A program made the translations under genes and the position numbers. Below, in pieces: positions 1 through 64,000 of a stretch of 64,000 bases of DNA. The number at the start of each line of letters is the position of its first letter. Position 1 is the stretch's first letter. Origin of the DNA: Polytrichum commune (taxonomy: Eukaryota; Streptophyta; Polytrichopsida; Polytrichales; Polytrichaceae); NCBI GenBank assembly GCA_950295325.1, contig OX485804.1, positions 19,282,001 to 19,346,000 on the forward strand, read 5' to 3'. The notes under the pieces are model-generated. The model saw only the letters and a list, made by a program, of their open reading frames with translations. It had not been told where the DNA came from and ran no database searches.

Positions 1-291
1 TTTATCTTGGAGCTTCCACTAAGCTTCATTGAACTTTACCAAACCTTATTCATTAAGTTATGACATGCATTACCTTAGCCCTATTACCACCCAAAAATAG
101 TCTCCACAATACCTCTGTCCCATGATATGGGATAGAATTAACAAACCTTAAGTTACAAAGTTTCAACTCTTTGCACATGCAATTCATTGTAAGTTACACA
201 AGTTTCAACCCTGCCCACATGCAATTCACCATAAGTTACACATTTTTGTGACAATTCATCCACGGCAAAGTGTTCCTTATGGGCGGAGCTC

Positions 292-317
292 TTAAACCCT
301 AACCCTAAACCTGAACC
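292..317. repeat. Interstitial telomere-type repeats
   Basis: About three degenerate copies of the plant telomere unit (AAACCCT / CCCTAAA), running on into AACCTG variants. Single telo-box-like AAACCCTA motifs recur near 1138, 1170, 15150, 17040 and 18365. They may be promoter telo-boxes or dispersed remnants. The array is too short to mark a telomere. Confidence 0.6.
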
Positions 318-750
318 TGAACCCACGTACCTTCATGTGATCAGAGGATTCAAATTTCAATACCTGATTGGACGTGCCAATGCATCAGCTTTCTGTTGTA
401 ACTCGTTGTGTACTATCCAATAACGACGGTCCCAGATCAGCTTCACTTGAAGATTTGGAACGATCTGAGTAGGATTCGAGGAGAGATGAGATAGTAAAAA
501 TGAAGCGGCGTTTAATGGGCAGTGAATGATAGCCGTATCTGCTTACACATCTCATCAAGACCGGATGCTTGAAAGCCTGCAGCACCACTGATTATGTAGG
601 CACACTGATTGCAACCACCTTAAAAACACACAGCGTGACAAGCCGGGGTCACCGCACAAATGGGCGTAATCAATAAAGACGAAGGCAGCAGGCGGGCCGG
701 AGTCAGGTACTGTCGCGGTGTAAGTAATTAAGGTTGGATTGTACAGACTT

Positions 751-1116
751 TTATTGCATGGAAGAATCCAAGTCGGTGTCACATGTATAAGTATATCCTG
801 ATGCAAGGACTAACATCACATGAGTTAATTTGGCCAACGCCTGGTCGTCGTTCGCCGGCCACGGATGTGCATTCATTACCGCACGCAGAGCTAATTTTAT
901 TGATTCAAGGGCACTATCATCTATTTTATCTCTTACCTTCCAATAAGGGTTTACCTCCTTCATGGATTCGAGTTTATAAGAAACCCTAACTGGAAGTTTG
1001 GTTTCTCGATCGCGGCATCCATCGAAATGGGTTTCACCTCGGTGATTGAGTGGGGAAGAACGCCGACGTGATCCCTTCAACTTGGTATTTTTACACTTGA
1101 AGGAATCGAACCCCAA
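751..1116 (-). CDS. Unrecognised open frame, possible exon
   Basis: A 121-codon frame with a basic N-terminal part (KGSRRRSS) and an ordinary-looking C-terminal half containing ALESIKLALRAVMNAHPWP. I recognise no family. It lies just downstream of the P450 on the same strand, so it could be an exon of a separate gene, a transposon remnant or chance. No splice partner was found with confidence. Opposite it, around 1175-1318 on the plus strand, is a second short frame, also unassigned. Confidence 0.2.
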   Translation of the reverse strand: MGFDSFKCKNTKLKGSRRRSSPLNHRGETHFDGCRDRETKLPVRVSYKLESMKEVNPYWKVRDKIDDSALESIKLALRAVMNAHPWPANDDQALAKLTHVMLVLASGYTYTCDTDLDSSMQ

Positions 1117-1316
1117 GGTGTTACTGAAACCTAAACTCTAAACCCTAGCTCTGATCATTCTGCCAAACCCTAGTATATTCGTAGCTGCTGCTGCTGATGC
1201 CGCTGGTGATAATGTTGATGATGCGGATGTCAACCAGGAAAAAATGAATCGTATGTTGTTGAGAAAAGTGGATCCCTATGTCTACGCCAAGAATGTGGAT
1301 GTGTGCATGGTTATTC

Positions 1317-4300
1317 CTATTTAGTGCTAAGATCGCGATGTTGGACGGTAACGCGCGGATGGAGGGTAACTCGCAGGCCGTGCTTCATAATGAGCGTGAG
1401 TGAAAGCTTGTATTCGACTTTGTGGCCGGGGACGAGCTTCACATGGTAATTTCGGAGGATGGCACTCGCAACGGACTTCATTTGCAAGTAAGCGAGCTCT
1501 TTGCCCAGGCACAGCCTTGGCCCTGCGTTGAAGACGGTGTACTTGAAAGGGGACTCCGGCGCGAAGACACCATTGCGTAGCCACCTCTCCGGCCTGTATT
1601 GTAAGCAATCCTTGCCCCAAATGGACTCCATGCGACCCATGGAGTAGATGGAGTACATGAGGCGGGTGCCTTTTCTGACGAATGTGCCATCCGGGAGGAC
1701 ATCATTGGCTGTCACATCTTTGTTGTCAATGGGAACAGAGGGGTAGAGACGCATCGACTCCGAAAGGGCCGCATGCAAGTAGTTCAGCTGCTTGAGCTCC
1801 TCGAAGTTGAAGGCTGATGAGTCATCCTCTTTCACCCTAGACTGAAGAGTGGTTCGAATTTCTTGCAAAATCTTTTCCTCCACTGCGGGGTGCTGCGTGA
1901 TGAGCCAGAAGAACCATGACAAGGCCACTGCCGTTGTGTCCCGCCCAGCCAGGACGAAATTGGTGGTCACATCCCGCAGGAATTTGTCTGTGTATGCGTT
2001 GCCATTCTGGTCATCCATCTGCATGAAGCGAGAGAGAAGATCGCACGGGTAGTCTGAGGAGGAGGAGCCTTGTTGGGATTTGAGAAGGGTTAATTCCTTC
2101 CTCCGCTCTGAGATCACATTCATTGCAAACTTATCCAGGACTTGAATTGCCTTGGCCATCTTGGCCTCCATGCCCCAACCCAGAGCGCGTGTTGTCCGCC
2201 AGAAAATCTCCGGGACCACCATGCGTGTGAGGGTGCCCTCCGTGGCGATGTCGAAGGCTTGCGCGAACGGTACAACAGGTAGTCCTGGGGCCAGACAGCC
2301 CGGATCGACTCCGAACCCCACCATGCATATGTTGTCAAAAGTGTACCGTAGGAACAGGTCTTGGAAATCAATGGGAGTCCTACCACATCCACATGCCATC
2401 ATCGCCAATTGCACACAATTAGCCCCGAAACCATGAACTGCGAAACGCATATTCAAAAATCACCTGCAACATCTATCTATCCTGCATCTCTAATTATGCC
2501 CTGCTAAGCATTCCTTGCTTTTCGCTCCCGAACGCTTTAAATAAACCCCAAGGCACATCACAGAATCTCAAAAACTTCTTTCAGACTGCAAGATCTCCAT
2601 CCTCTTGATAGTAAAGAATGCTACAAACACTTTGCCTTCCGATTACAGTAACTGGAGGTTGTGATTAAGCTCTTGCTGAACTGCCCACCTCATTGGAGTT
2701 CTTTAATCTTTTGAATCAGATTACAGAGATCTGTCGACACGAATTTTATGTTTGCTATTTCAGGGAGACATGTCGGAGGAATCAGAGGAAAGAAGTTGAC
2801 AACAGAGACCTGGAGGATCGAGTCGATAGGTGCTTGTGATATGATGCAGAGTAGTTCTGGAACTGTGATGAACTTACCGGTTCTTGGCTATTTCGGCAAG
2901 CACAGGGAGCATGCGTTGCTGCACCGAGGTTCGGTTGGACTTAACCATCAAATCCCTCAGAGTGCGCGTGCTGAATTCCAAACTGGCAGTCTTCCTCTGC
3001 ATCTTCCATAGCTCGTGATCGCTGTTGAATATGCCTTGGCCTAACAGATCATGAGAGGGGTATGTGAAGCTCCTTCCCTTTGGATAGTTTGCAAAATTGG
3101 TCTTCAGCACGTACTCCAAGTTTTCAGGCCTGCGCGTGACATCACCCCATGGCCAAATGAGAATGTAGTCCTCCAATTATCACGGTCAAAATGACACCAT
3201 CCTGTCAAACACTTCTGCCTCCATGTCTAGACTCTTAACAACGATTCATCAAACGAAGCCCGAGCGCTGGAAATAAAAACTCGGTCTTTGCAAGAGTGGA
3301 CCAGAACCCTTCTCATCAAATACAGCCATGTGAGAATTCCTAGGTTCCTGGCTCGAGTATTAAATTAAACTAACTACTTGTTAAATTCGCCTACTCAAGC
3401 ATCCTCAAGCAAATGTATCAACCAAAGCTCCTATGACCTTTATCAGGGTACGAATTCAAACAAAAGTACAAAAGGTAACCAGTTAATAGAGGCTAAAAAT
3501 AGCTAGAATACATAGATGTCAAATGATTTGAGGAAGGCTTTCTTCAGGCCGAAATCCTCGGGATCATTGCAATTCAGCAGTTCCAGGATACCAGAAGTCC
3601 ACCGCGTATCGAGTTAGTTGAACAGGTAAACATCATCATTGAACCCATTCAAGCTCCCATACACTCTCCTTTAACCGAATTCCACGAATTGCACTCCTGT
3701 GCTTGCACTTGAAAAGAGATTGCACTGCACTGATTTGTTAGCCTAAGTTCTTCACTACCCCGATGAAATCAGTCGACTTCTTCGCTAAGTAATGCCAAAC
3801 TCAATTTGAACTATGCACAAGTATTGGCCGCATGACACCTCTTCCAACTACCATGCCACGTCCCAGCACATTTGAAGTATTCAGGTGTAACTCTGCCTAT
3901 ATCTCCCTCGCCATTCCTCGGAATAACCCCATGGAGCATGCAAGTATCTGGATGAAGAGGGGAGAAGAGTACAGTAGAGTCGATATTGAGATGGAAAGTC
4001 TAGGAGTGATGAGTAGGAGAAACCTGCAAGTGGCGACGGCAGTCAAACAAGTGCACTTGGGAGCAATGGAGGTATAGGTGCCGTCATATTTCTTCAACAT
4101 GTCGGTCGTCCAGTCGTGCATGCGGGGCAGGTTCCACAAGAACTGCGGGGTGGTGCCCAGCACAGGCCACACGGTGGGTCCTTTGATCCGACTATACTTG
4201 AGGATATGGTACACCAAGAAGGCGAGCAGGGCGCTCACGGCCAGCTGTGTGATCACCCATGCATCTATTAATAAACTGCTGTGCAGGCTGATCCCCAGAG

Positions 4301-4364
4301 TTGCCTCCGCCTGGTCCTGGTTGTGGAAGATAGGTTGGGAGAAATTCTCCACGCCCCCCGACAT
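1317..4364 (-). CDS. CYP86-like cytochrome P450 (fatty-acid omega-hydroxylase type), three or more exons
   Basis: Exon 1 starts at 4364 with a hydrophobic anchor (ITQLAVSALLAFLVYHIL) followed by KGPTVWPVLG and WTTDMLKKYDGTY. Exon 2 is about 2878-3170: ENLEYVLKTNFANYPKG, DLLGQGIFNSD, then a clean GTAAGT donor. Exon 3 is 1317-2379, entered at a TAG acceptor that keeps the frame and joins AEIAKNR to TPIDFQDLF. It carries TFDNIC, the I-helix AGRDTT, the ExxR motif ESMR, PERW, and the haem loop FNAGPRLCLG with its cysteine ligand; the stop is at 1317. The order and wording match clan-86 plant P450s, which hydroxylate fatty-acid chains at the ER for cutin, suberin or sporopollenin. The exon 1 to exon 2 junction is unresolved: the best donor near 4020 does not match the phase of the exon 2 acceptor, so a small exon may be missed or the gene damaged. 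Substrate is not readable from sequence. Confidence 0.85.
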
Positions 4365-6536
4365 GCTGCTTCTTCTGTAACGCTCGCTGCAACAGCTTTA
4401 ATTTGCTTCCCAAGCGGGGGGACGGTGGTCACAGCCAAAACTTAGGTTGCTTTGGACCATCCACCCTTCCTTACTATTATACGTGTGACTTCATCAACTC
4501 TGTATATGTGTGTGTGTGTGTCTCTCTCTCTATCCCTCTCCGCTAGTTGCAGCAATGTGACAAGCCTGGAGTTGGGATGGCCCCCCTACAATGCCAGGAG
4601 CCAGATTGAGCTCCCAGCTGCACTAACTTCATTACTCAGCTCTCTCATCCTGTACACGACGAGCTTGGACATGCAATCTGGTGTTTCTCCTCTTATGTGT
4701 GCAGATGGAGATAGGGTTAGGCCAGCTTAAGAAAGAGTTCAATCAATCGGCACTTAGAGTTGGTTTATCCAAGTAAGTAAGTCTACTCCCCTCAAGACAA
4801 TAGGCACAATCGGCTACAATGCAGCTACATGTCCATGAGCTCACTACCACCAATCGGCGCTAGCTGCTAGCCTACCCTCTGAGAGACCCCCCTTTGGCTC
4901 TCCAACCATACCCCCGACGTGGACATGCACGGCAAACTTGATCTTTCCCGAGTCGACCATCACCAATATTATTCAGTCAATGTTGCTGTAACTACAAAAA
5001 AACGGGTCATCAACATGTAGCTCTAGTTAGACTACTCATGTAGCTTCAGACTCGGATTCTGGGGGATTGTGTAACTAACTCGTCAGCTACTGATGAACTG
5101 TGATTCTTGTTTTGATATACCCAAAGCCGGCACCCTCTCAGTGATCTCGAATAAGCTTAGTCTAACAAAAAGCAATCTGTGCTGAAGCTTGTTACAATGG
5201 AAGTGGCAAAACTCCACCAAAACCGGTTTCACTTGGAGCAGAGAAGATCTTGAGGCTGGCAGACTCCACTAGGTGAGCAGCTGCTGTCGGTTAACTTCTG
5301 CTTTTGTGGTCCACCCGCCCCACCTCACCAGTAGTAGCAGAAGAAGCCACACCCACACGCAGTACCCATTAATGAGGAGGCTGCGAGCTTGCATAAAGTT
5401 CCTTACCAGTTACCAACCAAGTCACTCCACATTAATTGAACTCAGACTGCTGGATACATGCCTTCCGCATTCATCCCGCCCCGCGACATTCGGCCAGTTC
5501 GCTCACTCACTGGCTGGATCGATCGATTCGTCCGTCCTCCCCTCTCTTTAGTTTGCTCTTGGCCACCAGCTAACTTATCTGCGGGACCACATTCTCCAGG
5601 GCCAACTCTCTATCTGCGTGAACTTTTTGTGATAGTAGGCCCGGGCCGGGCCGGGGAGTAAGTCCACCGAGTAGTTGGGACAACCACTCCGATGCACTTT
5701 GGGAAGCAGTAGGTAGATACACTGACTTGACCACTTACTGATCAAGTCTGACTGCAGCAGCTGCGACGGATTGAACGGAATGGAACTTGTATAAGATTCT
5801 GCTATTACGGCAGGTGGGTAGTACCCGGCACTCATCAAATATTCCCAAACGCGCACACTACTACTGTAACTACTACTACTGTAGTCTACTGCTGCCCATC
5901 GACTTCAAAGCAGCTCAGCTCCGCTCCTCCTCCTGACGAGTCCTCACTGTTAATGATATTGATGTTGATGTTGATGATGTTGCAAGGAAGAAGTGTGTAC
6001 TGCCGCACCATGAATCCCCGCGTTAGGCATGCAGACCCCACGACTCAGCTACCGCATTCTCTGTCGTCCCCGAACTGAACCAACAAAGATTAGTAAGTCC
6101 CCTGAATCTGCACATGATGAATGTAAGCGATCACATACATAACTTACATAGAGTACCATCCATCACTCCAGACTTCCCATCACATGAAGTGCGATGAGCT
6201 CAAACCTTGATGCATGGCTAAGTTGGAAGTTGGGTGGAGGCGGGAGGGATTGATCATTGGACCCACTACCAGGAAGGTGGTAGGCTGCTTGCTTGCTGGC
6301 TGGCTTGCCTGGCTAGTTACTGAGGCCGGTGCTGCTGTGGCTGCATGAGAGGCACCATAATTATCATGGGAGTGATTCAGGCCGGATGGTAAAGGATGAC
6401 AAAAGGTGTGCCTACGGATGGGGTTTAGTAAATGCTAAGAGGACAGGTGGTAGTTGTGACCTGCTGGGCGAAGGGTTTAATGAGGCCAAGGGGTCCCCCC
6501 CCCTTCCCTTTGCGGGGGTGCCAGTCAAGCAATGGC
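4365..6536. other. Upstream flank of the P450, no gene seen
   Basis: Contains the likely promoter and 5' leader of the minus-strand P450, a TG/TC microsatellite at about 4506-4533, and C/G homopolymers near 6487. The open frames here are short and unlike any protein I know. Confidence 0.5.
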
Positions 6537-7113
6537 GAGTACTTACTAATAAGGTGTGTTGCGGGTGTTACTTGGTTCATTTTTCCCATGTTCTCCCAAC
6601 TTCTATGAATTGGATCTACACAGTGAAACTTGTGTTGCAACGCCAGTGAACCTATGATGATGCATTGGCAAAAATCGGATTGGAAGTTGGACCTCCGGCC
6701 TTGATTTGGTTACGGTTATCGTAAGTGCGTGTTTGTTGATTCTTTAACTCAATGCATAGGTGGTCCTCCTAGTTGTGTGCATTGTTGGTGTGTGGAGTAC
6801 TTAATAAATAATTGTATACGTAATACGAGTACTTACTAATAAGGTATATTGCAGGTGTTACTTGGTTCATTTTTCCCATGTTCTCCCAACTTCTACGAAT
6901 TGGATCTACACAACAAAACTTGTGTTGCAGCGTCAATGAACCTATGATGATGCATCGGCAAAAGTCAAATTGGAAGTTGGACCTCCGGACTAGATTTGGT
7001 TACGGTTATTGGAAGTGTGTGTTTGTTGACTCCTTAACTCAATGCATAAGTTGTCCTCTTAGTAGTGTGCATTGTTGGATGTGAAGTACCTAATAAATAA
7101 TTGTATGTGTAAT
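6537..7113. repeat. Tandem duplication of a ~288-bp unit
   Basis: Unit 1 (6537-6826) and unit 2 (6827-7113) both begin GAGTACTTACTAATAAGGT and both end near TAATAAATAATTGTA. They align end to end with scattered substitutions and no large indel. No coding potential is shared by both copies. Confidence 0.85.
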
Positions 7114-8275
7114 CCGATCTCGTTTACGCATGTATCTTTGTTCTTTGATCCTTGGCTATTCACACACCAATCAAGTATATTAAAGTGTCCGATTGAGGAA
7201 AGTAATCAAATAACAACCCGCATACCTTCATGCACACAACAACACGCCGTGGCATGGCATTGCAAGGGGGAGAGAGAGAATTATTGTGTACAAGCTTACC
7301 TCTTGATACCATCTAACATAAAAACTTGATCCCATTAGAGGACTGAGGAGCCTGGTCATCAAAGGGTTGCGGATTCCCTACGACATTCCATGGGTTACCA
7401 CCTTGGATCATGGTGTGTTAGATTATGATTCTACTTCTTTTCTTGACAACCTCTTATGCCAATGAAGGTGATTTAAAGTCTTACAATTGCAATTTGAAGA
7501 ACACATTCTGAAAGTAAACAATAAATTCAACCCAATGATATCTTACTTATCAAATATGAAAGAAAGTAATATTTTCAGAAATTATGATTCATAAGTGGAT
7601 AAGAATAATTATAATCATAAAGTGGTCTATGCATAATTGGGACTAGGAGAATTTCAGCCATAATTCATAACCCTGCATCAACATATAACATAATATTATA
7701 TAGTTTGTATGAAAATGGAAACGGAGTAACTTAGAAAGGTTGAGGGAGGGCATGTGAAACGATCATGACTGGGATAGAATGTAGAAAATTTTCAAATCCG
7801 AACTAGTAATACAATGCACCAATTTGACCTCTTATTAATAATGTGTCCAGAACCCATTATCATAAAGTATGCATTATCAGGTCCAAACCTTAATTATTAT
7901 ATGTACACCCCTTATTGTGTAGGAGTTGGGCACCCGGGCCTTGGATACATTGAGTTCCTAATATGACGAGATCAGGAAACGGAGTCTACCCACCAACCCC
8001 TGGCCAATGGTAGGGATCCAAGCATTTGAGCTAAAGGGCGCAATGCAACGATATAACCTAGGACCCGTGTGCCTGTCGATTCATTTTGAGGTTTTTGAAG
8101 CTAATTTTGATGTCACATCTAATCTTAAAATAGCTTCTGGGATGCATACTATTTTAGATGTTTTCTGTAGATGAATGCAAGGTACGCTCATATGCAGTAA
8201 TTCCCTCTCATCCATTCCATGGAGAGGACTCATCACCATCGACGAGTGAGGGTGAGTTTGAGCTGAGTCTTTCGA
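7114..8275. other. No gene or element recognised
   Basis: AT-rich DNA with only short chance frames. No terminal repeats or conserved motifs were found. Confidence 0.5.
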
Positions 8276-8406
8276 CAATGAACAGGGACAACCAACCGCT
8301 AGTTACATATGAACCAGTTGAGGTTGAGAAATAACCAGTTGAAGTTTAAGACTTCAAGAAAATTACCAATCATTTTAGAGGAATCTATAGAGTATACCTC
8401 AACTAA

Positions 8407-8859
8407 CACGATATTCAATATTTTGAGAGAGTGGGATCCTCTCAAAATAATATTGGCCATTTGGACACCTAAAAGTCATGTTAGGTTGATAAATACTAGA
8501 TTATACTTCAGACGTGTAGTTTCCATTAAAATGAGAGTATGTTAAGTTGGAAAATCGACTCATTTAGGTTGAGTTGACCTAAATGAGGACAATATTTTGT
8601 CAATTTAGGTTGAGTCGACCTTAATGAGGACAATATTTTGTCAATTTAGGTTGAGTCGACCTAAATGAGTCGATTTCCCAGCTTAACATACTCTCATTTT
8701 AATGGAAAGTACGGCGCAATTTACGGTGGAAAATCAAATGTTATTTTTTTACTTGTACTCTACGACTTTCCAATGGTTTTCATTTCATTCTTGGATTAAT
8801 AGTTTTCTTTATGTACTCTCAATTCACTGGAAAACTCTCATTTTAATGAATATTGTGTT
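8407..8859. mobile_element. Foldback/TIR insertion inside MITE unit 1
   Basis: Begins CACGATATTCAATATTTTGAG and ends with the imperfect inverse (CTCATTTTAATGAATATTGTG plus TT). It is flanked by AACTAA at 8401-8406 and 8860-8865. The sister unit has a single AACTAA at 9132-9137 with nothing inserted, so the empty site is visible in the same window. No transposase is present. The superfamily is not clear. Confidence 0.7.
8520..8708. repeat. Long hairpin with internal ~45-bp tandem repeats
   Basis: The left arm from 8520 (TTTCCATTAAAATGAGAGTA) and the right arm ending at 8708 are inverse copies of about 54 bp with two or three mismatches. Between them a unit containing TTGAGTCGACC and AATGAGGACAATATTTTGTC is repeated. 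It is the core of the insertion at 8407-8859. Confidence 0.8.
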
Positions 8860-9296
8860 AACTAAACAAAACCCAAAAGATGTCAACATGTAACCGGTTG
8901 GACTTGGAAACATTAGGATGTTGGCCCAAACACGGCATTCAACTTCCCCATGAAGCCCAGCCCAGCCCCACCAAGCCTTGTGTTCATAAATGCAAAGTTG
9001 GGTGGGACATGGACCTGGCGGCAACTAACCGCTAGTTACATATGAACTGGTTGAGGTTGAGAAATAACCTTGAAGTTCAAGACTTTAGGAAAATTATCAA
9101 TCATTTTAAAGGAATCTACATAGTATACCTCAACTAAACAAAGCCCAAAAGATGTCAACATGTAACCGGTTGGACTTGGAAACATTAGGATGTTGGCCCA
9201 AACACGGCATTCAACTTCCCCATGAAGCCCAGCCCAGCCCCACCAAGCCTTGTGTTCATAAATGCAAAGCTGGGTGGGACATGGACCTGGCGGCAA

Positions 9297-11729
9297 ACGT
9301 GTGAAAGTTGTTGGAGGCTTCATCAGACATGAGTTGCTGATGCATGGAGTCAATCAATCTCCTTGCCTCCCAATAGCTTACTTGAATCACCTGAATTCAA
9401 ATGGGAGGGAGGGAATTGTCGCACGGAAGCGTACCCCTCTCTCATTCCTCCAACATAAAAGCGCGGAAATAGAGTAGAGTAGAGGCGTCCGTAACCGATC
9501 GCTTAGTTAGTAGGGATTGTTACACCATGGACCATGGAGTCGTCCCGAGGCCCTATATAATGTGTGATTCGTTGTTGAACTCGTCCTGGATCACTTCGGT
9601 TTACACCAAAGGAAAACAATGTCGGAGTGAACATGGAGTTCAAGGTCCCGGAAAAACATGTTTTAAGACCTACATTATCTGATGACATTGTCCGACAGGT
9701 TATGTGGAGGGAGAGGCAAAAGAGGCACTCTAGTAGAAAAAGACCGGGGCCCATGGTAGAGAAACATTGTTATAATAAATTATTAATGAATTTTTTTTAA
9801 AACAATTTGCGGGGGGGGGGGGGGAGAGAGAAGATGAAGACAAGAGAATGGTCAAACTTGATTTTATTTTTCTCAAAATTGCCCTTTTTTGGACATGTGT
9901 TTAGGGTTAAATCGTTACATTCACTTTTTGGTGCATGGTCATTCCTCTTGGTCCACATTCGGTTTATACCTAGTGAAGGGCCCAAAGGCTTTGTAAATTA
10001 ATTTTTTAGGAAATGGGACTATGAATGTTGGACCGTGAAGTTGGACCATGAAAAAAAAACCATCTTTTGTGGTCCGACTTCATGGTTCATGATGTAAACC
10101 GGCCCTTAGGGTAAAGTTTCCATGTAGCCCGCTCGCCTACTAGTTTCTAGGAAATAGTGGGTTGGAGGTGTTTGCATGTAGTTAAGCACAAACTACCATC
10201 CATACAGATTTTGGCGGTCCGCTAGAATGTGGAGAGCCATGGACACAAATTGCTAGACTTCCATGAGTCCATTAAAAAAATCTTTGGCCTACAAGTGCAT
10301 GTCACCAAAGGATTGAAGACCGGTATTAGAAGGAAGAGGAGGTTTTAACTTGGCAGAGGAGGTTAGTAAGTGTTCCTGGATATGAGAAGATGGGAGTTAG
10401 CTAGTTGGCACATACGAACCCTACCCCATTAGATTCCCTCTACATTTTGGCAAGCTTGTCCTTATTCACACTAGAATCTGGTGGGTGAACGGCCTACATG
10501 GAAGCTCACCCTTAACCCTAAATACTCATGCTTTCACATTCCATTTTCTAGCACCTCCAGCACCAATGCTGAAATTTTATGTTTTGTAGCAAAATAAGCT
10601 CTATTTTCTTCAAATCCAACCATACAGATGTAAACTAGACCACCGTATATTCCCTTCTTAGACATTTAAAGTCAATTGGACCACATTTTCTAGATCAGTT
10701 TGACATATGAACCTGTCCTTCATTTGAGGGGCAACTAAAGAAAACTTTGGTTTTTTTGTTTCATGACCATTTTGGTCATACCCCAAATTGTGGATGACAA
10801 ATGAGCTACTCCCAAGAATTTGGGTTTATTGAGCAAATGTAGATAAAGCCCATCACCCTCAAACTTGGAGGGGCCACATGAGGTCATTTTTGAGATTTCC
10901 TTTTTTTCATGGAGCAAGCAACATGTGTACTAAGTTTGTTTTTCAAATCTATCTAGTCAAGTTGCGCACAACCATCACCTTGTCCTAAGGAGGGGGATAA
11001 TAATAATAATAATAATAATAATAACGAACAAAAAAACTAGTAGATACCTTTCCATCCACGTAGATTGCCACCTAGTGGGTCGCAAACCCCAGTAGAATAT
11101 TAGGTAAATCCCATTTCGGGTTGCTCGAGCATTTAAGGGTTAAGAGATTAATCGCCAGGTCAGGAGAAGTATAAGTCGGTGTAAAAATTTCTCATGTAGG
11201 AAGATAGAAATCAAGAGGATTGCAGTTTTTTTTTGGAAATTTTATTCCTTAAATTGAAATTAGTGTGGATTTTGAAAACCAAAAGTTGGACCAAACATAC
11301 TACCATTGTCTAGAGTCTACCATAACCGCTCATTCCTCCCCACTTTAACATTCAAAACCAAGAGATATGTCATGGCATTATTGGTTCTAGCATGATCGAA
11401 ATCCGATCCCAACCTTATCGAAATTAAGTCCCAGCCTGATTGAAATTACAGTACCCTATAGATTGCCAACAGAACCTTAATCAAGAATAGACCTTTGCTA
11501 TAGAATGTGAGTTAGAAATTTCTCTTATTAGTGAATTTGACACCGAAACTAGCTTTGAGAATCTTGAATTAATCTTTTCCAACTTAGTCATTTGTGATGC
11601 ATCAGCCAATCCTATAGGGGATCAAGTTTCTATGTTTGATGGATGAGAGGTATGCTCATTTACAATAATTATATCTTCACTCTTGTTCAAATTGCCATGC
11701 TAGCTCAGTTAAGTGGTGATCAATTAACC
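9297..11729. other. No gene recognised; simple repeats
   Basis: Holds a run of 14 G at 9811-9824, an (AAT)n microsatellite at about 10997-11024, and a weak inverted repeat around GGACCATGAA near 10030-10090. No supported coding region. Confidence 0.5.
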
Positions 11730-11737
11730 CTAAAAGG

Positions 11738-12489
11738 CAGGGTTGTCTATCGCGACGTCCTGCCACCGTCATGACGTCATGACGTGTCATGTCGGGGCGG
11801 ACCCCTCCGTCACGACATAATAGGGTCCACGTAGGGTCATACTAGGGGGAAGCTAGTAGGGTGGGTAAAATACTTACCTTCTTGCCAAGGTGGCATCCAA
11901 TGTGGCAGAAAAATCCGACGTGGATGTGCATATTTCCCTTGCCAGGTAAATCATTTTGCCTTTGTGTTTATCATTCTGTTAAAATCAAAGTAGTAAAATA
12001 TGACAAATGAGGGTGTGGGGGGGAGGGGAACGGAGCGGACGGGGGGAACGCCGGATGGAGGGCCAGATGGGGGCCAGATGGGGTACGAATGGGGGCCGGA
12101 TTGGGGTTCGGATTGGGGGGGGAGGGGGTTCGGATTAGGGGGGGACCGGGTTCGGATGGGGGGGAGGGGGTTCGGATTAGGGGGGGCCGGGTTCGGATGG
12201 GGGGGGGGGGGACGGGTCGGATGGGGGGGGGGGGGGGCGAACGTAGGGGAGCGGGCGCTAGTAATTTTTTTCCCACTTTACCTCTACTTTGCTGACATGG
12301 CACCATACGTGGACATCGTAAATCCTACGTGTCCTGATTGGGGTAATGTAATTACACAAAAAAATACGGTAAAATTCAAGTTCGTCAGGATAAAGACAGC
12401 ATCCGGCATAATGTCGTGACAGATACGTGTCATGACGCCACGACATTATGTCGGGATTAGCCTCCGTCACGACACAATAGACAACCCTG
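11738..12489. mobile_element. Non-autonomous hAT-type element, G-rich core
   Basis: The termini are CAGGGTTGTCTAT and its inverse ATAGACAACCCTG. The element is flanked on both sides by the exact 8-bp duplication CTAAAAGG (11730-11737 and 12490-12497). A CAGGG start with an 8-bp target duplication is the hAT signature. Subterminal regions on both sides contain CATGACG/CGTCATG palindromes and a CTCCGTCACGACA..AATAG block in the same relative position. There is no transposase; the glycine-rich frames in the core are products of the G-rich repeat. Confidence 0.9.
12005..12240 (+). repeat. G-rich minisatellite (GGTTCGGATNGGGGG units)
   Basis: Repeats of GGTTCGGAT followed by 5-12 G, interspersed with GGGGGCCGGA units, all on the plus strand. 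Many G-runs lie within 5-10 bases of one another, so the strand could form G-quadruplexes. It sits inside the hAT-type element at 11738-12489. Confidence 0.85.
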
Positions 12490-12497
12490 CTAAAAGG

Positions 12498-13458
12498 TCA
12501 AACTTGAGGTGCCTTCAGACGGTGGGAACCCAAGGTTAGCTTGGCCCAACATTGCTAGAAAGCCCAACCCAAAGGTCCTTCTTACTTGAAAAGTGAGGGA
12601 GATTTGGAGCCGAAATACCTTAATCCTGTGTTATGTCCTACTGCAAATGTGTAATGCCATGCCCCAATTGTGGTGGAAAAGCCAACAACAAAAACCTTGT
12701 CAACTAATAAATAAATAAATAAAATGAGAGAATGTTTTTTAAGATCTCTACATTGAGACAAACAAGTTAGGGTCCTGGTTCAAGAAATTTGGGGTCCAAA
12801 ACAATAGTTGATTTTGAAATTGCTAACGATCTCTATTCATGTACTACAATAAGGTAGGTGGGTAGATGTGAACGCTTCCCTTGTGGTCGGGGGTTAGGAA
12901 GATCTCGACCGTCGATTGTGATCTGACATATCTAAAGGATCCCATGCTGCCCCAACTTCTAGCTTCTCTTCCCCTCAGGTAAAGCTTGAAAAACTTCACG
13001 TTGGACAAAATCTCCGCCTCCATCCACTCACATATCTTGGATGAAAATTTTTAAACTAAGCTCTTCATGAAAAGAACTTGCGGAGGAGATGATGCCAATG
13101 GGGGGACGGGGGGGGGGAGGGGTTCGAACTCCTACCTCTTCCTTTTGAATGGTAGAACCAAGATAGAACTCCATTCACAACGCCTCAAGGACATGGAGGT
13201 GGGCCTTTGGTGACCCAGAGTGGTAAACCTAGTGTTACTTTTGAATTGTGTATTTGTTTTGGTTATTTCTATCTTACAATAATAATGATCATAAAAACAT
13301 GCGACCAACACGAACCACAACATTGTGACACAGTGAAATCTCTCGACCCTTAGAAATGGCCTAAACACCTTGAGATGGATGTTGCTTATTGTCAAGTGAT
13401 CAGATTTCTCTCAAAACATCTAGATTTTTAGCAATGAAGGTACAAAAATTATCGGATA
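12498..13458. other. No gene recognised
   Basis: Ordinary intergenic DNA with short G-rich and C-rich homopolymers near 13100. No terminal repeats were found. Confidence 0.45.
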
Positions 13459-13672
13459 CAACGAACGAGGCCAACCGACCGTTAGTTACAGATGAACCCG
13501 GTTGAGTTTGAGAACTAACCGGTTCAAATTCCAGACTTCGGGAAAGTTGTCGATCGTTTCAGAGCAATCTATGGAAACTACGTCAAAATATTAAAGAAAA
13601 ACCCAAAGATCACAACATGCGACCAGGTGGACTTCCGGAACACTCAGATCGATGCCCGACATTCGATACAAC
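13459..13672. mobile_element. Diverged ACCGGTT-family MITE copy
   Basis: Runs from CAACGAACGAGGCCAACC through CCGTTAGTTACAGATGAACC, AACTAACCGGTTCAA and AAAGATCACAACATGCGACC, in the same block order as the reference copy at 21368-21593 read inversely. The ends are eroded and no target duplication was found. Confidence 0.6.
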
Positions 13673-13864
13673 ATAAGTCATGTATTCAAAATAGCACATG
13701 AAGATGCTTGCTTCCATCTCCAAATTCTTTCAATCCACCAAGTGGCCTCAAGATTCTAATCATTTATGACACCAACATTCTTAATTCATAGTTTTTGGTG
13801 GGTTTGGTACGCCTACAATCCGTGCTCGTTGGAGGAATCTATGGTTTGCATGAACAAATAAAGT

Positions 13865-14180
13865 AACCGTAACCGGTTGGCCGCTTTGTTTCGCCGAGGT
13901 GGCACTACACGATTGGCTCTGAGCACACAGGTTTGCAGACGATAACCTCGACATCCCAACCGGTTATGATCATCTAAATCGGTTATGGTGACAGGTGACC
14001 CACTGTTTAGGTCACCTGCGCGGCTCAACAAAGCAGCCAACCGGTTACGTCCGGTAATCGTTTTATTGGAACCGGTTATCGGTGCAGAACCGGTTCTATC
14101 AAGCTGGCTCGCCCGTGGGCTCGCCACCTTGACAGATTCGGTTCTGCACCGATAACCGGTTCCAATAAAACGATTACCTA
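13865..14180. repeat. ACCGGTT-dense region ending in a perfect 40-bp hairpin
   Basis: The palindrome-like ACCGGTT/AACCGGT occurs repeatedly from 13870. The arms at 14053-14092 and 14139-14178 are exact 40-bp inverse copies, starting GGTAATCGTTTTATTGG and ending CCAATAAAACGATTACC, around a 46-base loop. The next 11 bases inward also pair partly. The 135-codon minus-strand frame covering it is a by-product of the repeat. Confidence 0.85.
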
Positions 14181-14220
14181 ATACATAACAATTTTGCAGC
14201 CACCAGCCACCTACCACCAA

Positions 14221-15515
14221 ATTATGACAGAGGGAAGTCTCAAGTTAACCCTCTAAATTCTAATAATGGCCTAAGCATCCCAATATCATTGGGAACTCAC
14301 AATTCAAACATTCGGATCATTCTTCAGGAGATTTTTGAGCTCAACCAGCTAAAATCCGCCCCTTCTCAGATGCTACCGGTTTTTTCAAGATTTGGCTGAT
14401 TGCAAACTTGTAGCCATTAATTTGGACTCGCCAATATCATGTATTGTTTTTTTCCAAGTGCCGGCTAATTTCCTCTTCATTGTTATGACAACCGATCAAA
14501 AACTTGGGCATTGATAAGTAAGCCGGTTTTCAAATGTAGCAAAATTCTATCTACAAACAACATACACCATTCAACAACAACGTCCAAAGAACATATCAAC
14601 ATACAACAATAATATGTAATGATATCAACATCCAACAACAATGATCAACAATTCATTACATACAAGAAACAACAACAATGATCAACAATTTATTCATAGC
14701 AGGATTTGAACGTAAATAAACACATCAACCGGTTGATGGCCGTGGATTTACTCTTCTATCATACCTAGGTCTTAAAACCTCATATTAGATTTGAGGCCAC
14801 AACATGATAAAATAGTAACCTAACATACCACACTGTATACAAAATGAAATTCAGCAACTGTTAGAGTCAAAATCAACAGTATCATCTTCACCTTCAAGAG
14901 GATAACGCCTTGAGAGGTATCTCTGTGGATGTGAAAACAACCATTTAAACTTTGTAGAGTTCCTTCATAAAGCTATGGCTTTCATTAGTACATTATCAAG
15001 ATCACCATGAAGATCTTCCATAGACACACTCATAATACATTCTAAACGCTATCCATCAACAATGAAATGCAATAATGACGCAAAAGCTTCGCCTATCGAC
15101 CATTCATCAAATCACTACAAGCCTACAATGAACACAAAACCTAAACCCTAGAACCAGATGAAATCTAGCCCTAGATGAATCAAATCAAATGAAATATGCA
15201 TATTTCACAATTCATCCGGGTAAAAATCCTCCTCCTTAGAATGGTTGCCGGTTGAAATCCGTGTTTTTTTATAAAAAAAAAAAGCACCAGTTTCACATCC
15301 TCCAATTTCCCAATTCAACCGGACTTTTCACAAAACCAACCGGCCGCCATTACACTAAATAGCAGTTCTCCCCAAACATTGATTCGGATCTTGTACAAAA
15401 CTAACGTAGGCAATATGATGACGATTACTTTCATGAGTTTTGACTTGTGCTATGTGTGACAAATCTAAGGAGAAAGGGGGGGTCCATTCAATTAGCAAAT
15501 CTTTTAGAATAGTAT
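14221..15515. other. No gene recognised; AAC-rich low complexity
   Basis: Contains AAC/ATC-rich low-complexity sequence around 14540-14700, then unremarkable DNA up to the next transposon. Confidence 0.45.
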
Positions 15516-16283
15516 GCTATTAGCCCGGGGAGATCACTCCCTCTTATATTTTGCATACACGTGCATTCGGGACCTATTTTTTGGGGGGCTATTTACCTTG
15601 CAAAAAAGATTATAAGGTATGGTATTTTTCAAAATAAAGGTAAATGCTTGTATTTTAGTACACCCTATCAGTACTTATAATTTTTTGAGGAATCATTAAA
15701 AAACACCCTAATTTACTTATACTAAATTTTCTTTCTTATACTCCAAGTATCCAATTCTTTTGACTATACTCCAATACACTTCATTTTTTTGGGTTCTATA
15801 CACAACATTCTTTTTCATAAAGGACATTTCTCTTCTTACAACCATAATTGTGAAGCTCAACTACAATGCTAAACTTACATGAAATGAATCAAAACAATAA
15901 ACCTAAGGCAAAGGTATGGAATTTAAACATTGTTGTAAACTCTGAAATGAAATTCAAGTATGATATAGAAGTCAGTTTGTGTTTCTCAACACAATGTAGT
16001 TTATGTTTGCAGAATTTACAATTTCACAAGGTCTATAAGTCCTATACTTCCGGAAAGTGTATAATCTCAAATATATACATGCAGCTTGCTGACATCCCAA
16101 AAAATTGAGAATGCAATTTACAAGGGTAACCACAAAAACTGAAGCTAATCACAGAAAAATAGTGTTAATGTGCAAATATCATACAAAACTCTACAACAAC
16201 TACATGCCATGTCCACAGATCTTGTAGCCAAACTTCAGTCTTGAAATCTGCAGCCAATGCAAAATTGAAACTAGGATGAGAAC

Positions 16284-17286
16284 TTAAACTAGGATGGAAC
16301 CTGACTCTGCGGGCATACAATCACGAGCAGCAACTTTCACCAATTTTCCAGCCTCCTCATAATTTTCAAAAGATGAACCATCTGCTGAAGCTGCCATTGA
16401 GAAGAGAGCCCACAATTCAGAACTCAGGAAATCCCAGATCTGCAAGGATCAACGATCAAAAAACAGGCTATCAAGGAGTTCAAGATTTTAAATTGTTTCT
16501 ACAATAATCATACATCCAGTTTTGGGTTCAAGAGATAGAATTTATCCAGTGAGTCGAATAGAGCTGCCTACATTGGAGTATGGGTGGTTTGGTGCACATC
16601 TAGGAACGGACACCAAAAAAACTTGTGTTTTTTAAGAGATTGGACTATGTGTTTGTTAACCATTCTAGGCTCAATAGCCAACAAAACTCGGAGGAGGGGA
16701 CCTATGTGGCTTTCTTATGGCTAACATAGTTCATAATTCTATGTCAATGGACTTTGATAATTCATAACAATTTGAGATTAGCTCCAAAAAATTTTGGGAT
16801 TGATCCAGGCTTCTTCACATACATTTGCAGACGCACAGAAACTTCAACCTCGCAAATCCAAGTAGTAAGGCATACAACAAATTGTAACCGAACAAGGCTC
16901 ATCTACCTTACCTACCAAAACATCCACCAAAATTACCCGAGGCAAACATTTGTTCTGTGCTTGACATGAACACATAGGTTTTCCCAGAAGCACCCTGGCT
17001 TCTGACAACTGGAACAATGTATGGATGGAAAGACACCTTAAACCCTAACCACTACCAAATCTATTGATATGTTATTTTACCATTCTACAATAAGCTCAAA
17101 TATAACACATGCAGTAATCCATCCCACCTCATAGCATTTTAGAGGTCCAGATAGGCAATACTTACAAAGAAGGAGCACAGCTGAATTGAGGTGGTTGCGT
17201 GAGGCTTCAATGGGATTTAAGAGAAACTGGACTGTTTTCCGCTTCTGCGCCTTCAACCAGTCCTTTGGACCCGCTGTTTCGGCCAT
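16284..17286 (-). CDS. Gene or captured gene fragment, unknown family, at least two exons
   Basis: A first exon starts with ATG at 17286 (MAETAGPKDWLKAQKRK, then NPIEASRNHLNSAVLLL) and ends at a perfect GTAAGT donor whose G pairs with 17165. A terminal exon runs from 16439, behind a TTGCAG acceptor, to a TAA at 16284; it reads IWDFLSSELWALFSMAASAD, then FENYEEAGKLVKVAARDCM. Both look like real protein. The phases do not match directly, so an internal exon lies between or has been lost. A further frame at 17437-17661 (KHAFRHILECALPSSYFEGK) may belong upstream. I do not recognise the protein. Its position wholly inside a TIR element suggests capture. Confidence 0.4.
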
Positions 17287-18157
17287 CACAATTTACACAA
17301 ACTTACATCAGAGACTAGTTTCCATGCAACAAGGTCTCATATAAAACCCAAAGCTTATTTGACATAGTGAACTCCAGTGTAACATTCCTTTCCTTTATCA
17401 TGGCTTGTTAAAATTCGGGTGTAAACATGAAATCCTCTACTTCATGCTCTCCACCAGGAGAAGATCTAGGAATAAAATGCCATTTCTTTTTAAGATGGAG
17501 CAGTCTATGTCATCAATAGAAGGAATCACCTCAACCTCAACCTCAATGTCTTTGTAACTGGAACAACCAGGGCATTTACCCTCAAAGTACGAGGAGGGTA
17601 ATGCGCATTCTAAGATGTGTCTAAAAGCATGTTTCCAAGCGTCATTTGAGAATTGTAACAAGATAGAAGTTATTCCTTCTGAAGAATTTCATACCTCAAA
17701 ATGTCCATTCACCAACCGGGTACATAAACTCCCTGGATCATCTGCCTCCCTTGAACATCGCTCACTACCTCTCCTTTTATCGGCAGTTGCTTCGAAACCT
17801 AAACCTTAGATTCGATCTGCACAAGCCCAGGAAAGTCCACATGTGTAAGTAGTGTATGGATGTCGAAGATTACTGCTACAAATATTCCTGAGTCTCGTGT
17901 ATTTCTGAAACTCTAATATCGAGATGCATGTGTGTCACCAATGCAGATGTTCATAATCAAACCCTTGCTCATTTAGGAGCAAAAAAATTCTTCTAGGAAC
18001 TACATTTGAAAATGCAAACCTTTTCCTAATGTAGACACGAATGGTATGAATAGACTCCACCTCTCAGTGCCCTCTTTCCAAGCACAGTGCTCTAATTCTC
18101 CGTCAAATAACAAAACATCCATTCATTACAAACATTAGAAGCGATACAGAAAACCCT

Positions 18158-18260
18158 GGAAACCGGCCGCTGGTTACAGATGAAGTGGTTGAGTTTCAGA
18201 AATAATCAGTTGAGATTCAAGACTTAGGAGATTTACCCATCATTTTAGGGGAATCTTGAC
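18158..18260. mobile_element. Partial ACCGGTT-family MITE
   Basis: Matches the family blocks CCGCTGGTTACAGATGAAG, GTTGAGTTTCAGAAATAA and GATTCAAGACTTAGG, then stops. It lies inside the 15524-18803 element. Confidence 0.5.
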
Positions 18261-18811
18261 CTCCAGACCTCATTCATGGCAGCGTAAACTCATTCCAACA
18301 GCGTAAACGTACCTCCTCAACACCCAGAGACCATCGGCAACAAAGAAGGAACTTCACAAAAACGCTAAACCCTAAGAAATCCTAACGTCCATCACCCAAC
18401 GTGTTCAAATTTTCCCTCCCAGCTTTGGAACGTCCACTACCCAACGTGTTCAGATTTTCCCTCCTTGTTTTGGATACCTTGGTTCAGTAATGGTGAAGCC
18501 AATTAGCATGCGAAGTCATCCACCCAAGCTTTTCCAACGAAAATTACCTCTTTTCATCCACTAGCACATACCCTATCCTAAACCCGCTACCCCTAATAAT
18601 TGTTTCCATGCTATTTTACATGTACTGACTAGATAAAAGACGCCATTATATGTGATGGTATTTTACATGTAATCCTTTTTCATTATTTTCAAACCCCCTA
18701 TATTATATGTAAGTTTTTTACAAAATTTACCTACAATGAATATATTGGACCCTATTTTTTATCGCACGTGGTTCTATGATTTTCGCCCAGTGATCTCCCC
18801 GGGGCTATTAG

Positions 18812-20276
18812 CTGAGATCAATCTATAAAGGTCAAAGTTCAAATCTTTCTAAAAACGTTGCAAACATCATTTTAGATCAGCAAATCAATAAAGTATACAT
18901 GTGCATTCGGATGGTGGATTCGACCGTACAGATGTTGATTTTGTAAACTTAACAATGTTCAAACAAATTTTTAGCCGTCCATGTATTCTAGTTCAGAAGA
19001 TTATACCATGAATGTGCATGGACGGGCAGAAACAAAGTTTCTTCTTGGCCTTCGGGGGTTAAGGTGACGCAACCTTTGTTTATTACCCAAAAAAAATTGA
19101 AATCAAAATGCACAATATTGGAAGTGGTTATAGAAGTGTTTTCTGAAGTGGTTAGTTTGGAGTGGGAGTTGGAGTATTGACTTTCTGGGTAGCCAGCAGC
19201 CAATGAGTTGTTCTACTAAACTAACACTAAAAATGTTTGATTTTAAGAGAATTCAAACAATTTTACATCCAAAATTAGGTTTTTGAATGGAATTTGTACT
19301 TGACCAAGAAATATTTATCTTATATAATTTTTTTGCATTTTATTGTTATGTGTACATAGTTACTAAGATCGTCTATCACCTTCCTCCAGACATGGTTTGA
19401 TCTTAAAAAAATTTAGAATGCTTCTATTCTATATTTCTTGAAACCTGCTTGATGCATCTCAATCAACAAGAGTGCCCACAAAAAGTTGATTGGCCTTTTA
19501 AGAAGAATGAGAGCAGTTGGTCACCCCATGATCATATTGTGCTTTGAACTTCCCACCAATCTATAGTAATGTAATCCTAGTAATTTTTATCAAGTTTCTT
19601 ATGAAATCAATACAAATTTTCATGATTATGACAACTTCTCAAAGTTTTGATGTTCGAACTCATTTTAGTACAATAGTATACCAAAATTTCGGTTAAGTTT
19701 GTAATTCTAACCATATGGATGTGATCCTCCAAATGATGGTGTCTTGCGCCTTATCTTTATAAATTTTTTAAAAGGACGTTTAGAGATGACATTCTAGAAA
19801 CGCCTTAGAAAAGGCTTCACCCCTCATGCCTTGAAGCGCTATTCGAATCAATGTTGTTCTTTGGCGAGATAAATCCCATTGGAAAAATGGTTGTTGTCCA
19901 CATCTCTACAAAAATCACTTTCTGGATTTAGTCACTTTCTGGACTCCTATATTTGAATGACGTAATGTTTAGCTGTGTTTTCAAGCCAGACAACATAAAG
20001 AGATGTGTCCAGAACAAGAAAATGGTTGAACCGTGAAGCTCTGTCCTTTGCTATGAAAGACTATAATTGTAGCTGATTACTTTGCTCATGCCAATCCATG
20101 GCTATTCAATATACCAAACCTTTCTTGGATTTTGTTCACCTTCTTCTCAAATACGGGTCAAGGATTGAAGTTACTCATTTATCACCCAATTTTTTTTAAA
20201 ATAAATAATCAAGAACTGCCAAAATAACTATAGTTAACTAGATTTCTTTCAATGCATTTTAGGGAGCACTTGTATG

Positions 20277-20321
<45 letters not shown>

Positions 20322-21359
20322 CTATAGATAACATCCACATTAAATATAGTGGACTAAAAATAACAAGAACAAGTAATGTCCAAGTGTGAACACAAAGTGG
20401 TTAGGAAATTTGCTCTTGAAATGAAGAAGTTGATGCATAGTCTCTGTCCTACAGACATAGCCAATAAATTGGCCCACCTCCTCCAAAAAAAAATTAACTA
20501 CTCTAGACTCAACAGTGAAGAGGATCTATGTGATTCCGATGTTCAAAACTAAACTTCAAAGGGAGGTAAACTGATTTTCAATCTGAATAGTGATGATGCT
20601 GAAGGTAGAGATATGGAAAACGGTGAAAATAAGCTGAAATTCGGCCAGAAAGAGTGGCTTGAAATTTGTGCAAAATTGTTCACAGATGGAGTAGAGGAAA
20701 TGATGAGGAATGCAAGTTGTTTCGTAATTTTATTCCGTGTGAATAATTAGTCATATTTTCCCCCAAAAGGTGAGTAAGTAAAATCTCTATTTATATATTA
20801 GAGTCTCCTTAGTTTGTGCATCAAAATATCCTAGGTTGCATACGAATGCACAAAAAAATAGTTAACTCAATGGCACCCAAAAGTGATCGCAAGTGGTGTG
20901 AAACAACACCTACTTGGCAATCACTGCATCCCACCTATCACCACGTACTTTTTGGACCACCACTTTTTCAAATAGCCATTTTGGGTCCACACAAGAATCA
21001 TTATGCCCCAAGTTTAATGCACCAATAGTGATCATTCGCCGTTTTAGGTTCTCCTACCTTATGCATCGATTTTGCTAATTATGCAACAAAATGAGTTTCC
21101 ATATGTAAATATGATCGGTAGAAGGTGCATAGCAACTTCGAAGGTCTAATGGAATACCTAATACCCACACACGTGAAGTGAGGTCCATCGTTTTAAAACA
21201 CACTCTCCGTGTGCAACAATTGACCCACATGCAACTACCAACTACTTTTACTCACACAACATGCACTCTCCGCCAGAAGAGTCTGCCATTTAGATATGCA
21301 ATGCTGTTTTGGATTATGTAATTGGGAGGCTTTGACTCAGCTAGAAGGATTAGGAAGAT
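18812..21359. other. No gene recognised; (TA)n microsatellite
   Basis: AT-rich DNA with a (TA)n run of about 40 bases at 20278-20317. Short frames do not resemble known proteins. Confidence 0.5.
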
Positions 21360-21367
21360 TAGTGATT

Positions 21368-21593
21368 CAGTGATCGGGGAAATTTTTGGGCATAATCGGT
21401 TGAGATCCTAGTGTTTGCTAGTCTAACCGGTTACTTGTTGACATCCTCCGGTTTTCCTTTATTAAATTGGGGTATATTCTATAAATTCCTCTAAAATGAT
21501 CGGTAATTTTTTTGCAGTCTTGAACTTCAACCGGTTATTTCTCAAACTCAACCGGTTCATTTGTAACTAACTGCCGGTTCTCCCCGATCATTG
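21368..21593. mobile_element. Complete ACCGGTT-family hAT-type MITE (reference copy)
   Basis: 226 bp from CAGTGATCGGGGA to TCCCCGATCATTG, with the exact 8-bp duplication TAGTGATT at 21360-21367 and 21594-21601. Near-perfect TIRs beginning CAG/CAA plus an 8-bp duplication indicate hAT. Internally it holds three ACCGGTT/CCGGTT sites. It is the best preserved of about eight copies in the window. Confidence 0.92.
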
Positions 21594-21616
21594 TAGTGAT
21601 TACATTAGATTACTAA

Positions 21617-21994
21617 GGGCATGTTTACACAAAAGCCACTAGGCCATGGCTCTTGAGAATCCTTGAAATCTCATTGGTTGAGAGTGTCACAGCCCCCTGC
21701 TTAAGTTTGGACCACAACCCATAACATCTTTGGTGGATGAAAAATCTACATGGCATCTCATATGCCAATTATGGATAATGTTGGGCCAGGATTGTAGGAA
21801 GTTTTTTCGGGACGGCTCTTGAGGGTAGGCCTAACGGAATTTGCGGGGGGAATTTAGGTTTACACTAGGCGCTTGTGCCCTCCAAACAACAATGGCCTAT
21901 AGTCCATAGACTTCTGTCTATGGTCTCGTATGATAAGCAGGGTGCCATGGTCATTTAAGAGCCGTGGCCTAATGCCTTTGATGTGAACATGCCC
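21617..21994. mobile_element. Tourist-type (PIF/Harbinger) MITE
   Basis: The ends are GGGCATGTTTACA and TGAACATGCCC, with inverse similarity continuing inward about 45 bp (TAGGCCATGGCTCTT against AAGAGCCGTGGCCTA). Flanked by TAA on both sides (21614-21616 and 21995-21997), the usual TWA duplication of this superfamily. Non-coding. Confidence 0.85.
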
Positions 21995-22396
21995 TAAGTA
22001 GCTAGATGATGGTGTCTTTCCAAAGAAAGAGGTTGCGATCAAAAAAACTCCAATAAATTATTTTTTCTTGTTGAAAACTCTACATTACACAACCCGAGTG
22101 TTCTAGATGAATGAGGGATTCTAGAATTGAAGGAGAATTATGCTCACTTGATACTCGGTCCCATGGAACATAGCCAAGGAGTTGAGTAACATTATCTAAG
22201 GTGGATGATCATTAATTGGTTACTTTTTTTTTCAAATTTGCCACCAATGTGATGTTTTTGTGCATATGCAAATGTAAGGTCGAGGTGTCTAGATCAAATT
22301 CAACGATAGTGTGGAGGGCTTCATTTTAGTGGTATTGTAGTGTGGATCTAAGAATTGACACAAAAAGACACGGGTTTTAAAGAGATTGGACTACGT

Positions 22397-23110
22397 CTCG
22401 GGGGGTGCACCTTTCATTAAAACCTAGAATCACGTGCGTTCACTGCATACTCTAAAAACCCCCTATATACAAGTTATTTTTTGTGAAATGAAGTAATACA
22501 CATACAATTGCAACAATAAATATACAAGTGACAATATGTATACACAAAAAAAACATCCATTCATATATAGTCATTAACATAAGTATACAAATATACTTTT
22601 GAACAATAATCAACCCCTATAATATGTATAACAAAGTATCCTAGCTTTCATCAGCAAAGTCGTTGAAAACTTTTTCATCTCCCGGATGTAACTCAGAAAC
22701 ATTTGATTCACCAATATATGTCATTGTAGCCAATGCAATTATTGTCTCTAAGTCTACCATCAAATGATCAGTAAGATCATATGTCCACTTGTTGTTAGCC
22801 CTTTTTTGATACCAACATAAACCAATCTCCACGTTTGATGGACGGTCCATCAAGTCAATTGGACCCCTATACTCCACCCAACGATTACCAAACGATTTCA
22901 TCCAATATAAAAACTTATGATATGTAGTATAGTAACAGTACCATACAAGTACAATTATTGTATACTTTTTAAAAGCCTTCCATATATGTATGTAACTATA
23001 AATTATAACATGTATACCATATGTATATGTAATACGGCAAGGTCCATATCAATACCCCTCTTGTGCACTCACGTATACTCGTACATGTTTAGTACAGTGC
23101 ACCCCCCGAG
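22397..23110. mobile_element. 714-bp TIR element, CYCRGGG group
   Basis: Perfect termini CTCGGGGGGTGCAC and GTGCACCCCCCGAG, with the exact 8-bp duplication GACTACGT (22389-22396 and 23111-23118). The CTTTCATTAAAACC and CACGTGCGT subterminal blocks are shared with the element at 59319-59814. It interrupts an older dispersed repeat whose halves resume on either side. Confidence 0.88.
22641..22901 (-). CDS. Unrecognised 86-codon frame inside TIR element
   Basis: MKSFGNRWVEYRGPIDL through HLMVDLETIIALATMTYIGE to a stop. It reads like protein rather than noise but I recognise no family. It may be a captured exon or the remnant of the element's own gene. Confidence 0.25.
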   Translation of the reverse strand: MKSFGNRWVEYRGPIDLMDRPSNVEIGLCWYQKRANNKWTYDLTDHLMVDLETIIALATMTYIGESNVSELHPGDEKVFNDFADES

Positions 23111-23118
23111 GACTACGT

Positions 23119-24140
23119 GCTCAATATGTGCTAATCATTCTAGCTTTGATAGTCAATATAGTTGGGGGGAGGGGGACCTAGATGACTATTTAATGAGCTT
23201 GGGAATCTTCCCTTTGAAAATGAATAAAGAAATTCATATGAGCTCCAAAAATTATGAGGCAAATGGGTATGGGTATGATTTAGTATTGCTAATCAACTCG
23301 CAATTTTTGCATGTCTCATGACCTATGAGAAGTGTGTGTAGAGAGAAAAGTATTCATCTAAGGCATGTCCATGTTGATCAGTCCTGTAAAGTTTTGGAAC
23401 TAATCTCAAATTGTTATGAATTTTCAAAGTCCACCAATTATGTTGGCTAGATTGAAGTTAAAAGTGTTACCAGCTCTTTGAGCATTCAATCCAATCTCCT
23501 TCAAACACGTGTTTTTCTATGTCTATTCTTCGATCCACACACCACCCAAATATAGTCTTGCAACTAATACAAGTTGGCCAAATTAGGCTTGTTTACCTCA
23601 CAATACTACCTCCCTTCACAATTCTGGTTTTATTCTTTATGTTTTAAAAGTTTTCAATCGACAAGGGAAGCCTGCAAACCAGTGTGTATGTTTGACAAAG
23701 TTTTTGCAAATTTCTCACTTTTGACACGCAAAATTTGGAAGTTGACACGTACTGTGACTTGTGAAGGAAAAAAAACACATGTCAATTGACACGCTAGAAA
23801 TTGAAATGACATGTATTACTAGGCAACTTAACTACTATAAACTACGGCTCAAGTATTTGGAAAACATAAACCATAACAGTAGGAGAACTTCCTACACTCA
23901 CTCACATACTTTAGTTAAGCCTTGTTATTGTAATTTGTTTTGTAACTGGGAAGGCTCTACAACTGAGATGATGATCAGAGAGGTGGTGGAGGCTCAGTAC
24001 AAGGCTGACAAGACCATTGTTCCTGGTCTCTTGCGGATGTAATTCCATGATTGTTTTATGCATGTATGTGAATGAACAATTTTCCCCAACTGATCTTGAA
24101 GAGTGATGCTTTGGATGGTTAAGTATTGGGTTAATTATGA
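23119..24140. repeat. Diverged dispersed repeat and flank
   Basis: The stretch 23119-23330 (TAATGAGCTTGGGAATCTTC, ATATGAGCTCCAAAAATTAT) matches 30940-31060 and 31280-31380, so it is part of a dispersed repeat family also visible near 16600 and 20500. The rest is featureless. Confidence 0.5.
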
Positions 24141-25160
24141 GGCGTCTCAACATGACACTTGGATGATTTGAGGTAGACTTTGCATAGTGCAAATATCCCC
24201 TTCGAATTGAGTTTAATGTACAATGTGCAATTCACAATGCTTGAATTGAAGCTAGTTGGAAGCAATGTTGTTCTTGGGTCTATGATTTGAATGCCATTAG
24301 CGTTCACAAGTCCCTAAAGTTGGTCACGTACTCTAGGCTAGTGGTAGATAGCCCACACTCACCAGTGGCACCACCTACAACTGTGATAGATACTTTTGTG
24401 TGGTCAATTTCTAGGTCACTTGATTTGAAGTTTTAAAAATGGGAGGAGATCTAGAGTGTTTTGTTTGATTAATAATGGGGGAAAGTAGCCATCTCAACCC
24501 AAAATGATTTGAATTTTGAGGTTTTGCATAGGGCAGAGATTCCCTTCAAATGAGTTTAATATACAATGTGAAATTCTCATTGATTCAATGCAATGCTTGA
24601 GTTGACGTTAGATTGGAATCAATAGTGTTGTTGAGTTTGCAATGCTATCACTATACACAAGGACCTGAAGTTCATCCCCTAAGTCTATCCCAATATCTAG
24701 GATAATGGTAGATATTCCACTCTCACCAGTGGTACCATCTACACTCCTGCTAGATACTAAGTTTTGGTTAGTTCACACCTAGTCCAATCTTTGGTCATTT
24801 AGGTTGATTAGCCGTCTCAACTTGACATGATAATTTGAGGTGGTAGACTTGCATAGTGCAGGATTCCTTTCAATTGAGTTCAATGTACGATGTGAAAATC
24901 ATAATGCTTCAATACAATGCTTGAATTGAATTCTAAGGATATGAAGAAAGAGGAGTTGTATGATTCTACTAGAGGGGGAAGAACAACAATTTTGCACTTG
25001 GGTGTGATATTGGACTGTTATCAATGTTCACATGGCCCTGAAGTTCATCACCTGGTCCGTCCCAATATCTACGATGTTGGGAGATATTCCACTCTCACCA
25101 ATTTTACCCTCTACACATGTGGTAGATATTTTGTTTGGTCAATGCCCAACTACATTGATT
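24141..25160. repeat. Three diverged tandem repeats of ~320-345 bp
   Basis: Units start at about 24141, 24488 and 24811. Each contains CGTCTCAAC or CATCTCAAC, GTAGACTTTGCATAGTGCA-like sequence, GAGTTTAATGTACAATGTG, then CTCACCAGTGGCACC. They are strongly diverged, with no shared open frame. Confidence 0.7.
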
Positions 25161-25663
25161 ATCCCATGTAGTGTGTGTCATATTAATTCCTGAAACATGC
25201 ATTATTTTGCCAAATCTGAGAATTAGTCATGGGTGAATTTTCAACTAGAGTGATGATGATGTATTCATGAATACATGCCCATCTTCAACATTTGGAGAAA
25301 CATGCGAGACTGAAGGATACTTACGCTCGATTGATAGTTTTTTTTTTGGTTACAAATCAAAATTCTATTTTTTTCTAAAATATTGTTGTAACCCAACATT
25401 GAGGCGACATTTTAGAATAAAATGACACCCATTTTTGTTTTTAAAAATGTCACGTGACACTTTGGATTTGAAGTTGAACATCAAATGAAATTTGTCAAAC
25501 ATACACACTACTGCTGCAGACAGAATCAAATATAGTTTTACTTCAAACTTTCAAATAAATTATACCATCATAACTCTCGGACAGCTCCAAGTATTTCTAA
25601 ATTTATTGCCACACCTTAGTTTCGTGCCACAGTCCAAAGCATTCTTTAAATGTGGATGGAATG

Positions 25664-26980
25664 TCAGGGGAAATTTTTGGACATAATCAGTCAAAATGCT
25701 AGTGTCTCCAAGTCCGACTGCTACATGGTGTGATGTTTCGGTGTTTTCTTTATTGATTTGAATTACTGTATATATCTCCTGAAGTCTTGAACTTCGGAAC
25801 CAGTTATCTGTATCTCATGGAGGTCGGCTCATCTCCATGCTCATTGATGTGGAAACGATACATCAAGATAAATAATGCATTATCTGGAGAAACAAAGTCT
25901 TAAGAAATCATGGAGAAATGACAAAGACTCATAAAGTGTATGGGAAGCAGGTGTGGCCAATTATTCTTCAACATTTAGAAGGGCTGCATGTTTGGAGGAG
26001 TGTCTCCAAGTCCAACTGCTAACTTACATGGTGTGATTATTCAGTGTTTTCTTTATTGATGTCACCTATTGTATACCGTAGCACCATAGCTGGTTCGGGC
26101 AAAAATAATTCTCAAATAAAAAACCCAAAAAAATCAGAAATTATGAACTCAATCAAATGAATAAGTGAAAAAATATATTGGGAAAAAACTAATAAATGGA
26201 AATTGTGGACTCTTCTAAGCTCCAACCACATCAACGTGTCATAAGAGGTTGCATGCTAACGCGTTAATGGCTTGGTGACCTGCTCACTCAAAGTGACAAA
26301 CTCTCTTTCTTATATCCATCTCCTCTCCTTCTTGTTGATAAGGATAAAAGCAAAATCAACCCGTCGTTGTTTTGGTGTCATTTCTAACACTCTTCTCACA
26401 CATATCAAAGTGCAAATACATACAAAAGACCTAACGCATACACTGTGCAAAGACAAACAAGAGTCACACTTCGTATGGTTAAGGTGGATACTTAGGTTTA
26501 AGGCCAAGAAACCGCCACGAATGAATGAAAAAAACAACAACCTACTTCCAATATTGTTGGACCTTACCAAAAAATGAATCAAATATTTTTAAATCATAGG
26601 AGTGATGAAATTTCATAAAAATTTGTATTTTTAATTGACGAACCTTATTTTTCAATAAATAAATAAATGTTCGTTTTGAGATGCACGAACCAGCTATGGT
26701 GCTACGGTATTCCTTAGATTATTCAAAGATGATGCGTAATCCTCCTGAAGTCTTGAACTTCGGAACCAATTAGTTCTCAAACTCAACTGGTTCATCTGGA
26801 ACTCTTAGCGGTCGGTTCATCTCCATGCTCATTGATGTGGAAACGATACGCCAAGATAAATAATGCATTATCTGGAGAAACAAAGTCTTAAGAAATCATG
26901 GAGAAATGACAAAGACTCATAAAGTGTATGGGAAGCAGTTATGGCGAATTGTTCAACATTTAGAGGGCTGCATGTTTGGG
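25664..26980. repeat. Duplicated ACCGGTT-family MITE plus flank, second unit interrupted
   Basis: A MITE end (GTCAGGGGAAATTTTTGG) starts at 25664. Unit A is 25701-25998 and unit B is 25999-26980. Both carry GTGTCTCCAAGTCC, TTTTCTTTATTGAT, TGAAGTCTTGAACTTCGGAA and a long shared tail ending GGGCTGCATGTTTGG. Unit B holds the 632-bp insertion at 26076-26707; unit A has lost about 48 bp that B retains. The duplication is therefore older than the insertion. Confidence 0.75.
26076..26707. mobile_element. Non-autonomous TA-flanked TIR element
   Basis: Perfect 22-bp inverse ends beginning CCGTAGCACCATAGC, bounded by TA on each side (26074-26075 and 26708-26709). A TA target duplication suggests Tc1/mariner (Stowaway-like), though the TIR is not the standard Stowaway start. 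Unit A of the surrounding duplication gives the empty site. The open frames inside, on both strands, are not transposase-like. Confidence 0.8.
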
Positions 26981-27609
26981 AGCCCCTAGCCTGCAGTGAC
27001 AACCACCACTCTCGTTTTCAAGGCTCCAAAATCTATACATGTTTGACCACAATCGTTTTGTGTGCCCGTTGAGTTCCCAATGGAACAAGGTCCAAAACAT
27101 ATTAGGCAAGTAGGTAACATATTCACCGACAAACATACCGACTTGTTTAAAAGACACAAAGTTGTTGTTTAGCTCAGTGATTTCTAGTCTGGAGACTTGT
27201 TGGTAATTTGCAATTCAAAAGATTAAAGAATGGGTTCGTCTATGACTATCTTCATGTTTTTCCCTTGGATGAAACCACCATGATGAATCCTAAAATTTTA
27301 TAGAAGGTGGATGTAATCGCCAACCTTGGGACAAACATGTACAAGTTTAAGTGAAAATTTGTATGCTCGTCCATATGTGGTTTCATCACTCCAAGGATTG
27401 TAGTCAGTCACAACATTACCAAGCAGCTACATGATGATTTTTTTTTTCCAAAGAGAGAGGCTACGATTAAAACGCTTTGATGATTTATAACTGCTTGTCA
27501 AATAGTCCACAATGCACATCCCGAGTTCTCCTCATAAATGGGGAATCCTGCAATTAAAAGATACGTATGCTCATGTGATACTTGGTCTCCTGGAACACAA
27601 CCAAAGAGT
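26981..27609. other. No gene recognised
   Basis: Unremarkable DNA between two MITE copies. Confidence 0.4.
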
Positions 27610-27617
27610 TGCGTAAT

Positions 27618-27843
27618 CAATGTCCGGGGAGGATTTTGGACATAATTGGTCGAGATCGCAATGTTTCCAAGGCCAACCGGTTACATGCCAACATCTTTTA
27701 GTTTCTCTTTTGTTAGTGTGAAGTATATTATGTAAATTCCTCATAAATAATGGGTAATTTTCTTGAAGTCTTGAACTCCATCCGGTTATTCTCAAATTCA
27801 ACCGGTTCATCTGCAACTAGCAATCAGTTCTCCCCATTCATTA
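27618..27843. mobile_element. ACCGGTT-family hAT-type MITE
   Basis: Runs from CAATGTCCGGGGAGG to CTCCCCATTCATTA, the same length and block order as the reference copy. The flanks are TGCGTAAT (27610-27617) and TGTGTAAT (27844-27851), an 8-bp duplication with one change, consistent with an older insertion of the same family. Confidence 0.85.
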
Positions 27844-28312
27844 TGTGTAATGCTTATTTTGGGGGCAGGGAGGGGGGGGGGGACACAAAAAATGCTTGAC
27901 CACTTGAATAAAGAGACGATTTCCCAACTGGGAATCGAACCACCAACCACTTCATACAGTTTGGATACCTTTCCACTATCATCCAGTAGTTTAGGGTCAT
28001 CTCAAACCACATTGTGTGTGATGTTAGTTATGATGCTCCACTCTTGAAAATTGGCAAAAATCATTCTCTGGGTTTTCTAAGTTACTGTGGCCCTGCATGG
28101 CGTCCGTCAAGAAGGCCTCTATATTGGAGTGGCCATTAATAAAGACTCTTCCTTCGAGTTCAAAGATGGTAACATCATCATGAGCCAGAACTTGAATGTG
28201 AAATTCAATTGTAACTCACCCACCAACTTAAGACATCAATTTGGACAGACTCAGGTGGCGGCACCTCAAGTTCCTCAACATCCTTGACCCTTATTACACT
28301 GATGATCCCAAT

Positions 28313-28407
28313 TAGTGTGTGTTACTATTCAGAGATGCAGAGTGCTATGACTATTCATCGAGTAATAACGTCTTACACTGCGTAACTTTGAATAGTAACA
28401 CACATTA
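28313..28407. repeat. Short foldback (hairpin) repeat
   Basis: Arms of about 22 bp, TAGTGTGTGTTACTATTCAG at 28313 and its near-inverse ending 28407, enclose about 50 bp. It could be a minimal MITE. No clear target duplication. Confidence 0.6.
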
Positions 28408-30061
28408 CTTAGAATACTCGGAATAGCAAGTACAATAATCTACTGCTTAAGAACGCACCCGTTTAAGTATGTGTCCCGGTTAAGTGCGCAATTTTCTTAA
28501 CAAAATAAAGGGTTCATCTTTTATTGTTTGAACATGTCATGTAGAATCATTTGTCGCGAATGCATGCATTTTTTTCGCATGACATTCGATGTTAGTTTGT
28601 TTGACATTTCGCTGAAACGTCTCAAACGATCGTCACAGTTTATCATACATTTGTCCGGTTTCCGTTTGAACATCGCAGCAAAGCAATTGGTCGTCGATGT
28701 GAAGGACATTGTTGTGTAGAGCTTCAAAGCCTTTGAAGTCGGTAGCATTTTCAAATTTAGCCAATGTCTCGATAGGTTGGATTTCGGTCAAGCGGGTTGC
28801 CTCATGTTTATCCGTTTCCCGTGGCGATTCACCGTATCAGAGGGTCTAGCAATAGTAAAGTAGGCACCTACCTGGAACTAAGTGCGCACCAACGGCTCCA
28901 ATTCAAGTGCGTACTTATGCGGGAGAACACTGTAAATGTTTGTGGTTGGGACATTAAAGAAGAGAGAGACTTATTGTATAGGAGAAGTGTACCTCTCAAC
29001 CATCCAACATTATAAACTTGATTCCTATGGGTTTGTGGCCGATCCATCTGTGAAGACCTCGAGTTAGTTCCAGTGCCAAATCAACTAAAATAAACATCAA
29101 GGTTGCATGCTATTTCAAGGCTTTTATGTGGGATGAATGAGAGATATGTTCGTATACAATAATCCCTCTCATGGCATTGAAGGGTTAGGCACACGGTGTG
29201 AATTTGATCCAAATTTGTTGGAATATATGGAGGCGTACACAAAGAGTTGGTAGCCCATTTACTGACCAACCAATCCGCATGTAATCCCTTAAATGTAGAG
29301 AGAGAGAGAGAGAATTATTGCATAAGAGCATACATCTCATCCATCCAACATAAAAATATAGGTGACCCCCTATAGGGTTGTGATCAATGCATATGAAATG
29401 ACTTGAAGTAGAGTAATCAGCTGGTATCATAAAAACTAAGTATGGTCTTAAATCAATCAGAAATAATAACCCCTAGATTATTAACAATTGTAGGGCTTTT
29501 CTTTTGGAGAATTGATAGGTATGCTCATATCCAATATCTCCCTCTCTCCCTTGAAGGCAATTAGGAACTTAGGGTGTCTACGCACACCCAATTAATGCAA
29601 AGGTAAAAACGCATTGAATTATGCTACAGCATGCAAATAAGTAAGTTTAGACGACTTGACTCACAAATTGACATCAAAAACCTTGTATTAACCTAGTTGG
29701 GTTATAGTTTGCCCTCTATACTTGTTACCTCTATAAATTTTAACATTTCCTATGGGGGGTTTGGATTTGCCCCCAATCAAAAATGTTAAATCTTTAAGGG
29801 ATAACAAATGTAGAGGAAAAACCAACCATATGTTGACCCCTAAGTGTTGGCAAGTCCATCGAGAGGCAGGGCCAATGGCAATAGATTTTATATTAAAAAT
29901 AGAATACCCTTTATTATGGAGCTCTACCAACCATTCTTCCAACCCGTGTTGACGCGGGGGCACCATTCCCTAAGAAGGGGCTTCCCAAGCTTCAAAACTA
30001 AACTCGACATATCCTAGTATATCATAACAAATCTAAAGCCCTTCCTCCTTTGGACCCTAGC
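28408..30061. other. No gene recognised
   Basis: Several 60-90-codon frames overlap on both strands without family resemblance. A short (GA)n run lies near 29300. Confidence 0.4.
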
Positions 30062-30064
30062 TAA

Positions 30065-30563
30065 GGGCCACTTCACACACGAGACCGAGAGCCCGTGACC
30101 ATTACTCTTCAAGCACTCTCATTGGTGGAAAAGGAGGAGCCGGTCCAAGTTCGCTTCACACTACACTTGAGGGACCAACGGAGTATGTGAATGCAAGATG
30201 GATGTAAAGTCTACATGGATTCTTACATGGCATCGAATGGATCATGTTTCATGGTCACTTGGACTATTTTCAAAACCCACCACTTGGAGGTAGGCATAAC
30301 ACAAAACCAGGAGACCAGAACACTCTGAATGCTCAAAACCATTGATTTATTATATTTTATCATGTGTGAGGACCCGCACGAATAGAAATTCATTGAAATA
30401 GCATCCGGTGGAGGGCCTGGTCACATATGACTTCACACTACACTTGAGGGCCCGTGACTACACTACATGATTTTGGAGGTGTGTTGGGACGGCCTTGGGA
30501 CACTTTCTTTTGGGCTCTCACAATTTCATGGTCACGGCTCTTGGCTTGTGTGTGAAGTGGCCC
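30065..30563. mobile_element. Tourist-type (PIF/Harbinger) MITE
   Basis: Perfect 16-bp ends GGGCCACTTCACACAC and GTGTGTGAAGTGGCCC, with inverse similarity continuing to GTGACCA. Flanked by TAA (30062-30064 and 30564-30566). The GGGCC start and TAA duplication are typical of Tourist. The plus-strand frame 30467-30790 crosses its end and is not a gene. Confidence 0.88.
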
Positions 30564-30819
30564 TAAAACTCATCACATTTGCTAAGAAGTTTGAGACATT
30601 TTTCCACAGTGCAATGAACCGGTTCCCAGGCCTTGGAAATTTCAAATTTTTAATGGCTCTTCCCACATGTCAAGGGTTTCAATCCCAAGAAGCTGCCGTG
30701 TCACCAAAACACCATTGCAAAGTTTGCACACATTCTCACATGCTTATCTTTAAACCTCCATCCCTTCATGTAAACATGCCTATAGTATGACTACTTATAT
30801 TGAATCTAGCATCCTTATT

Positions 30820-31400
30820 TGAGTGGGATAAGATTGGATCAAAATACGAAAAAGACATGTGTCTAAAAAAAATTGGACTACATGTTCAAAATATAGAACG
30901 ATTTTTAAGTTCAAAGGGTAACATAATTTGGGGGACCTATATGACCACTTAATGAGCATGAGAATCTTCACTTTGAACATAAATAAGATATTCATATGAG
31001 CTCCATAAATCATGAGGAAAGCGGCTACGACCTCAATTCGGATTTGCTAATCATCTCATACAAATTGCTTGTACATATATGTAGACAAGTTGGTTAAGGT
31101 AGACATGCCTAATTTGGTTACTTACCTAAATTGGACACCTAAATTTGGTTGGCATATGGTTAGCTTTGGCTCCAAGGACAAATGTCAAATGGACACGTGC
31201 TTATAAGAGATTGGACTACATGCTTTAAATATGATAACCATTTTAGACTCAATAGTGAACATAATCTGAGGTCCCCCTATATGACCACTTAATGAGCACG
31301 TGAATCTTCACTTTGATAATGAATGATAGATATTCACATGAGCTCCAAAAATTATGAAGAAAGTGGCTATGGCCTTCGTATGAATTTTCTAAAAAAATCT
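30820..31400. repeat. Two diverged copies of a dispersed repeat
   Basis: Copy 1 (about 30820-31060) and copy 2 (about 31160-31400) share GATTGGACTACATG, CCTATATGACCACTTAATGA and TTCATATGAGCTCC-type blocks, and also match 16600-16790 and 23119-23330. The family lacks visible terminal structure. Confidence 0.55.
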
Positions 31401-32061
31401 CATACTCTTTGTGTGTTTCCTATATGGTACGAGAAGTGGGCTAGTTGTCAGAAGTAATCGTTTAAGATACATCTACCTTACTAATAAAAAGGTGCCATTA
31501 AAGACCCAAGAAGCTTTGTCAGTAGACTGCCACTATGTTTTCTCTTATTCCTTGTTGATGGTTTTACATGGACAACCTTCGCTAAAACCCTAAGTGGAAG
31601 TACTTGGGCCAATCATGACAGACTTCTCCACTTAATGAATAGCTACGAAACGCTAGGAGGTTATCATATCGAACCTCAAGTGGTTCGATAAATTCGGACT
31701 TAATATTTGCATTATTAAGGGAACCACATCATACGTCGTGCATGCTTGGAGGTACAAATTTGAAAGGCTGCTAGCTAAAAGTCAAAGAAGCACTAAAACC
31801 CGGAGTCAAGAGTGGCCATAAGTGTCACAAAAAGAAAAAAAGAAAAAGCCCCCCCCTCCCCCCAAATATTCTAGTAGGCCATGAGAATGTGGTTCGTTGG
31901 CGGCTTGTGGTTTGTGGATGAAGAGTGATTCTTCAGTTCATTGTCTTCTTATGATTTTGTGTATGATTGAGAACTGTAATTTGAAGTAAGCTTGTTGAGT
32001 TTATGTGATAGCACATGTGTGCCAATCCATAGTCTTTGAATCATCTTAAGAACTTAATTCA
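31401..32061. other. No gene recognised
   Basis: Intergenic sequence with an A/C homopolymer patch near 31830-31865. Confidence 0.4.
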
Positions 32062-32066
32062 TTTAT

Positions 32067-33040
32067 TGTCGCAACCCTTGCTAGCCCCCCTTGACAATCT
32101 TGCCAATTTTCAATTCTAGCAAAGGTTACGAGCGCTAACCATTCGCATTCCGCCATGCTAATGGTTAGCTCCTCCTACCCCGGACCTTATAGTTCATAGG
32201 AGGGAACCAACCCTCCTACTTTGCTTTCGGGACTCACCCCTTAATCGGTAACCCATTTCTTGGATGTGGACTTTCATCCATGGAAGTCCAATCCTATGTT
32301 GATCATCGCGTTGCCGGAGCAACACTACAACAACCCGAACCATACTAGGCAACTATGGCCTCACATTGGGCCAATGCCCATGGAGGCCGTGCCGTTTGGC
32401 CTCGGGTGGGTGAGGCCACACCACCTCACCCATATAAGCCTCTAGGACTTCACGCGGGGCCCCTACCCCACCGTCAACCAACCTCTTGTCTCTCTACCAA
32501 GAGTTGGGGCCAAGTGGACATTTTCCTTTAGCTGCTGGGCCTAGAACCCCCCACCAGCTTCAGACCATCATAACTTCCTTGTATGATGTCTGATCATAAC
32601 AACCAACCACTTCATCTTCATCTACGCTTCACGTAGATGCCGATGGACTCCTCACTTGCCCCATTCGGGCAAGTATTGAGGAAGTTATGCCTGTTTGAAC
32701 CTTCGCAGTCCCGGGAATCACTCCCAGGCACTGCTGCACCAGGGCGCTGTCCCGGGACAGTGCCCCACTAAAATGGCCATAACTCCTAGCTCACACCTCC
32801 CATTGAGGTGTTCTTGAGCATTCTAGAATCACCACGCCATGAGCTACGCATAGCTCATGGCCTTACCCTTGTGCCTCCTAGTTTTCGTGGGTGGGAGGCG
32901 TTCCCAACGCCCGGGGCCCTAACCCACACTAGGATCACTTGGGCCCTCTCACCAACGGCGCCACAAGTCCCGGGTGTCACTCTAGGGTCCCCCTTGTGCC
33001 CATGGTGTTTCGGGCACTCCTCATGGAGAGGTGTGCGACA
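32067..33040. mobile_element. Solo LTR, 974 bp
   Basis: Begins TGTCGCAACC and ends GTGTGCGACA, giving the 7-bp inverted ends TGTCGCA/TGCGACA, and is flanked by the exact 5-bp duplication TTTAT (32062-32066 and 33041-33045). The GC content is visibly higher than its surroundings. No internal domain, PBS or coding region is attached, so it is a single LTR left by LTR-LTR recombination. The 108-codon frame at 32808-33134 is not a gene. It is unrelated to the LTRs at 41906 and 51567. Confidence 0.85.
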
Positions 33041-33045
33041 TTTAT

Positions 33046-35496
33046 GTCGGGAGAGGCTGAGACAAAGTAGGATTTTGATTGATTATAGGGAGATTGTTTG
33101 TGTGTGGTTTATGAGACTAATTATTGATTATTAAAGGTGTTGTTGCAAACAATTGAAGTGATAGAGTCAATTGACTGTTGAGTGATTACAAAGGTGACAA
33201 CAAGAGATGTTGTGTTGGTTAGTCAATCGCCGTGCCTATGTGCACAAGGTGTTGTGTATCTCCTATGTGAGATTTAATATGTCTTTGTTGAACCAGGGAT
33301 TGAACGAAGATAAGTTGGTGAAGTAAGTTATCAATCGCCAAGTCTTGATTTGCTAGGCAATAATCTGGTAGGAATTAGCACCATGGAGTGTGCACTGAAT
33401 GTAAGATAGTTTAATGTCTATGTAAGAAAGGATTTCTTAGAGTTTATTGACCTTTGAAGCCACAATAGTCTAAAAACTAAGAGACGATCGTATGCAGATT
33501 GAAATAGTTCTACACTATGTTATGAGAGACACCATGAGAAGGATTAGAGAAACTACCACTTCATTATAAGAATCCTTTGATGATTGTCATGGGTGATGAG
33601 GATCTTATTGAACTCAATTTTATGCAAGACCAGATCTTGAGTGCTATCTTAAGTGGTGCATTATTGTATTGAGTTTGTTGAATGATTGAGTGTAAATTTC
33701 TAGAAAAGACTAGTATCGTCTTACCGTAATCGCAAGTTACATGATCTCATATGAGAAGAATGTCGTTGTAGTGTTTGAGTGATTTATACTGAATGCAAAA
33801 ATTAAGGGAATCTTGAGAAGATGAGTACCTTGGAAGTCAAGAGGTCGTAGTCATGTGTCAGTTGGATACCTTGTATGTTCTTGGTGTATGTTGGCAGGAC
33901 TTGAGTTTTGAAAGGACAATTGGCCAAGTCCATTGACTATCCAGAGGAGTTGTAGCCGAAAGGGTAATGGTGGGGGTAGACAATAGATTTGCATCAGGCT
34001 AAGTAGCCAAAAAATCTACTTGTAAAATCAAAGAAATAAATTTTGAATTGTTTCTTTGCCAACCATTAATTTTAATTTAGAATACTGTGATGGGATAATT
34101 AAATGACACAAACAATAAACTTGGAATCCTAATAAATGAGATGAATGCATGAGATACAATGGATTAATATATTGAATTCCTAAATTGTGTCTGAAATTAA
34201 AGAGAGATGAAGTAAAGAACTAGTCCATGGTCTTTTAACCAAGTTGGTACATTCGTTCTAGTGATTCTTGGAATACAAATTGGATGCCTTGACAAAAGAC
34301 CATCGTTTGATAGTACCTCACAATTAAAGGATTAATCAAAGAATACAAGAACTTCAAATTGAATGATTGTAAAAACCTTTCAAGTTAAATTAAAAGGATT
34401 CAATTAACATGAGACAATTGACCATACCAAAGTGCCATTGGTTTTGGTAAAAAAAAAAAAGCCTCAAATAGGGTACTAAATGCAAGACTATTAACTTTGG
34501 TTGTGCCTATGCTTGCGCACCACACTTGGTCCGATTAAAATGAACTCACTACCAAACTATTGCATGAGTAAATAATGTGAGATTGAATGAGTGACTGTCA
34601 CAAGTACATGAACTGACTCTAAGAAATTTCAAAGTTTTTAATTCATGAAACATCACCGAATTGTCAGTCCAAACTTGAAATAAATAAAATAACCATTTGT
34701 TTTCCCTAAATGAACTTATTTGAGACACCTAGACATAACTAAAGTCACATTCTAAGTTTTCCATATGTGTTTCTCTGGGTGCTTTTCAATACCAAAATCT
34801 AAACCACAAGCACTATCACTAAAATTATCGACACTATTTACAATATTCTTACTATTCATTATTCATATTAGCATCAATTTCTTCTTATTTTCTAAGTTTG
34901 TGACTATGAATGTAAGATAGTGGAGGCCCATGTGAGGTGCTAAATGTATACTGGAACACAACCATGCAGTTGAATAAGGTTATATTTATAGTGTTGTAGA
35001 AGACTCTTTGAAGGGATTTTAAAACCTAAATTGCCTAGAGCATATTGTGGTTTCATTCAAGGTTTTTTTTTGCAACCGAAGCCCCCCCCCCCCCCAAAAA
35101 AAGGCATACAAATTCTAAAACGAATTTTTCCTATCAAAAGAAAAACGAAATTGAAAAAGTGTTGTCACATGCATAGGGAAATAAGAAATCAGTCCGTCAA
35201 AAGAATGGTCTCCTCAATCATTTCCCTTCAACCATATCGCATAACTATGGGTAGACAATGTTGTATATCGTAATCTATAAGTCACGGTTCAATTTCACAT
35301 TGACTTAGGAGATACAAATAAACATATGCACATGTTAGTATTTTGCACCTTGTATTCAATCAACTTTTCCTTGCAATCTCCTAACCTACCGCTTGCCAAT
35401 CAAATCTATATCTAAGATTTTCAAATGCACTACATTCAATGGTATGACTACGTACAACTTGGAGCAATGTATGCACCCAAGTATTAGAAGAAAAAT
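33046..35496. other. No gene recognised
   Basis: AT-rich DNA with homopolymers (A12 near 34450, C13 near 35083). No supported features up to the CACTA element. Confidence 0.45.
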
Positions 35497-36221
35497 ATTC
35501 ACTACAACAGAATACGTCTTTTACGACTGGGTTTTTTTACTTCTACAAGTGAGAAAAAAAACGGACTTCACTGCCGTTGAAAACGACCAGTCGCTTCAAA
35601 CAAGTAGTGCAGTATAGTCATAGTTATGTCGGACAAGATGTTCCCAATGAACACGTTCCCAATGGCATTAAAGTTTAGGGTGCTACACGTACTTTATTTC
35701 ATGTGGCGCTTTTAGGCCACCCCCTTCCGAGGGAGCCTAAAAGTATCACACAAGCTATTCGGTGAAGGTTTTGGTTAGAACTAGATATGAAATTGATTAC
35801 TGAAGTTTAAAGCCATAATAATAAAAAAACTAAGATCCAACCTCCAATGTCGCAACCTCCTTTCTTGCTCCATTTTCTGGATGTTGACCTTTACTTCTTC
35901 TTTGTAGTTAGTTTGATTATAAAATTTACATTAGTCAACGATTAAAACATCATTTTTAAACACTTTAATTTAGATTTAAGTATAATAAATTTACTTAATG
36001 CACGTAATTATCTTTCTAAAGATCCAAAAATCACTTTGATCGGATAAAAAATGCAAAAGTTATGAGGGTTGGAAGTGCGAGGTCAATTCAACCGATCCTT
36101 CCAACCCACTTATCTAACTTCCAACTTCAACAATTCATAGTAAATTCATTACTACTTCGATCTAGATTTTCTATACACCATTGGAAAACTATTAACAAGG
36201 TCTAATTGAGAACAAATTATA

Positions 36222-36960
36222 TGAGCAAGTTAATCCAAGATGAATCCAGCAGACTCTTTGTAATACAACAGTCAACCATGAACTTTTAAATTACGTATTC
36301 CATCTTTAGAAATTTGTATCTAATTCATTTCTTATTCAAATCAAACGTTCTAAAAAACCTTGAAATAATATAAAAAATATTCATTTGAATTTTTTTTTAT
36401 TAGCAAGCTAAGCCAAGATGAATTTAGCAGATTCCTTATAATACAACAGTCAACTAGGAATCTTAAACTATGAATCTTAAACTACGTATTCCGTCTTTAG
36501 AAATTTATATCTAATTCATTTTTATTTAAATCAAACGTTATAAATAACCTTGAAAAGATAATAAAAACATTTATTTAAGAAAAAATATATTAATAGTAAT
36601 TCAAGCCAAGATAAATCCAGCAGACTTCATGTAATGCAGCAGTCAACTAGGAAGTCTCAAACTACGTATTCCGCCTTCAAAAATTCATATCTAATTTATG
36701 TCTTATTCAAATCAAATGTTCTAAACAACCTTGCAAAACTAAACAAAACACTTACATGGGAAAATAATAACTTTTCAAAAATGTAAATTTTCATTGGGCT
36801 AGCGTGTTTGATCCAGCAGCCGTTACCGAAAGAAACACCCTGTTTTTCTATTTCATCTTTGGAAATTTATAACTAATTGCTACCTTAACCAAATTACAAA
36901 TGGAAAACGGCTACAAATATCTATAAAAAAAATTTATAAGAGGAAAATGATAATTATTTT
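36222..36960. repeat. Four degenerate tandem repeats of ~185 bp
   Basis: Units start near 36222, 36404, 36601 and 36791. They share AGCCAAGATGAATCCAGCAG-like, CAACAGTCAACTAGGAA, TACGTATTCCGTCTTTAGAA and TCAAATCAAACGTT blocks; the fourth is weakest. They lie in the left arm of the CACTA element. Confidence 0.75.
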
Positions 36961-38796
36961 ATTCTAGATAATATATTAAGTGTTCAGGCCATCGGCAGCT
37001 GAAGTACATAATGCCTTCATTTGTAATCATATCATCTAACCTACACCTACAAAAAAAAGATTTTTTTGTGTGTTAACAAACACACATTCTAACTAGGAGA
37101 GATAGTAGAGGATTTTCTGAAGCCTTGCTATTAGGCCATTGAAAAGCCAAAATAAAAATGTTTTCTTAACTACATAGAAACATGGTTTCGCCCAAGCATT
37201 TAAAAGAAGAGAGAGGAAGGCTAAGGGGGTTTTTAAATCCTCTCTAAAAATGGTTGGACCCCTCCGCCACCGACTTCATTTTTTGAATCCTTCCCTAAAA
37301 TTTAGGCTCGGAGGTTTTCTCGGTTGAGGTATTCATCCTCTCGCCAAGGTGGCTCCGATGGGAGACCTTAAAAATATTTCTAAATTTTCGCCATCGAATT
37401 GGCAAGGGAGCAAGAAGGCAAGTAGTTTTTATTTTTATTTTTATTTTTAAAAATCTTCATGCCGATTTTGCCTTCTTATGCCAAACACCTTCAATTGTCT
37501 TGTGTGACCCATATTAATTCATAAACAATTTTTTTTTAGCTAGCATTTACTATCTTAAATTTTAGCTAGTTGTTTTTACTAGCTAACATGTTTTCTATTT
37601 TTTTTCTAGCACTACTTAGTTTTTATTTTGGCCAATCTTATTCTTTACTACATTTTAGTTCTTTCCGGTTGAAAGCCCGAAGTCCTCGGTAATTAATGTT
37701 TATTCTTTTAGGCTAAATGCTAAATGAACTAATTTTCACTAAATTCCCTATCAATTCTAAATTTTAATATTAACATCCTAACTAAAAGTGATTTTTCGGA
37801 ATAATGGACCAATCTAGGGGTTCATACTTCATAAAGTCATATCTTAATTCCCTACGTCTCATCAATATAAGCCTAATGATATCATGACACTAACACCAGT
37901 CATGTATGCTGTCTACTAACATTTGCACTTCACTATACAAAGTCATATCATGTGTAATGCACATACATACATTCCAAATTACTAATCAACGTTAACAATA
38001 TGGTTGATACAAAGATGATTCAAGCTAACTAACATTCGTTGAATAAAATTTTCCACATTATTGCCTCTAGTAAACTCGGACAACAATGAAGGAGGTCAAT
38101 AACTCTATGTAGTAAGCGTGTGTGGCTGGATATAATAAACAAATACGACAATGACATATATTTCTCACTTTATGGCATGATATATACTTTACTATGTGGA
38201 GTAAGTTCACATAAACCATTAGTGCTTGGCCTACTTTATGAAATCATGTGATTGTCATATGTCTTTATTCTGTATTACTAGTAGTGAAGTTTATATATCT
38301 TTGTTAAATGCCATTTTTTGGATGCAAATGATTTTGTTTATACTACCGAGTAACATGAGGTTGATTCAACATAGTCATATGTTAATGACATGCACAATAT
38401 ATTCCCACTGGTCATACAAACATTTGTATATGGAGTTGTTTAATTTCAATTCACTTCACTTTCAAAAGTATAGTGACTCTATAAATTTTCCGAGATACAG
38501 TGAAGTTCAGAATACAATCATCTATCAAGTGCAGTCACATAAACATGGTTGCAAGGTTAAAAAACCAAGTCATATTTATATAATAATATGTCATTCATGT
38601 TTCAAAATTCACTACTATCAGTGATAATTACAAAACTTCATAGATGTATATGTCTCAAAATCAATATTGCTCTACAAGTCCACTCCACACTCATGCAACC
38701 TCATATAACATTAGACAATCAGTTGGCCAAACAATAAAATGGCCTTGTGCATTGCGAATTGTAATGATTGGAGGGTCGTCTTCATTAAGAAGATCA

Positions 38797-39859
38797 CACT
38801 ACAAGAAATCGCAGTCCGAATCAACATAAAATCAACTAATTTTTGTTGATTTCAACAGATTTGGGAAAAACAATGTTGAAATGGATCCATTGTGCGACAC
38901 AAATCAACAGAGGGAACATTTATCTGTTGATTTCAACAGAGGAAGATCATTTATCTGTTGATTTCAGCAGAGGAATTTTAATTATTGTTTTTTAATTTTT
39001 AAATAACACTAATTATGTTGAAGTAATCAATTACTATGATTCCTATAATTTACAATAATTAAATAGTTTGATTAATTTGCAATATTTAATTATTTTAATT
39101 ACTTAAATTTACAATTATAGTAAATTGTGAATGATTGTAATTTTGTTCTATTTATAGTAGCTTTAATTACTAATTAGCAATTACTCTAATTATTGTACTT
39201 GCTCATTAAAGTAATTACAATAATTACTAATTACAGCAAATATTAATTAAAGTAATTACAGAAATTGCTAATTAAAGTAATTACAGATATTAACAATTAA
39301 AATATTTACAGGAATGACTAATTATAGTAATAAAACAATTACAGTAATTACAGTAATTAATAATTTCTGTAATTACTATAATTAATAATTTCTGTAATTA
39401 CTATAATTATGTAATTACTGTAATTATATAATTATGTAATTATGTAATCTATGTAATTATAAATTTTACGGCCTCTTTATACAAATGTCTTACATACTCA
39501 TTCCACATCATGTGATGAGTGGTGGCTTGGTGGCTAAGGCCTCCTCGTGATAGCCAAGAGGTTCAAGGATCGATACCCTTGGACTTCACCCTTGGGCCTA
39601 GCCTAGGTTAGGTATGTGGCTAAGTTCATTTCTAGGCTAGGCAAGGTGGTCCTAGGTAGTTTTTGTGTAGGCCTGGGATGTGAGGAGCGGAATTACTAAT
39701 TTACTTTTTTTTTACTAGTATAACTTGGACATTTAACGAATGCCTAAATCAAGAGATATGTGTTAAAATTGTTCCGAATCAAGAGTTCCAAATCAACAGG
39801 TAGAATCAACAGAATTCTGTTGGAACTCTGTTGGAACGGAACCATTTTTTCTTGTAGTG
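38797..39859. mobile_element. Nested non-autonomous CACTA element, 1063 bp
   Basis: Ends CACTACAAGAAA and TTTTTTCTTGTAGTG with the 3-bp duplication TCA on both sides (38794-38796 and 39860-39862). Subterminal AATCAACAGA / CTGTTGATTTCAACAG motifs repeat at both ends. The interior is AATTAC-rich low-complexity sequence plus a SINE-like block. Non-coding. It sits in the last exon of the accessory gene, whose frame is restored by excision. Confidence 0.92.
39505..39715 (+). mobile_element. tRNA-derived SINE-like sequence
   Basis: GTGGCTTGGTGGCTAAGGCC resembles a pol III A box, and 35-40 bases on, GGATCGATACCC fits the B box consensus GWTCRANNC. A CCTAG-rich body and a T-rich tail ending TTTACTTTTTTTTTAC follow. 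Target duplications were not identified. It lies inside the nested CACTA element. Confidence 0.5.
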
Positions 39860-41905
39860 TCAAATAGGGGATAGCCGTTTTTATACGACTCCATGACTGT
39901 AAAAGAAACGTAGCCCTTACTTATCATCCTTGAGTGCAACATCCCACCTGCTATATTCTTAATAACATCTTTTCCAATGAATACCATTTTGGAGTCTTCT
40001 TCCTCATAACCACACATTTGTACCACATCTCCCACATTCTGCACATTGTAACAACCATATGTTAGTCACAAGAATATATTATTTTAAGATTGCGTGTTTT
40101 ACAATTATATCATACTCCATGTTACATAAAAAAAACCTCACCAAATCTTGAAGGGGTTGAATCTTCTTTAAAGCATTAGTAGCAAGGGGAGGTTTATCAG
40201 CCCGACGTTTATCCACCATCTGTTTGTCTTTTTTTTTTTCCATTTTGTTTCGCCCTTCTTTGATGGCTACACCTCAATTTCTTTACAATGTTTTTTTTAT
40301 TTTTTATTTGTTTACCTTCATTACATTAGATGTACACATTTGTTAGTAGGCTTTGGATGATACAATAACTGCCAATAATAATGGGTATATAATATGTCTA
40401 TTCAACAATTTTAGCATGAGATTGATTAATCCATTGTCCACAATCCTAGTATATTACATAGACTGTCCCTGGTCAACTTCCATCAATATAAATCCACAAC
40501 AATTTGACCTCAAAACATAAGCAATATAACTTAGCATAAATATTACTCATAGTGCAACCCCATTGGTTTAGACGTCACATTTTTGCAATATTTACAACGC
40601 CTCCAAAGTCAATTTATCGCCTTCACTCAATCGTATCCGCTTAGGTTTAGGTCCCTTCTCTATTTTTGCATTCTCATCATGTTTCTGGACACCTTGATTT
40701 GACGATGGCTTTCCAGATGTGTAAATAGCATCGTTAGAAATCTCTTGTACTTATTCATAATAATTTCCACTGAGTGCATTAAACACCACTACATATGTTA
40801 ACATATATTTAAATACATATATTAACTTTGATAAATCAAACTCCAAACAATTATACTCTTAAAATACAAAAAATGAATACATTTATAAATAAATAAGTCA
40901 CAAAACTTCATACTTTCACATGAATCATACATGTATTCCTCGTTATCTGATGAGGCTTTTTGGGACCCGGAAGGGTTTGTACATCCACCACAATTGGTTT
41001 TTCAATTACACCTCATAATTCCAAAACCTTGTTTATAGGTTTTTTTGACCTTGAGCGTGCAAGGGGAGACACACTTCTACGAGAGTTTGATATTAATTTC
41101 TCAACATTAGAAGGGTGTTCGCCACGTGAGGGTATGATAGCCACTCTTTCACTGAGATACCAAACTTAGCCATCACCGCATCTAGCGAGCTTTGAATTGT
41201 GTTGAATTTTTCATCTAATTGTCTTGCCTCCGGCCTTACGTCCTCAAATCCTACACTATTCGTACGAATTACATGAGGAAATAACTCGAAACCACTTTGA
41301 ACATCACTTTACCCCCCTTGATACAGTGGAAAATATTGTACAACCACCTTTTGGCCGTGTTGTGCTTTTATCCCTAAGAAGCTCCACCTCTATCTCATCT
41401 TGGCGGGGTCTCTATTTAATTGTGATGCCTGGACTAATATATATCGTAAGCAAAAATCTCCGGCAAATGCTCATCATTGTGTACTACACCAATATATTAT
41501 AGAATTCTTGCTCAATTTAGTTGGGATCGCGAGTGTGCTCCACCATATTCAACGAATTCCATACGGATAGACTTGGTTTTCCTAGTTCTTTCAATATACA
41601 CATCTTCGTTTGACATCTTTTGTTCTTCAACTATTGGCCTAGGTTACTTTTCAAGACCTCGCACCTTAATACCCTAGGTTCCCTTTTGAATTTACAATAT
41701 TCCCAATTCTCCTTCATACGCGAGTAGATATTGTCAAATGCCCTCTCATTCTGGTCATTAATAGTGTCCACACTCAAATCCAAATTGCTGGAGTAACTAT
41801 ACAAAGCATTGCGGCCTATACACCCCACTAGAAAATCCTGGAAAATAATCCACATCAGCCACAACTCATGTTAGATAACAACCATATTAGCTTGAAACAT
41901 CATAA

Positions 41906-42161
41906 TGTCACGGTATGCGGCATCGAAGGCCGCACCGTATCCGTTGGGTTTCATCCATCTAGATTTGGATGGATGAATCTAGATGTGGAGAGGAAGGCTC
42001 CTAAGTGAGGAACCTCCTCATTGGCTTGGCATTCTTGCCAAGTCAAGTCTTGTGAGTTAGTGTGTGGAGAGAGCTTGTGTGAGGTGTAGATTGCATGATT
42101 TTGCAATAAATCTTGAGTTCTTCTTTAGAGCTATTGTGAGTGTTCTACTCTCTTCCTTCTC
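41906..42161 (+). repeat. 5' LTR, truncated at its front (segment b)
   Basis: TGTCACGGTATGCGG to CTCTTCCTTCTC. It matches 51675-52007 with two substitutions and one 77-bp deletion whose edges share TTT. The first 108 bp of the 3' LTR (TGTCGAGGTG...) are absent here, and host sequence begins immediately at TGTCACGG. No standard plant tRNA primer site is obvious after it; TTGGCAAAAATTGC at 42164 is the nearest TGG-containing candidate and is weak. Confidence 0.85.
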
Positions 42162-44053
42162 ACTTGGCAAAAATTGCTTCATTTTTGTTGTTTTCTTCTA
42201 CATTTTTTATATATAACACACAAGAAAAGGCGTGAGGACAAGGAGTGATGAAGTTGCGAAGTTCTGGAGAGAGAACACCGCGGATTTGCGGCGCAACAAG
42301 ATGAAGAATGCTTGTTTTTGAAGGCCACATCAAGGTGAATTGTGGTGATGAATTATTGAATTTATTACGGAATTCCTTGTTATTTTTCCGTTTGCAAGCT
42401 TGAATTCGTATCATTAAGCTTGTGTAGAGCATTCTTCATTCCAATTTGAGTTCAAGTTCATTTAAAAACAAAATCAAAAAAAAAAGAAAAAAAAAGAAGG
42501 AGAGGAGCCGACTCTTGGAGCCGGAGCTCCTGGTCGGTCCCGGAGTGCAGAGCTGCGGCGGCGGCCGGCGGCCCGGGCCCGCGGCTCCCCCCCTCCTCTT
42601 TCTCCTCCCCCCCCCTCGGTAACCCCCTCCCCCGGTACTTCCCTCCCGTACCTTCCTCTCTTCCCCCCCGTACCTCCCCTCTCACCTTCCTCCCTCCTTC
42701 CTCTCACCCTTCCCCCCCTACACCTAAGCCCCCCCCCAAGCCTACACCTAACCTCCCCCCCCCCCAGCCTACCTGCGCCAAGCCCAGCTCCCTCCCCTCC
42801 TCTGCTGCGGCAGCAGCAGCAGCAGCAGAACTGCTGCAGGGGGGCAGGGGGTCGATTTTTATTTTTATTTTTATATTTAAAAAAAAATCATTGTGTAGGT
42901 AGAGAGAGAGATATATATATACATGTTTATTTGTATTTTTTTAATACAAATATATATGTATATGTATATATAGACAATCAACTAAGATACCAATTCTTTG
43001 GATCTAAGAGAGGTGTATCTTGACGGAGACATTCTCCATGGGTGTTGGGGGCATTCAAAATTTCAAGAGCGTGCAATTCTTGGGTTTATGAATAACAAAC
43101 TTTAAGGATGGATTGAGAGCACCTTCTTGAGTTTCTTGGGGATTGTCGGAGGTTTGGTACGGAATCATTTTGTTGGGAAAGGTGGAGCATTGCGGGAGAG
43201 GTTCGCAGGGGCGTCCGGCAACACGCGGAGGGCGTGGGATTGCGGCGAATTTGCGGCTAGCTTCATTTTCTCTTGCAACAACTTGATAGAGGTACTTGGC
43301 ATAAGCGGGGGTTTGCCATTTTCTTTTGTATAAAAGAAAATTAAGGGCATTGTTATTTATTTGGGGAATAGGTGTAGGATTTATTGGGGATAGGTGTAGA
43401 ATTTATTTGGGGATCAATTTATTAGATTGTTGGGGATAGGTGTAGGATTTGTTGGGGATAGGTGTAGAATTATTTGGGGATAGGTTTATATATTGTTGAG
43501 AAATTGCTTAAGGGTAGAACAAATTGTGTTGAGAAATACAAATTCTGGGGACTACAAGGAGGAGAGAATTTTATGATGTAGTACTAGATGAGGGATGTGC
43601 TTATGCTATTTATTTACTTAAGCAACAGGGGCTCTATATTTTGACCACCAACCGCAGGCGGGTGCCGGTTGGTCACAATCGCTTTGAATTTTTGCTTAAG
43701 TGTTGTGTTGGAGAAGAGGATCCAGTGCTGTTCTTGCATTGTTCCTTGTATTTTGTTGTGGTACCTTCCCCCTGTGGTGGGCTTGTTGTGTTGGAGTCTT
43801 CCAACATTGCCCCAATTTGTTTGTCCTAGATTGTGATAGGGTATTGTGGGGGTGAGGTCGGATTAATGACCGACGAGACCCTTGTGTGTGCACCAAGTGG
43901 GCGGTGCTTGTTTTCCTTATGGTGAGGCTGGGTTGATGACCAGCAGACCATAAGTTTGGTGGTGTTTGCAGGTGCAGGTTGCCTTTTACCCTTCACCTTT
44001 ACACCACATTAGTTTAGATTGTTGGCTCCAGTGACCGAACCCATTGCGGGTTT
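42162..44053 (+). other. Long non-coding leader of the retrotransposon
   Basis: A 1.9-kb leader before the gag ATG. It contains a strongly C-rich, pyrimidine-rich tract (about 42515-42785), a (CAG)n stretch near 42808, an AT-rich patch with TATATA at 42908-42970, and five or six copies of TTGGGGATAGGTGTAG(A/G)-type repeats at 43361-43490. The frames in the C-rich part, on the minus strand, are low-complexity Gly/Arg/Glu products. Possible roles (packaging, ribosome loading) are not shown by the sequence. Confidence 0.6.
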
Positions 44054-45622
44054 ATGGTTACAACGAGGAGCCAACATTATCGTTCGCCGTCTCCAACATC
44101 ATCACAAGGTCGATCCTCAGACCTTTTGGACAGTGAACCAGTGGTAGCACCCGACGAGGCTTTTAAGCCTACTTCGGCGTGGGGGACTACCACTCGTTCT
44201 TACGTCCATTGGGTGGGATCCTTCGACGAGATGGAGGAGGAGTCAAGAGGCGGCATTCGAGACCGATTTTCTGGTCGAGCAGGGACCATTTCCTTGCAAG
44301 ATTGGAAAATCCGGTTCAGGACATGGATGAGGGAGAAACGTCAACGCAATACCAACTTCAACGATTGGTATGCGTTCGAGCTTCTACCACAACATTTAGA
44401 GCACGAAGCTCTCCAGACCTATGAGCAATGGACGGATGCTCATTGGATGGAGCTGCGCCAAGTGGAGCGGTACTGGGAGACTCGGGTTGAGTTGGTATCC
44501 GCATTGAAGGAAGGCGCAGCTTCCAGTTTGATGGCCGTTCCGGAGGTTAAGACGGAGGTACAGGAGGGAGTATACGAGGTGGATGTGGAGGGAGCTTTTC
44601 CCATCAATCCCACGGCTCAGGGCCAAGCTCCCGCAGCGGCGAGTACCTCGAGCCCCATTCTTCCACTGTCACGTTATGCCCAGGCTACCCAGGCGGCATT
44701 AGCTTCTTTAGGAGCTCCGCCGGGTTTTGATCCTCTACAGGAATTCCAACTCCATTTGGAGGCGGAATATGGAGGCTTCCGCCGCGATCAAATGCAGCGT
44801 ATCCAGGACTTTCGACGGGAGAAAGATGACACACCTCGTACCATGTACACGAGGTTGGCGAGGTTTGCCAGGGAATCTGGAGGTGTTTTCGCCGAGAGCC
44901 AGTTGGTAAAGGTGTTTTTGTCAAAGCTTGACAAACGCCTCATTGACTTAGCTTTACCCAGGATCATCATGGATCATGGTGGCCGAGCGACACTTGCGGA
45001 AGCTTTCGCCATTGTTGAGCAGTGTGATCGTGCCTTGTGTCAGCACGACGCCACTGACTTGGTGTCCATGCTAGTGGATTCTAGCAAATCCCGGAAGGTT
45101 CCGGTTGCGGCTGCGGGGTTGGCGGAGGCAGAGGTGGACAAGATCTTGCATTGTTGGTCTTGTGGACAGGCGGGCCATGCTAAGAAGGATTGTCCTTCGA
45201 AGCATAGGCAAGCCCAGACCGCCACTACTCCGAAGCGGAAACCATTTGTTCCCGCTAAGGGCTCGACGAAGGGGACGGATAATCAGTTACCCAAACAATT
45301 GAAGTGTTCTCATTGTGGGCGAAACAATCACGCGGTGGAGAACTGCTTCGCTCTCCATCCTGAGAAACGTCCTTCTTCCGACCGGGAGAAGACGTTGGAG
45401 GCGAAGATTGGAGCCATGGAGGAGAGGTTCAAAAGCTTGGCTTCATCCGGCCAAATTTTGGCCTCACCGTCTTCCTCCGCAGCTCAGGCTAGTTCTTCCA
45501 TTCCGGATTACTATATGTTCGGAGCCTCGGGCGAGGTGGTGAGTTCTGCAGCTGTGACACGTGCTCAAACCGTGTCACGAGCCACGCCTTCGACCACAGG
45601 AGAGTCTGTGGACAGCTTATGA
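44054..45622 (+). CDS. gag: Retrotransposon gag (capsid/nucleocapsid)
   Basis: Starts MVTTRSQ, a common opening of plant Ty3 gag, at the first ATG of the coding frame. Capsid-type sequence lies at about residues 75-130 (ISLQDWKIRFRTWMREK) and 225-310 (FRRDQMQRIQDFRREKDDTP, RLARFARESGGVF). Two CCHC zinc knuckles follow: CWSCGQAGHAKKDC near 366 and CSHCGRNNHAVENC near 418. A serine/alanine-rich tail ends at TGA (45620-45622). The product should form virus-like particles and bind the element's RNA. The same frame continues open past the TGA into the protease for another 1.3 kb. Confidence 0.92.
   Translation: MVTTRSQHYRSPSPTSSQGRSSDLLDSEPVVAPDEAFKPTSAWGTTTRSYVHWVGSFDEMEEESRGGIRDRFSGRAGTISLQDWKIRFRTWMREKRQRNTNFNDWYAFELLPQHLEHEALQTYEQWTDAHWMELRQVERYWETRVELVSALKEGAASSLMAVPEVKTEVQEGVYEVDVEGAFPINPTAQGQAPAAASTSSPILPLSRYAQATQAALASLGAPPGFDPLQEFQLHLEAEYGGFRRDQMQRIQDFRREKDDTPRTMYTRLARFARESGGVFAESQLVKVFLSKLDKRLIDLALPRIIMDHGGRATLAEAFAIVEQCDRALCQHDATDLVSMLVDSSKSRKVPVAAAGLAEAEVDKILHCWSCGQAGHAKKDCPSKHRQAQTATTPKRKPFVPAKGSTKGTDNQLPKQLKCSHCGRNNHAVENCFALHPEKRPSSDREKTLEAKIGAMEERFKSLASSGQILASPSSSAAQASSSIPDYYMFGASGEVVSSAAVTRAQTVSRATPSTTGESVDSL
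45620..45622 (+). promoter_or_regulatory. In-frame UGA between gag and protease
   Basis: The only stop in one frame from 44054 to 46921. Gag and protease are in the same phase, and no ATG follows until well into the linker, so protease expression would need UGA suppression or a re-start. The 3' context (GCU CGG) is not one of the well-known efficient readthrough contexts, so a mutated sense codon is the main alternative. Confidence 0.55.
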
Positions 45623-46921
45623 GCTCGGCACAATGGTCCCGCGGATCAGATTGGTCAGGCACGCCTTCCATTGTCTTTTGGATTGGCTGATGCTGCCCAA
45701 TCTGTCAGTGGTCGCAATTCGAGCTTGGAGGCTTCGAGTCCGTCGACCGACGTGCTGCACACTTTGGCATCCAAAGTGTTGCACACGCCTTTGTTCACAG
45801 CAATGGATTGGTCGTCATCCGATATCCAACCAGCTAAGGTTTTTTACCTAGCAGGTAGGATATTGGAGGGGAAGGCAACCCCGTCTTCTCTTACTGTGGC
45901 TCAAGCAACCGCAGACCTTCCTACCACGGAGGATCCTGAGGAAGCCGCCAAACGGCGAGCGAGGCTTGCGGAGGAGGCCATTGCGTCTTTTGACGCACAC
46001 ACCTTGGATGGCCAGGAGCCAACCACATCTTATCATTCACTAGCCTCTGCAGGCGCAGCTTATCTATCCGATGTAGCTGCTCGACCTGCTCGCGAGCGTC
46101 GAGGCATTCGACCTGGCGTTGTACGGATGGTGAATGATACCGGCATTTTGGTGGTCAGTCGTACTGGGAGCAATGCTACCCGGGTTGCTCCCCGTTGTGT
46201 GATGATGGATTCAGGGGCACAACCGGTTATGCTCGGCAAGAGGCTTGCCCAAGAGTTGGGGTTGAAGGCCGAGGATTTGGCTCCCTGTCCATTCACCATT
46301 GTCACATCCATTGGTCACGTGGAGCGGGCCATGGGTTATACTCGGGAGCCATTAGATCTTAGCTTCCGAGTGAAGCCTGGAGATTCACCCGCACCTCTTC
46401 TTCTTAGGTGTGCGGTGACGGATGCGACCAACTATGACATTTTAGTTGGTCAGCAAGCACTTTACCCTCTTGGTTTTGGTTTGGACAACTGGACTGAGGA
46501 GGCGTGGATCCGACCAGGTTGGTCGGCTGGGGATGGCCGCAGAGAACTTATTCCCGTGGCTTTTGCGGCGGCCGCGACCATAGCACCATTATCTATGGTT
46601 TTTGGATGTGGTGCTATGGTGGACACATTGCCTTATGGTTCTGCATTGTTGGAGGAGTCATTGGCATTCATGGGAGTACAAACGATAAACGGGATATGGC
46701 ACCTAAGGGTGCACTGGTGCGCCATCCCAAGGATCCCCTTCCTCCTTGGCGTGATTCCGCCGAGCTATTTCGGAGGTGCGAGGATATTGTTCACTCTCTC
46801 ACTCCTAGGACACCGGTCATACCCGGTGTCCTCTCGGCATTGGCACATCCCATTTTATGGCAGCCGCCAGACACGGGAATTACTTTGGTGGAACTGTTTG
46901 GGGGCATCGGCACAGGCTTAG
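45623..46921 (+). CDS. Retropepsin-type aspartic protease domain of the polyprotein
   Basis: A linker of about 170 residues leads to the protease core: MMDSGAQPVMLGKRLAQELG with the catalytic DSG at 46207-46215, then TIVTSIGHVERAMG, then YDILVGQQALYPLGFGLDNW, the Ty3-type flap and C-terminal signature. The folded domain probably ends near 46560. The rest of the frame, to 46921, overlaps the methyltransferase frame and is not protease-like. An internal ATG at 45671 exists, but continuity with gag argues for a fused product. It would cleave the gag-pol polyprotein. Confidence 0.85.
   Translation, partial: ARHNGPADQIGQARLPLSFGLADAAQSVSGRNSSLEASSPSTDVLHTLASKVLHTPLFTAMDWSSSDIQPAKVFYLAGRILEGKATPSSLTVAQATADLPTTEDPEEAAKRRARLAEEAIASFDAHTLDGQEPTTSYHSLASAGAAYLSDVAARPARERRGIRPGVVRMVNDTGILVVSRTGSNATRVAPRCVMMDSGAQPVMLGKRLAQELGLKAEDLAPCPFTIVTSIGHVERAMGYTREPLDLSFRVKPGDSPAPLLLRCAVTDATNYDILVGQQALYPLGFGLDNWTEEAWIRPGWSAGDGRRELIPVAFAAAATIAPLSMVFGCGAMVDTLPYGSALLEESLAFMGVQTINGIWHLRVHWCAIPRIPFLLGVIPPSYFGGARILFTLSLLGHRSYPVSSRHWHIPFYGSRQTRELLWWNCLGASAQA
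46498..46921 (+). promoter_or_regulatory. -1 overlap of protease and methyltransferase frames
   Basis: The methyltransferase frame is open from 46498 and lies -1 relative to the protease frame, which closes at 46921. The only canonical X XXY YYZ heptamer in phase is U UUG GGG at 46897-46903, but it sits on methyltransferase motif I. The alternative is initiation at the in-frame ATG at 46696. Which route is used cannot be decided from sequence. Confidence 0.55.
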
Positions 46922-48135
46922 CGGCCGTATTGGAGGCTGGCCTCACGGTTAGACGGTATGTCTATGTGGACAACTCTCAAGTGTCCACCCGTGTGGCTCG
47001 TCACCATCTTCACCAATTGATGGTATTGTACCCCCAACAGTTACCTCCAACTGCCATTCGTGGGTGTTTTTCACGTCTCCCTCGTGATGTCACACTCATC
47101 AGTGAGGCCGATTTACGACATTTAGGTCCGGTGGATATGGTGATTGCGGGATGGCCATGCCAGGGCCATTCACGTGCTGGAGCCGGCCGAGGTCTAGAGG
47201 ATCCCAGGTCTAATTTGTTTTGGGACCTCATCCGCCTCATGCAGTGGTGGTTTTCCCACCAACATACTCCTCCAGGGTATATATTCGAGAATGTACCATT
47301 GTTGGGCGACTCCCGGGATAAGGTGTTGGAAGGTGATCATTATGTTCGTCAACACCTTGGAGATCCCATTTTTGTGGATGCCGCGAGCATTGGTTCTTAT
47401 GCCCACCAGCCTCGGTGGATTTGGACCAACCTCGCACCGTCATCTACTTTAGCTGCAGCATTTTCTGCAGTACCTCTACCTTTGGATCAGAAGGTGGATG
47501 ACATCTTGGATGCAAACCGGACCTCTTTGCCGGTTGTTCGAGATGATTTACCCCCGTTGGCATTGGTCAACAAAGTGGGGACACCACGGAAAGCATTTCC
47601 TACCTTTATGACGTTTCCACAGTCATTCGCCTTCCGCGATCGGGGGCCGGGTATGGTGTGGGATGTTCACACCAAAACCCACACCGAACCATTGGCTGAC
47701 GAACGGGAACGTGCCATGGGATTCCGCACTGGCACCACCGCAGCTCCCGGCCTTTCTGAGGGCCAGCGACGCTTCGTGTTGGGCCAAGCTATGGATCTTC
47801 ATACTATGGTGTGGACTGTTGCTTTATGCCTTTCATTGCAAAGGCATCGTGGTGACCAGTGCTTGTTTCTGGGGGCAGAGGACTCTGGTCAGGGGGCACA
47901 GCGGTCCACACCCATGGAGGAGGGAATTCACGCCATGGTTGGAGAAGCCGAACGAATTTTTCAATTCGAGCAGTATGTGATGGAGGAGCTTCGAGCTCAA
48001 CATTTTTACACTGCTTCGGTTTCTTCGCCTCCGGTGGTGGCTTCATCATCACATATTGGTGGTGATGAAGAAATGTCAGACTCTAGTACTAGCACCGAGA
48101 CTGGGGGCATGGTTAATGCCCCCTCCTCTCATTAG
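46696..48135 (+). CDS. C5-cytosine DNA methyltransferase domain (retrotransposon-encoded)
   Basis: Core motifs appear in canonical order: motif I LVELFGGIGTG (AdoMet binding), motif IV VIAGWPCQGHSRAG with the catalytic Cys codon at 47158-47160, motif VI FENV (47284-47295), motif VIII HQPRWIWTNL, a target-recognition stretch including FPTFMTFPQSFAFRDRGPG, and motif X GQAMDLHTMVW. Motifs VIII to X most resemble the DNMT3 style. Plant DRM enzymes have motifs VI-X moved ahead of I-V, so a recent DRM capture is excluded. About 479 codons from the ATG at 46696; the frame is open from 46498. The tail to 48132 is acidic and Ser/Thr-rich. It is predicted to methylate cytosine in DNA, perhaps the element's cDNA or its insertion site. 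No ADD, PWWP or UBA domain is visible. It ends at a UAG followed in frame by RT. Confidence 0.92.
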   Translation: MAPKGALVRHPKDPLPPWRDSAELFRRCEDIVHSLTPRTPVIPGVLSALAHPILWQPPDTGITLVELFGGIGTGLAAVLEAGLTVRRYVYVDNSQVSTRVARHHLHQLMVLYPQQLPPTAIRGCFSRLPRDVTLISEADLRHLGPVDMVIAGWPCQGHSRAGAGRGLEDPRSNLFWDLIRLMQWWFSHQHTPPGYIFENVPLLGDSRDKVLEGDHYVRQHLGDPIFVDAASIGSYAHQPRWIWTNLAPSSTLAAAFSAVPLPLDQKVDDILDANRTSLPVVRDDLPPLALVNKVGTPRKAFPTFMTFPQSFAFRDRGPGMVWDVHTKTHTEPLADERERAMGFRTGTTAAPGLSEGQRRFVLGQAMDLHTMVWTVALCLSLQRHRGDQCLFLGAEDSGQGAQRSTPMEEGIHAMVGEAERIFQFEQYVMEELRAQHFYTASVSSPPVVASSSHIGGDEEMSDSSTSTETGGMVNAPSSH

Positions 48136-48141
48136 CAATTA
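48133..48141 (+). promoter_or_regulatory. UAG CAA UUA readthrough-type stop context
   Basis: The methyltransferase frame stops at TAG (48133-48135), directly followed by CAA TTA, and the same frame then runs open into RT for 1048 codons. UAG CAR YYA is the established leaky context of tobamovirus replicase genes. The exact match, together with the absence of a nearby ATG in the RT frame, makes programmed readthrough the simplest explanation. Confidence 0.8.
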
Positions 48142-51100
48142 GAGTCTGTGCCAGCATCAGGTGGTTCTCCTTTGGTGGAGAGGGAGACTACAGAGTTTGA
48201 TGATTGGCCACTTGAATTAGGCCCTCGTCTCACTGGTGCTGAGGCACGGAAGGTACGAGCATTTATTCGCTCGTACCGTAGATGTTTTGCTTTTAGCCTT
48301 CAAGATCTTGAAGGTTATAAAGGAAAACCCATCCACATACAGTTGGAGGACGACCATCCCATTTTTCGGAGACCTTACATGCTCAGTGTTTCCGAGCGGA
48401 TTGGCGTTCAGGCTCGTTGCCGAGAGCTCTTGGCAGCAGGGCTAATCGAACTTTCCAACGGGGAGTATGCTTGTGCTACGGTTATGCCATCGAAGAAGGA
48501 TATCTTTGGCAATTGGACGGAGAAGCGGATGTGTGGGGATTACCGTCCAGTTAATCGGAAGACCAAGTCGGATCGGTATCCCATGCCGATCCCGGAGGAG
48601 TTGTTCGATGCCATCGGATTTTCTCGGGTCTTTAGCACCTTGGACTTGAGATCCGGATATCACCAACTTCCATTACTTACGGGAGATCGGGTGAAGACCG
48701 CATTTTGGGGAGTTGATCAAGATGGGAAAGATCAACTTTATCATTGGAAGTTTCTTCCATTTGGCCTGAAGAATGCACCCGCTGAGTTTCAACGGGTGAT
48801 GGATCAAGTTCTCTCTGGCTTGCCCTTTGCTCGGTGTTACATAGACGATGTGATCATCTTCAGCACAACACCACAGGAGCATGTGAGGCATCTGCAATCC
48901 GTTTTTGAATGGTTGCAGCGGTGGGGATTGCGCTTGCACCACGGAAAATGCAAGTTTTTCCATGACCGGTTGGCATATTTGGGGCATATGATTGTTCCAG
49001 GAGGTCTTGGGGTACAACAAGCTAAGGTGGACGCATTGCAGAAGATTCCGGCACCGGTAAATGTGCCGAGACTTCGTGCTTTCTTAGGCTTGGCGAATTA
49101 CTATCGGCGATTCGTCAAGAACTTTAGCTTGATTGCCAAGCCGCTCACCATTCTCACGAGCAAGGACCAACCTTGGACTTGGGGTCGTGAGCAACAACAG
49201 GCATTTGAGACATTGAAGCAGAAACTGGGTACGGCTCCAGTGCTTCGACGTCCAGATGTCTCCAAATCTTTCCAGTTGCATACAGACTGGAGCTCATTGG
49301 GTTTGGGAGCAGTTCTTACTCAGAAAGATGACGTTGGCCGGGAGTATGTTGTTGCTTACGCGTCGCGAAGCAACAACACGGCGGAGGCCAATTATTCGTC
49401 CTATGAGGGAGAAGCATTGGCGGCGGTATGGGCTATTGCCCATTTTCGGCCGTATCTTTATGGTCAGCACTTTACTTTGGTGACTGACCATCAGCCGTTA
49501 CGGTGGCTCATGAAGTCGGATAAGCTTACTGGCAAGCTTGCCAGGTGGGCTTTGTTGCTCCATGAGTATGATTTTGAGGTGGTACACCGTGCTGGGATTA
49601 CCAACATGGATGCAGATGGACTCTCACGCAATCCAAGTCCTTCGGATGAGGACTTGACCGGGGCCAGGTGGCATGGAGATTGTGATCGAGAGGCGGTTCC
49701 AGGTTGGCACGCGGCTGCCTACCTCACTTTATTTGCTGGTGCATCTGTTGAGATTCCGATACAGGGCTCGGATGATGAGACTGATCGGCCTCAAGCTATT
49801 GCGGATATATGGGAGGATCTTCCCGTATTGCATAAGCTTCAACAGGGTACCTTTCCTTTGTCTATTTCGGCAATGGAAAGGGATAGGATTGGACATCGAA
49901 TAACAAGGTTCCGTTGGGAAAACGGTTTGTTATTCCGATTGTGGCCGGATGGGACAAGGCGTATTGTTCCTAGGCCGGATCAGAGGGCCTCCTTGGTGCG
50001 ACAAGTGCACGAGGAACTTGGCCATTTTGGCATACGCAGGACACATTCGATGTTGCGTGGCCAATATTGGTGGACTGGCATGTATCAGCAGGTGGCTGCA
50101 TATGTCGGGAGGTGTGAAGTTTGTGACCGGGTCAGGTCTAGCTTTAACACCTTATCACCTCAGTTACAGCCCTTACCTATCATGGGATTAGGCTACCGTT
50201 GGTCGCTGGACTTTGCAGGGCCGTTGGTGGTTACACCACGTGGAGCAAAGTACGTTTTGGTGATGGTCGAGCATTTTAGCAAATGGATTGAGCTTGTTGT
50301 TCTACCCCAGAACTCTGCAGAGTTGGCCGCGGCCGCCTTTTTGGATCGTGTGTTAGCACGTTTTGGAGCACCAGCTGAGGTGTTGACGGACCAAGGGAGG
50401 GAGTTCCTTGGTGTTTTTGAGGAGTTGTGCACTAAGGCTCTCATAGATCACCGCACCACCTCTCGGGATCATCTGGAGGCAGATGGCTTGGCTGAACGGG
50501 TTGTTCAGACCACCAAGCGTGGCTTGAGGAAGTATGGATTACTTCGGGGAAGCCACCGAGATTGGGACCTTATGTTGCCATGGATTGCTATGGGCTATCG
50601 ATTTAGTAGGCAGGCCTCTTTGGCATCCTACAGCCCGTATCAATTATTGTATGGACGTGAGCCTATACTCCCGAGTTCTATTCGGGAAAAACTAGCTCCT
50701 GTTGTGAACTTGGATGACCCAGACCTTTGGGCAGAGTGTTTGCAAGAGCGGGCTCAATTCTTCCAGAGGGCCATGCCTATGGCCATGGAGAATTTGTCCA
50801 TTGCTCAGCACCGTGACACATTGCGTTATGCACGCATTCGTAGTGGTGCTTACCGGCCTCAGTTGCGGAGATTTCGGCAAGGGGATTATGTTTATCTTCA
50901 ACGTGAGGCGCCTACGACATTGGATGTCAGGGCGGGGCGCACTATCCTTCGGGTGAAGAAGGTGTTGCCAAGTGGTTTGTTGTTGTTGAAAGGCAAGGAT
51001 GGCAGGGAATGTCGCGAGCATTTCAAAAACGGTGCCCCATGTCATCTACCTATTGAGGGTACAGTTCATCCTGAACTGGCCGTCGTACCAGAGGGTCTTC

Positions 51101-51282
51101 CATGTTTTATGTGTGGAGACAAGAAGGGAGCGGCTACTATGCTCTTGTGTGATCAGTGTCAACGCGGTTGGCACATGGCATGCTTGCGGCCACCCTTGAC
51201 TTCTCTACCATCTGGACAGTGGAGTTGTCCTCGCTGTCGAGGATCTTCGGTACTTGGTGCTTCCACCAATCGTACTCAATGA
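48136..51282 (+). CDS. pol: Ty3 pol: reverse transcriptase, RNase H, integrase, PHD finger
   Basis: Reading from the UAG, RT includes GDYRPVNRKTKSDRYPMP, FSTLDLRSGYHQ, FGLKNAPAEFQRVMDQVL and the catalytic YIDD at 48838-48849 (residues 235-238). RNase H follows with LHTDWSSLGLGAVLTQ and YEGEALAAVWAI, then TDHQPLRWL. Integrase has an HHCC zinc site (HEELGHFGIRRTH with C-x2-C in CEVCDRV) and the acidic triad in SLDFAG, LTDQGREF and DGLAERVV, with 34 residues between the last two. The C-terminus (51103-51237) is a C4HC3 PHD finger beginning CFMCGDKKGA and ending WSCPRC, replacing the chromodomain of chromoviruses. PHD fingers usually read histone H3 tails, so it may steer integration. No frameshift or missing key residue was seen. 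Confidence 0.95.
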   Translation, partial: QLESVPASGGSPLVERETTEFDDWPLELGPRLTGAEARKVRAFIRSYRRCFAFSLQDLEGYKGKPIHIQLEDDHPIFRRPYMLSVSERIGVQARCRELLAAGLIELSNGEYACATVMPSKKDIFGNWTEKRMCGDYRPVNRKTKSDRYPMPIPEELFDAIGFSRVFSTLDLRSGYHQLPLLTGDRVKTAFWGVDQDGKDQLYHWKFLPFGLKNAPAEFQRVMDQVLSGLPFARCYIDDVIIFSTTPQEHVRHLQSVFEWLQRWGLRLHHGKCKFFHDRLAYLGHMIVPGGLGVQQAKVDALQKIPAPVNVPRLRAFLGLANYYRRFVKNFSLIAKPLTILTSKDQPWTWGREQQQAFETLKQKLGTAPVLRRPDVSKSFQLHTDWSSLGLGAVLTQKDDVGREYVVAYASRSNNTAEANYSSYEGEALAAVWAIAHFRPYLYGQHFTLVTDHQPLRWLMKSDKLTGKLARWALLLHEYDFEVVHRAGITNMDADGLSRNPSPSDEDLTGARWHGDCDREAVPGWHAAAYLTLFAGASVEIPIQGSDDETDRPQAIADIWEDLPVLHKLQQGTFPLSISAMERDRIGHRITRFRWENGLLFRLWPDGTRRIVPRPDQRASLVRQVHEELGHFGIRRTHSMLRGQYWWTGMYQQVAAYVGRCEVCDRVRSSFNTLSPQLQPLPIMGLGYRWSLDFAGPLVVTPRGAKYVLVMVEHFSKWIELVVLPQNSAELAAAAFLDRVLARFGAPAEVLTDQGREFLGVFEELCTKALIDHRTTSRDHLEADGLAERVVQTTKRGLRKYGLLRGSHRDWDLMLPWIAMGYRFSRQASLASYSPYQLLYGREPILPSSIREKLAPVVNLDDPDLWAECLQERAQFFQRAMPMAMENLSIAQHRDTLRYARIRSGAYRPQLRRFRQGDYVYLQREAPTTLDVRAGRTILRVKKVLPSGLLLLKGKDGRECREHFKNGAPCHLPIEGTVHPELAVVPEGLPCFMCGDKKGAATMLLCDQCQRGWHMACLRPPLTSLPSGQWSCPRCRGSSVLGASTNRTQ

Positions 51283-51554
51283 TCCTGTGTGGTTTTCATC
51301 ATCTTGTGCTTGTCCAAATGGAAAATGAAAAGTTATGGCTTAGAGACGCAACCAACATGAGGCGGTGGATTTAATTCTTTGGGATCTGATGGCCAAACAT
51401 CAGAGGCGATTAAGGATGGGGCTCACCTTGCACCCAGCCTACAGTTCCTTGGAATAACGTTTACCACACTAGTTAGTTGCGGAGCAATCTTTCATGATCC
51501 ATGCCCTTTAGATTGGCATTGGTCCTAGCTGCTTGGCGGGACTCCATAGTCAGC
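51283..51554 (+). other. 3' untranslated stretch of the retrotransposon
   Basis: No conserved coding frame between the pol stop and the polypurine tract. The 72-codon frame spanning 51156-51374 is out of phase with pol. Confidence 0.5.
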
Positions 51555-51566
51555 TGAGGGGGGGCA
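51555..51566 (+). promoter_or_regulatory. Polypurine tract
   Basis: TGAGGGGGGGCA immediately precedes TGTCGAGGTG. A purine run directly before an LTR that starts TG is the plus-strand primer of LTR elements, and it fixes the true start of the 3' LTR at 51567. Confidence 0.8.
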
Positions 51567-52007
51567 TGTCGAGGTGTGTTGTTTATGTGTGACTTTGCTA
51601 TGTTTTAGTTTTGTTTGTTAGTGGTGGTTGGTACTCGAGCTGCAGTGACACACGATCGTTATTTACATGACAGCTGTCACGGTATGCGGCATCGAAGGCC
51701 GCACCGTATCCGTTGGGTTTCATCCATCTAGATTTGGATGGATGAATCTAGATGTGGAGAGGAAGGCTCCTAAGTGAGGAGCCTCCTCCTTGGCTTGGCA
51801 TTCTTGCCAAGTCAAGTCTTGTGAGTTAGTGTGTGGAGAGAGCTTGTGTGAGGTGTAGATTGCATGATTTTGCAATAAATCTTGAGTTCTTCTTTCCCTA
51901 CTTACACTCTTGGATTCTCCCTTGGTGGAGTGAGAGATAGCTTGACTAATTGGTGTGCATTTGAAGAGATTTAGAGCTATTGTGAGTGTTCTACTCTCTT
52001 CCTTCTC
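51567..52007 (+). repeat. 3' LTR, full copy (segments a+b, 441 bp)
   Basis: Segment a (51567-51674) runs from TGTCGAGGTGTG to CATGACAGC; segment b (51675-52007) from TGTCACGG to CTTCCTTCTC. The a/b junction is the palindrome TGACAGCTGTCA. Segment b matches the 5' LTR. Confidence 0.8.
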
Positions 52008-52113
52008 TGTCGAGGTGTGTTGTTTATGTGTGACTTTGCTATGTTTTAGTTTTGTTTGTTAGTGGTGGTTGGTACTCGAGCTGCAGTGACACACGATCGT
52101 TATTTACACGACA
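52008..52113 (+). repeat. Extra copy of LTR segment a at the right end
   Basis: TGTCGAGGTGTG to ACACGACA is a 106-bp copy of 51567-51672 with one substitution (CATGACA/CACGACA). The genomic ATAA duplication follows at once. With the 5' LTR lacking segment a, the element reads b-internal-a-b-a rather than a-b-internal-a-b. Confidence 0.9.
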
Positions 52114-52192
52114 ATAAATATTTATATGCTATTCCATATTATCACAAGTTTAACAAACATTTAAGGGATATTACAAGTCCATCAATTGACTA

Positions 52193-52714
52193 TTATATAC
52201 CATTAACTTCAAGATCCACAACAAACTTTTGTTTTCCCTCCCTTACTCTCTTTTCAAATTGCTCCCGACATGCTTTGTTGGCAACCCTCATCTTAGCCTT
52301 CATTTGCGAGTTATGTGTTGATTTCCTTCGTATTGCAATCATATTTTTGCCAAGCCTGTTTTCTTCTTTATTACTATTATGTGACCTCACCGAGTGAAAA
52401 CGTGATGTCAATGTCAACTCATTTTTCACGATTTCCAACTCTTTCTTTTCAAATTTTGAGGCCAGCTTGGCTGCAACAACATCATCTCTTTGTAGTTGCT
52501 TCCTCCGCACTCGTACATAATTTTTCTCCTCTTCTATATGGATTGGCTTACTCCAATCAAAATTTTCACCTTCCTCTTCACCATCTTCTTCATTGTCACC
52601 ATCTTTCTCCCAATCCTCGAGATCGTCAACGGGTAGGTTGCTCTTGTCCCTAGGGGCTGAAGCCATCATTTTTTTCCCTTCTGAGTAGATTCTTGGATTT
52701 TTGGGTGGCTGCAA
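52193..52714 (-). pseudogene. CACTA accessory gene, middle exon
   Basis: A long exon-like frame: PPKNPRIYSEGKKM, an acidic block (DLEDWEKDGDNEEDGEEEGE), then a basic, probably helical part (EKNYVRVRRKQLQRDDVVAA, KKELEIVKNELTLTSRFHS, MKAKMRVANKACREQFEKR). It lies directly beside the retrotransposon, which separates it from the 3' part at 41864. It is on the same strand and in consistent order with the neighbouring pieces. The composition suggests a nucleic-acid-binding or coiled protein. I do not recognise a named domain. Confidence 0.5.
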
Positions 52715-53069
52715 AAAAAATGTTAAAATAATTTAAGTCATGTAAATTCATAACTTACTTTCTATATAGAGAGTGATGTTCAACTTTACATAGTAATGTT
52801 GAATTGTACATAGTAGTGTTCAACTGTACATAGTAACATTCAACTGTACATAATAATATTCAATTGTATATGACTTGAATTATAGTCCTACCAGATTGGA
52901 TGTATTTATAATGAAAAATTATGATTGACTATTAGGATTATATATAGTACATACAAAGACAGTTACAATACTTATTCCTTTGTGTTTGAGTTCAATGCAT
53001 GAAAATGAATAGCTTAAAGAATGCAAAGCCTGAAATGACATATGTAGCCAAAGATTCGTTTAACTTACC

Positions 53070-54375
53070 AGTTTCTTCTGAATTGTGAGGGGTATTCTGG
53101 GCTCCTCTTCTTCCTCTTTTGTTTGTGATTCTAAGGCATAGTCTACATTATTATCTTTTTTTCTATTCGTTCAATGGACATACCATCTTCCTTGCTACTC
53201 TCTTCTGCCTTTATTGGCGTTGATATTGATGGTAAGGTTGACAACCTTGAACTCCTCCTAGGTGGCTTGAGGGAATCGGAGATTGTCTTGGAATCCTCAA
53301 ATGTGTTAGCCAGTAACTCTTGCATTTTTCCTAGCTTACAAGCATTGATGCAGGGAATTGGGAAACCTCTACAAACAATGTCTTTACGTCTTCTTTGCAC
53401 AATGTAGCTATTACACTAAGTAAGGTGGGTAGTTTATACTCCATAATAATTTGATGTGAGTTGGGGGCTCTAGACAGAAGGATAGAATTTCAATAAATTG
53501 TTGTTCTAAAAGGAGGAGAACTCAATCAGGTTCCAGGGTTTAGGTCACAACAGGGGTTTGGATCATTAGTTTCCTTCAAACTCACATTATTTGTTTAGGG
53601 TTTAGGAGTCCAAATCAAATTTCTGTGTGGGCTGAATTAACATAGCATGTTTGACATAGGGTGAGCTAAGTTGACATAAGCTTTGATTATATGATGGTTT
53701 AAGGATTTCAAACTGACATTCGTTGTTTAAGTTTTGGGAGTCGAGATCAACTTTCAAAGTGAGATACACTAACATTAGTTGTGTGACATAGGGTAAGCTA
53801 AGTTGACAAAAGCTAACCTCATATAAGTTTAGGGTACTCAAACAGACATTAGTTTGTTGATGTCTGAATAGTTCATATCTAAATAAATACAATGACACAA
53901 TGAGAGACAATGGAGAAACTAACAAGGCTAAATGTATGCATAATATGGAGCTCATATGAGGCGGCCAAGACCAAACCCTAAGAGATCAAGATCCACAATC
54001 ATGAGGGGGAAGGATGTGCTTGTGTAGTTGCAAGCAAAGTCATATTCGGGCACTTGGGTAGCTTCAACAAAGGAACTGTGGTAAGGGAGACAAATTGCGG
54101 TGATAAGTTTCAAGCCACAACAATCCCTGATGTAGACTAAAACCACAAAGACACCATCAACTTTGATTAGGGATGCATGTTTACCTCTTCAAGTTAGTTG
54201 CCGGTAGGACCGCTACCGCTAATGCTGGAAGCCCCAAGGATTCCAATTTTTTGGTGTTGGCTTCAATTTTTTGCCGCCTAAGTTGCTCGTATTTGAGCAC
54301 CTCTTCAATCACACGTTTGACCTTGCAAGTCATTGTGAACACCATAAGATCTCCATTGTGTGTAGAGAGTTGCAA
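53070..54375 (-). pseudogene. CACTA accessory gene, 5' part
   Basis: First exon 54375-54181 includes VKRVIEEVLKYEQLRRQKIE and NTKKLESLGLPALAVAVLP. This is the YExxRxxxIxxNxxxLxxLGLP motif seen at the N-terminus of many plant nuclear and transposon-accessory proteins. The next piece (53400-53070) has FPIPCINACKLGKMQELLAN and KPPRRSSRLSTLPSI, an RRSxR-type basic motif also common there, then an acidic end. Introns separate them. It is transcribed away from the TNP2 fragments, as expected for the two divergent genes of a CACTA element. The gene is broken downstream, so the product is probably not made intact. Confidence 0.5.
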
Positions 54376-55127
54376 ATATTGAAGAGTTTGAGGTGTGCAA
54401 GTAGGGTTTCTAAGTTGTGAAGTGAACCAATTAGGGCTTGAGAAACTATGTATAAATAGGGTTTCCTAAAGTGAAGCCTGCAAAAGTAGGCTTTCTAGAA
54501 AGTGGGATGTGCAAAGTAGGGTTTGAGAAGTTGTGAAGCTTGCAAGTAGAAAACGGGTCAGAGCCCCCACTGGTAGATTGCCTCACTTTCGGTATTTTGC
54601 CCTTCAAGTGATTCTAAGTTGGAATCATAACAATTTCATTTTGTGTGTAGAAAGTTGAACAAATTGAAGGGTTTGAAGTGTAAACTAGGGTTTCAGAAGT
54701 TGTGAAGTGTGGAACTATGGTTTCTAAGTTGTGAAGCGTGCAAGTAAGGTTTGAAGAGGTTGAAGTGTGCAAAGTAAGGTTTCTAAGGTGTGAAGTATGC
54801 ATGAAGAGAAATCGCCAAGGCCCCCGACTTGTAGCTCTTATACCTTTCAGTAATTGAATAATCATTTTGTTGGCGTCATGGGTATTTAGGTGGGAAAAAT
54901 AGTTCACTGCCTTCAGTTGTTCACTATGTCAAGTAATGTCATTCACTACATTAAGTAAAGATGTGAACTTTAAGTTAAAGCAACCCACATTTTAAGTTCT
55001 CTAGGCTAATTACAACATATGTGGGGCAAATGATGTTGGGATTTTATTTTGCAATTGTGCCCACATTTTTTATCAAATAATTTAAGTTAACATTTGGAGT
55101 AACCAAATTTCATTGTTGGACTTGGAG

Positions 55128-55347
55128 CTATGGACTCGGAGGAAAAAAAACAGACAAAAGAGGATTGGTAAAGTATCGATACCCTTGCAATATGTGTGTA
55201 GGGGGAAAGGTTTTGTCAAGAGCAACCATACAAAAATATTTCTGTCGATATAAACGAGATTCAGTGTTTACAAAATTCATATTAAAATGTGATATATTTG
55301 CGTTCATCATATTATATTATTTTGTAAATGAGTCGATTGAATTTTGA
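55128..55347 (+). pseudogene. CACTA transposase N-terminal (transposase-associated) zinc segment
   Basis: A short ATG-started frame (MDSEEKK) runs into A8 and shifts to KYRYPCNMCVGGKVLSRATI. The C-x2-C plus basic pattern resembles the transposase-associated domain that precedes TNP2 in plant CACTA transposases (PCxxC followed by a HL-type helix). The shift at the A-run and the following stop make it non-functional. Confidence 0.45.
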
Positions 55348-55384
55348 TGTAATATTTATTGCATTTGTTTAGGCACAAAGATGG

Positions 55385-55978
55385 CATTTTGTTGAGGAAG
55401 CAGCTAAGGTGGCCATACAATTGTTTTTTAAAGAGATGAGAATCCCAACACTTGTCCCCAAAAAGAGAAACTACACTAATGAGGAGCTAACATTAATAAA
55501 TTGGAGGTTTATTAAAGCCTTTGATGGGCAGTGGTGCGATGGTCCCATACCAAAGTTCACCACTTTCAACTTTCTCCAAAGAAATTGGGAAGTGAAAATT
55601 TGAAAATTTTCATTCGTGGGATGGGGTTTATTTGCTATGGATTCCGCAAAATCAAGTGATATTCTTTTACCATTTGTGGGTCCCCAATACACCAAGTTAG
55701 ATAAATGATACCGAAAAATGATAAATCTTATACCCCGCTTCAAAAGTTACGTCCTTAAAGCTGAGGATGATATTTACATAGACGGGAGTGTGGAGAGGGG
55801 CAATGTTGCAGGTTTTATTAATAGCTCCATAGGACGAGAAGAAATTGCCAATGTAGTGTGGGAGTATAGCATGCTTTCAAAACCTTGGAAGATGACTAAA
55901 TGGGATTTTGTTATGACAATTGCATCAAGAGATGTAGAAGTAGGAGAAGAGTTGTATTCGCATTACTCCGTGAATTGA
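55385..55978 (+). pseudogene. SET-domain protein fragment inside CACTA, two in-frame TGA codons
   Basis: One reading frame runs for nearly 600 bases, broken only by two TGAs (after NFLQRNWEVKI and after GPQYTKLDK). Past the first stop comes GWGLFAMDSAKSSD, the usual opening of a SET domain (GxGLFA). The C-terminal half has GNVAGFINSSIGREEIANVV, where N-x-A-x-F-I-N replaces the canonical N-H box, and ends IASRDVEVGEELYSHYS, the standard RDxxxGEEL(T)YxY closure. SET domains methylate lysines, typically of histones. The stops and the altered NH box argue that it is inactive. It lies between transposase fragments, so it was probably captured by, or belongs to, this CACTA lineage. Confidence 0.65.
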
Positions 55979-56740
55979 ACTCCTGTTGTTTTTAAAGCTA
56001 TTTTCATATTTAATTTATTATTAATTTTAAAACTATGTAATGTACTAGGATATTAGGGTCCTCTTAATATAGTCACATGTAAGCAAGTTTAAATAATTAG
56101 TGGACATATACTAATACTTGGAGTAGCAGAGTGTTATCGTGGGGTGTCATAGAATTATTATGGTACTTAGATTATCACACGTCATCATGTAGCAAAGAAA
56201 GGGCACCGTGAAGTCATATGTATACCTAGGGTGCCATAGTGGGTCATAACTTGTAGTAAGATGATGTTACATGTCACTATATCATTGTACAACTAAAGTT
56301 GTATAAGTATCTATTGGTTTCATTTAACATATGCTCCTCATGTGTAAGATTTAAAAAGTAGGGTTCGCTTAATATCATTATATGTGTGATTCTCATCTCC
56401 AATATTAAGTGAAATCCGGGTAAAAATAATTTTCTTTGTACAATACACATACAACTTCCAATAGTCATGCAATAAAAAAATAACAATCTAAATTTGTCCT
56501 ATTGTATTGGACTTTTGGTTGGCCATTATAGAATATTAAACCTTCAATTATACATTAGGTTATTGGTTCTAGGGTTTAAGTTTTGATCCCTAATGTACAT
56601 AGTAGAGGGATATGGTTTATCTTGTATGGTATATATGGAAATTGGGTGTATGAAAAATATTTTTACTAAGAGCAATTGTATTGTTTTCTTATTTCTGGTG
56701 TACATATAGGAGGTGAATAATAACATTTATATTGCACAAA

Positions 56741-57153
56741 AACACATATATATGGCGACACAAGAAGAGAACTACATGACGGTACAAGGAAATAATGATA
56801 TAGAAACAAAAGTAGATGGAGACACGGCACTGGAAAAAAAATGCAGAAATGGTGCAGGATAAAAATGAAGAAGTGGAGGTAATTCAGATGGTCAATGAAT
56901 GTTTCAGGAGGTATGATGGTTTGCCTGGATGTACAAATACCACTCCAAACAAAGAGGAAACGGAAGAAGAACTTCATGAAATTCATGCAGACTTGGACGA
57001 ATTGGCCAATGTAGAACCATATGTGAATGATGAAGATAATGATGACAATGCTGAGAACATGGAAGAATTATTGAAAGAAGCTAGAACTCCACTATTTAAG
57101 GACAACCCTACCAACCGGTTGCAAGCAATTCTCATGCTCCTTAATAATGACTA
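56741..57153 (+). pseudogene. TNP2-type CACTA transposase, N-terminal remnant
   Basis: The frame ends EELLKEARTPLFKDN followed by TNRLQAILMLLNND. The pattern ELLxxAxxPLYxGxxxxRLxxxLxLLN is the usual start of the TNP2 region in plant CACTA transposases. Upstream is an acidic linker (DEDNDDNAENMEE). A stop follows directly, and the catalytic middle of the transposase is absent. Confidence 0.6.
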
Positions 57154-57522
57154 GTGTCATTATCAACCAAATCTTTTGCATTTCCACTCCATGTTGAACA
57201 AGTTTTCTTTGTGGATGATTTGAACAATCATGGATGGAAGGTGGTTTTACGGAAAGAGCCAAGGGGAGCAAGAGTTATTTCTAGAAAAGATTCTATGCCG
57301 GACATAGGATGCTTGTCTTTAGGCAATGTTGAAGAGCATTGTGGATTGGTACCAACATCATTAGACAATGATGCTACACCAACAAAACTAATATTAGATG
57401 AGGTTGTGATTTTAAACACTGATCAAGTGGTTGTATCTTTGAACACAAATGAGGATGAACCATCTTACAAAGATGAGAATGAATTTGGAATTGAAGAAGA
57501 TGGAAATGCTTTGATAGATTAA
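57154..57522 (+). pseudogene. TNP2-type CACTA transposase, C-terminal remnant
   Basis: FPLHVEQVFFVDDLNNHGWK followed by VVLRKEPRG matches the QVFYVxDxxNxGWxVVxxxxPR block near the C-terminus of plant CACTA transposases (DUF4216-like). An acidic tail follows. It abuts the N-terminal remnant, so several hundred codons including the DDE core have been deleted, as in typical defective CACTA copies. Confidence 0.6.
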
Positions 57523-57898
57523 ATTACAATATGCTTAGTGTGTAGAAATGCCATATTGTGTATAAATATGTACAATTCATTATTAATCCAAAAAGAGATG
57601 GGTCATTTTTTGTGAGTATTCAATGCAAAATTCAAAAATAGATGACATTTTGAATTGACAAACCCAAATCAACCACTTCATTTTCCACAGTCATGCACGT
57701 TCTCTTAGGCATTCCCACACATGTTCTCAAGTGCGTTCCCAAGTGTCCCACTTCACTACCATGTCACCCCAAAGTTAACTCGGACATAAAATGAGTAAAG
57801 ATGGAATTCAATCATTTCACCAGTTCACTGTTAATAATAGTAAAAGATATGTAGTGAAGTGGGTGTTGGAATAAAAGACGTGTTTTGTTGTAGTGATT

Positions 57899-58789
57899 TG
57901 TCCATGACCATGTTTGCAAAGTGTTTGCAAGCATTTTCTTCCTTGAACAAAATGATTGCAAAATGTTTTTTGTAGTGGAATCCATTGATTTCTATAGAAC
58001 TTTTAATCTTTGTTAGGCAAGGTGGTTTCATCATTACATATTTGTCTAGTTAGTAAATAATTACTTGACATTCTGTTGCATTAGATGTGGGTGTATGGAT
58101 GTCTCTCTACACATAGAAAAACATTTGATGTGTTTAGTAGCTTTATCGCTTGTTGTGACAAAAGTATAACGCTCGGTATAATGTTGTGGTTAAAGGTAGT
58201 TAGTCAATATAGTTGTGAGTAATCATGTATGGGGGTTCTAGTATTATTATTATTATTATTATTATTATTTTAACAAAAAACTTTGCAAAAGATGAACAAA
58301 GAAATGCACATGTGTTTGTATGATTTTGGCGTTGTGTTGTCAGAGACACCTGATTGGCATATAAGTTCATGCTATGTCCAAAAGTAGAGGTCCACATTAG
58401 TGCGTCTTAATTATATGTTTTTATTAAACTAGATTACCAAATCAACCTCAAGATAGCATCGGGAAGTAATTCAAGGTTGGGTAGATCAAGTAGGCCGTAA
58501 CATATTTAGTTGGTTATCAAAGTTCATAGAGACATGAACCTTGTCAAGATGCACATATTTTAAATAGTTTCATCTCGGCTATGTAAGTTTTGAAGTTGTT
58601 GACTATGTCTAATTTTATATATGGATGATTTGTGAATAATATGCAATTTTTTTTTGTAATTTGTATAATCTTACATAGAAATAATATCCTGCAAATTCTT
58701 ATTTTCTTGAAGTGTTCTATCACTTTGTGTTATTTTTCATAAAAAAAATTCAATTTCTTTTTCTTACACTTTAATTAATCTAGGATGGG
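57899..58789. other. No gene recognised; (ATT)n microsatellite
   Basis: An (ATT)n run at about 58240-58270. The rest is AT-rich, outside the CACTA element. Confidence 0.45.
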
Positions 58790-60396
58790 TTTGCACAAAT
58801 TGCATCACAAACTCAAGTGAATGAGCCACTTTTATTTTCACATTCACTATTTGATGATGATTTATTAAACTCCCAAGAAGTTCAACAACCTACACCCACA
58901 AAAGCTCGGGCACAAATGTATAAAAGGAAGTTTAGATTGTCTTGAAAAATTGGCAAGAAATGGCACATGCATATGTGACCACATGGTGGCCTACACATGG
59001 TTATATGAAATGCTTTGCGTGTGAAGAATCTCGTGTTAACTCACCAAAGGGTTTGGGAGCAGGTTGCAAAAATATGCAAAAAAATTCCATACGTGACCAC
59101 GAGAAAAACAATGCCTTGGTTGATATTCTAGCAATTGGATCCACTTTGGATTCATTAATATCTATTTTGAAGAGATATTTTTTTATGTGGTCACGGATCT
59201 AACTTTGGACGATCAACCAAGAACTTGGGTCTATTTTTGACTTGAGCTTGGATAGATGGTGTGTTAAGATGGAGGTAAATGATGATGTTGAAGGCACATA
59301 TCATCCTAAACACTATGTCCCAGGGAGTGCACTGTTCAAGTACTGTATTTATACACGTGGGTGCACAAAAGGGGTATTATTTAAAACAAGCATGTACAAA
59401 ATGTACGTACAAGAGACATATTGCTATTAAGCAAGAAGTAGATATACATGAGGCTATAGAAAAATATATGTAAAGTACGCATTTACGCGTTTACGCGTTC
59501 AAGTCAGACCTGGACCAAGAATCATGTGTTTTTTCATCCACTAAGTAACGACTTTATAACTAAAAATCCATGATTTGATATTATACATATAATAGGGCCA
59601 TATTTTAGCATTTCCAAACATTTGTACACATGTTATATACAATTTCTGTATTTGTTTTTGGACCCTTGTGTACGTATGGAAATGCATTTTGAAGCAATGA
59701 GATTTGTAAGTATATTGCTTGATTTTAGCAAAAATAAAATGTATACAGGGGTATTTTAATAAGGGGCATGCACGCACGTGATGCTTGGTTTTAATGAATA
59801 GTGCACTCCCTGAGCACTATGTTCAATAATTCTAGATTATATCAACTCTCAGTTTAGATTACACTATTGATCACACCATAATATTGGGCAGACATCATGA
59901 AAGGATATTTATATGTAAATTATTAAAGCATTGGTGAGCTAGTTATTTAATTTGACAAACAAAATTCAAATTGGTTTCAATTTAATTATTAGTAAAATTG
60001 GGAGGACACACTAGAATGCAAGATGATGGGAGCTATGTATGTGCAAGCAGTTGTGGATAACTTGATTGAAAGGTTTCTTGATTTACTTGTTTTCAATGCA
60101 TCAAAAGTTTTTAGTCCAAAGCATCGTCCAAGTGATGAAGAAGTTTGTAAAACTATGTTAGAGCAATGGTTGGAGAGGTTGACCATAAAATTTGGATTGA
60201 TGCGGGTGAAAGCGATGCAAGTAGAATGGAGTTGCTTGAGTTTGTAGAAACTTTGAGGCATGAATGTGAAACCAAATCATTGTATGAGGCATGGCGATTG
60301 GCCACATCTCATGAAACTTTGGCAAAAGAATACTTGTCATTCCCTCGAGAGTTGCAATATGTCAAAGGGGATTTTCGAAACAAAACGCTATCATGA
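58790..60396 (+). pseudogene. hAT-type transposase pseudogene (ZNF862-like), broken
   Basis: The N-terminal part (58790-59200, with a frame change near 58940) has MYKRKFRLS, then WPTHGYMKCFACEESRVNS and KNSIRDHEKNNAL. This KRKFRxxW...MxCxxC...SxxxHE layout is a hAT zinc finger. The C-terminal part (60023-60396) has LIERFLDLLVFNASKVFSPK, like the hAT C-terminal LxxRFxDxxxxxAxxVFDP block, then a frame change into ECETKSLYEAWRLATSHETL. The catalytic middle is missing and a TIR element (59319-59814) lies between the halves. Clearly dead; assignment moderate. Confidence 0.5.
59319..59814. mobile_element. 496-bp TIR element, CYCRGGG group
   Basis: The ends are CCCAGGGAGTGCACT and AGTGCACTCCCTGAG, with the exact 8-bp duplication CACTATGT (59311-59318 and 59815-59822). 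The CACGTG and TTCATTAAAACC-type subterminal blocks match the element at 22397-23110. Non-coding. It is inserted inside the hAT pseudogene. Confidence 0.88.
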
Positions 60397-60420
60397 GCCA
60401 CTTGTGAGCTTCATTGAAGG

Positions 60421-63400
60421 TGGGCACTAATGGATGCTTTGATACAAGTATCATTATGCGGCATAAAGTTGGAGAACATGGATTGGAGGGCAATATTTGA
60501 GTTATGGCCCAACATGAGGAATTGGAGGATCCTTAGCCTGGATGAAATATTGTAAGAAGCTCAAACTTCTCTACATTTATTTTTGAGAGAATATGATTTG
60601 ATCTTCAATTTTGTGTGAGAGATTCAAATTTCCTCAACCTGTCATTTGAAAGGTATTTTTTTTAATGTTGTCTGTCACATTGAAAGGCAAAAGAAATTTG
60701 TAACCCACTACATGAAATGAAGGTGAACTTGCCATAAAGGAGCGTTGATGTCATTAGATCATCTAAAAAGTAAGCTTCTAGAACTCAAATTTTATTGTTT
60801 ATAAGGGAATAGTTGTTACTAACAATTTTAAGATCACACCAATACAGTAGTAATATTTAGTAACTCTGCTTACTTAATAGTAATTGATTTAGAATCATCA
60901 AACTTCAAAAATTATGATAAATATATGCAATAAAACTATAGTCCAAGTTTTTATGATTATATTAAGAATCAATATATACTTTGAGGCAAGAAAATAGTCC
61001 ATAGAGCATTGACAATTTCAATACAATCAATTTTAAAAGTTACTATATATATATATATCACCAAACATAAAAGTTGGTTCATTTTTTATGATTAAAATTC
61101 CTGTGAACAATCAACTTTTCATATTGAAATGGACCATTGCCATTGACAAGAAGATTTCACGAGGAACACAATGATGCTCTTTGTGGCTTTTCTAACACCT
61201 TCCTTTTGGATGAATTTTGCCTTCAAGTGTCATCCATAAGCCCCAAATGGGCCTCTCAAGAAGGCAGGGGTTAAGCCATTGGAGTCCACTTTTACATATA
61301 AATTGCAGGTCGAGGGTGGTATTTAAATTGAGTGGCTGCACTTTGAGAGCTCCAAAAGGGAGAGGCTTTTCACCCTCTCACAACTCGTGGCCTTCGTCAT
61401 CATGCTCATCATATTTGTTTTCCATTTTCACCAGTACTTCATAATAGAATACGACGAATCAATAACATTTCTTTGTAGTATATGTAGTATAACATGATAT
61501 GTGCATGAAACTAGATATATCTAAATGTATCTAATTGTACTAATTTAGGGTTCATGATGCCATTTTGGAGTCGAATTAGCCAAAACTAATAAAATAGTTC
61601 TTGGTGCATTCTTGGCGCATATTAAGTTGCAACCTTTGAGAATTTTATTCAATTTGATGAGACCAAAGTTTAGGAGCTTGAAGAGAGACTAATCTTCTAA
61701 TTGGTGCATAAAATCTTCACTATGTTTGCATACAAAGTTCAAGCAATGTAATATTTGTTTGAGGCCCCTTTGACTTTTTCTTTTTAAAATGAAGAGTTTT
61801 GTGGGGGATACTAGGAATGGTTGTGATAAATGCAATATTGTCAGAGATTACAAATTATTGGGGATATGCTTTGCTTGTAGCATGCCCATAGCATGCAATG
61901 GCAAATAATCTCACAATTAAGTTCATTTCTCAACTCATAATCATCATGTAAGTCTTCGGAAACTATAATCACCACCATCTTCAAGTACTTCTAGCAAATC
62001 AACTCAAGAATCACGCACATGGGTCAATACAAAAGTAATGCATACACAAGTTTGGGTAAACTAGCCTTTATAATTACATGCTTTAATGTTTTAAATAGTG
62101 AGACCACTTGCATTGGTTATAGACTTACCCCAGTCTAGTAATATCTTTTTCCTTCCTAGGCAATGTCCTTGGCAACCTATAGCTTGTACAAAGTGTTACT
62201 AAGTCTTGTCATCCCTGCATGTAGCCTCTTTGTCTTTCATTAGCAAGATGCAATAGACCTATCTAGGCTATGTTATGGTACTTACCATATGATAACGTCT
62301 CTCCTTCTCTTGAGTAACTCTTGACCCTTGTGATGACTATGCCTATCAAATTATCTAATGAAAACTCTGCCCATCTCAAAACTATGCCCATAGTCTCTTC
62401 TTTGTCTTTTAGGTTGATTGCCTTTTATCCTCATAGGTGATTAAGTTATCTCTTGACATAATGTCGGTCATCTGCATACTTAATCTTCCCAAGGTTATCG
62501 CTCTCACATTAAGTGTGATCAACTCATGCTTATTGACATGAACTTTTTGTCACAATATGCATGACCTCTTAGGGCTTGCACTCACTCATACTCACTCTAC
62601 TTCAGTTGTTGTAACCTTGTATCAAATGCTCTCTCTCTCTCTCTCTCTCTCTCTCTACATGCCTATCCCAAAAACGTATTTACATGTATTCAACTTTAGC
62701 TTCTACAACCTTCAAATAATTCACTTCTTTTATTCCAATAGTCTACTCGCTCAAAACTATGCTCATCACCACTACTCTTACACATGCAAGTTCTCTCATT
62801 TACTTCAAAATACAAACACAACAATCAGAATCATACTCCAAATTCATCAAGATAATTGTCCATGGAAATCAATCTTAAGCTTTTGATTTTTGGCTGCTGG
62901 TGACCGTGTTAAGTTGGTCAGCATCAGATGAGCTTCTTCAAATTTGGGGTGACCTATTTGAGATAGGCACCCCTAACCAAAAATAAGGGGAAAAAAAAAC
63001 ATTGAAATTCCATTGGTCATCATTTCAACTTGGCAAGTGCTCATGTGTAAGTCATTTATCAAGGTCATTTACACTTGTATACACAACCACAACCAACGTG
63101 GTTGTGTGTTGTAGGTTACTACATTAATTGGTGTATTTAGTGTCACCAATTCTATTTGTTTTGCTCAATACTAATTGTAATCCGTCCATGTAGTGTTACC
63201 AACACTAGCAGATGTAAATCTAACATTACTTGCCATTTCTTGTAGAAAAAAAAGTGGGCATTAGAAATTTACAATGTTGCAATTAGTGTCACTTAGTAAG
63301 TGATTTTTCAATCAAATTTCAATCATCCATGACAATATTTCAATTACATAGATGCTAAAATGTAGAATACCAAAAATGGATGAATAATAAGGAAATTGGG

Positions 63401-64000
63401 ATGACAATATTTTAAAACTCGTTCAGTAGAAGTGTCATTAGAAAACTTACCACAGTGACATAAAATACCATATGACAATAAATGCTTAATTTAGTGTAGT
63501 ATGGTCCTCTACCATCTTGACCCTTTGCACATGTGTCCATGGCACGTATGATCCCCCCACCTTTCTAGAACCATGAGGAATGGATGGTCACATGGGCTGA
63601 CACATAGTGAAATTTATGAAACTTATGGGCGAGGGTATATTTGTTTGGGGGGTATCATCTTGCTCACAAGCATTTGCATGACCCATTCACTTAGACAATT
63701 TTCTAATTGTGCATATTTTGCAGTAGCTTTCAATTACTTTGAAAGGTTGGGGTCAATCATTTTCATGTACCATATGTTTATTATAAATCAAGAAGTGGTT
63801 AGTCAAAAGAGTGCTATGCCCTATGATTATCTGTGACACATGGCCAATTCTAATTACTTGTTTGACCGAGGCCAAACTTTGGCTCATTTCAAAAGCCATC
63901 TCAAAAGGCGTTTTCTTTTAACCTTGGATGGACGCTTTAGTCTCTTTCCCAACAACAATAGTTCACAATCTCAAAGTAGATTGATATATAGCTATTGAAG
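60421..64000. other. No gene or element recognised
   Basis: AT-rich DNA with a (TA)n patch near 61040 and a (CT)n microsatellite at 62629-62656. The open frames at 61217, 62557 and 63573 on the plus strand show no family features, and the one at 62557 depends on the CT repeat. Confidence 0.5.

Follow-up and report, generated by a model that had tools for sequence, protein, structure and literature searches.

A Ty3/Gypsy retrotransposon family of the moss Polytrichum commune with a Dnmt3-like cytosine methyltransferase at the end of its gag-protease frame

Anatomy of the element

The window, a stretch of 64,000 nucleotides from the moss Polytrichum commune (assembly GCA_950295325.1, contig OX485804.1, positions 19,282,001 to 19,346,000), contains one copy of a Ty3/Gypsy retrotransposon, lying on the forward strand between two copies of the target-site duplication ATAA (41,902–41,905 and 52,114–52,117). 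One gene flanking the element likewise points to a moss host. Its left part comprises a 5′ terminal repeat, A1 (41,906–42,161; segments A and B, with segment X of other copies absent here), a putative primer-binding site immediately 3′ of B (42,162–42,181), a gag ORF with putative zinc knuckles (44,054–45,622), a protease-region frame with the motif DSGAQP (45,671–46,921) and a region encoding a C5 cytosine methyltransferase (MTase; P0001; 46,696–48,132). After the stop TAG CAATTA (48,133–48,141), a pol ORF in the same frame as the MTase (48,148–51,282) carries reverse transcriptase (RT; 48,517–48,993), RNase H (49,255–49,569), an integrase zinc domain (49,975–50,139), the integrase core (50,194–50,463) and a PHD finger (51,103–51,237). 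A polypurine tract, AGCTGAGGGGGGGCA (51,552–51,566), precedes repeat C1 (51,567–51,672), the palindrome TGACAGCTGTCA (51,668–51,679; right end of the element, GC and left end), repeat A2 (A-X-B; 51,675–52,007) and repeat C2 (52,008–52,113), which forms the right end; C1 and C2 are B1 and B2 of a split-repeat layout.

The order RT, RNase H, integrase (Pfam) and the TG...CA ends with a short target duplication are those of Ty3/Gypsy elements. Duplications of 4 bp were perfect at eight of ten copies and had one mismatch at the other two. In place of an identical full LTR at both ends, split terminal repeats were found in the window copy and in nine of ten others. The resulting layout, A1 - body - B1A2 - B2, is that of DIRS/Ngaro elements, from which the moss element differs by its DDE-type integrase and 4-bp target duplications; membership of the DIRS or tyrosine-recombinase class was rejected on these duplications and on the absence of any Pfam match to a tyrosine recombinase in the pol frame. 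Part of segment A (42,029–42,043) is a putative self-primer, its complement in other copies being the site that follows B. The complementarity spans 13–16 nt in 9 of 11 copies, against no more than 10 nt in controls; it is just 9 nt long in L049 and in the window copy, whose own control maximum is 10. Such a site near the 5′ end, complementary to the element's own transcript, resembles that of Tf1 of fission yeast and suggests self-priming, although Tf1, unlike the moss element with its split repeats and MTase, is flanked by ordinary LTRs and lacks an MTase.

Some domains fell under Pfam cut-offs, with the motifs visible by eye: zf-CCHC in the window gag (E = 0.0013) and Asp_protease_2 in the protease region of another copy, L006 (E = 0.003); zf-CCHC also matched a related protein, P0182 (1.6e-4). 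The PHD finger after the integrase resembles those of CHD4, PHF12, ATXR5, KDM5 and UHRF1.

The original prediction described gag and protease motifs as apparently intact, but in the window copy a stop at 45,620–45,622, premature relative to the family frame, and a frame change near 46,660 split gag, protease and MTase, and the MTase itself carries Gln in place of the leading Arg in motif VIII. For one copy, covered from either side by L039 and L006, a single open frame of 1,372 amino acids runs through gag, protease and MTase, so the ATG at 46,696 is probably not the natural MTase start. Read across copies, the MTase is shown to be the last predicted domain of the gag-protease frame in this Ty3/Gypsy family. 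It had been correctly placed between protease and RT; it is no Pol insert and closes the Gag-protease frame at a stop of the leaky type.

That stop, in the type I context UAG-CARYYA, ends the MTase in all 30 A-type loci and likewise in the readable loci of a second subfamily (B-type), and the frame stays open beyond it through RT, RNase H, integrase and PHD finger, as in type I readthrough. Tobacco mosaic virus and BNYVV have leaky stops that likewise consist of UAG followed by CAA UYA (PMC2754532, PMC4132726); here the predicted leaky stop stands before a retrotransposon pol. The context strongly suggests that gag-protease-MTase would be the main product and RT-RNase H-integrase-PHD a minor, readthrough product. 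Because the stop is invariant and the 900 nt upstream of the MTase are open in its frame in 20 of the 30 copies, the MTase is probably part of an abundant Gag-side product. The arrangement is not universal, since MTase and RT share a single frame in some relatives.

A DNMT3-type methyltransferase maintained across copies

The open frame at 46,504–48,135 matched PF00145 (E = 1.4e-12; 48.2 bits, cut-off 22) and, among solved structures compared, DNMT3A chains (best E = 8.7e-11). When the MTase was compared with solved structures only, it matched DNMT3A (1.2e-20), HaeIII (1e-8), HhaI (4.5e-8) and DRM2 (5.4e-5), and none of the 48 matches listed was a DNMT1 or CMT chain. DNMT3A and DNMT3B were the closest by sequence and profile, and among the structures compared the MTase is nearer in sequence to DNMT3 than to DNMT1, CMT or bacterial enzymes. 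It has the canonical, unrearranged motif order in common with them, its own motifs being ELFGGIGTGL (about 46,891–46,920), WPCQ (catalytic Cys at 47,158–47,160), ENV (47,287–47,295), AHQPRWIW (about 47,404–47,424), ERERAMGF and GQAMDL, which we take to be motifs I, IV, VI, VIII, IX and X. All five motifs originally reported (I, IV, VI, VIII and X) were thus recovered, and motifs I–X with catalytic PCQ and ENV conform to the DNMT3 type, apart from the Gln of the window copy. Unlike animal DNMT3A and DNMT3B, which are de novo enzymes, the MTase sits in a retrotransposon polyprotein, and Pfam detected neither ADD nor PWWP in the element's frames. NCBIfam yielded only dcm and an IS481 integrase, both below cut-off, and Rfam gave no match at gathering score within the window.

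These comparisons confirm that the Ty3/Gypsy element encodes a putative Dnmt3-like cytosine MTase. A chance match is ruled out because the genome has 89 scored places with 76–100% identity to the window MTase. The domain was found at 163 distinct genome places, many of them decayed, and lay at least in part upstream of RT at 96 of the 98 best RT places, in agreement with the predicted land-plant Ty3-type element bearing a full-length C5 MTase. Copies without the domain, which would have counted against that prediction, amounted to two of these 98 places, where it was absent from the stretch read. The catalytic Cys was kept in 52 of 54 loci and the first motif VIII Arg in 51 of 54 (at least two of these loci are one copy counted twice); overall, almost every locus and relative read had retained the catalytic Cys, the Glu of motif VI and both members of the Arg pair of motif VIII.

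Selection was estimated from 29 of 30 copies, L026 being omitted as its match was out of register. The MTase core (residues 56–255) had a median dN/dS of 0.226 in 16 stop-free copies; judged by this ratio it is under purifying selection, and the neutral decay that would have spoken against the prediction was not seen. The MTase nevertheless evolves faster than RT (0.333 versus 0.094; 0.332 versus 0.065 when both are taken from one set of six copies), and the value for its C-terminal linker, 1.03, suggests neutrality. Between the two subfamilies the MTase ratio was about 0.12, with dS saturated. Divergence between repeats of 0.005–0.040 in ten copies points to ongoing insertion of the family. 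No host DNMT was identified by the whole-genome PF00145 search, whose matches are dominated by element copies; one match, C2:4703606, spans another part of the model.

Relatives and known systems

Protein matches placed relatives in Marchantia, Calypogeia, Sphagnum and Closterium, so that the proposed search of land plants extended the distribution to liverworts and Sphagnum, wider than had been supposed. An MTase match was seen in 85 proteins, of which 57 had sufficient length; four incomplete ones (P0031, P0009, P0026 and P0027) were dropped and four sequences added (three copies from this genome and DNMT3A), giving 57 rows as tree input. All 16 rows of relatives at the motif had the catalytic Cys, with variation beside it (WECQ, PECK, PCE); one Marchantia protein, P0191, is without it. 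Among bryophyte gene models annotated as methyltransferase or as hypothetical protein, some are in fact polyproteins of retrotransposons.

The nearest described system is KnitGypsy-Dnmt3 of the alga Klebsormidium nitens, which combines Gypsy domains with a Dnmt3-type MTase under selection in its Pol ORF, and repeats that are DIRS-like according to the Figure 4 legend (de Mendoza et al. 2018, PMC5890265). By this published description, the two elements share a Gypsy pol, a selected Dnmt3-type MTase and DIRS-like repeats, whereas in the moss element the MTase closes the Gag-protease frame ahead of UAG-CARYYA, a PHD finger follows the integrase and the host is a land plant. The main text of PMC5890265 contains neither 'PHD' nor 'moss', and no K. 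nitens protein was among the matches of our relatives searches. The same source describes SymbioDIRS-Dnmt3 and SymbioLINE-Dnmt, dinoflagellate retrotransposons that also bear DNMTs, by independent captures according to its authors; they belong to other retrotransposon classes, whereas the moss element is Ty3/Gypsy.

We found no description of a land-plant retrotransposon DNMT in the literature covered, most subscription journals and bioRxiv lying outside it, nor in the accessible parts of PMC12344493, PMC6338049, PMC10952607 and PMC6453930. The Marchantia methylome paper lists five DNMTs (MET, two CMT and two DRM) and, in its available portions, makes no mention of these elements (PMC5784723). 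Retrotransposon-borne Dnmt3 being already known from Klebsormidium, we rate the land-plant variant, as identified by sequence, as new.

Possible roles of the methyltransferase

DNA methylation is the chief weapon of plants against transposons, and the simple host-versus-parasite picture is upset by a land-plant transposon that may apply this mark on its own. With many copies in a moss and relatives in liverworts, Sphagnum and a green alga, the trait described in algae is also present in land plants. Marchantia is a standard laboratory plant, and self-methylation of retrotransposon DNA therefore becomes testable there.

The family and its anatomy, a Ty3/Gypsy element with a Dnmt3-like MTase ending the gag-protease frame, are near certain. 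What the MTase does is another matter, and we assign a probability of roughly 0.4 to the following scheme as a whole. Pol would be made by readthrough and the MTase packaged in the particle at about the level of Gag; it would methylate de novo the freshly made cDNA, or else the DNA surrounding an insertion, giving each new copy host-like 5-methylcytosine before or at integration, and the integrase PHD finger would read an H3 tail at the target. The element would benefit by not being recognised as naked foreign DNA and by establishing its insertions quietly. In favour are the near-constant presence of the MTase upstream of RT, its constrained core and conserved Cys, its likeness to DNMT3A and DNMT3B, the UAG-CARYYA context and the PHD finger. 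In addition, DNMT3 domains of Symbiodinium DIRS elements are reported to have methylated CG de novo in yeast, and the authors of that work propose methylation of cDNA (PMC5890265). Marking of cDNA is the weakest link in the scheme. Weighing against the whole are the faster MTase with its neutral-looking linker, P0191, the one-frame relatives, the two RT places without MTase and the Klebsormidium Gypsy domain, which gave no methylation in yeast, a result its authors call inconclusive (PMC5890265).

A CG footprint is also missing. Between repeat copies of seven elements, transitions numbered 3 at CG, 0 at CHG and 33 at CHH, against 86, 34 and 878 sites. Observed/expected CpG was 0.47 in the 5′ repeat, 0.55 in the 5′ UTR, 0.87 in gag, 0.76 in protease, 0.68 in the MTase, 0.75 in pol and 0.51 in the 3′ part, with 0.52 and 0.34 in the flanks; the coding values (0.68–0.87) are thus no lower than that of the P450 region (0.68). 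The data lend no support to self-methylation as judged by CG depletion, and the repeat differences show no CG excess.

A more elaborate version of cDNA marking strikes us as doubtful: a bryophyte-wide Ty3 lineage would carry a de novo MTase in its Gag polyprotein at capsid stoichiometry by way of a plant-virus-like leaky UAG, its copies would reach the nucleus already methylated, a closed circular intermediate would be opened at the internal palindromic end-to-end junction, and a histone-reading integrase would guide insertion.

The MTase might instead be retained for nucleic-acid binding or for action on RNA (packaging, priming or RNA methylation), and this we hold to be unlikely, though it is the strongest competitor. 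Its Gag-side position, its faster evolution than RT, the variable residues beside the Cys in relatives and the inactivity of the Klebsormidium domain on yeast DNA are all compatible with such a role, and RNA was considered as a target of the LINE-type enzyme in PMC5890265; retention of the catalytic Cys, motif VI Glu and motif VIII Arg pair and the similarity to DNMT3 argue the other way. Self-restraint, in which the enzyme would methylate integrated copies of its own family, limiting copy number and sparing the host, is among the possibilities named by de Mendoza et al. (PMC5890265) and would suit some 160 places, many decayed; it appears improbable given the continuing insertion suggested by repeat divergence, the lack of a CG decay signature and host enzymes capable of the same. 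Lastly, a single capture of a host gene by an element, or misreading of the frame, would suit the window copy taken by itself, which is damaged and does not share a frame with gag, but has almost no probability given the recurrence of the MTase at 96 of 98 RT places, in two subfamilies and in liverwort, Sphagnum and algal relatives, with a core dN/dS well under 1.

Methyltransferase domain and its copies in the genome

The frame at 46504–48135 encodes a C5 cytosine methyltransferase (MTase; PF00145, E = 1.4e-12) lying between the protease region and the reverse transcriptase (RT) of a Ty3-type element (41906–52113, forward strand), with blocks that we take to be motifs I, IV, VI, VIII, IX and X in their normal order, in agreement with the original prediction of a complete MTase at this position. 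DNMT3A was the closest solved structure to the single window sequence (8.7e-11). A profile of 30 relatives matched DNMT3A (1.2e-20) and DNMT3B (6e-19), and more weakly HaeIII (1e-8), HhaI (4.5e-8), DRM2 (5.4e-5) and 4onj (2.4e-7), labelled just DNA methyltransferase; none of its 48 matches to solved structures carried a DNMT1 or CMT name. The catalytic cysteine was present in 52 of the 54 loci read at the site (at least two loci being one copy counted twice) and in all 16 chosen relatives, and is missing from the Marchantia protein P0191. Among related database proteins (P-numbers), motif IV is ECQ instead of PCQ, with the cysteine kept, in P0043, P0044, P0046, P0193, P0196, P0198 and P0199, ECK in P0201 and P0205, and PCE in P0203 and P0206. 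Downstream, the MTase frame encodes RT, RNase H, the zinc and core domains of integrase, and a PHD finger whose nearest fingers include those of CHD4, PHF12, ATXR5, KDM5 and UHRF1; PHD fingers of this kind read H3 tails.

The window copy itself is broken, with one stop at the end of the gag frame, one frame change ahead of the MTase, a 5′ repeat without its segment X, and glutamine for the first arginine of motif VIII (arginine in 51 of the 54 loci read there). The predicted intactness of gag, protease and MTase therefore holds for other copies and fails for this one. Uninterrupted frames of 1,360–1,372 codons surround the MTase in 10 of 89 rows of a genome search with the window protein (P0001, 46696–48132), and of 1,386 codons in 9 of 123 rows of a PF00145 search; in one copy, covered from its two sides by L039 and L006, such a frame read as gag-protease-MTase.

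Across the 408-Mb assembly (64 contigs; C1–C7 total 406 Mb), these searches scored at least 89 (667 first-look candidates) and at least 123 places (353 candidates), respectively, or at least 163 distinct places combined, a few of which could be host genes. For 74 of the 98 best RT places, the 6 kb upstream contain an MTase match in the same orientation (distance 1.3–4.7 kb). Among the remaining 24, a 1.2-kb stretch was read at 20 places, 19 of which carried MTase sequence, several truncated, with none in that span at L072; a 0.6-kb stretch was read at the last four, three of which carried it, with none in that span at L083. At least part of the MTase is thus found at 96 of 98 places, a count covering RT copies of at least 89% identity, so the genome may well also contain Gypsy elements that lack an MTase. 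The copies include two subfamilies, A (window) and B, with MTases 60–63% identical.

Selection and stop context

The original prediction had proposed comparing dN/dS across copies. We used the Nei–Gojobori method on stop-free copies and took medians over pairs with dS > 0.02, which are descriptive values because pairs are not independent. The median was 0.333 for the whole MTase (16 copies), 0.299 for the protease region (20 copies) and 0.094 for RT (10 copies); in six copies clean for both, it was 0.332 for MTase versus 0.065 for RT. By MTase residues, the ratio was 0.510 (1–55), 0.226 (56–255; not neutral), 0.299 (256–330), 0.315 (331–400) and 1.03 in the linker (401–479). Between subfamilies A and B it was about 0.12 (21 pairs, dS saturated). 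Judged by these ratios, selection maintains the MTase core, under a looser constraint than RT, and the linker drifts.

TAG followed by CAATTA closes the MTase in 30 of 30 loci, window included (L026 one base off register). Eight of ten further loci were readable, with CAATTA in L053, L054, L055 and L057, CAGTTA in A-type L051 and CAATCA in B-type L052, L056 and L060; L058 has a stop at the corresponding position, with Gln-Ser after it, and L059 is not in frame at this point. CARYYA fits every readable hexamer, a context like the leaky UAG followed by CAA UYA of TMV and BNYVV described in portions of PMC2754532 (also PMC4132726). Because the stop is of this leaky type and the MTase frame is open across 900 nt upstream in 20 of 30 copies, the MTase is probably in the main product and Pol in a readthrough product. 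ORF1 of 12 relatives stops at a similar tail (by eye), and MTase and RT share one frame in P0035, P0046 and P0193. The portions of the literature searched contained no description of a Gag-side MTase before UAG-CARYYA.

For an MTase with this presence, position, conservation and stop context, the best reading is that a Dnmt3-like enzyme carried in the particle would mark new cDNA or the insertion site; here we infer the readthrough ratio, packaging, catalysis and cDNA as substrate. Against this reading, no CG footprint of self-methylation was found in the element, and we also count the Klebsormidium domain, inactive in yeast in an assay that its authors judged inconclusive (PMC5890265, in part).

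Terminal repeats and integration

In the window copy, and in 9 of 10 others whose flanks were retrieved, the inserted form runs A1–body–polypurine tract–C1–GC–A2–C2; A1 and A2 each consist of A-X-B, and C denotes a repeat of 106 bp. The tenth, L034, showed no 3′ end, and L036, L044, L046 and L048 have a truncated or diverged 3′ copy of B. Elements end in TG...CA with 4-bp target duplications (8/10 perfect, 2/10 with one mismatch), and the C1/A2 joint, made of right end, GC and left end, is a palindrome of 12 bp, which reads TGACAGCTGTCA in the window copy and GACAGCTGTC in all four others for which the joint is available. If reverse transcription followed the textbook scheme, starting at the site after B and at the polypurine tract, the linear product would carry C-A-X-B at both ends, and the inserted form would be that molecule joined end to end at B/C2 and then opened at C|A. 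We infer from this model integration from a closed intermediate; the model leaves unexplained why one particular C|A joint of the two is used every time.

Pairing between the site after B and a stretch of A extends over 13–16 nt in 9 of 11 copies and over 9 nt in L049 and the window copy (42029–42043 with 42162–42181), compared with a mean of about 6 nt and a maximum of 8–10 in control windows (58 per copy); the putative self-primer pairing is thus degraded in the window copy. This suggests self-priming, as in the self-priming element Tf1. The repeats of KnitGypsy-Dnmt3 have a DIRS-type structure, according to a figure legend (PMC5890265). A PHD integrase and 4-bp duplications on split repeats had no description in the portions of the literature searched. 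Repeat divergence within one element is K2P 0.005–0.040 (ten copies; window 0.008). Repeat copies of seven elements differ by 36 transitions versus 6 transversions; the transitions strongly predominate and show no preference for CG, 33 of the 36 lying at CHH sites.

Relatives and neighboring features

MTase-bearing retrotransposons are already known from algae and dinoflagellates (PMC5890265, in part), and we found no description of a land-plant occurrence in the portions of the literature searched. Named relatives comprise eight Marchantia polymorpha entries, including P0189 (1278 aa, source name CCHC-type), P0188 from Calypogeia fissa, P0195 from Sphagnum troendelagicum, named DNA (cytosine-5-)-methyltransferase and with a protease-like stretch ahead of the MTase (by eye), and P0043 and P0046 from Closterium; no vascular plant was among the 51 and 43 matches listed by searches that each scored the 7,999–8,000 top word-sharing candidates. 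P0195 and P0189–P0194 (Marchantia), gene models called methyltransferase or hypothetical protein, resemble the polyproteins encoded by this family of retrotransposons. P0008, which shares 65% identity with the window MTase, is assigned to a Candidatus Obscuribacterales MAG; plant contamination seems likely because its contig is 2.4 kb.

A second domain order, RT-RNaseH-MTase-integrase-PHD, was seen in P0199; position and the domains listed point to the same order in P0201 and P0205. The MTase lies downstream of RNase H in P0199, P0201, P0205, P0206, P0051 and P0198. In a 57-row tree, entries with the RNaseH-MTase-integrase order grouped with Closterium and two fused forms (98/90), liverwort and Sphagnum entries formed a separate clade (98/100), and the window MTase fell among copies of its own genome and further relatives. 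The root, and any number of MTase captures read from this tree, are tentative, because DNMT3A is an incomplete outgroup on a long branch and the program flagged long branches as joined.

Elsewhere in the window, a host cytochrome P450 gene (1317–4364, reverse strand; PF00067, E = 2.4e-56) is CYP86B1-like by named matches; its frame at 1317–2456 is 98% identical to a JGI protein, and the best named match is from the moss Ceratodon purpureus (80%; other named matches at most 58% among 120 listed). These matches make a moss the probable host, and seven chromosomes would suit Polytrichales. A 173-codon ORF without a Pfam match (52193–52714, reverse strand) begins 80 bases beyond the element's right end. 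Tandem arrays comprise a 22-bp unit within the 5′ untranslated region of the element (43355–43485), a G-rich 22/42-bp array (12050–12237) and an AT-rich array (39205–39465).
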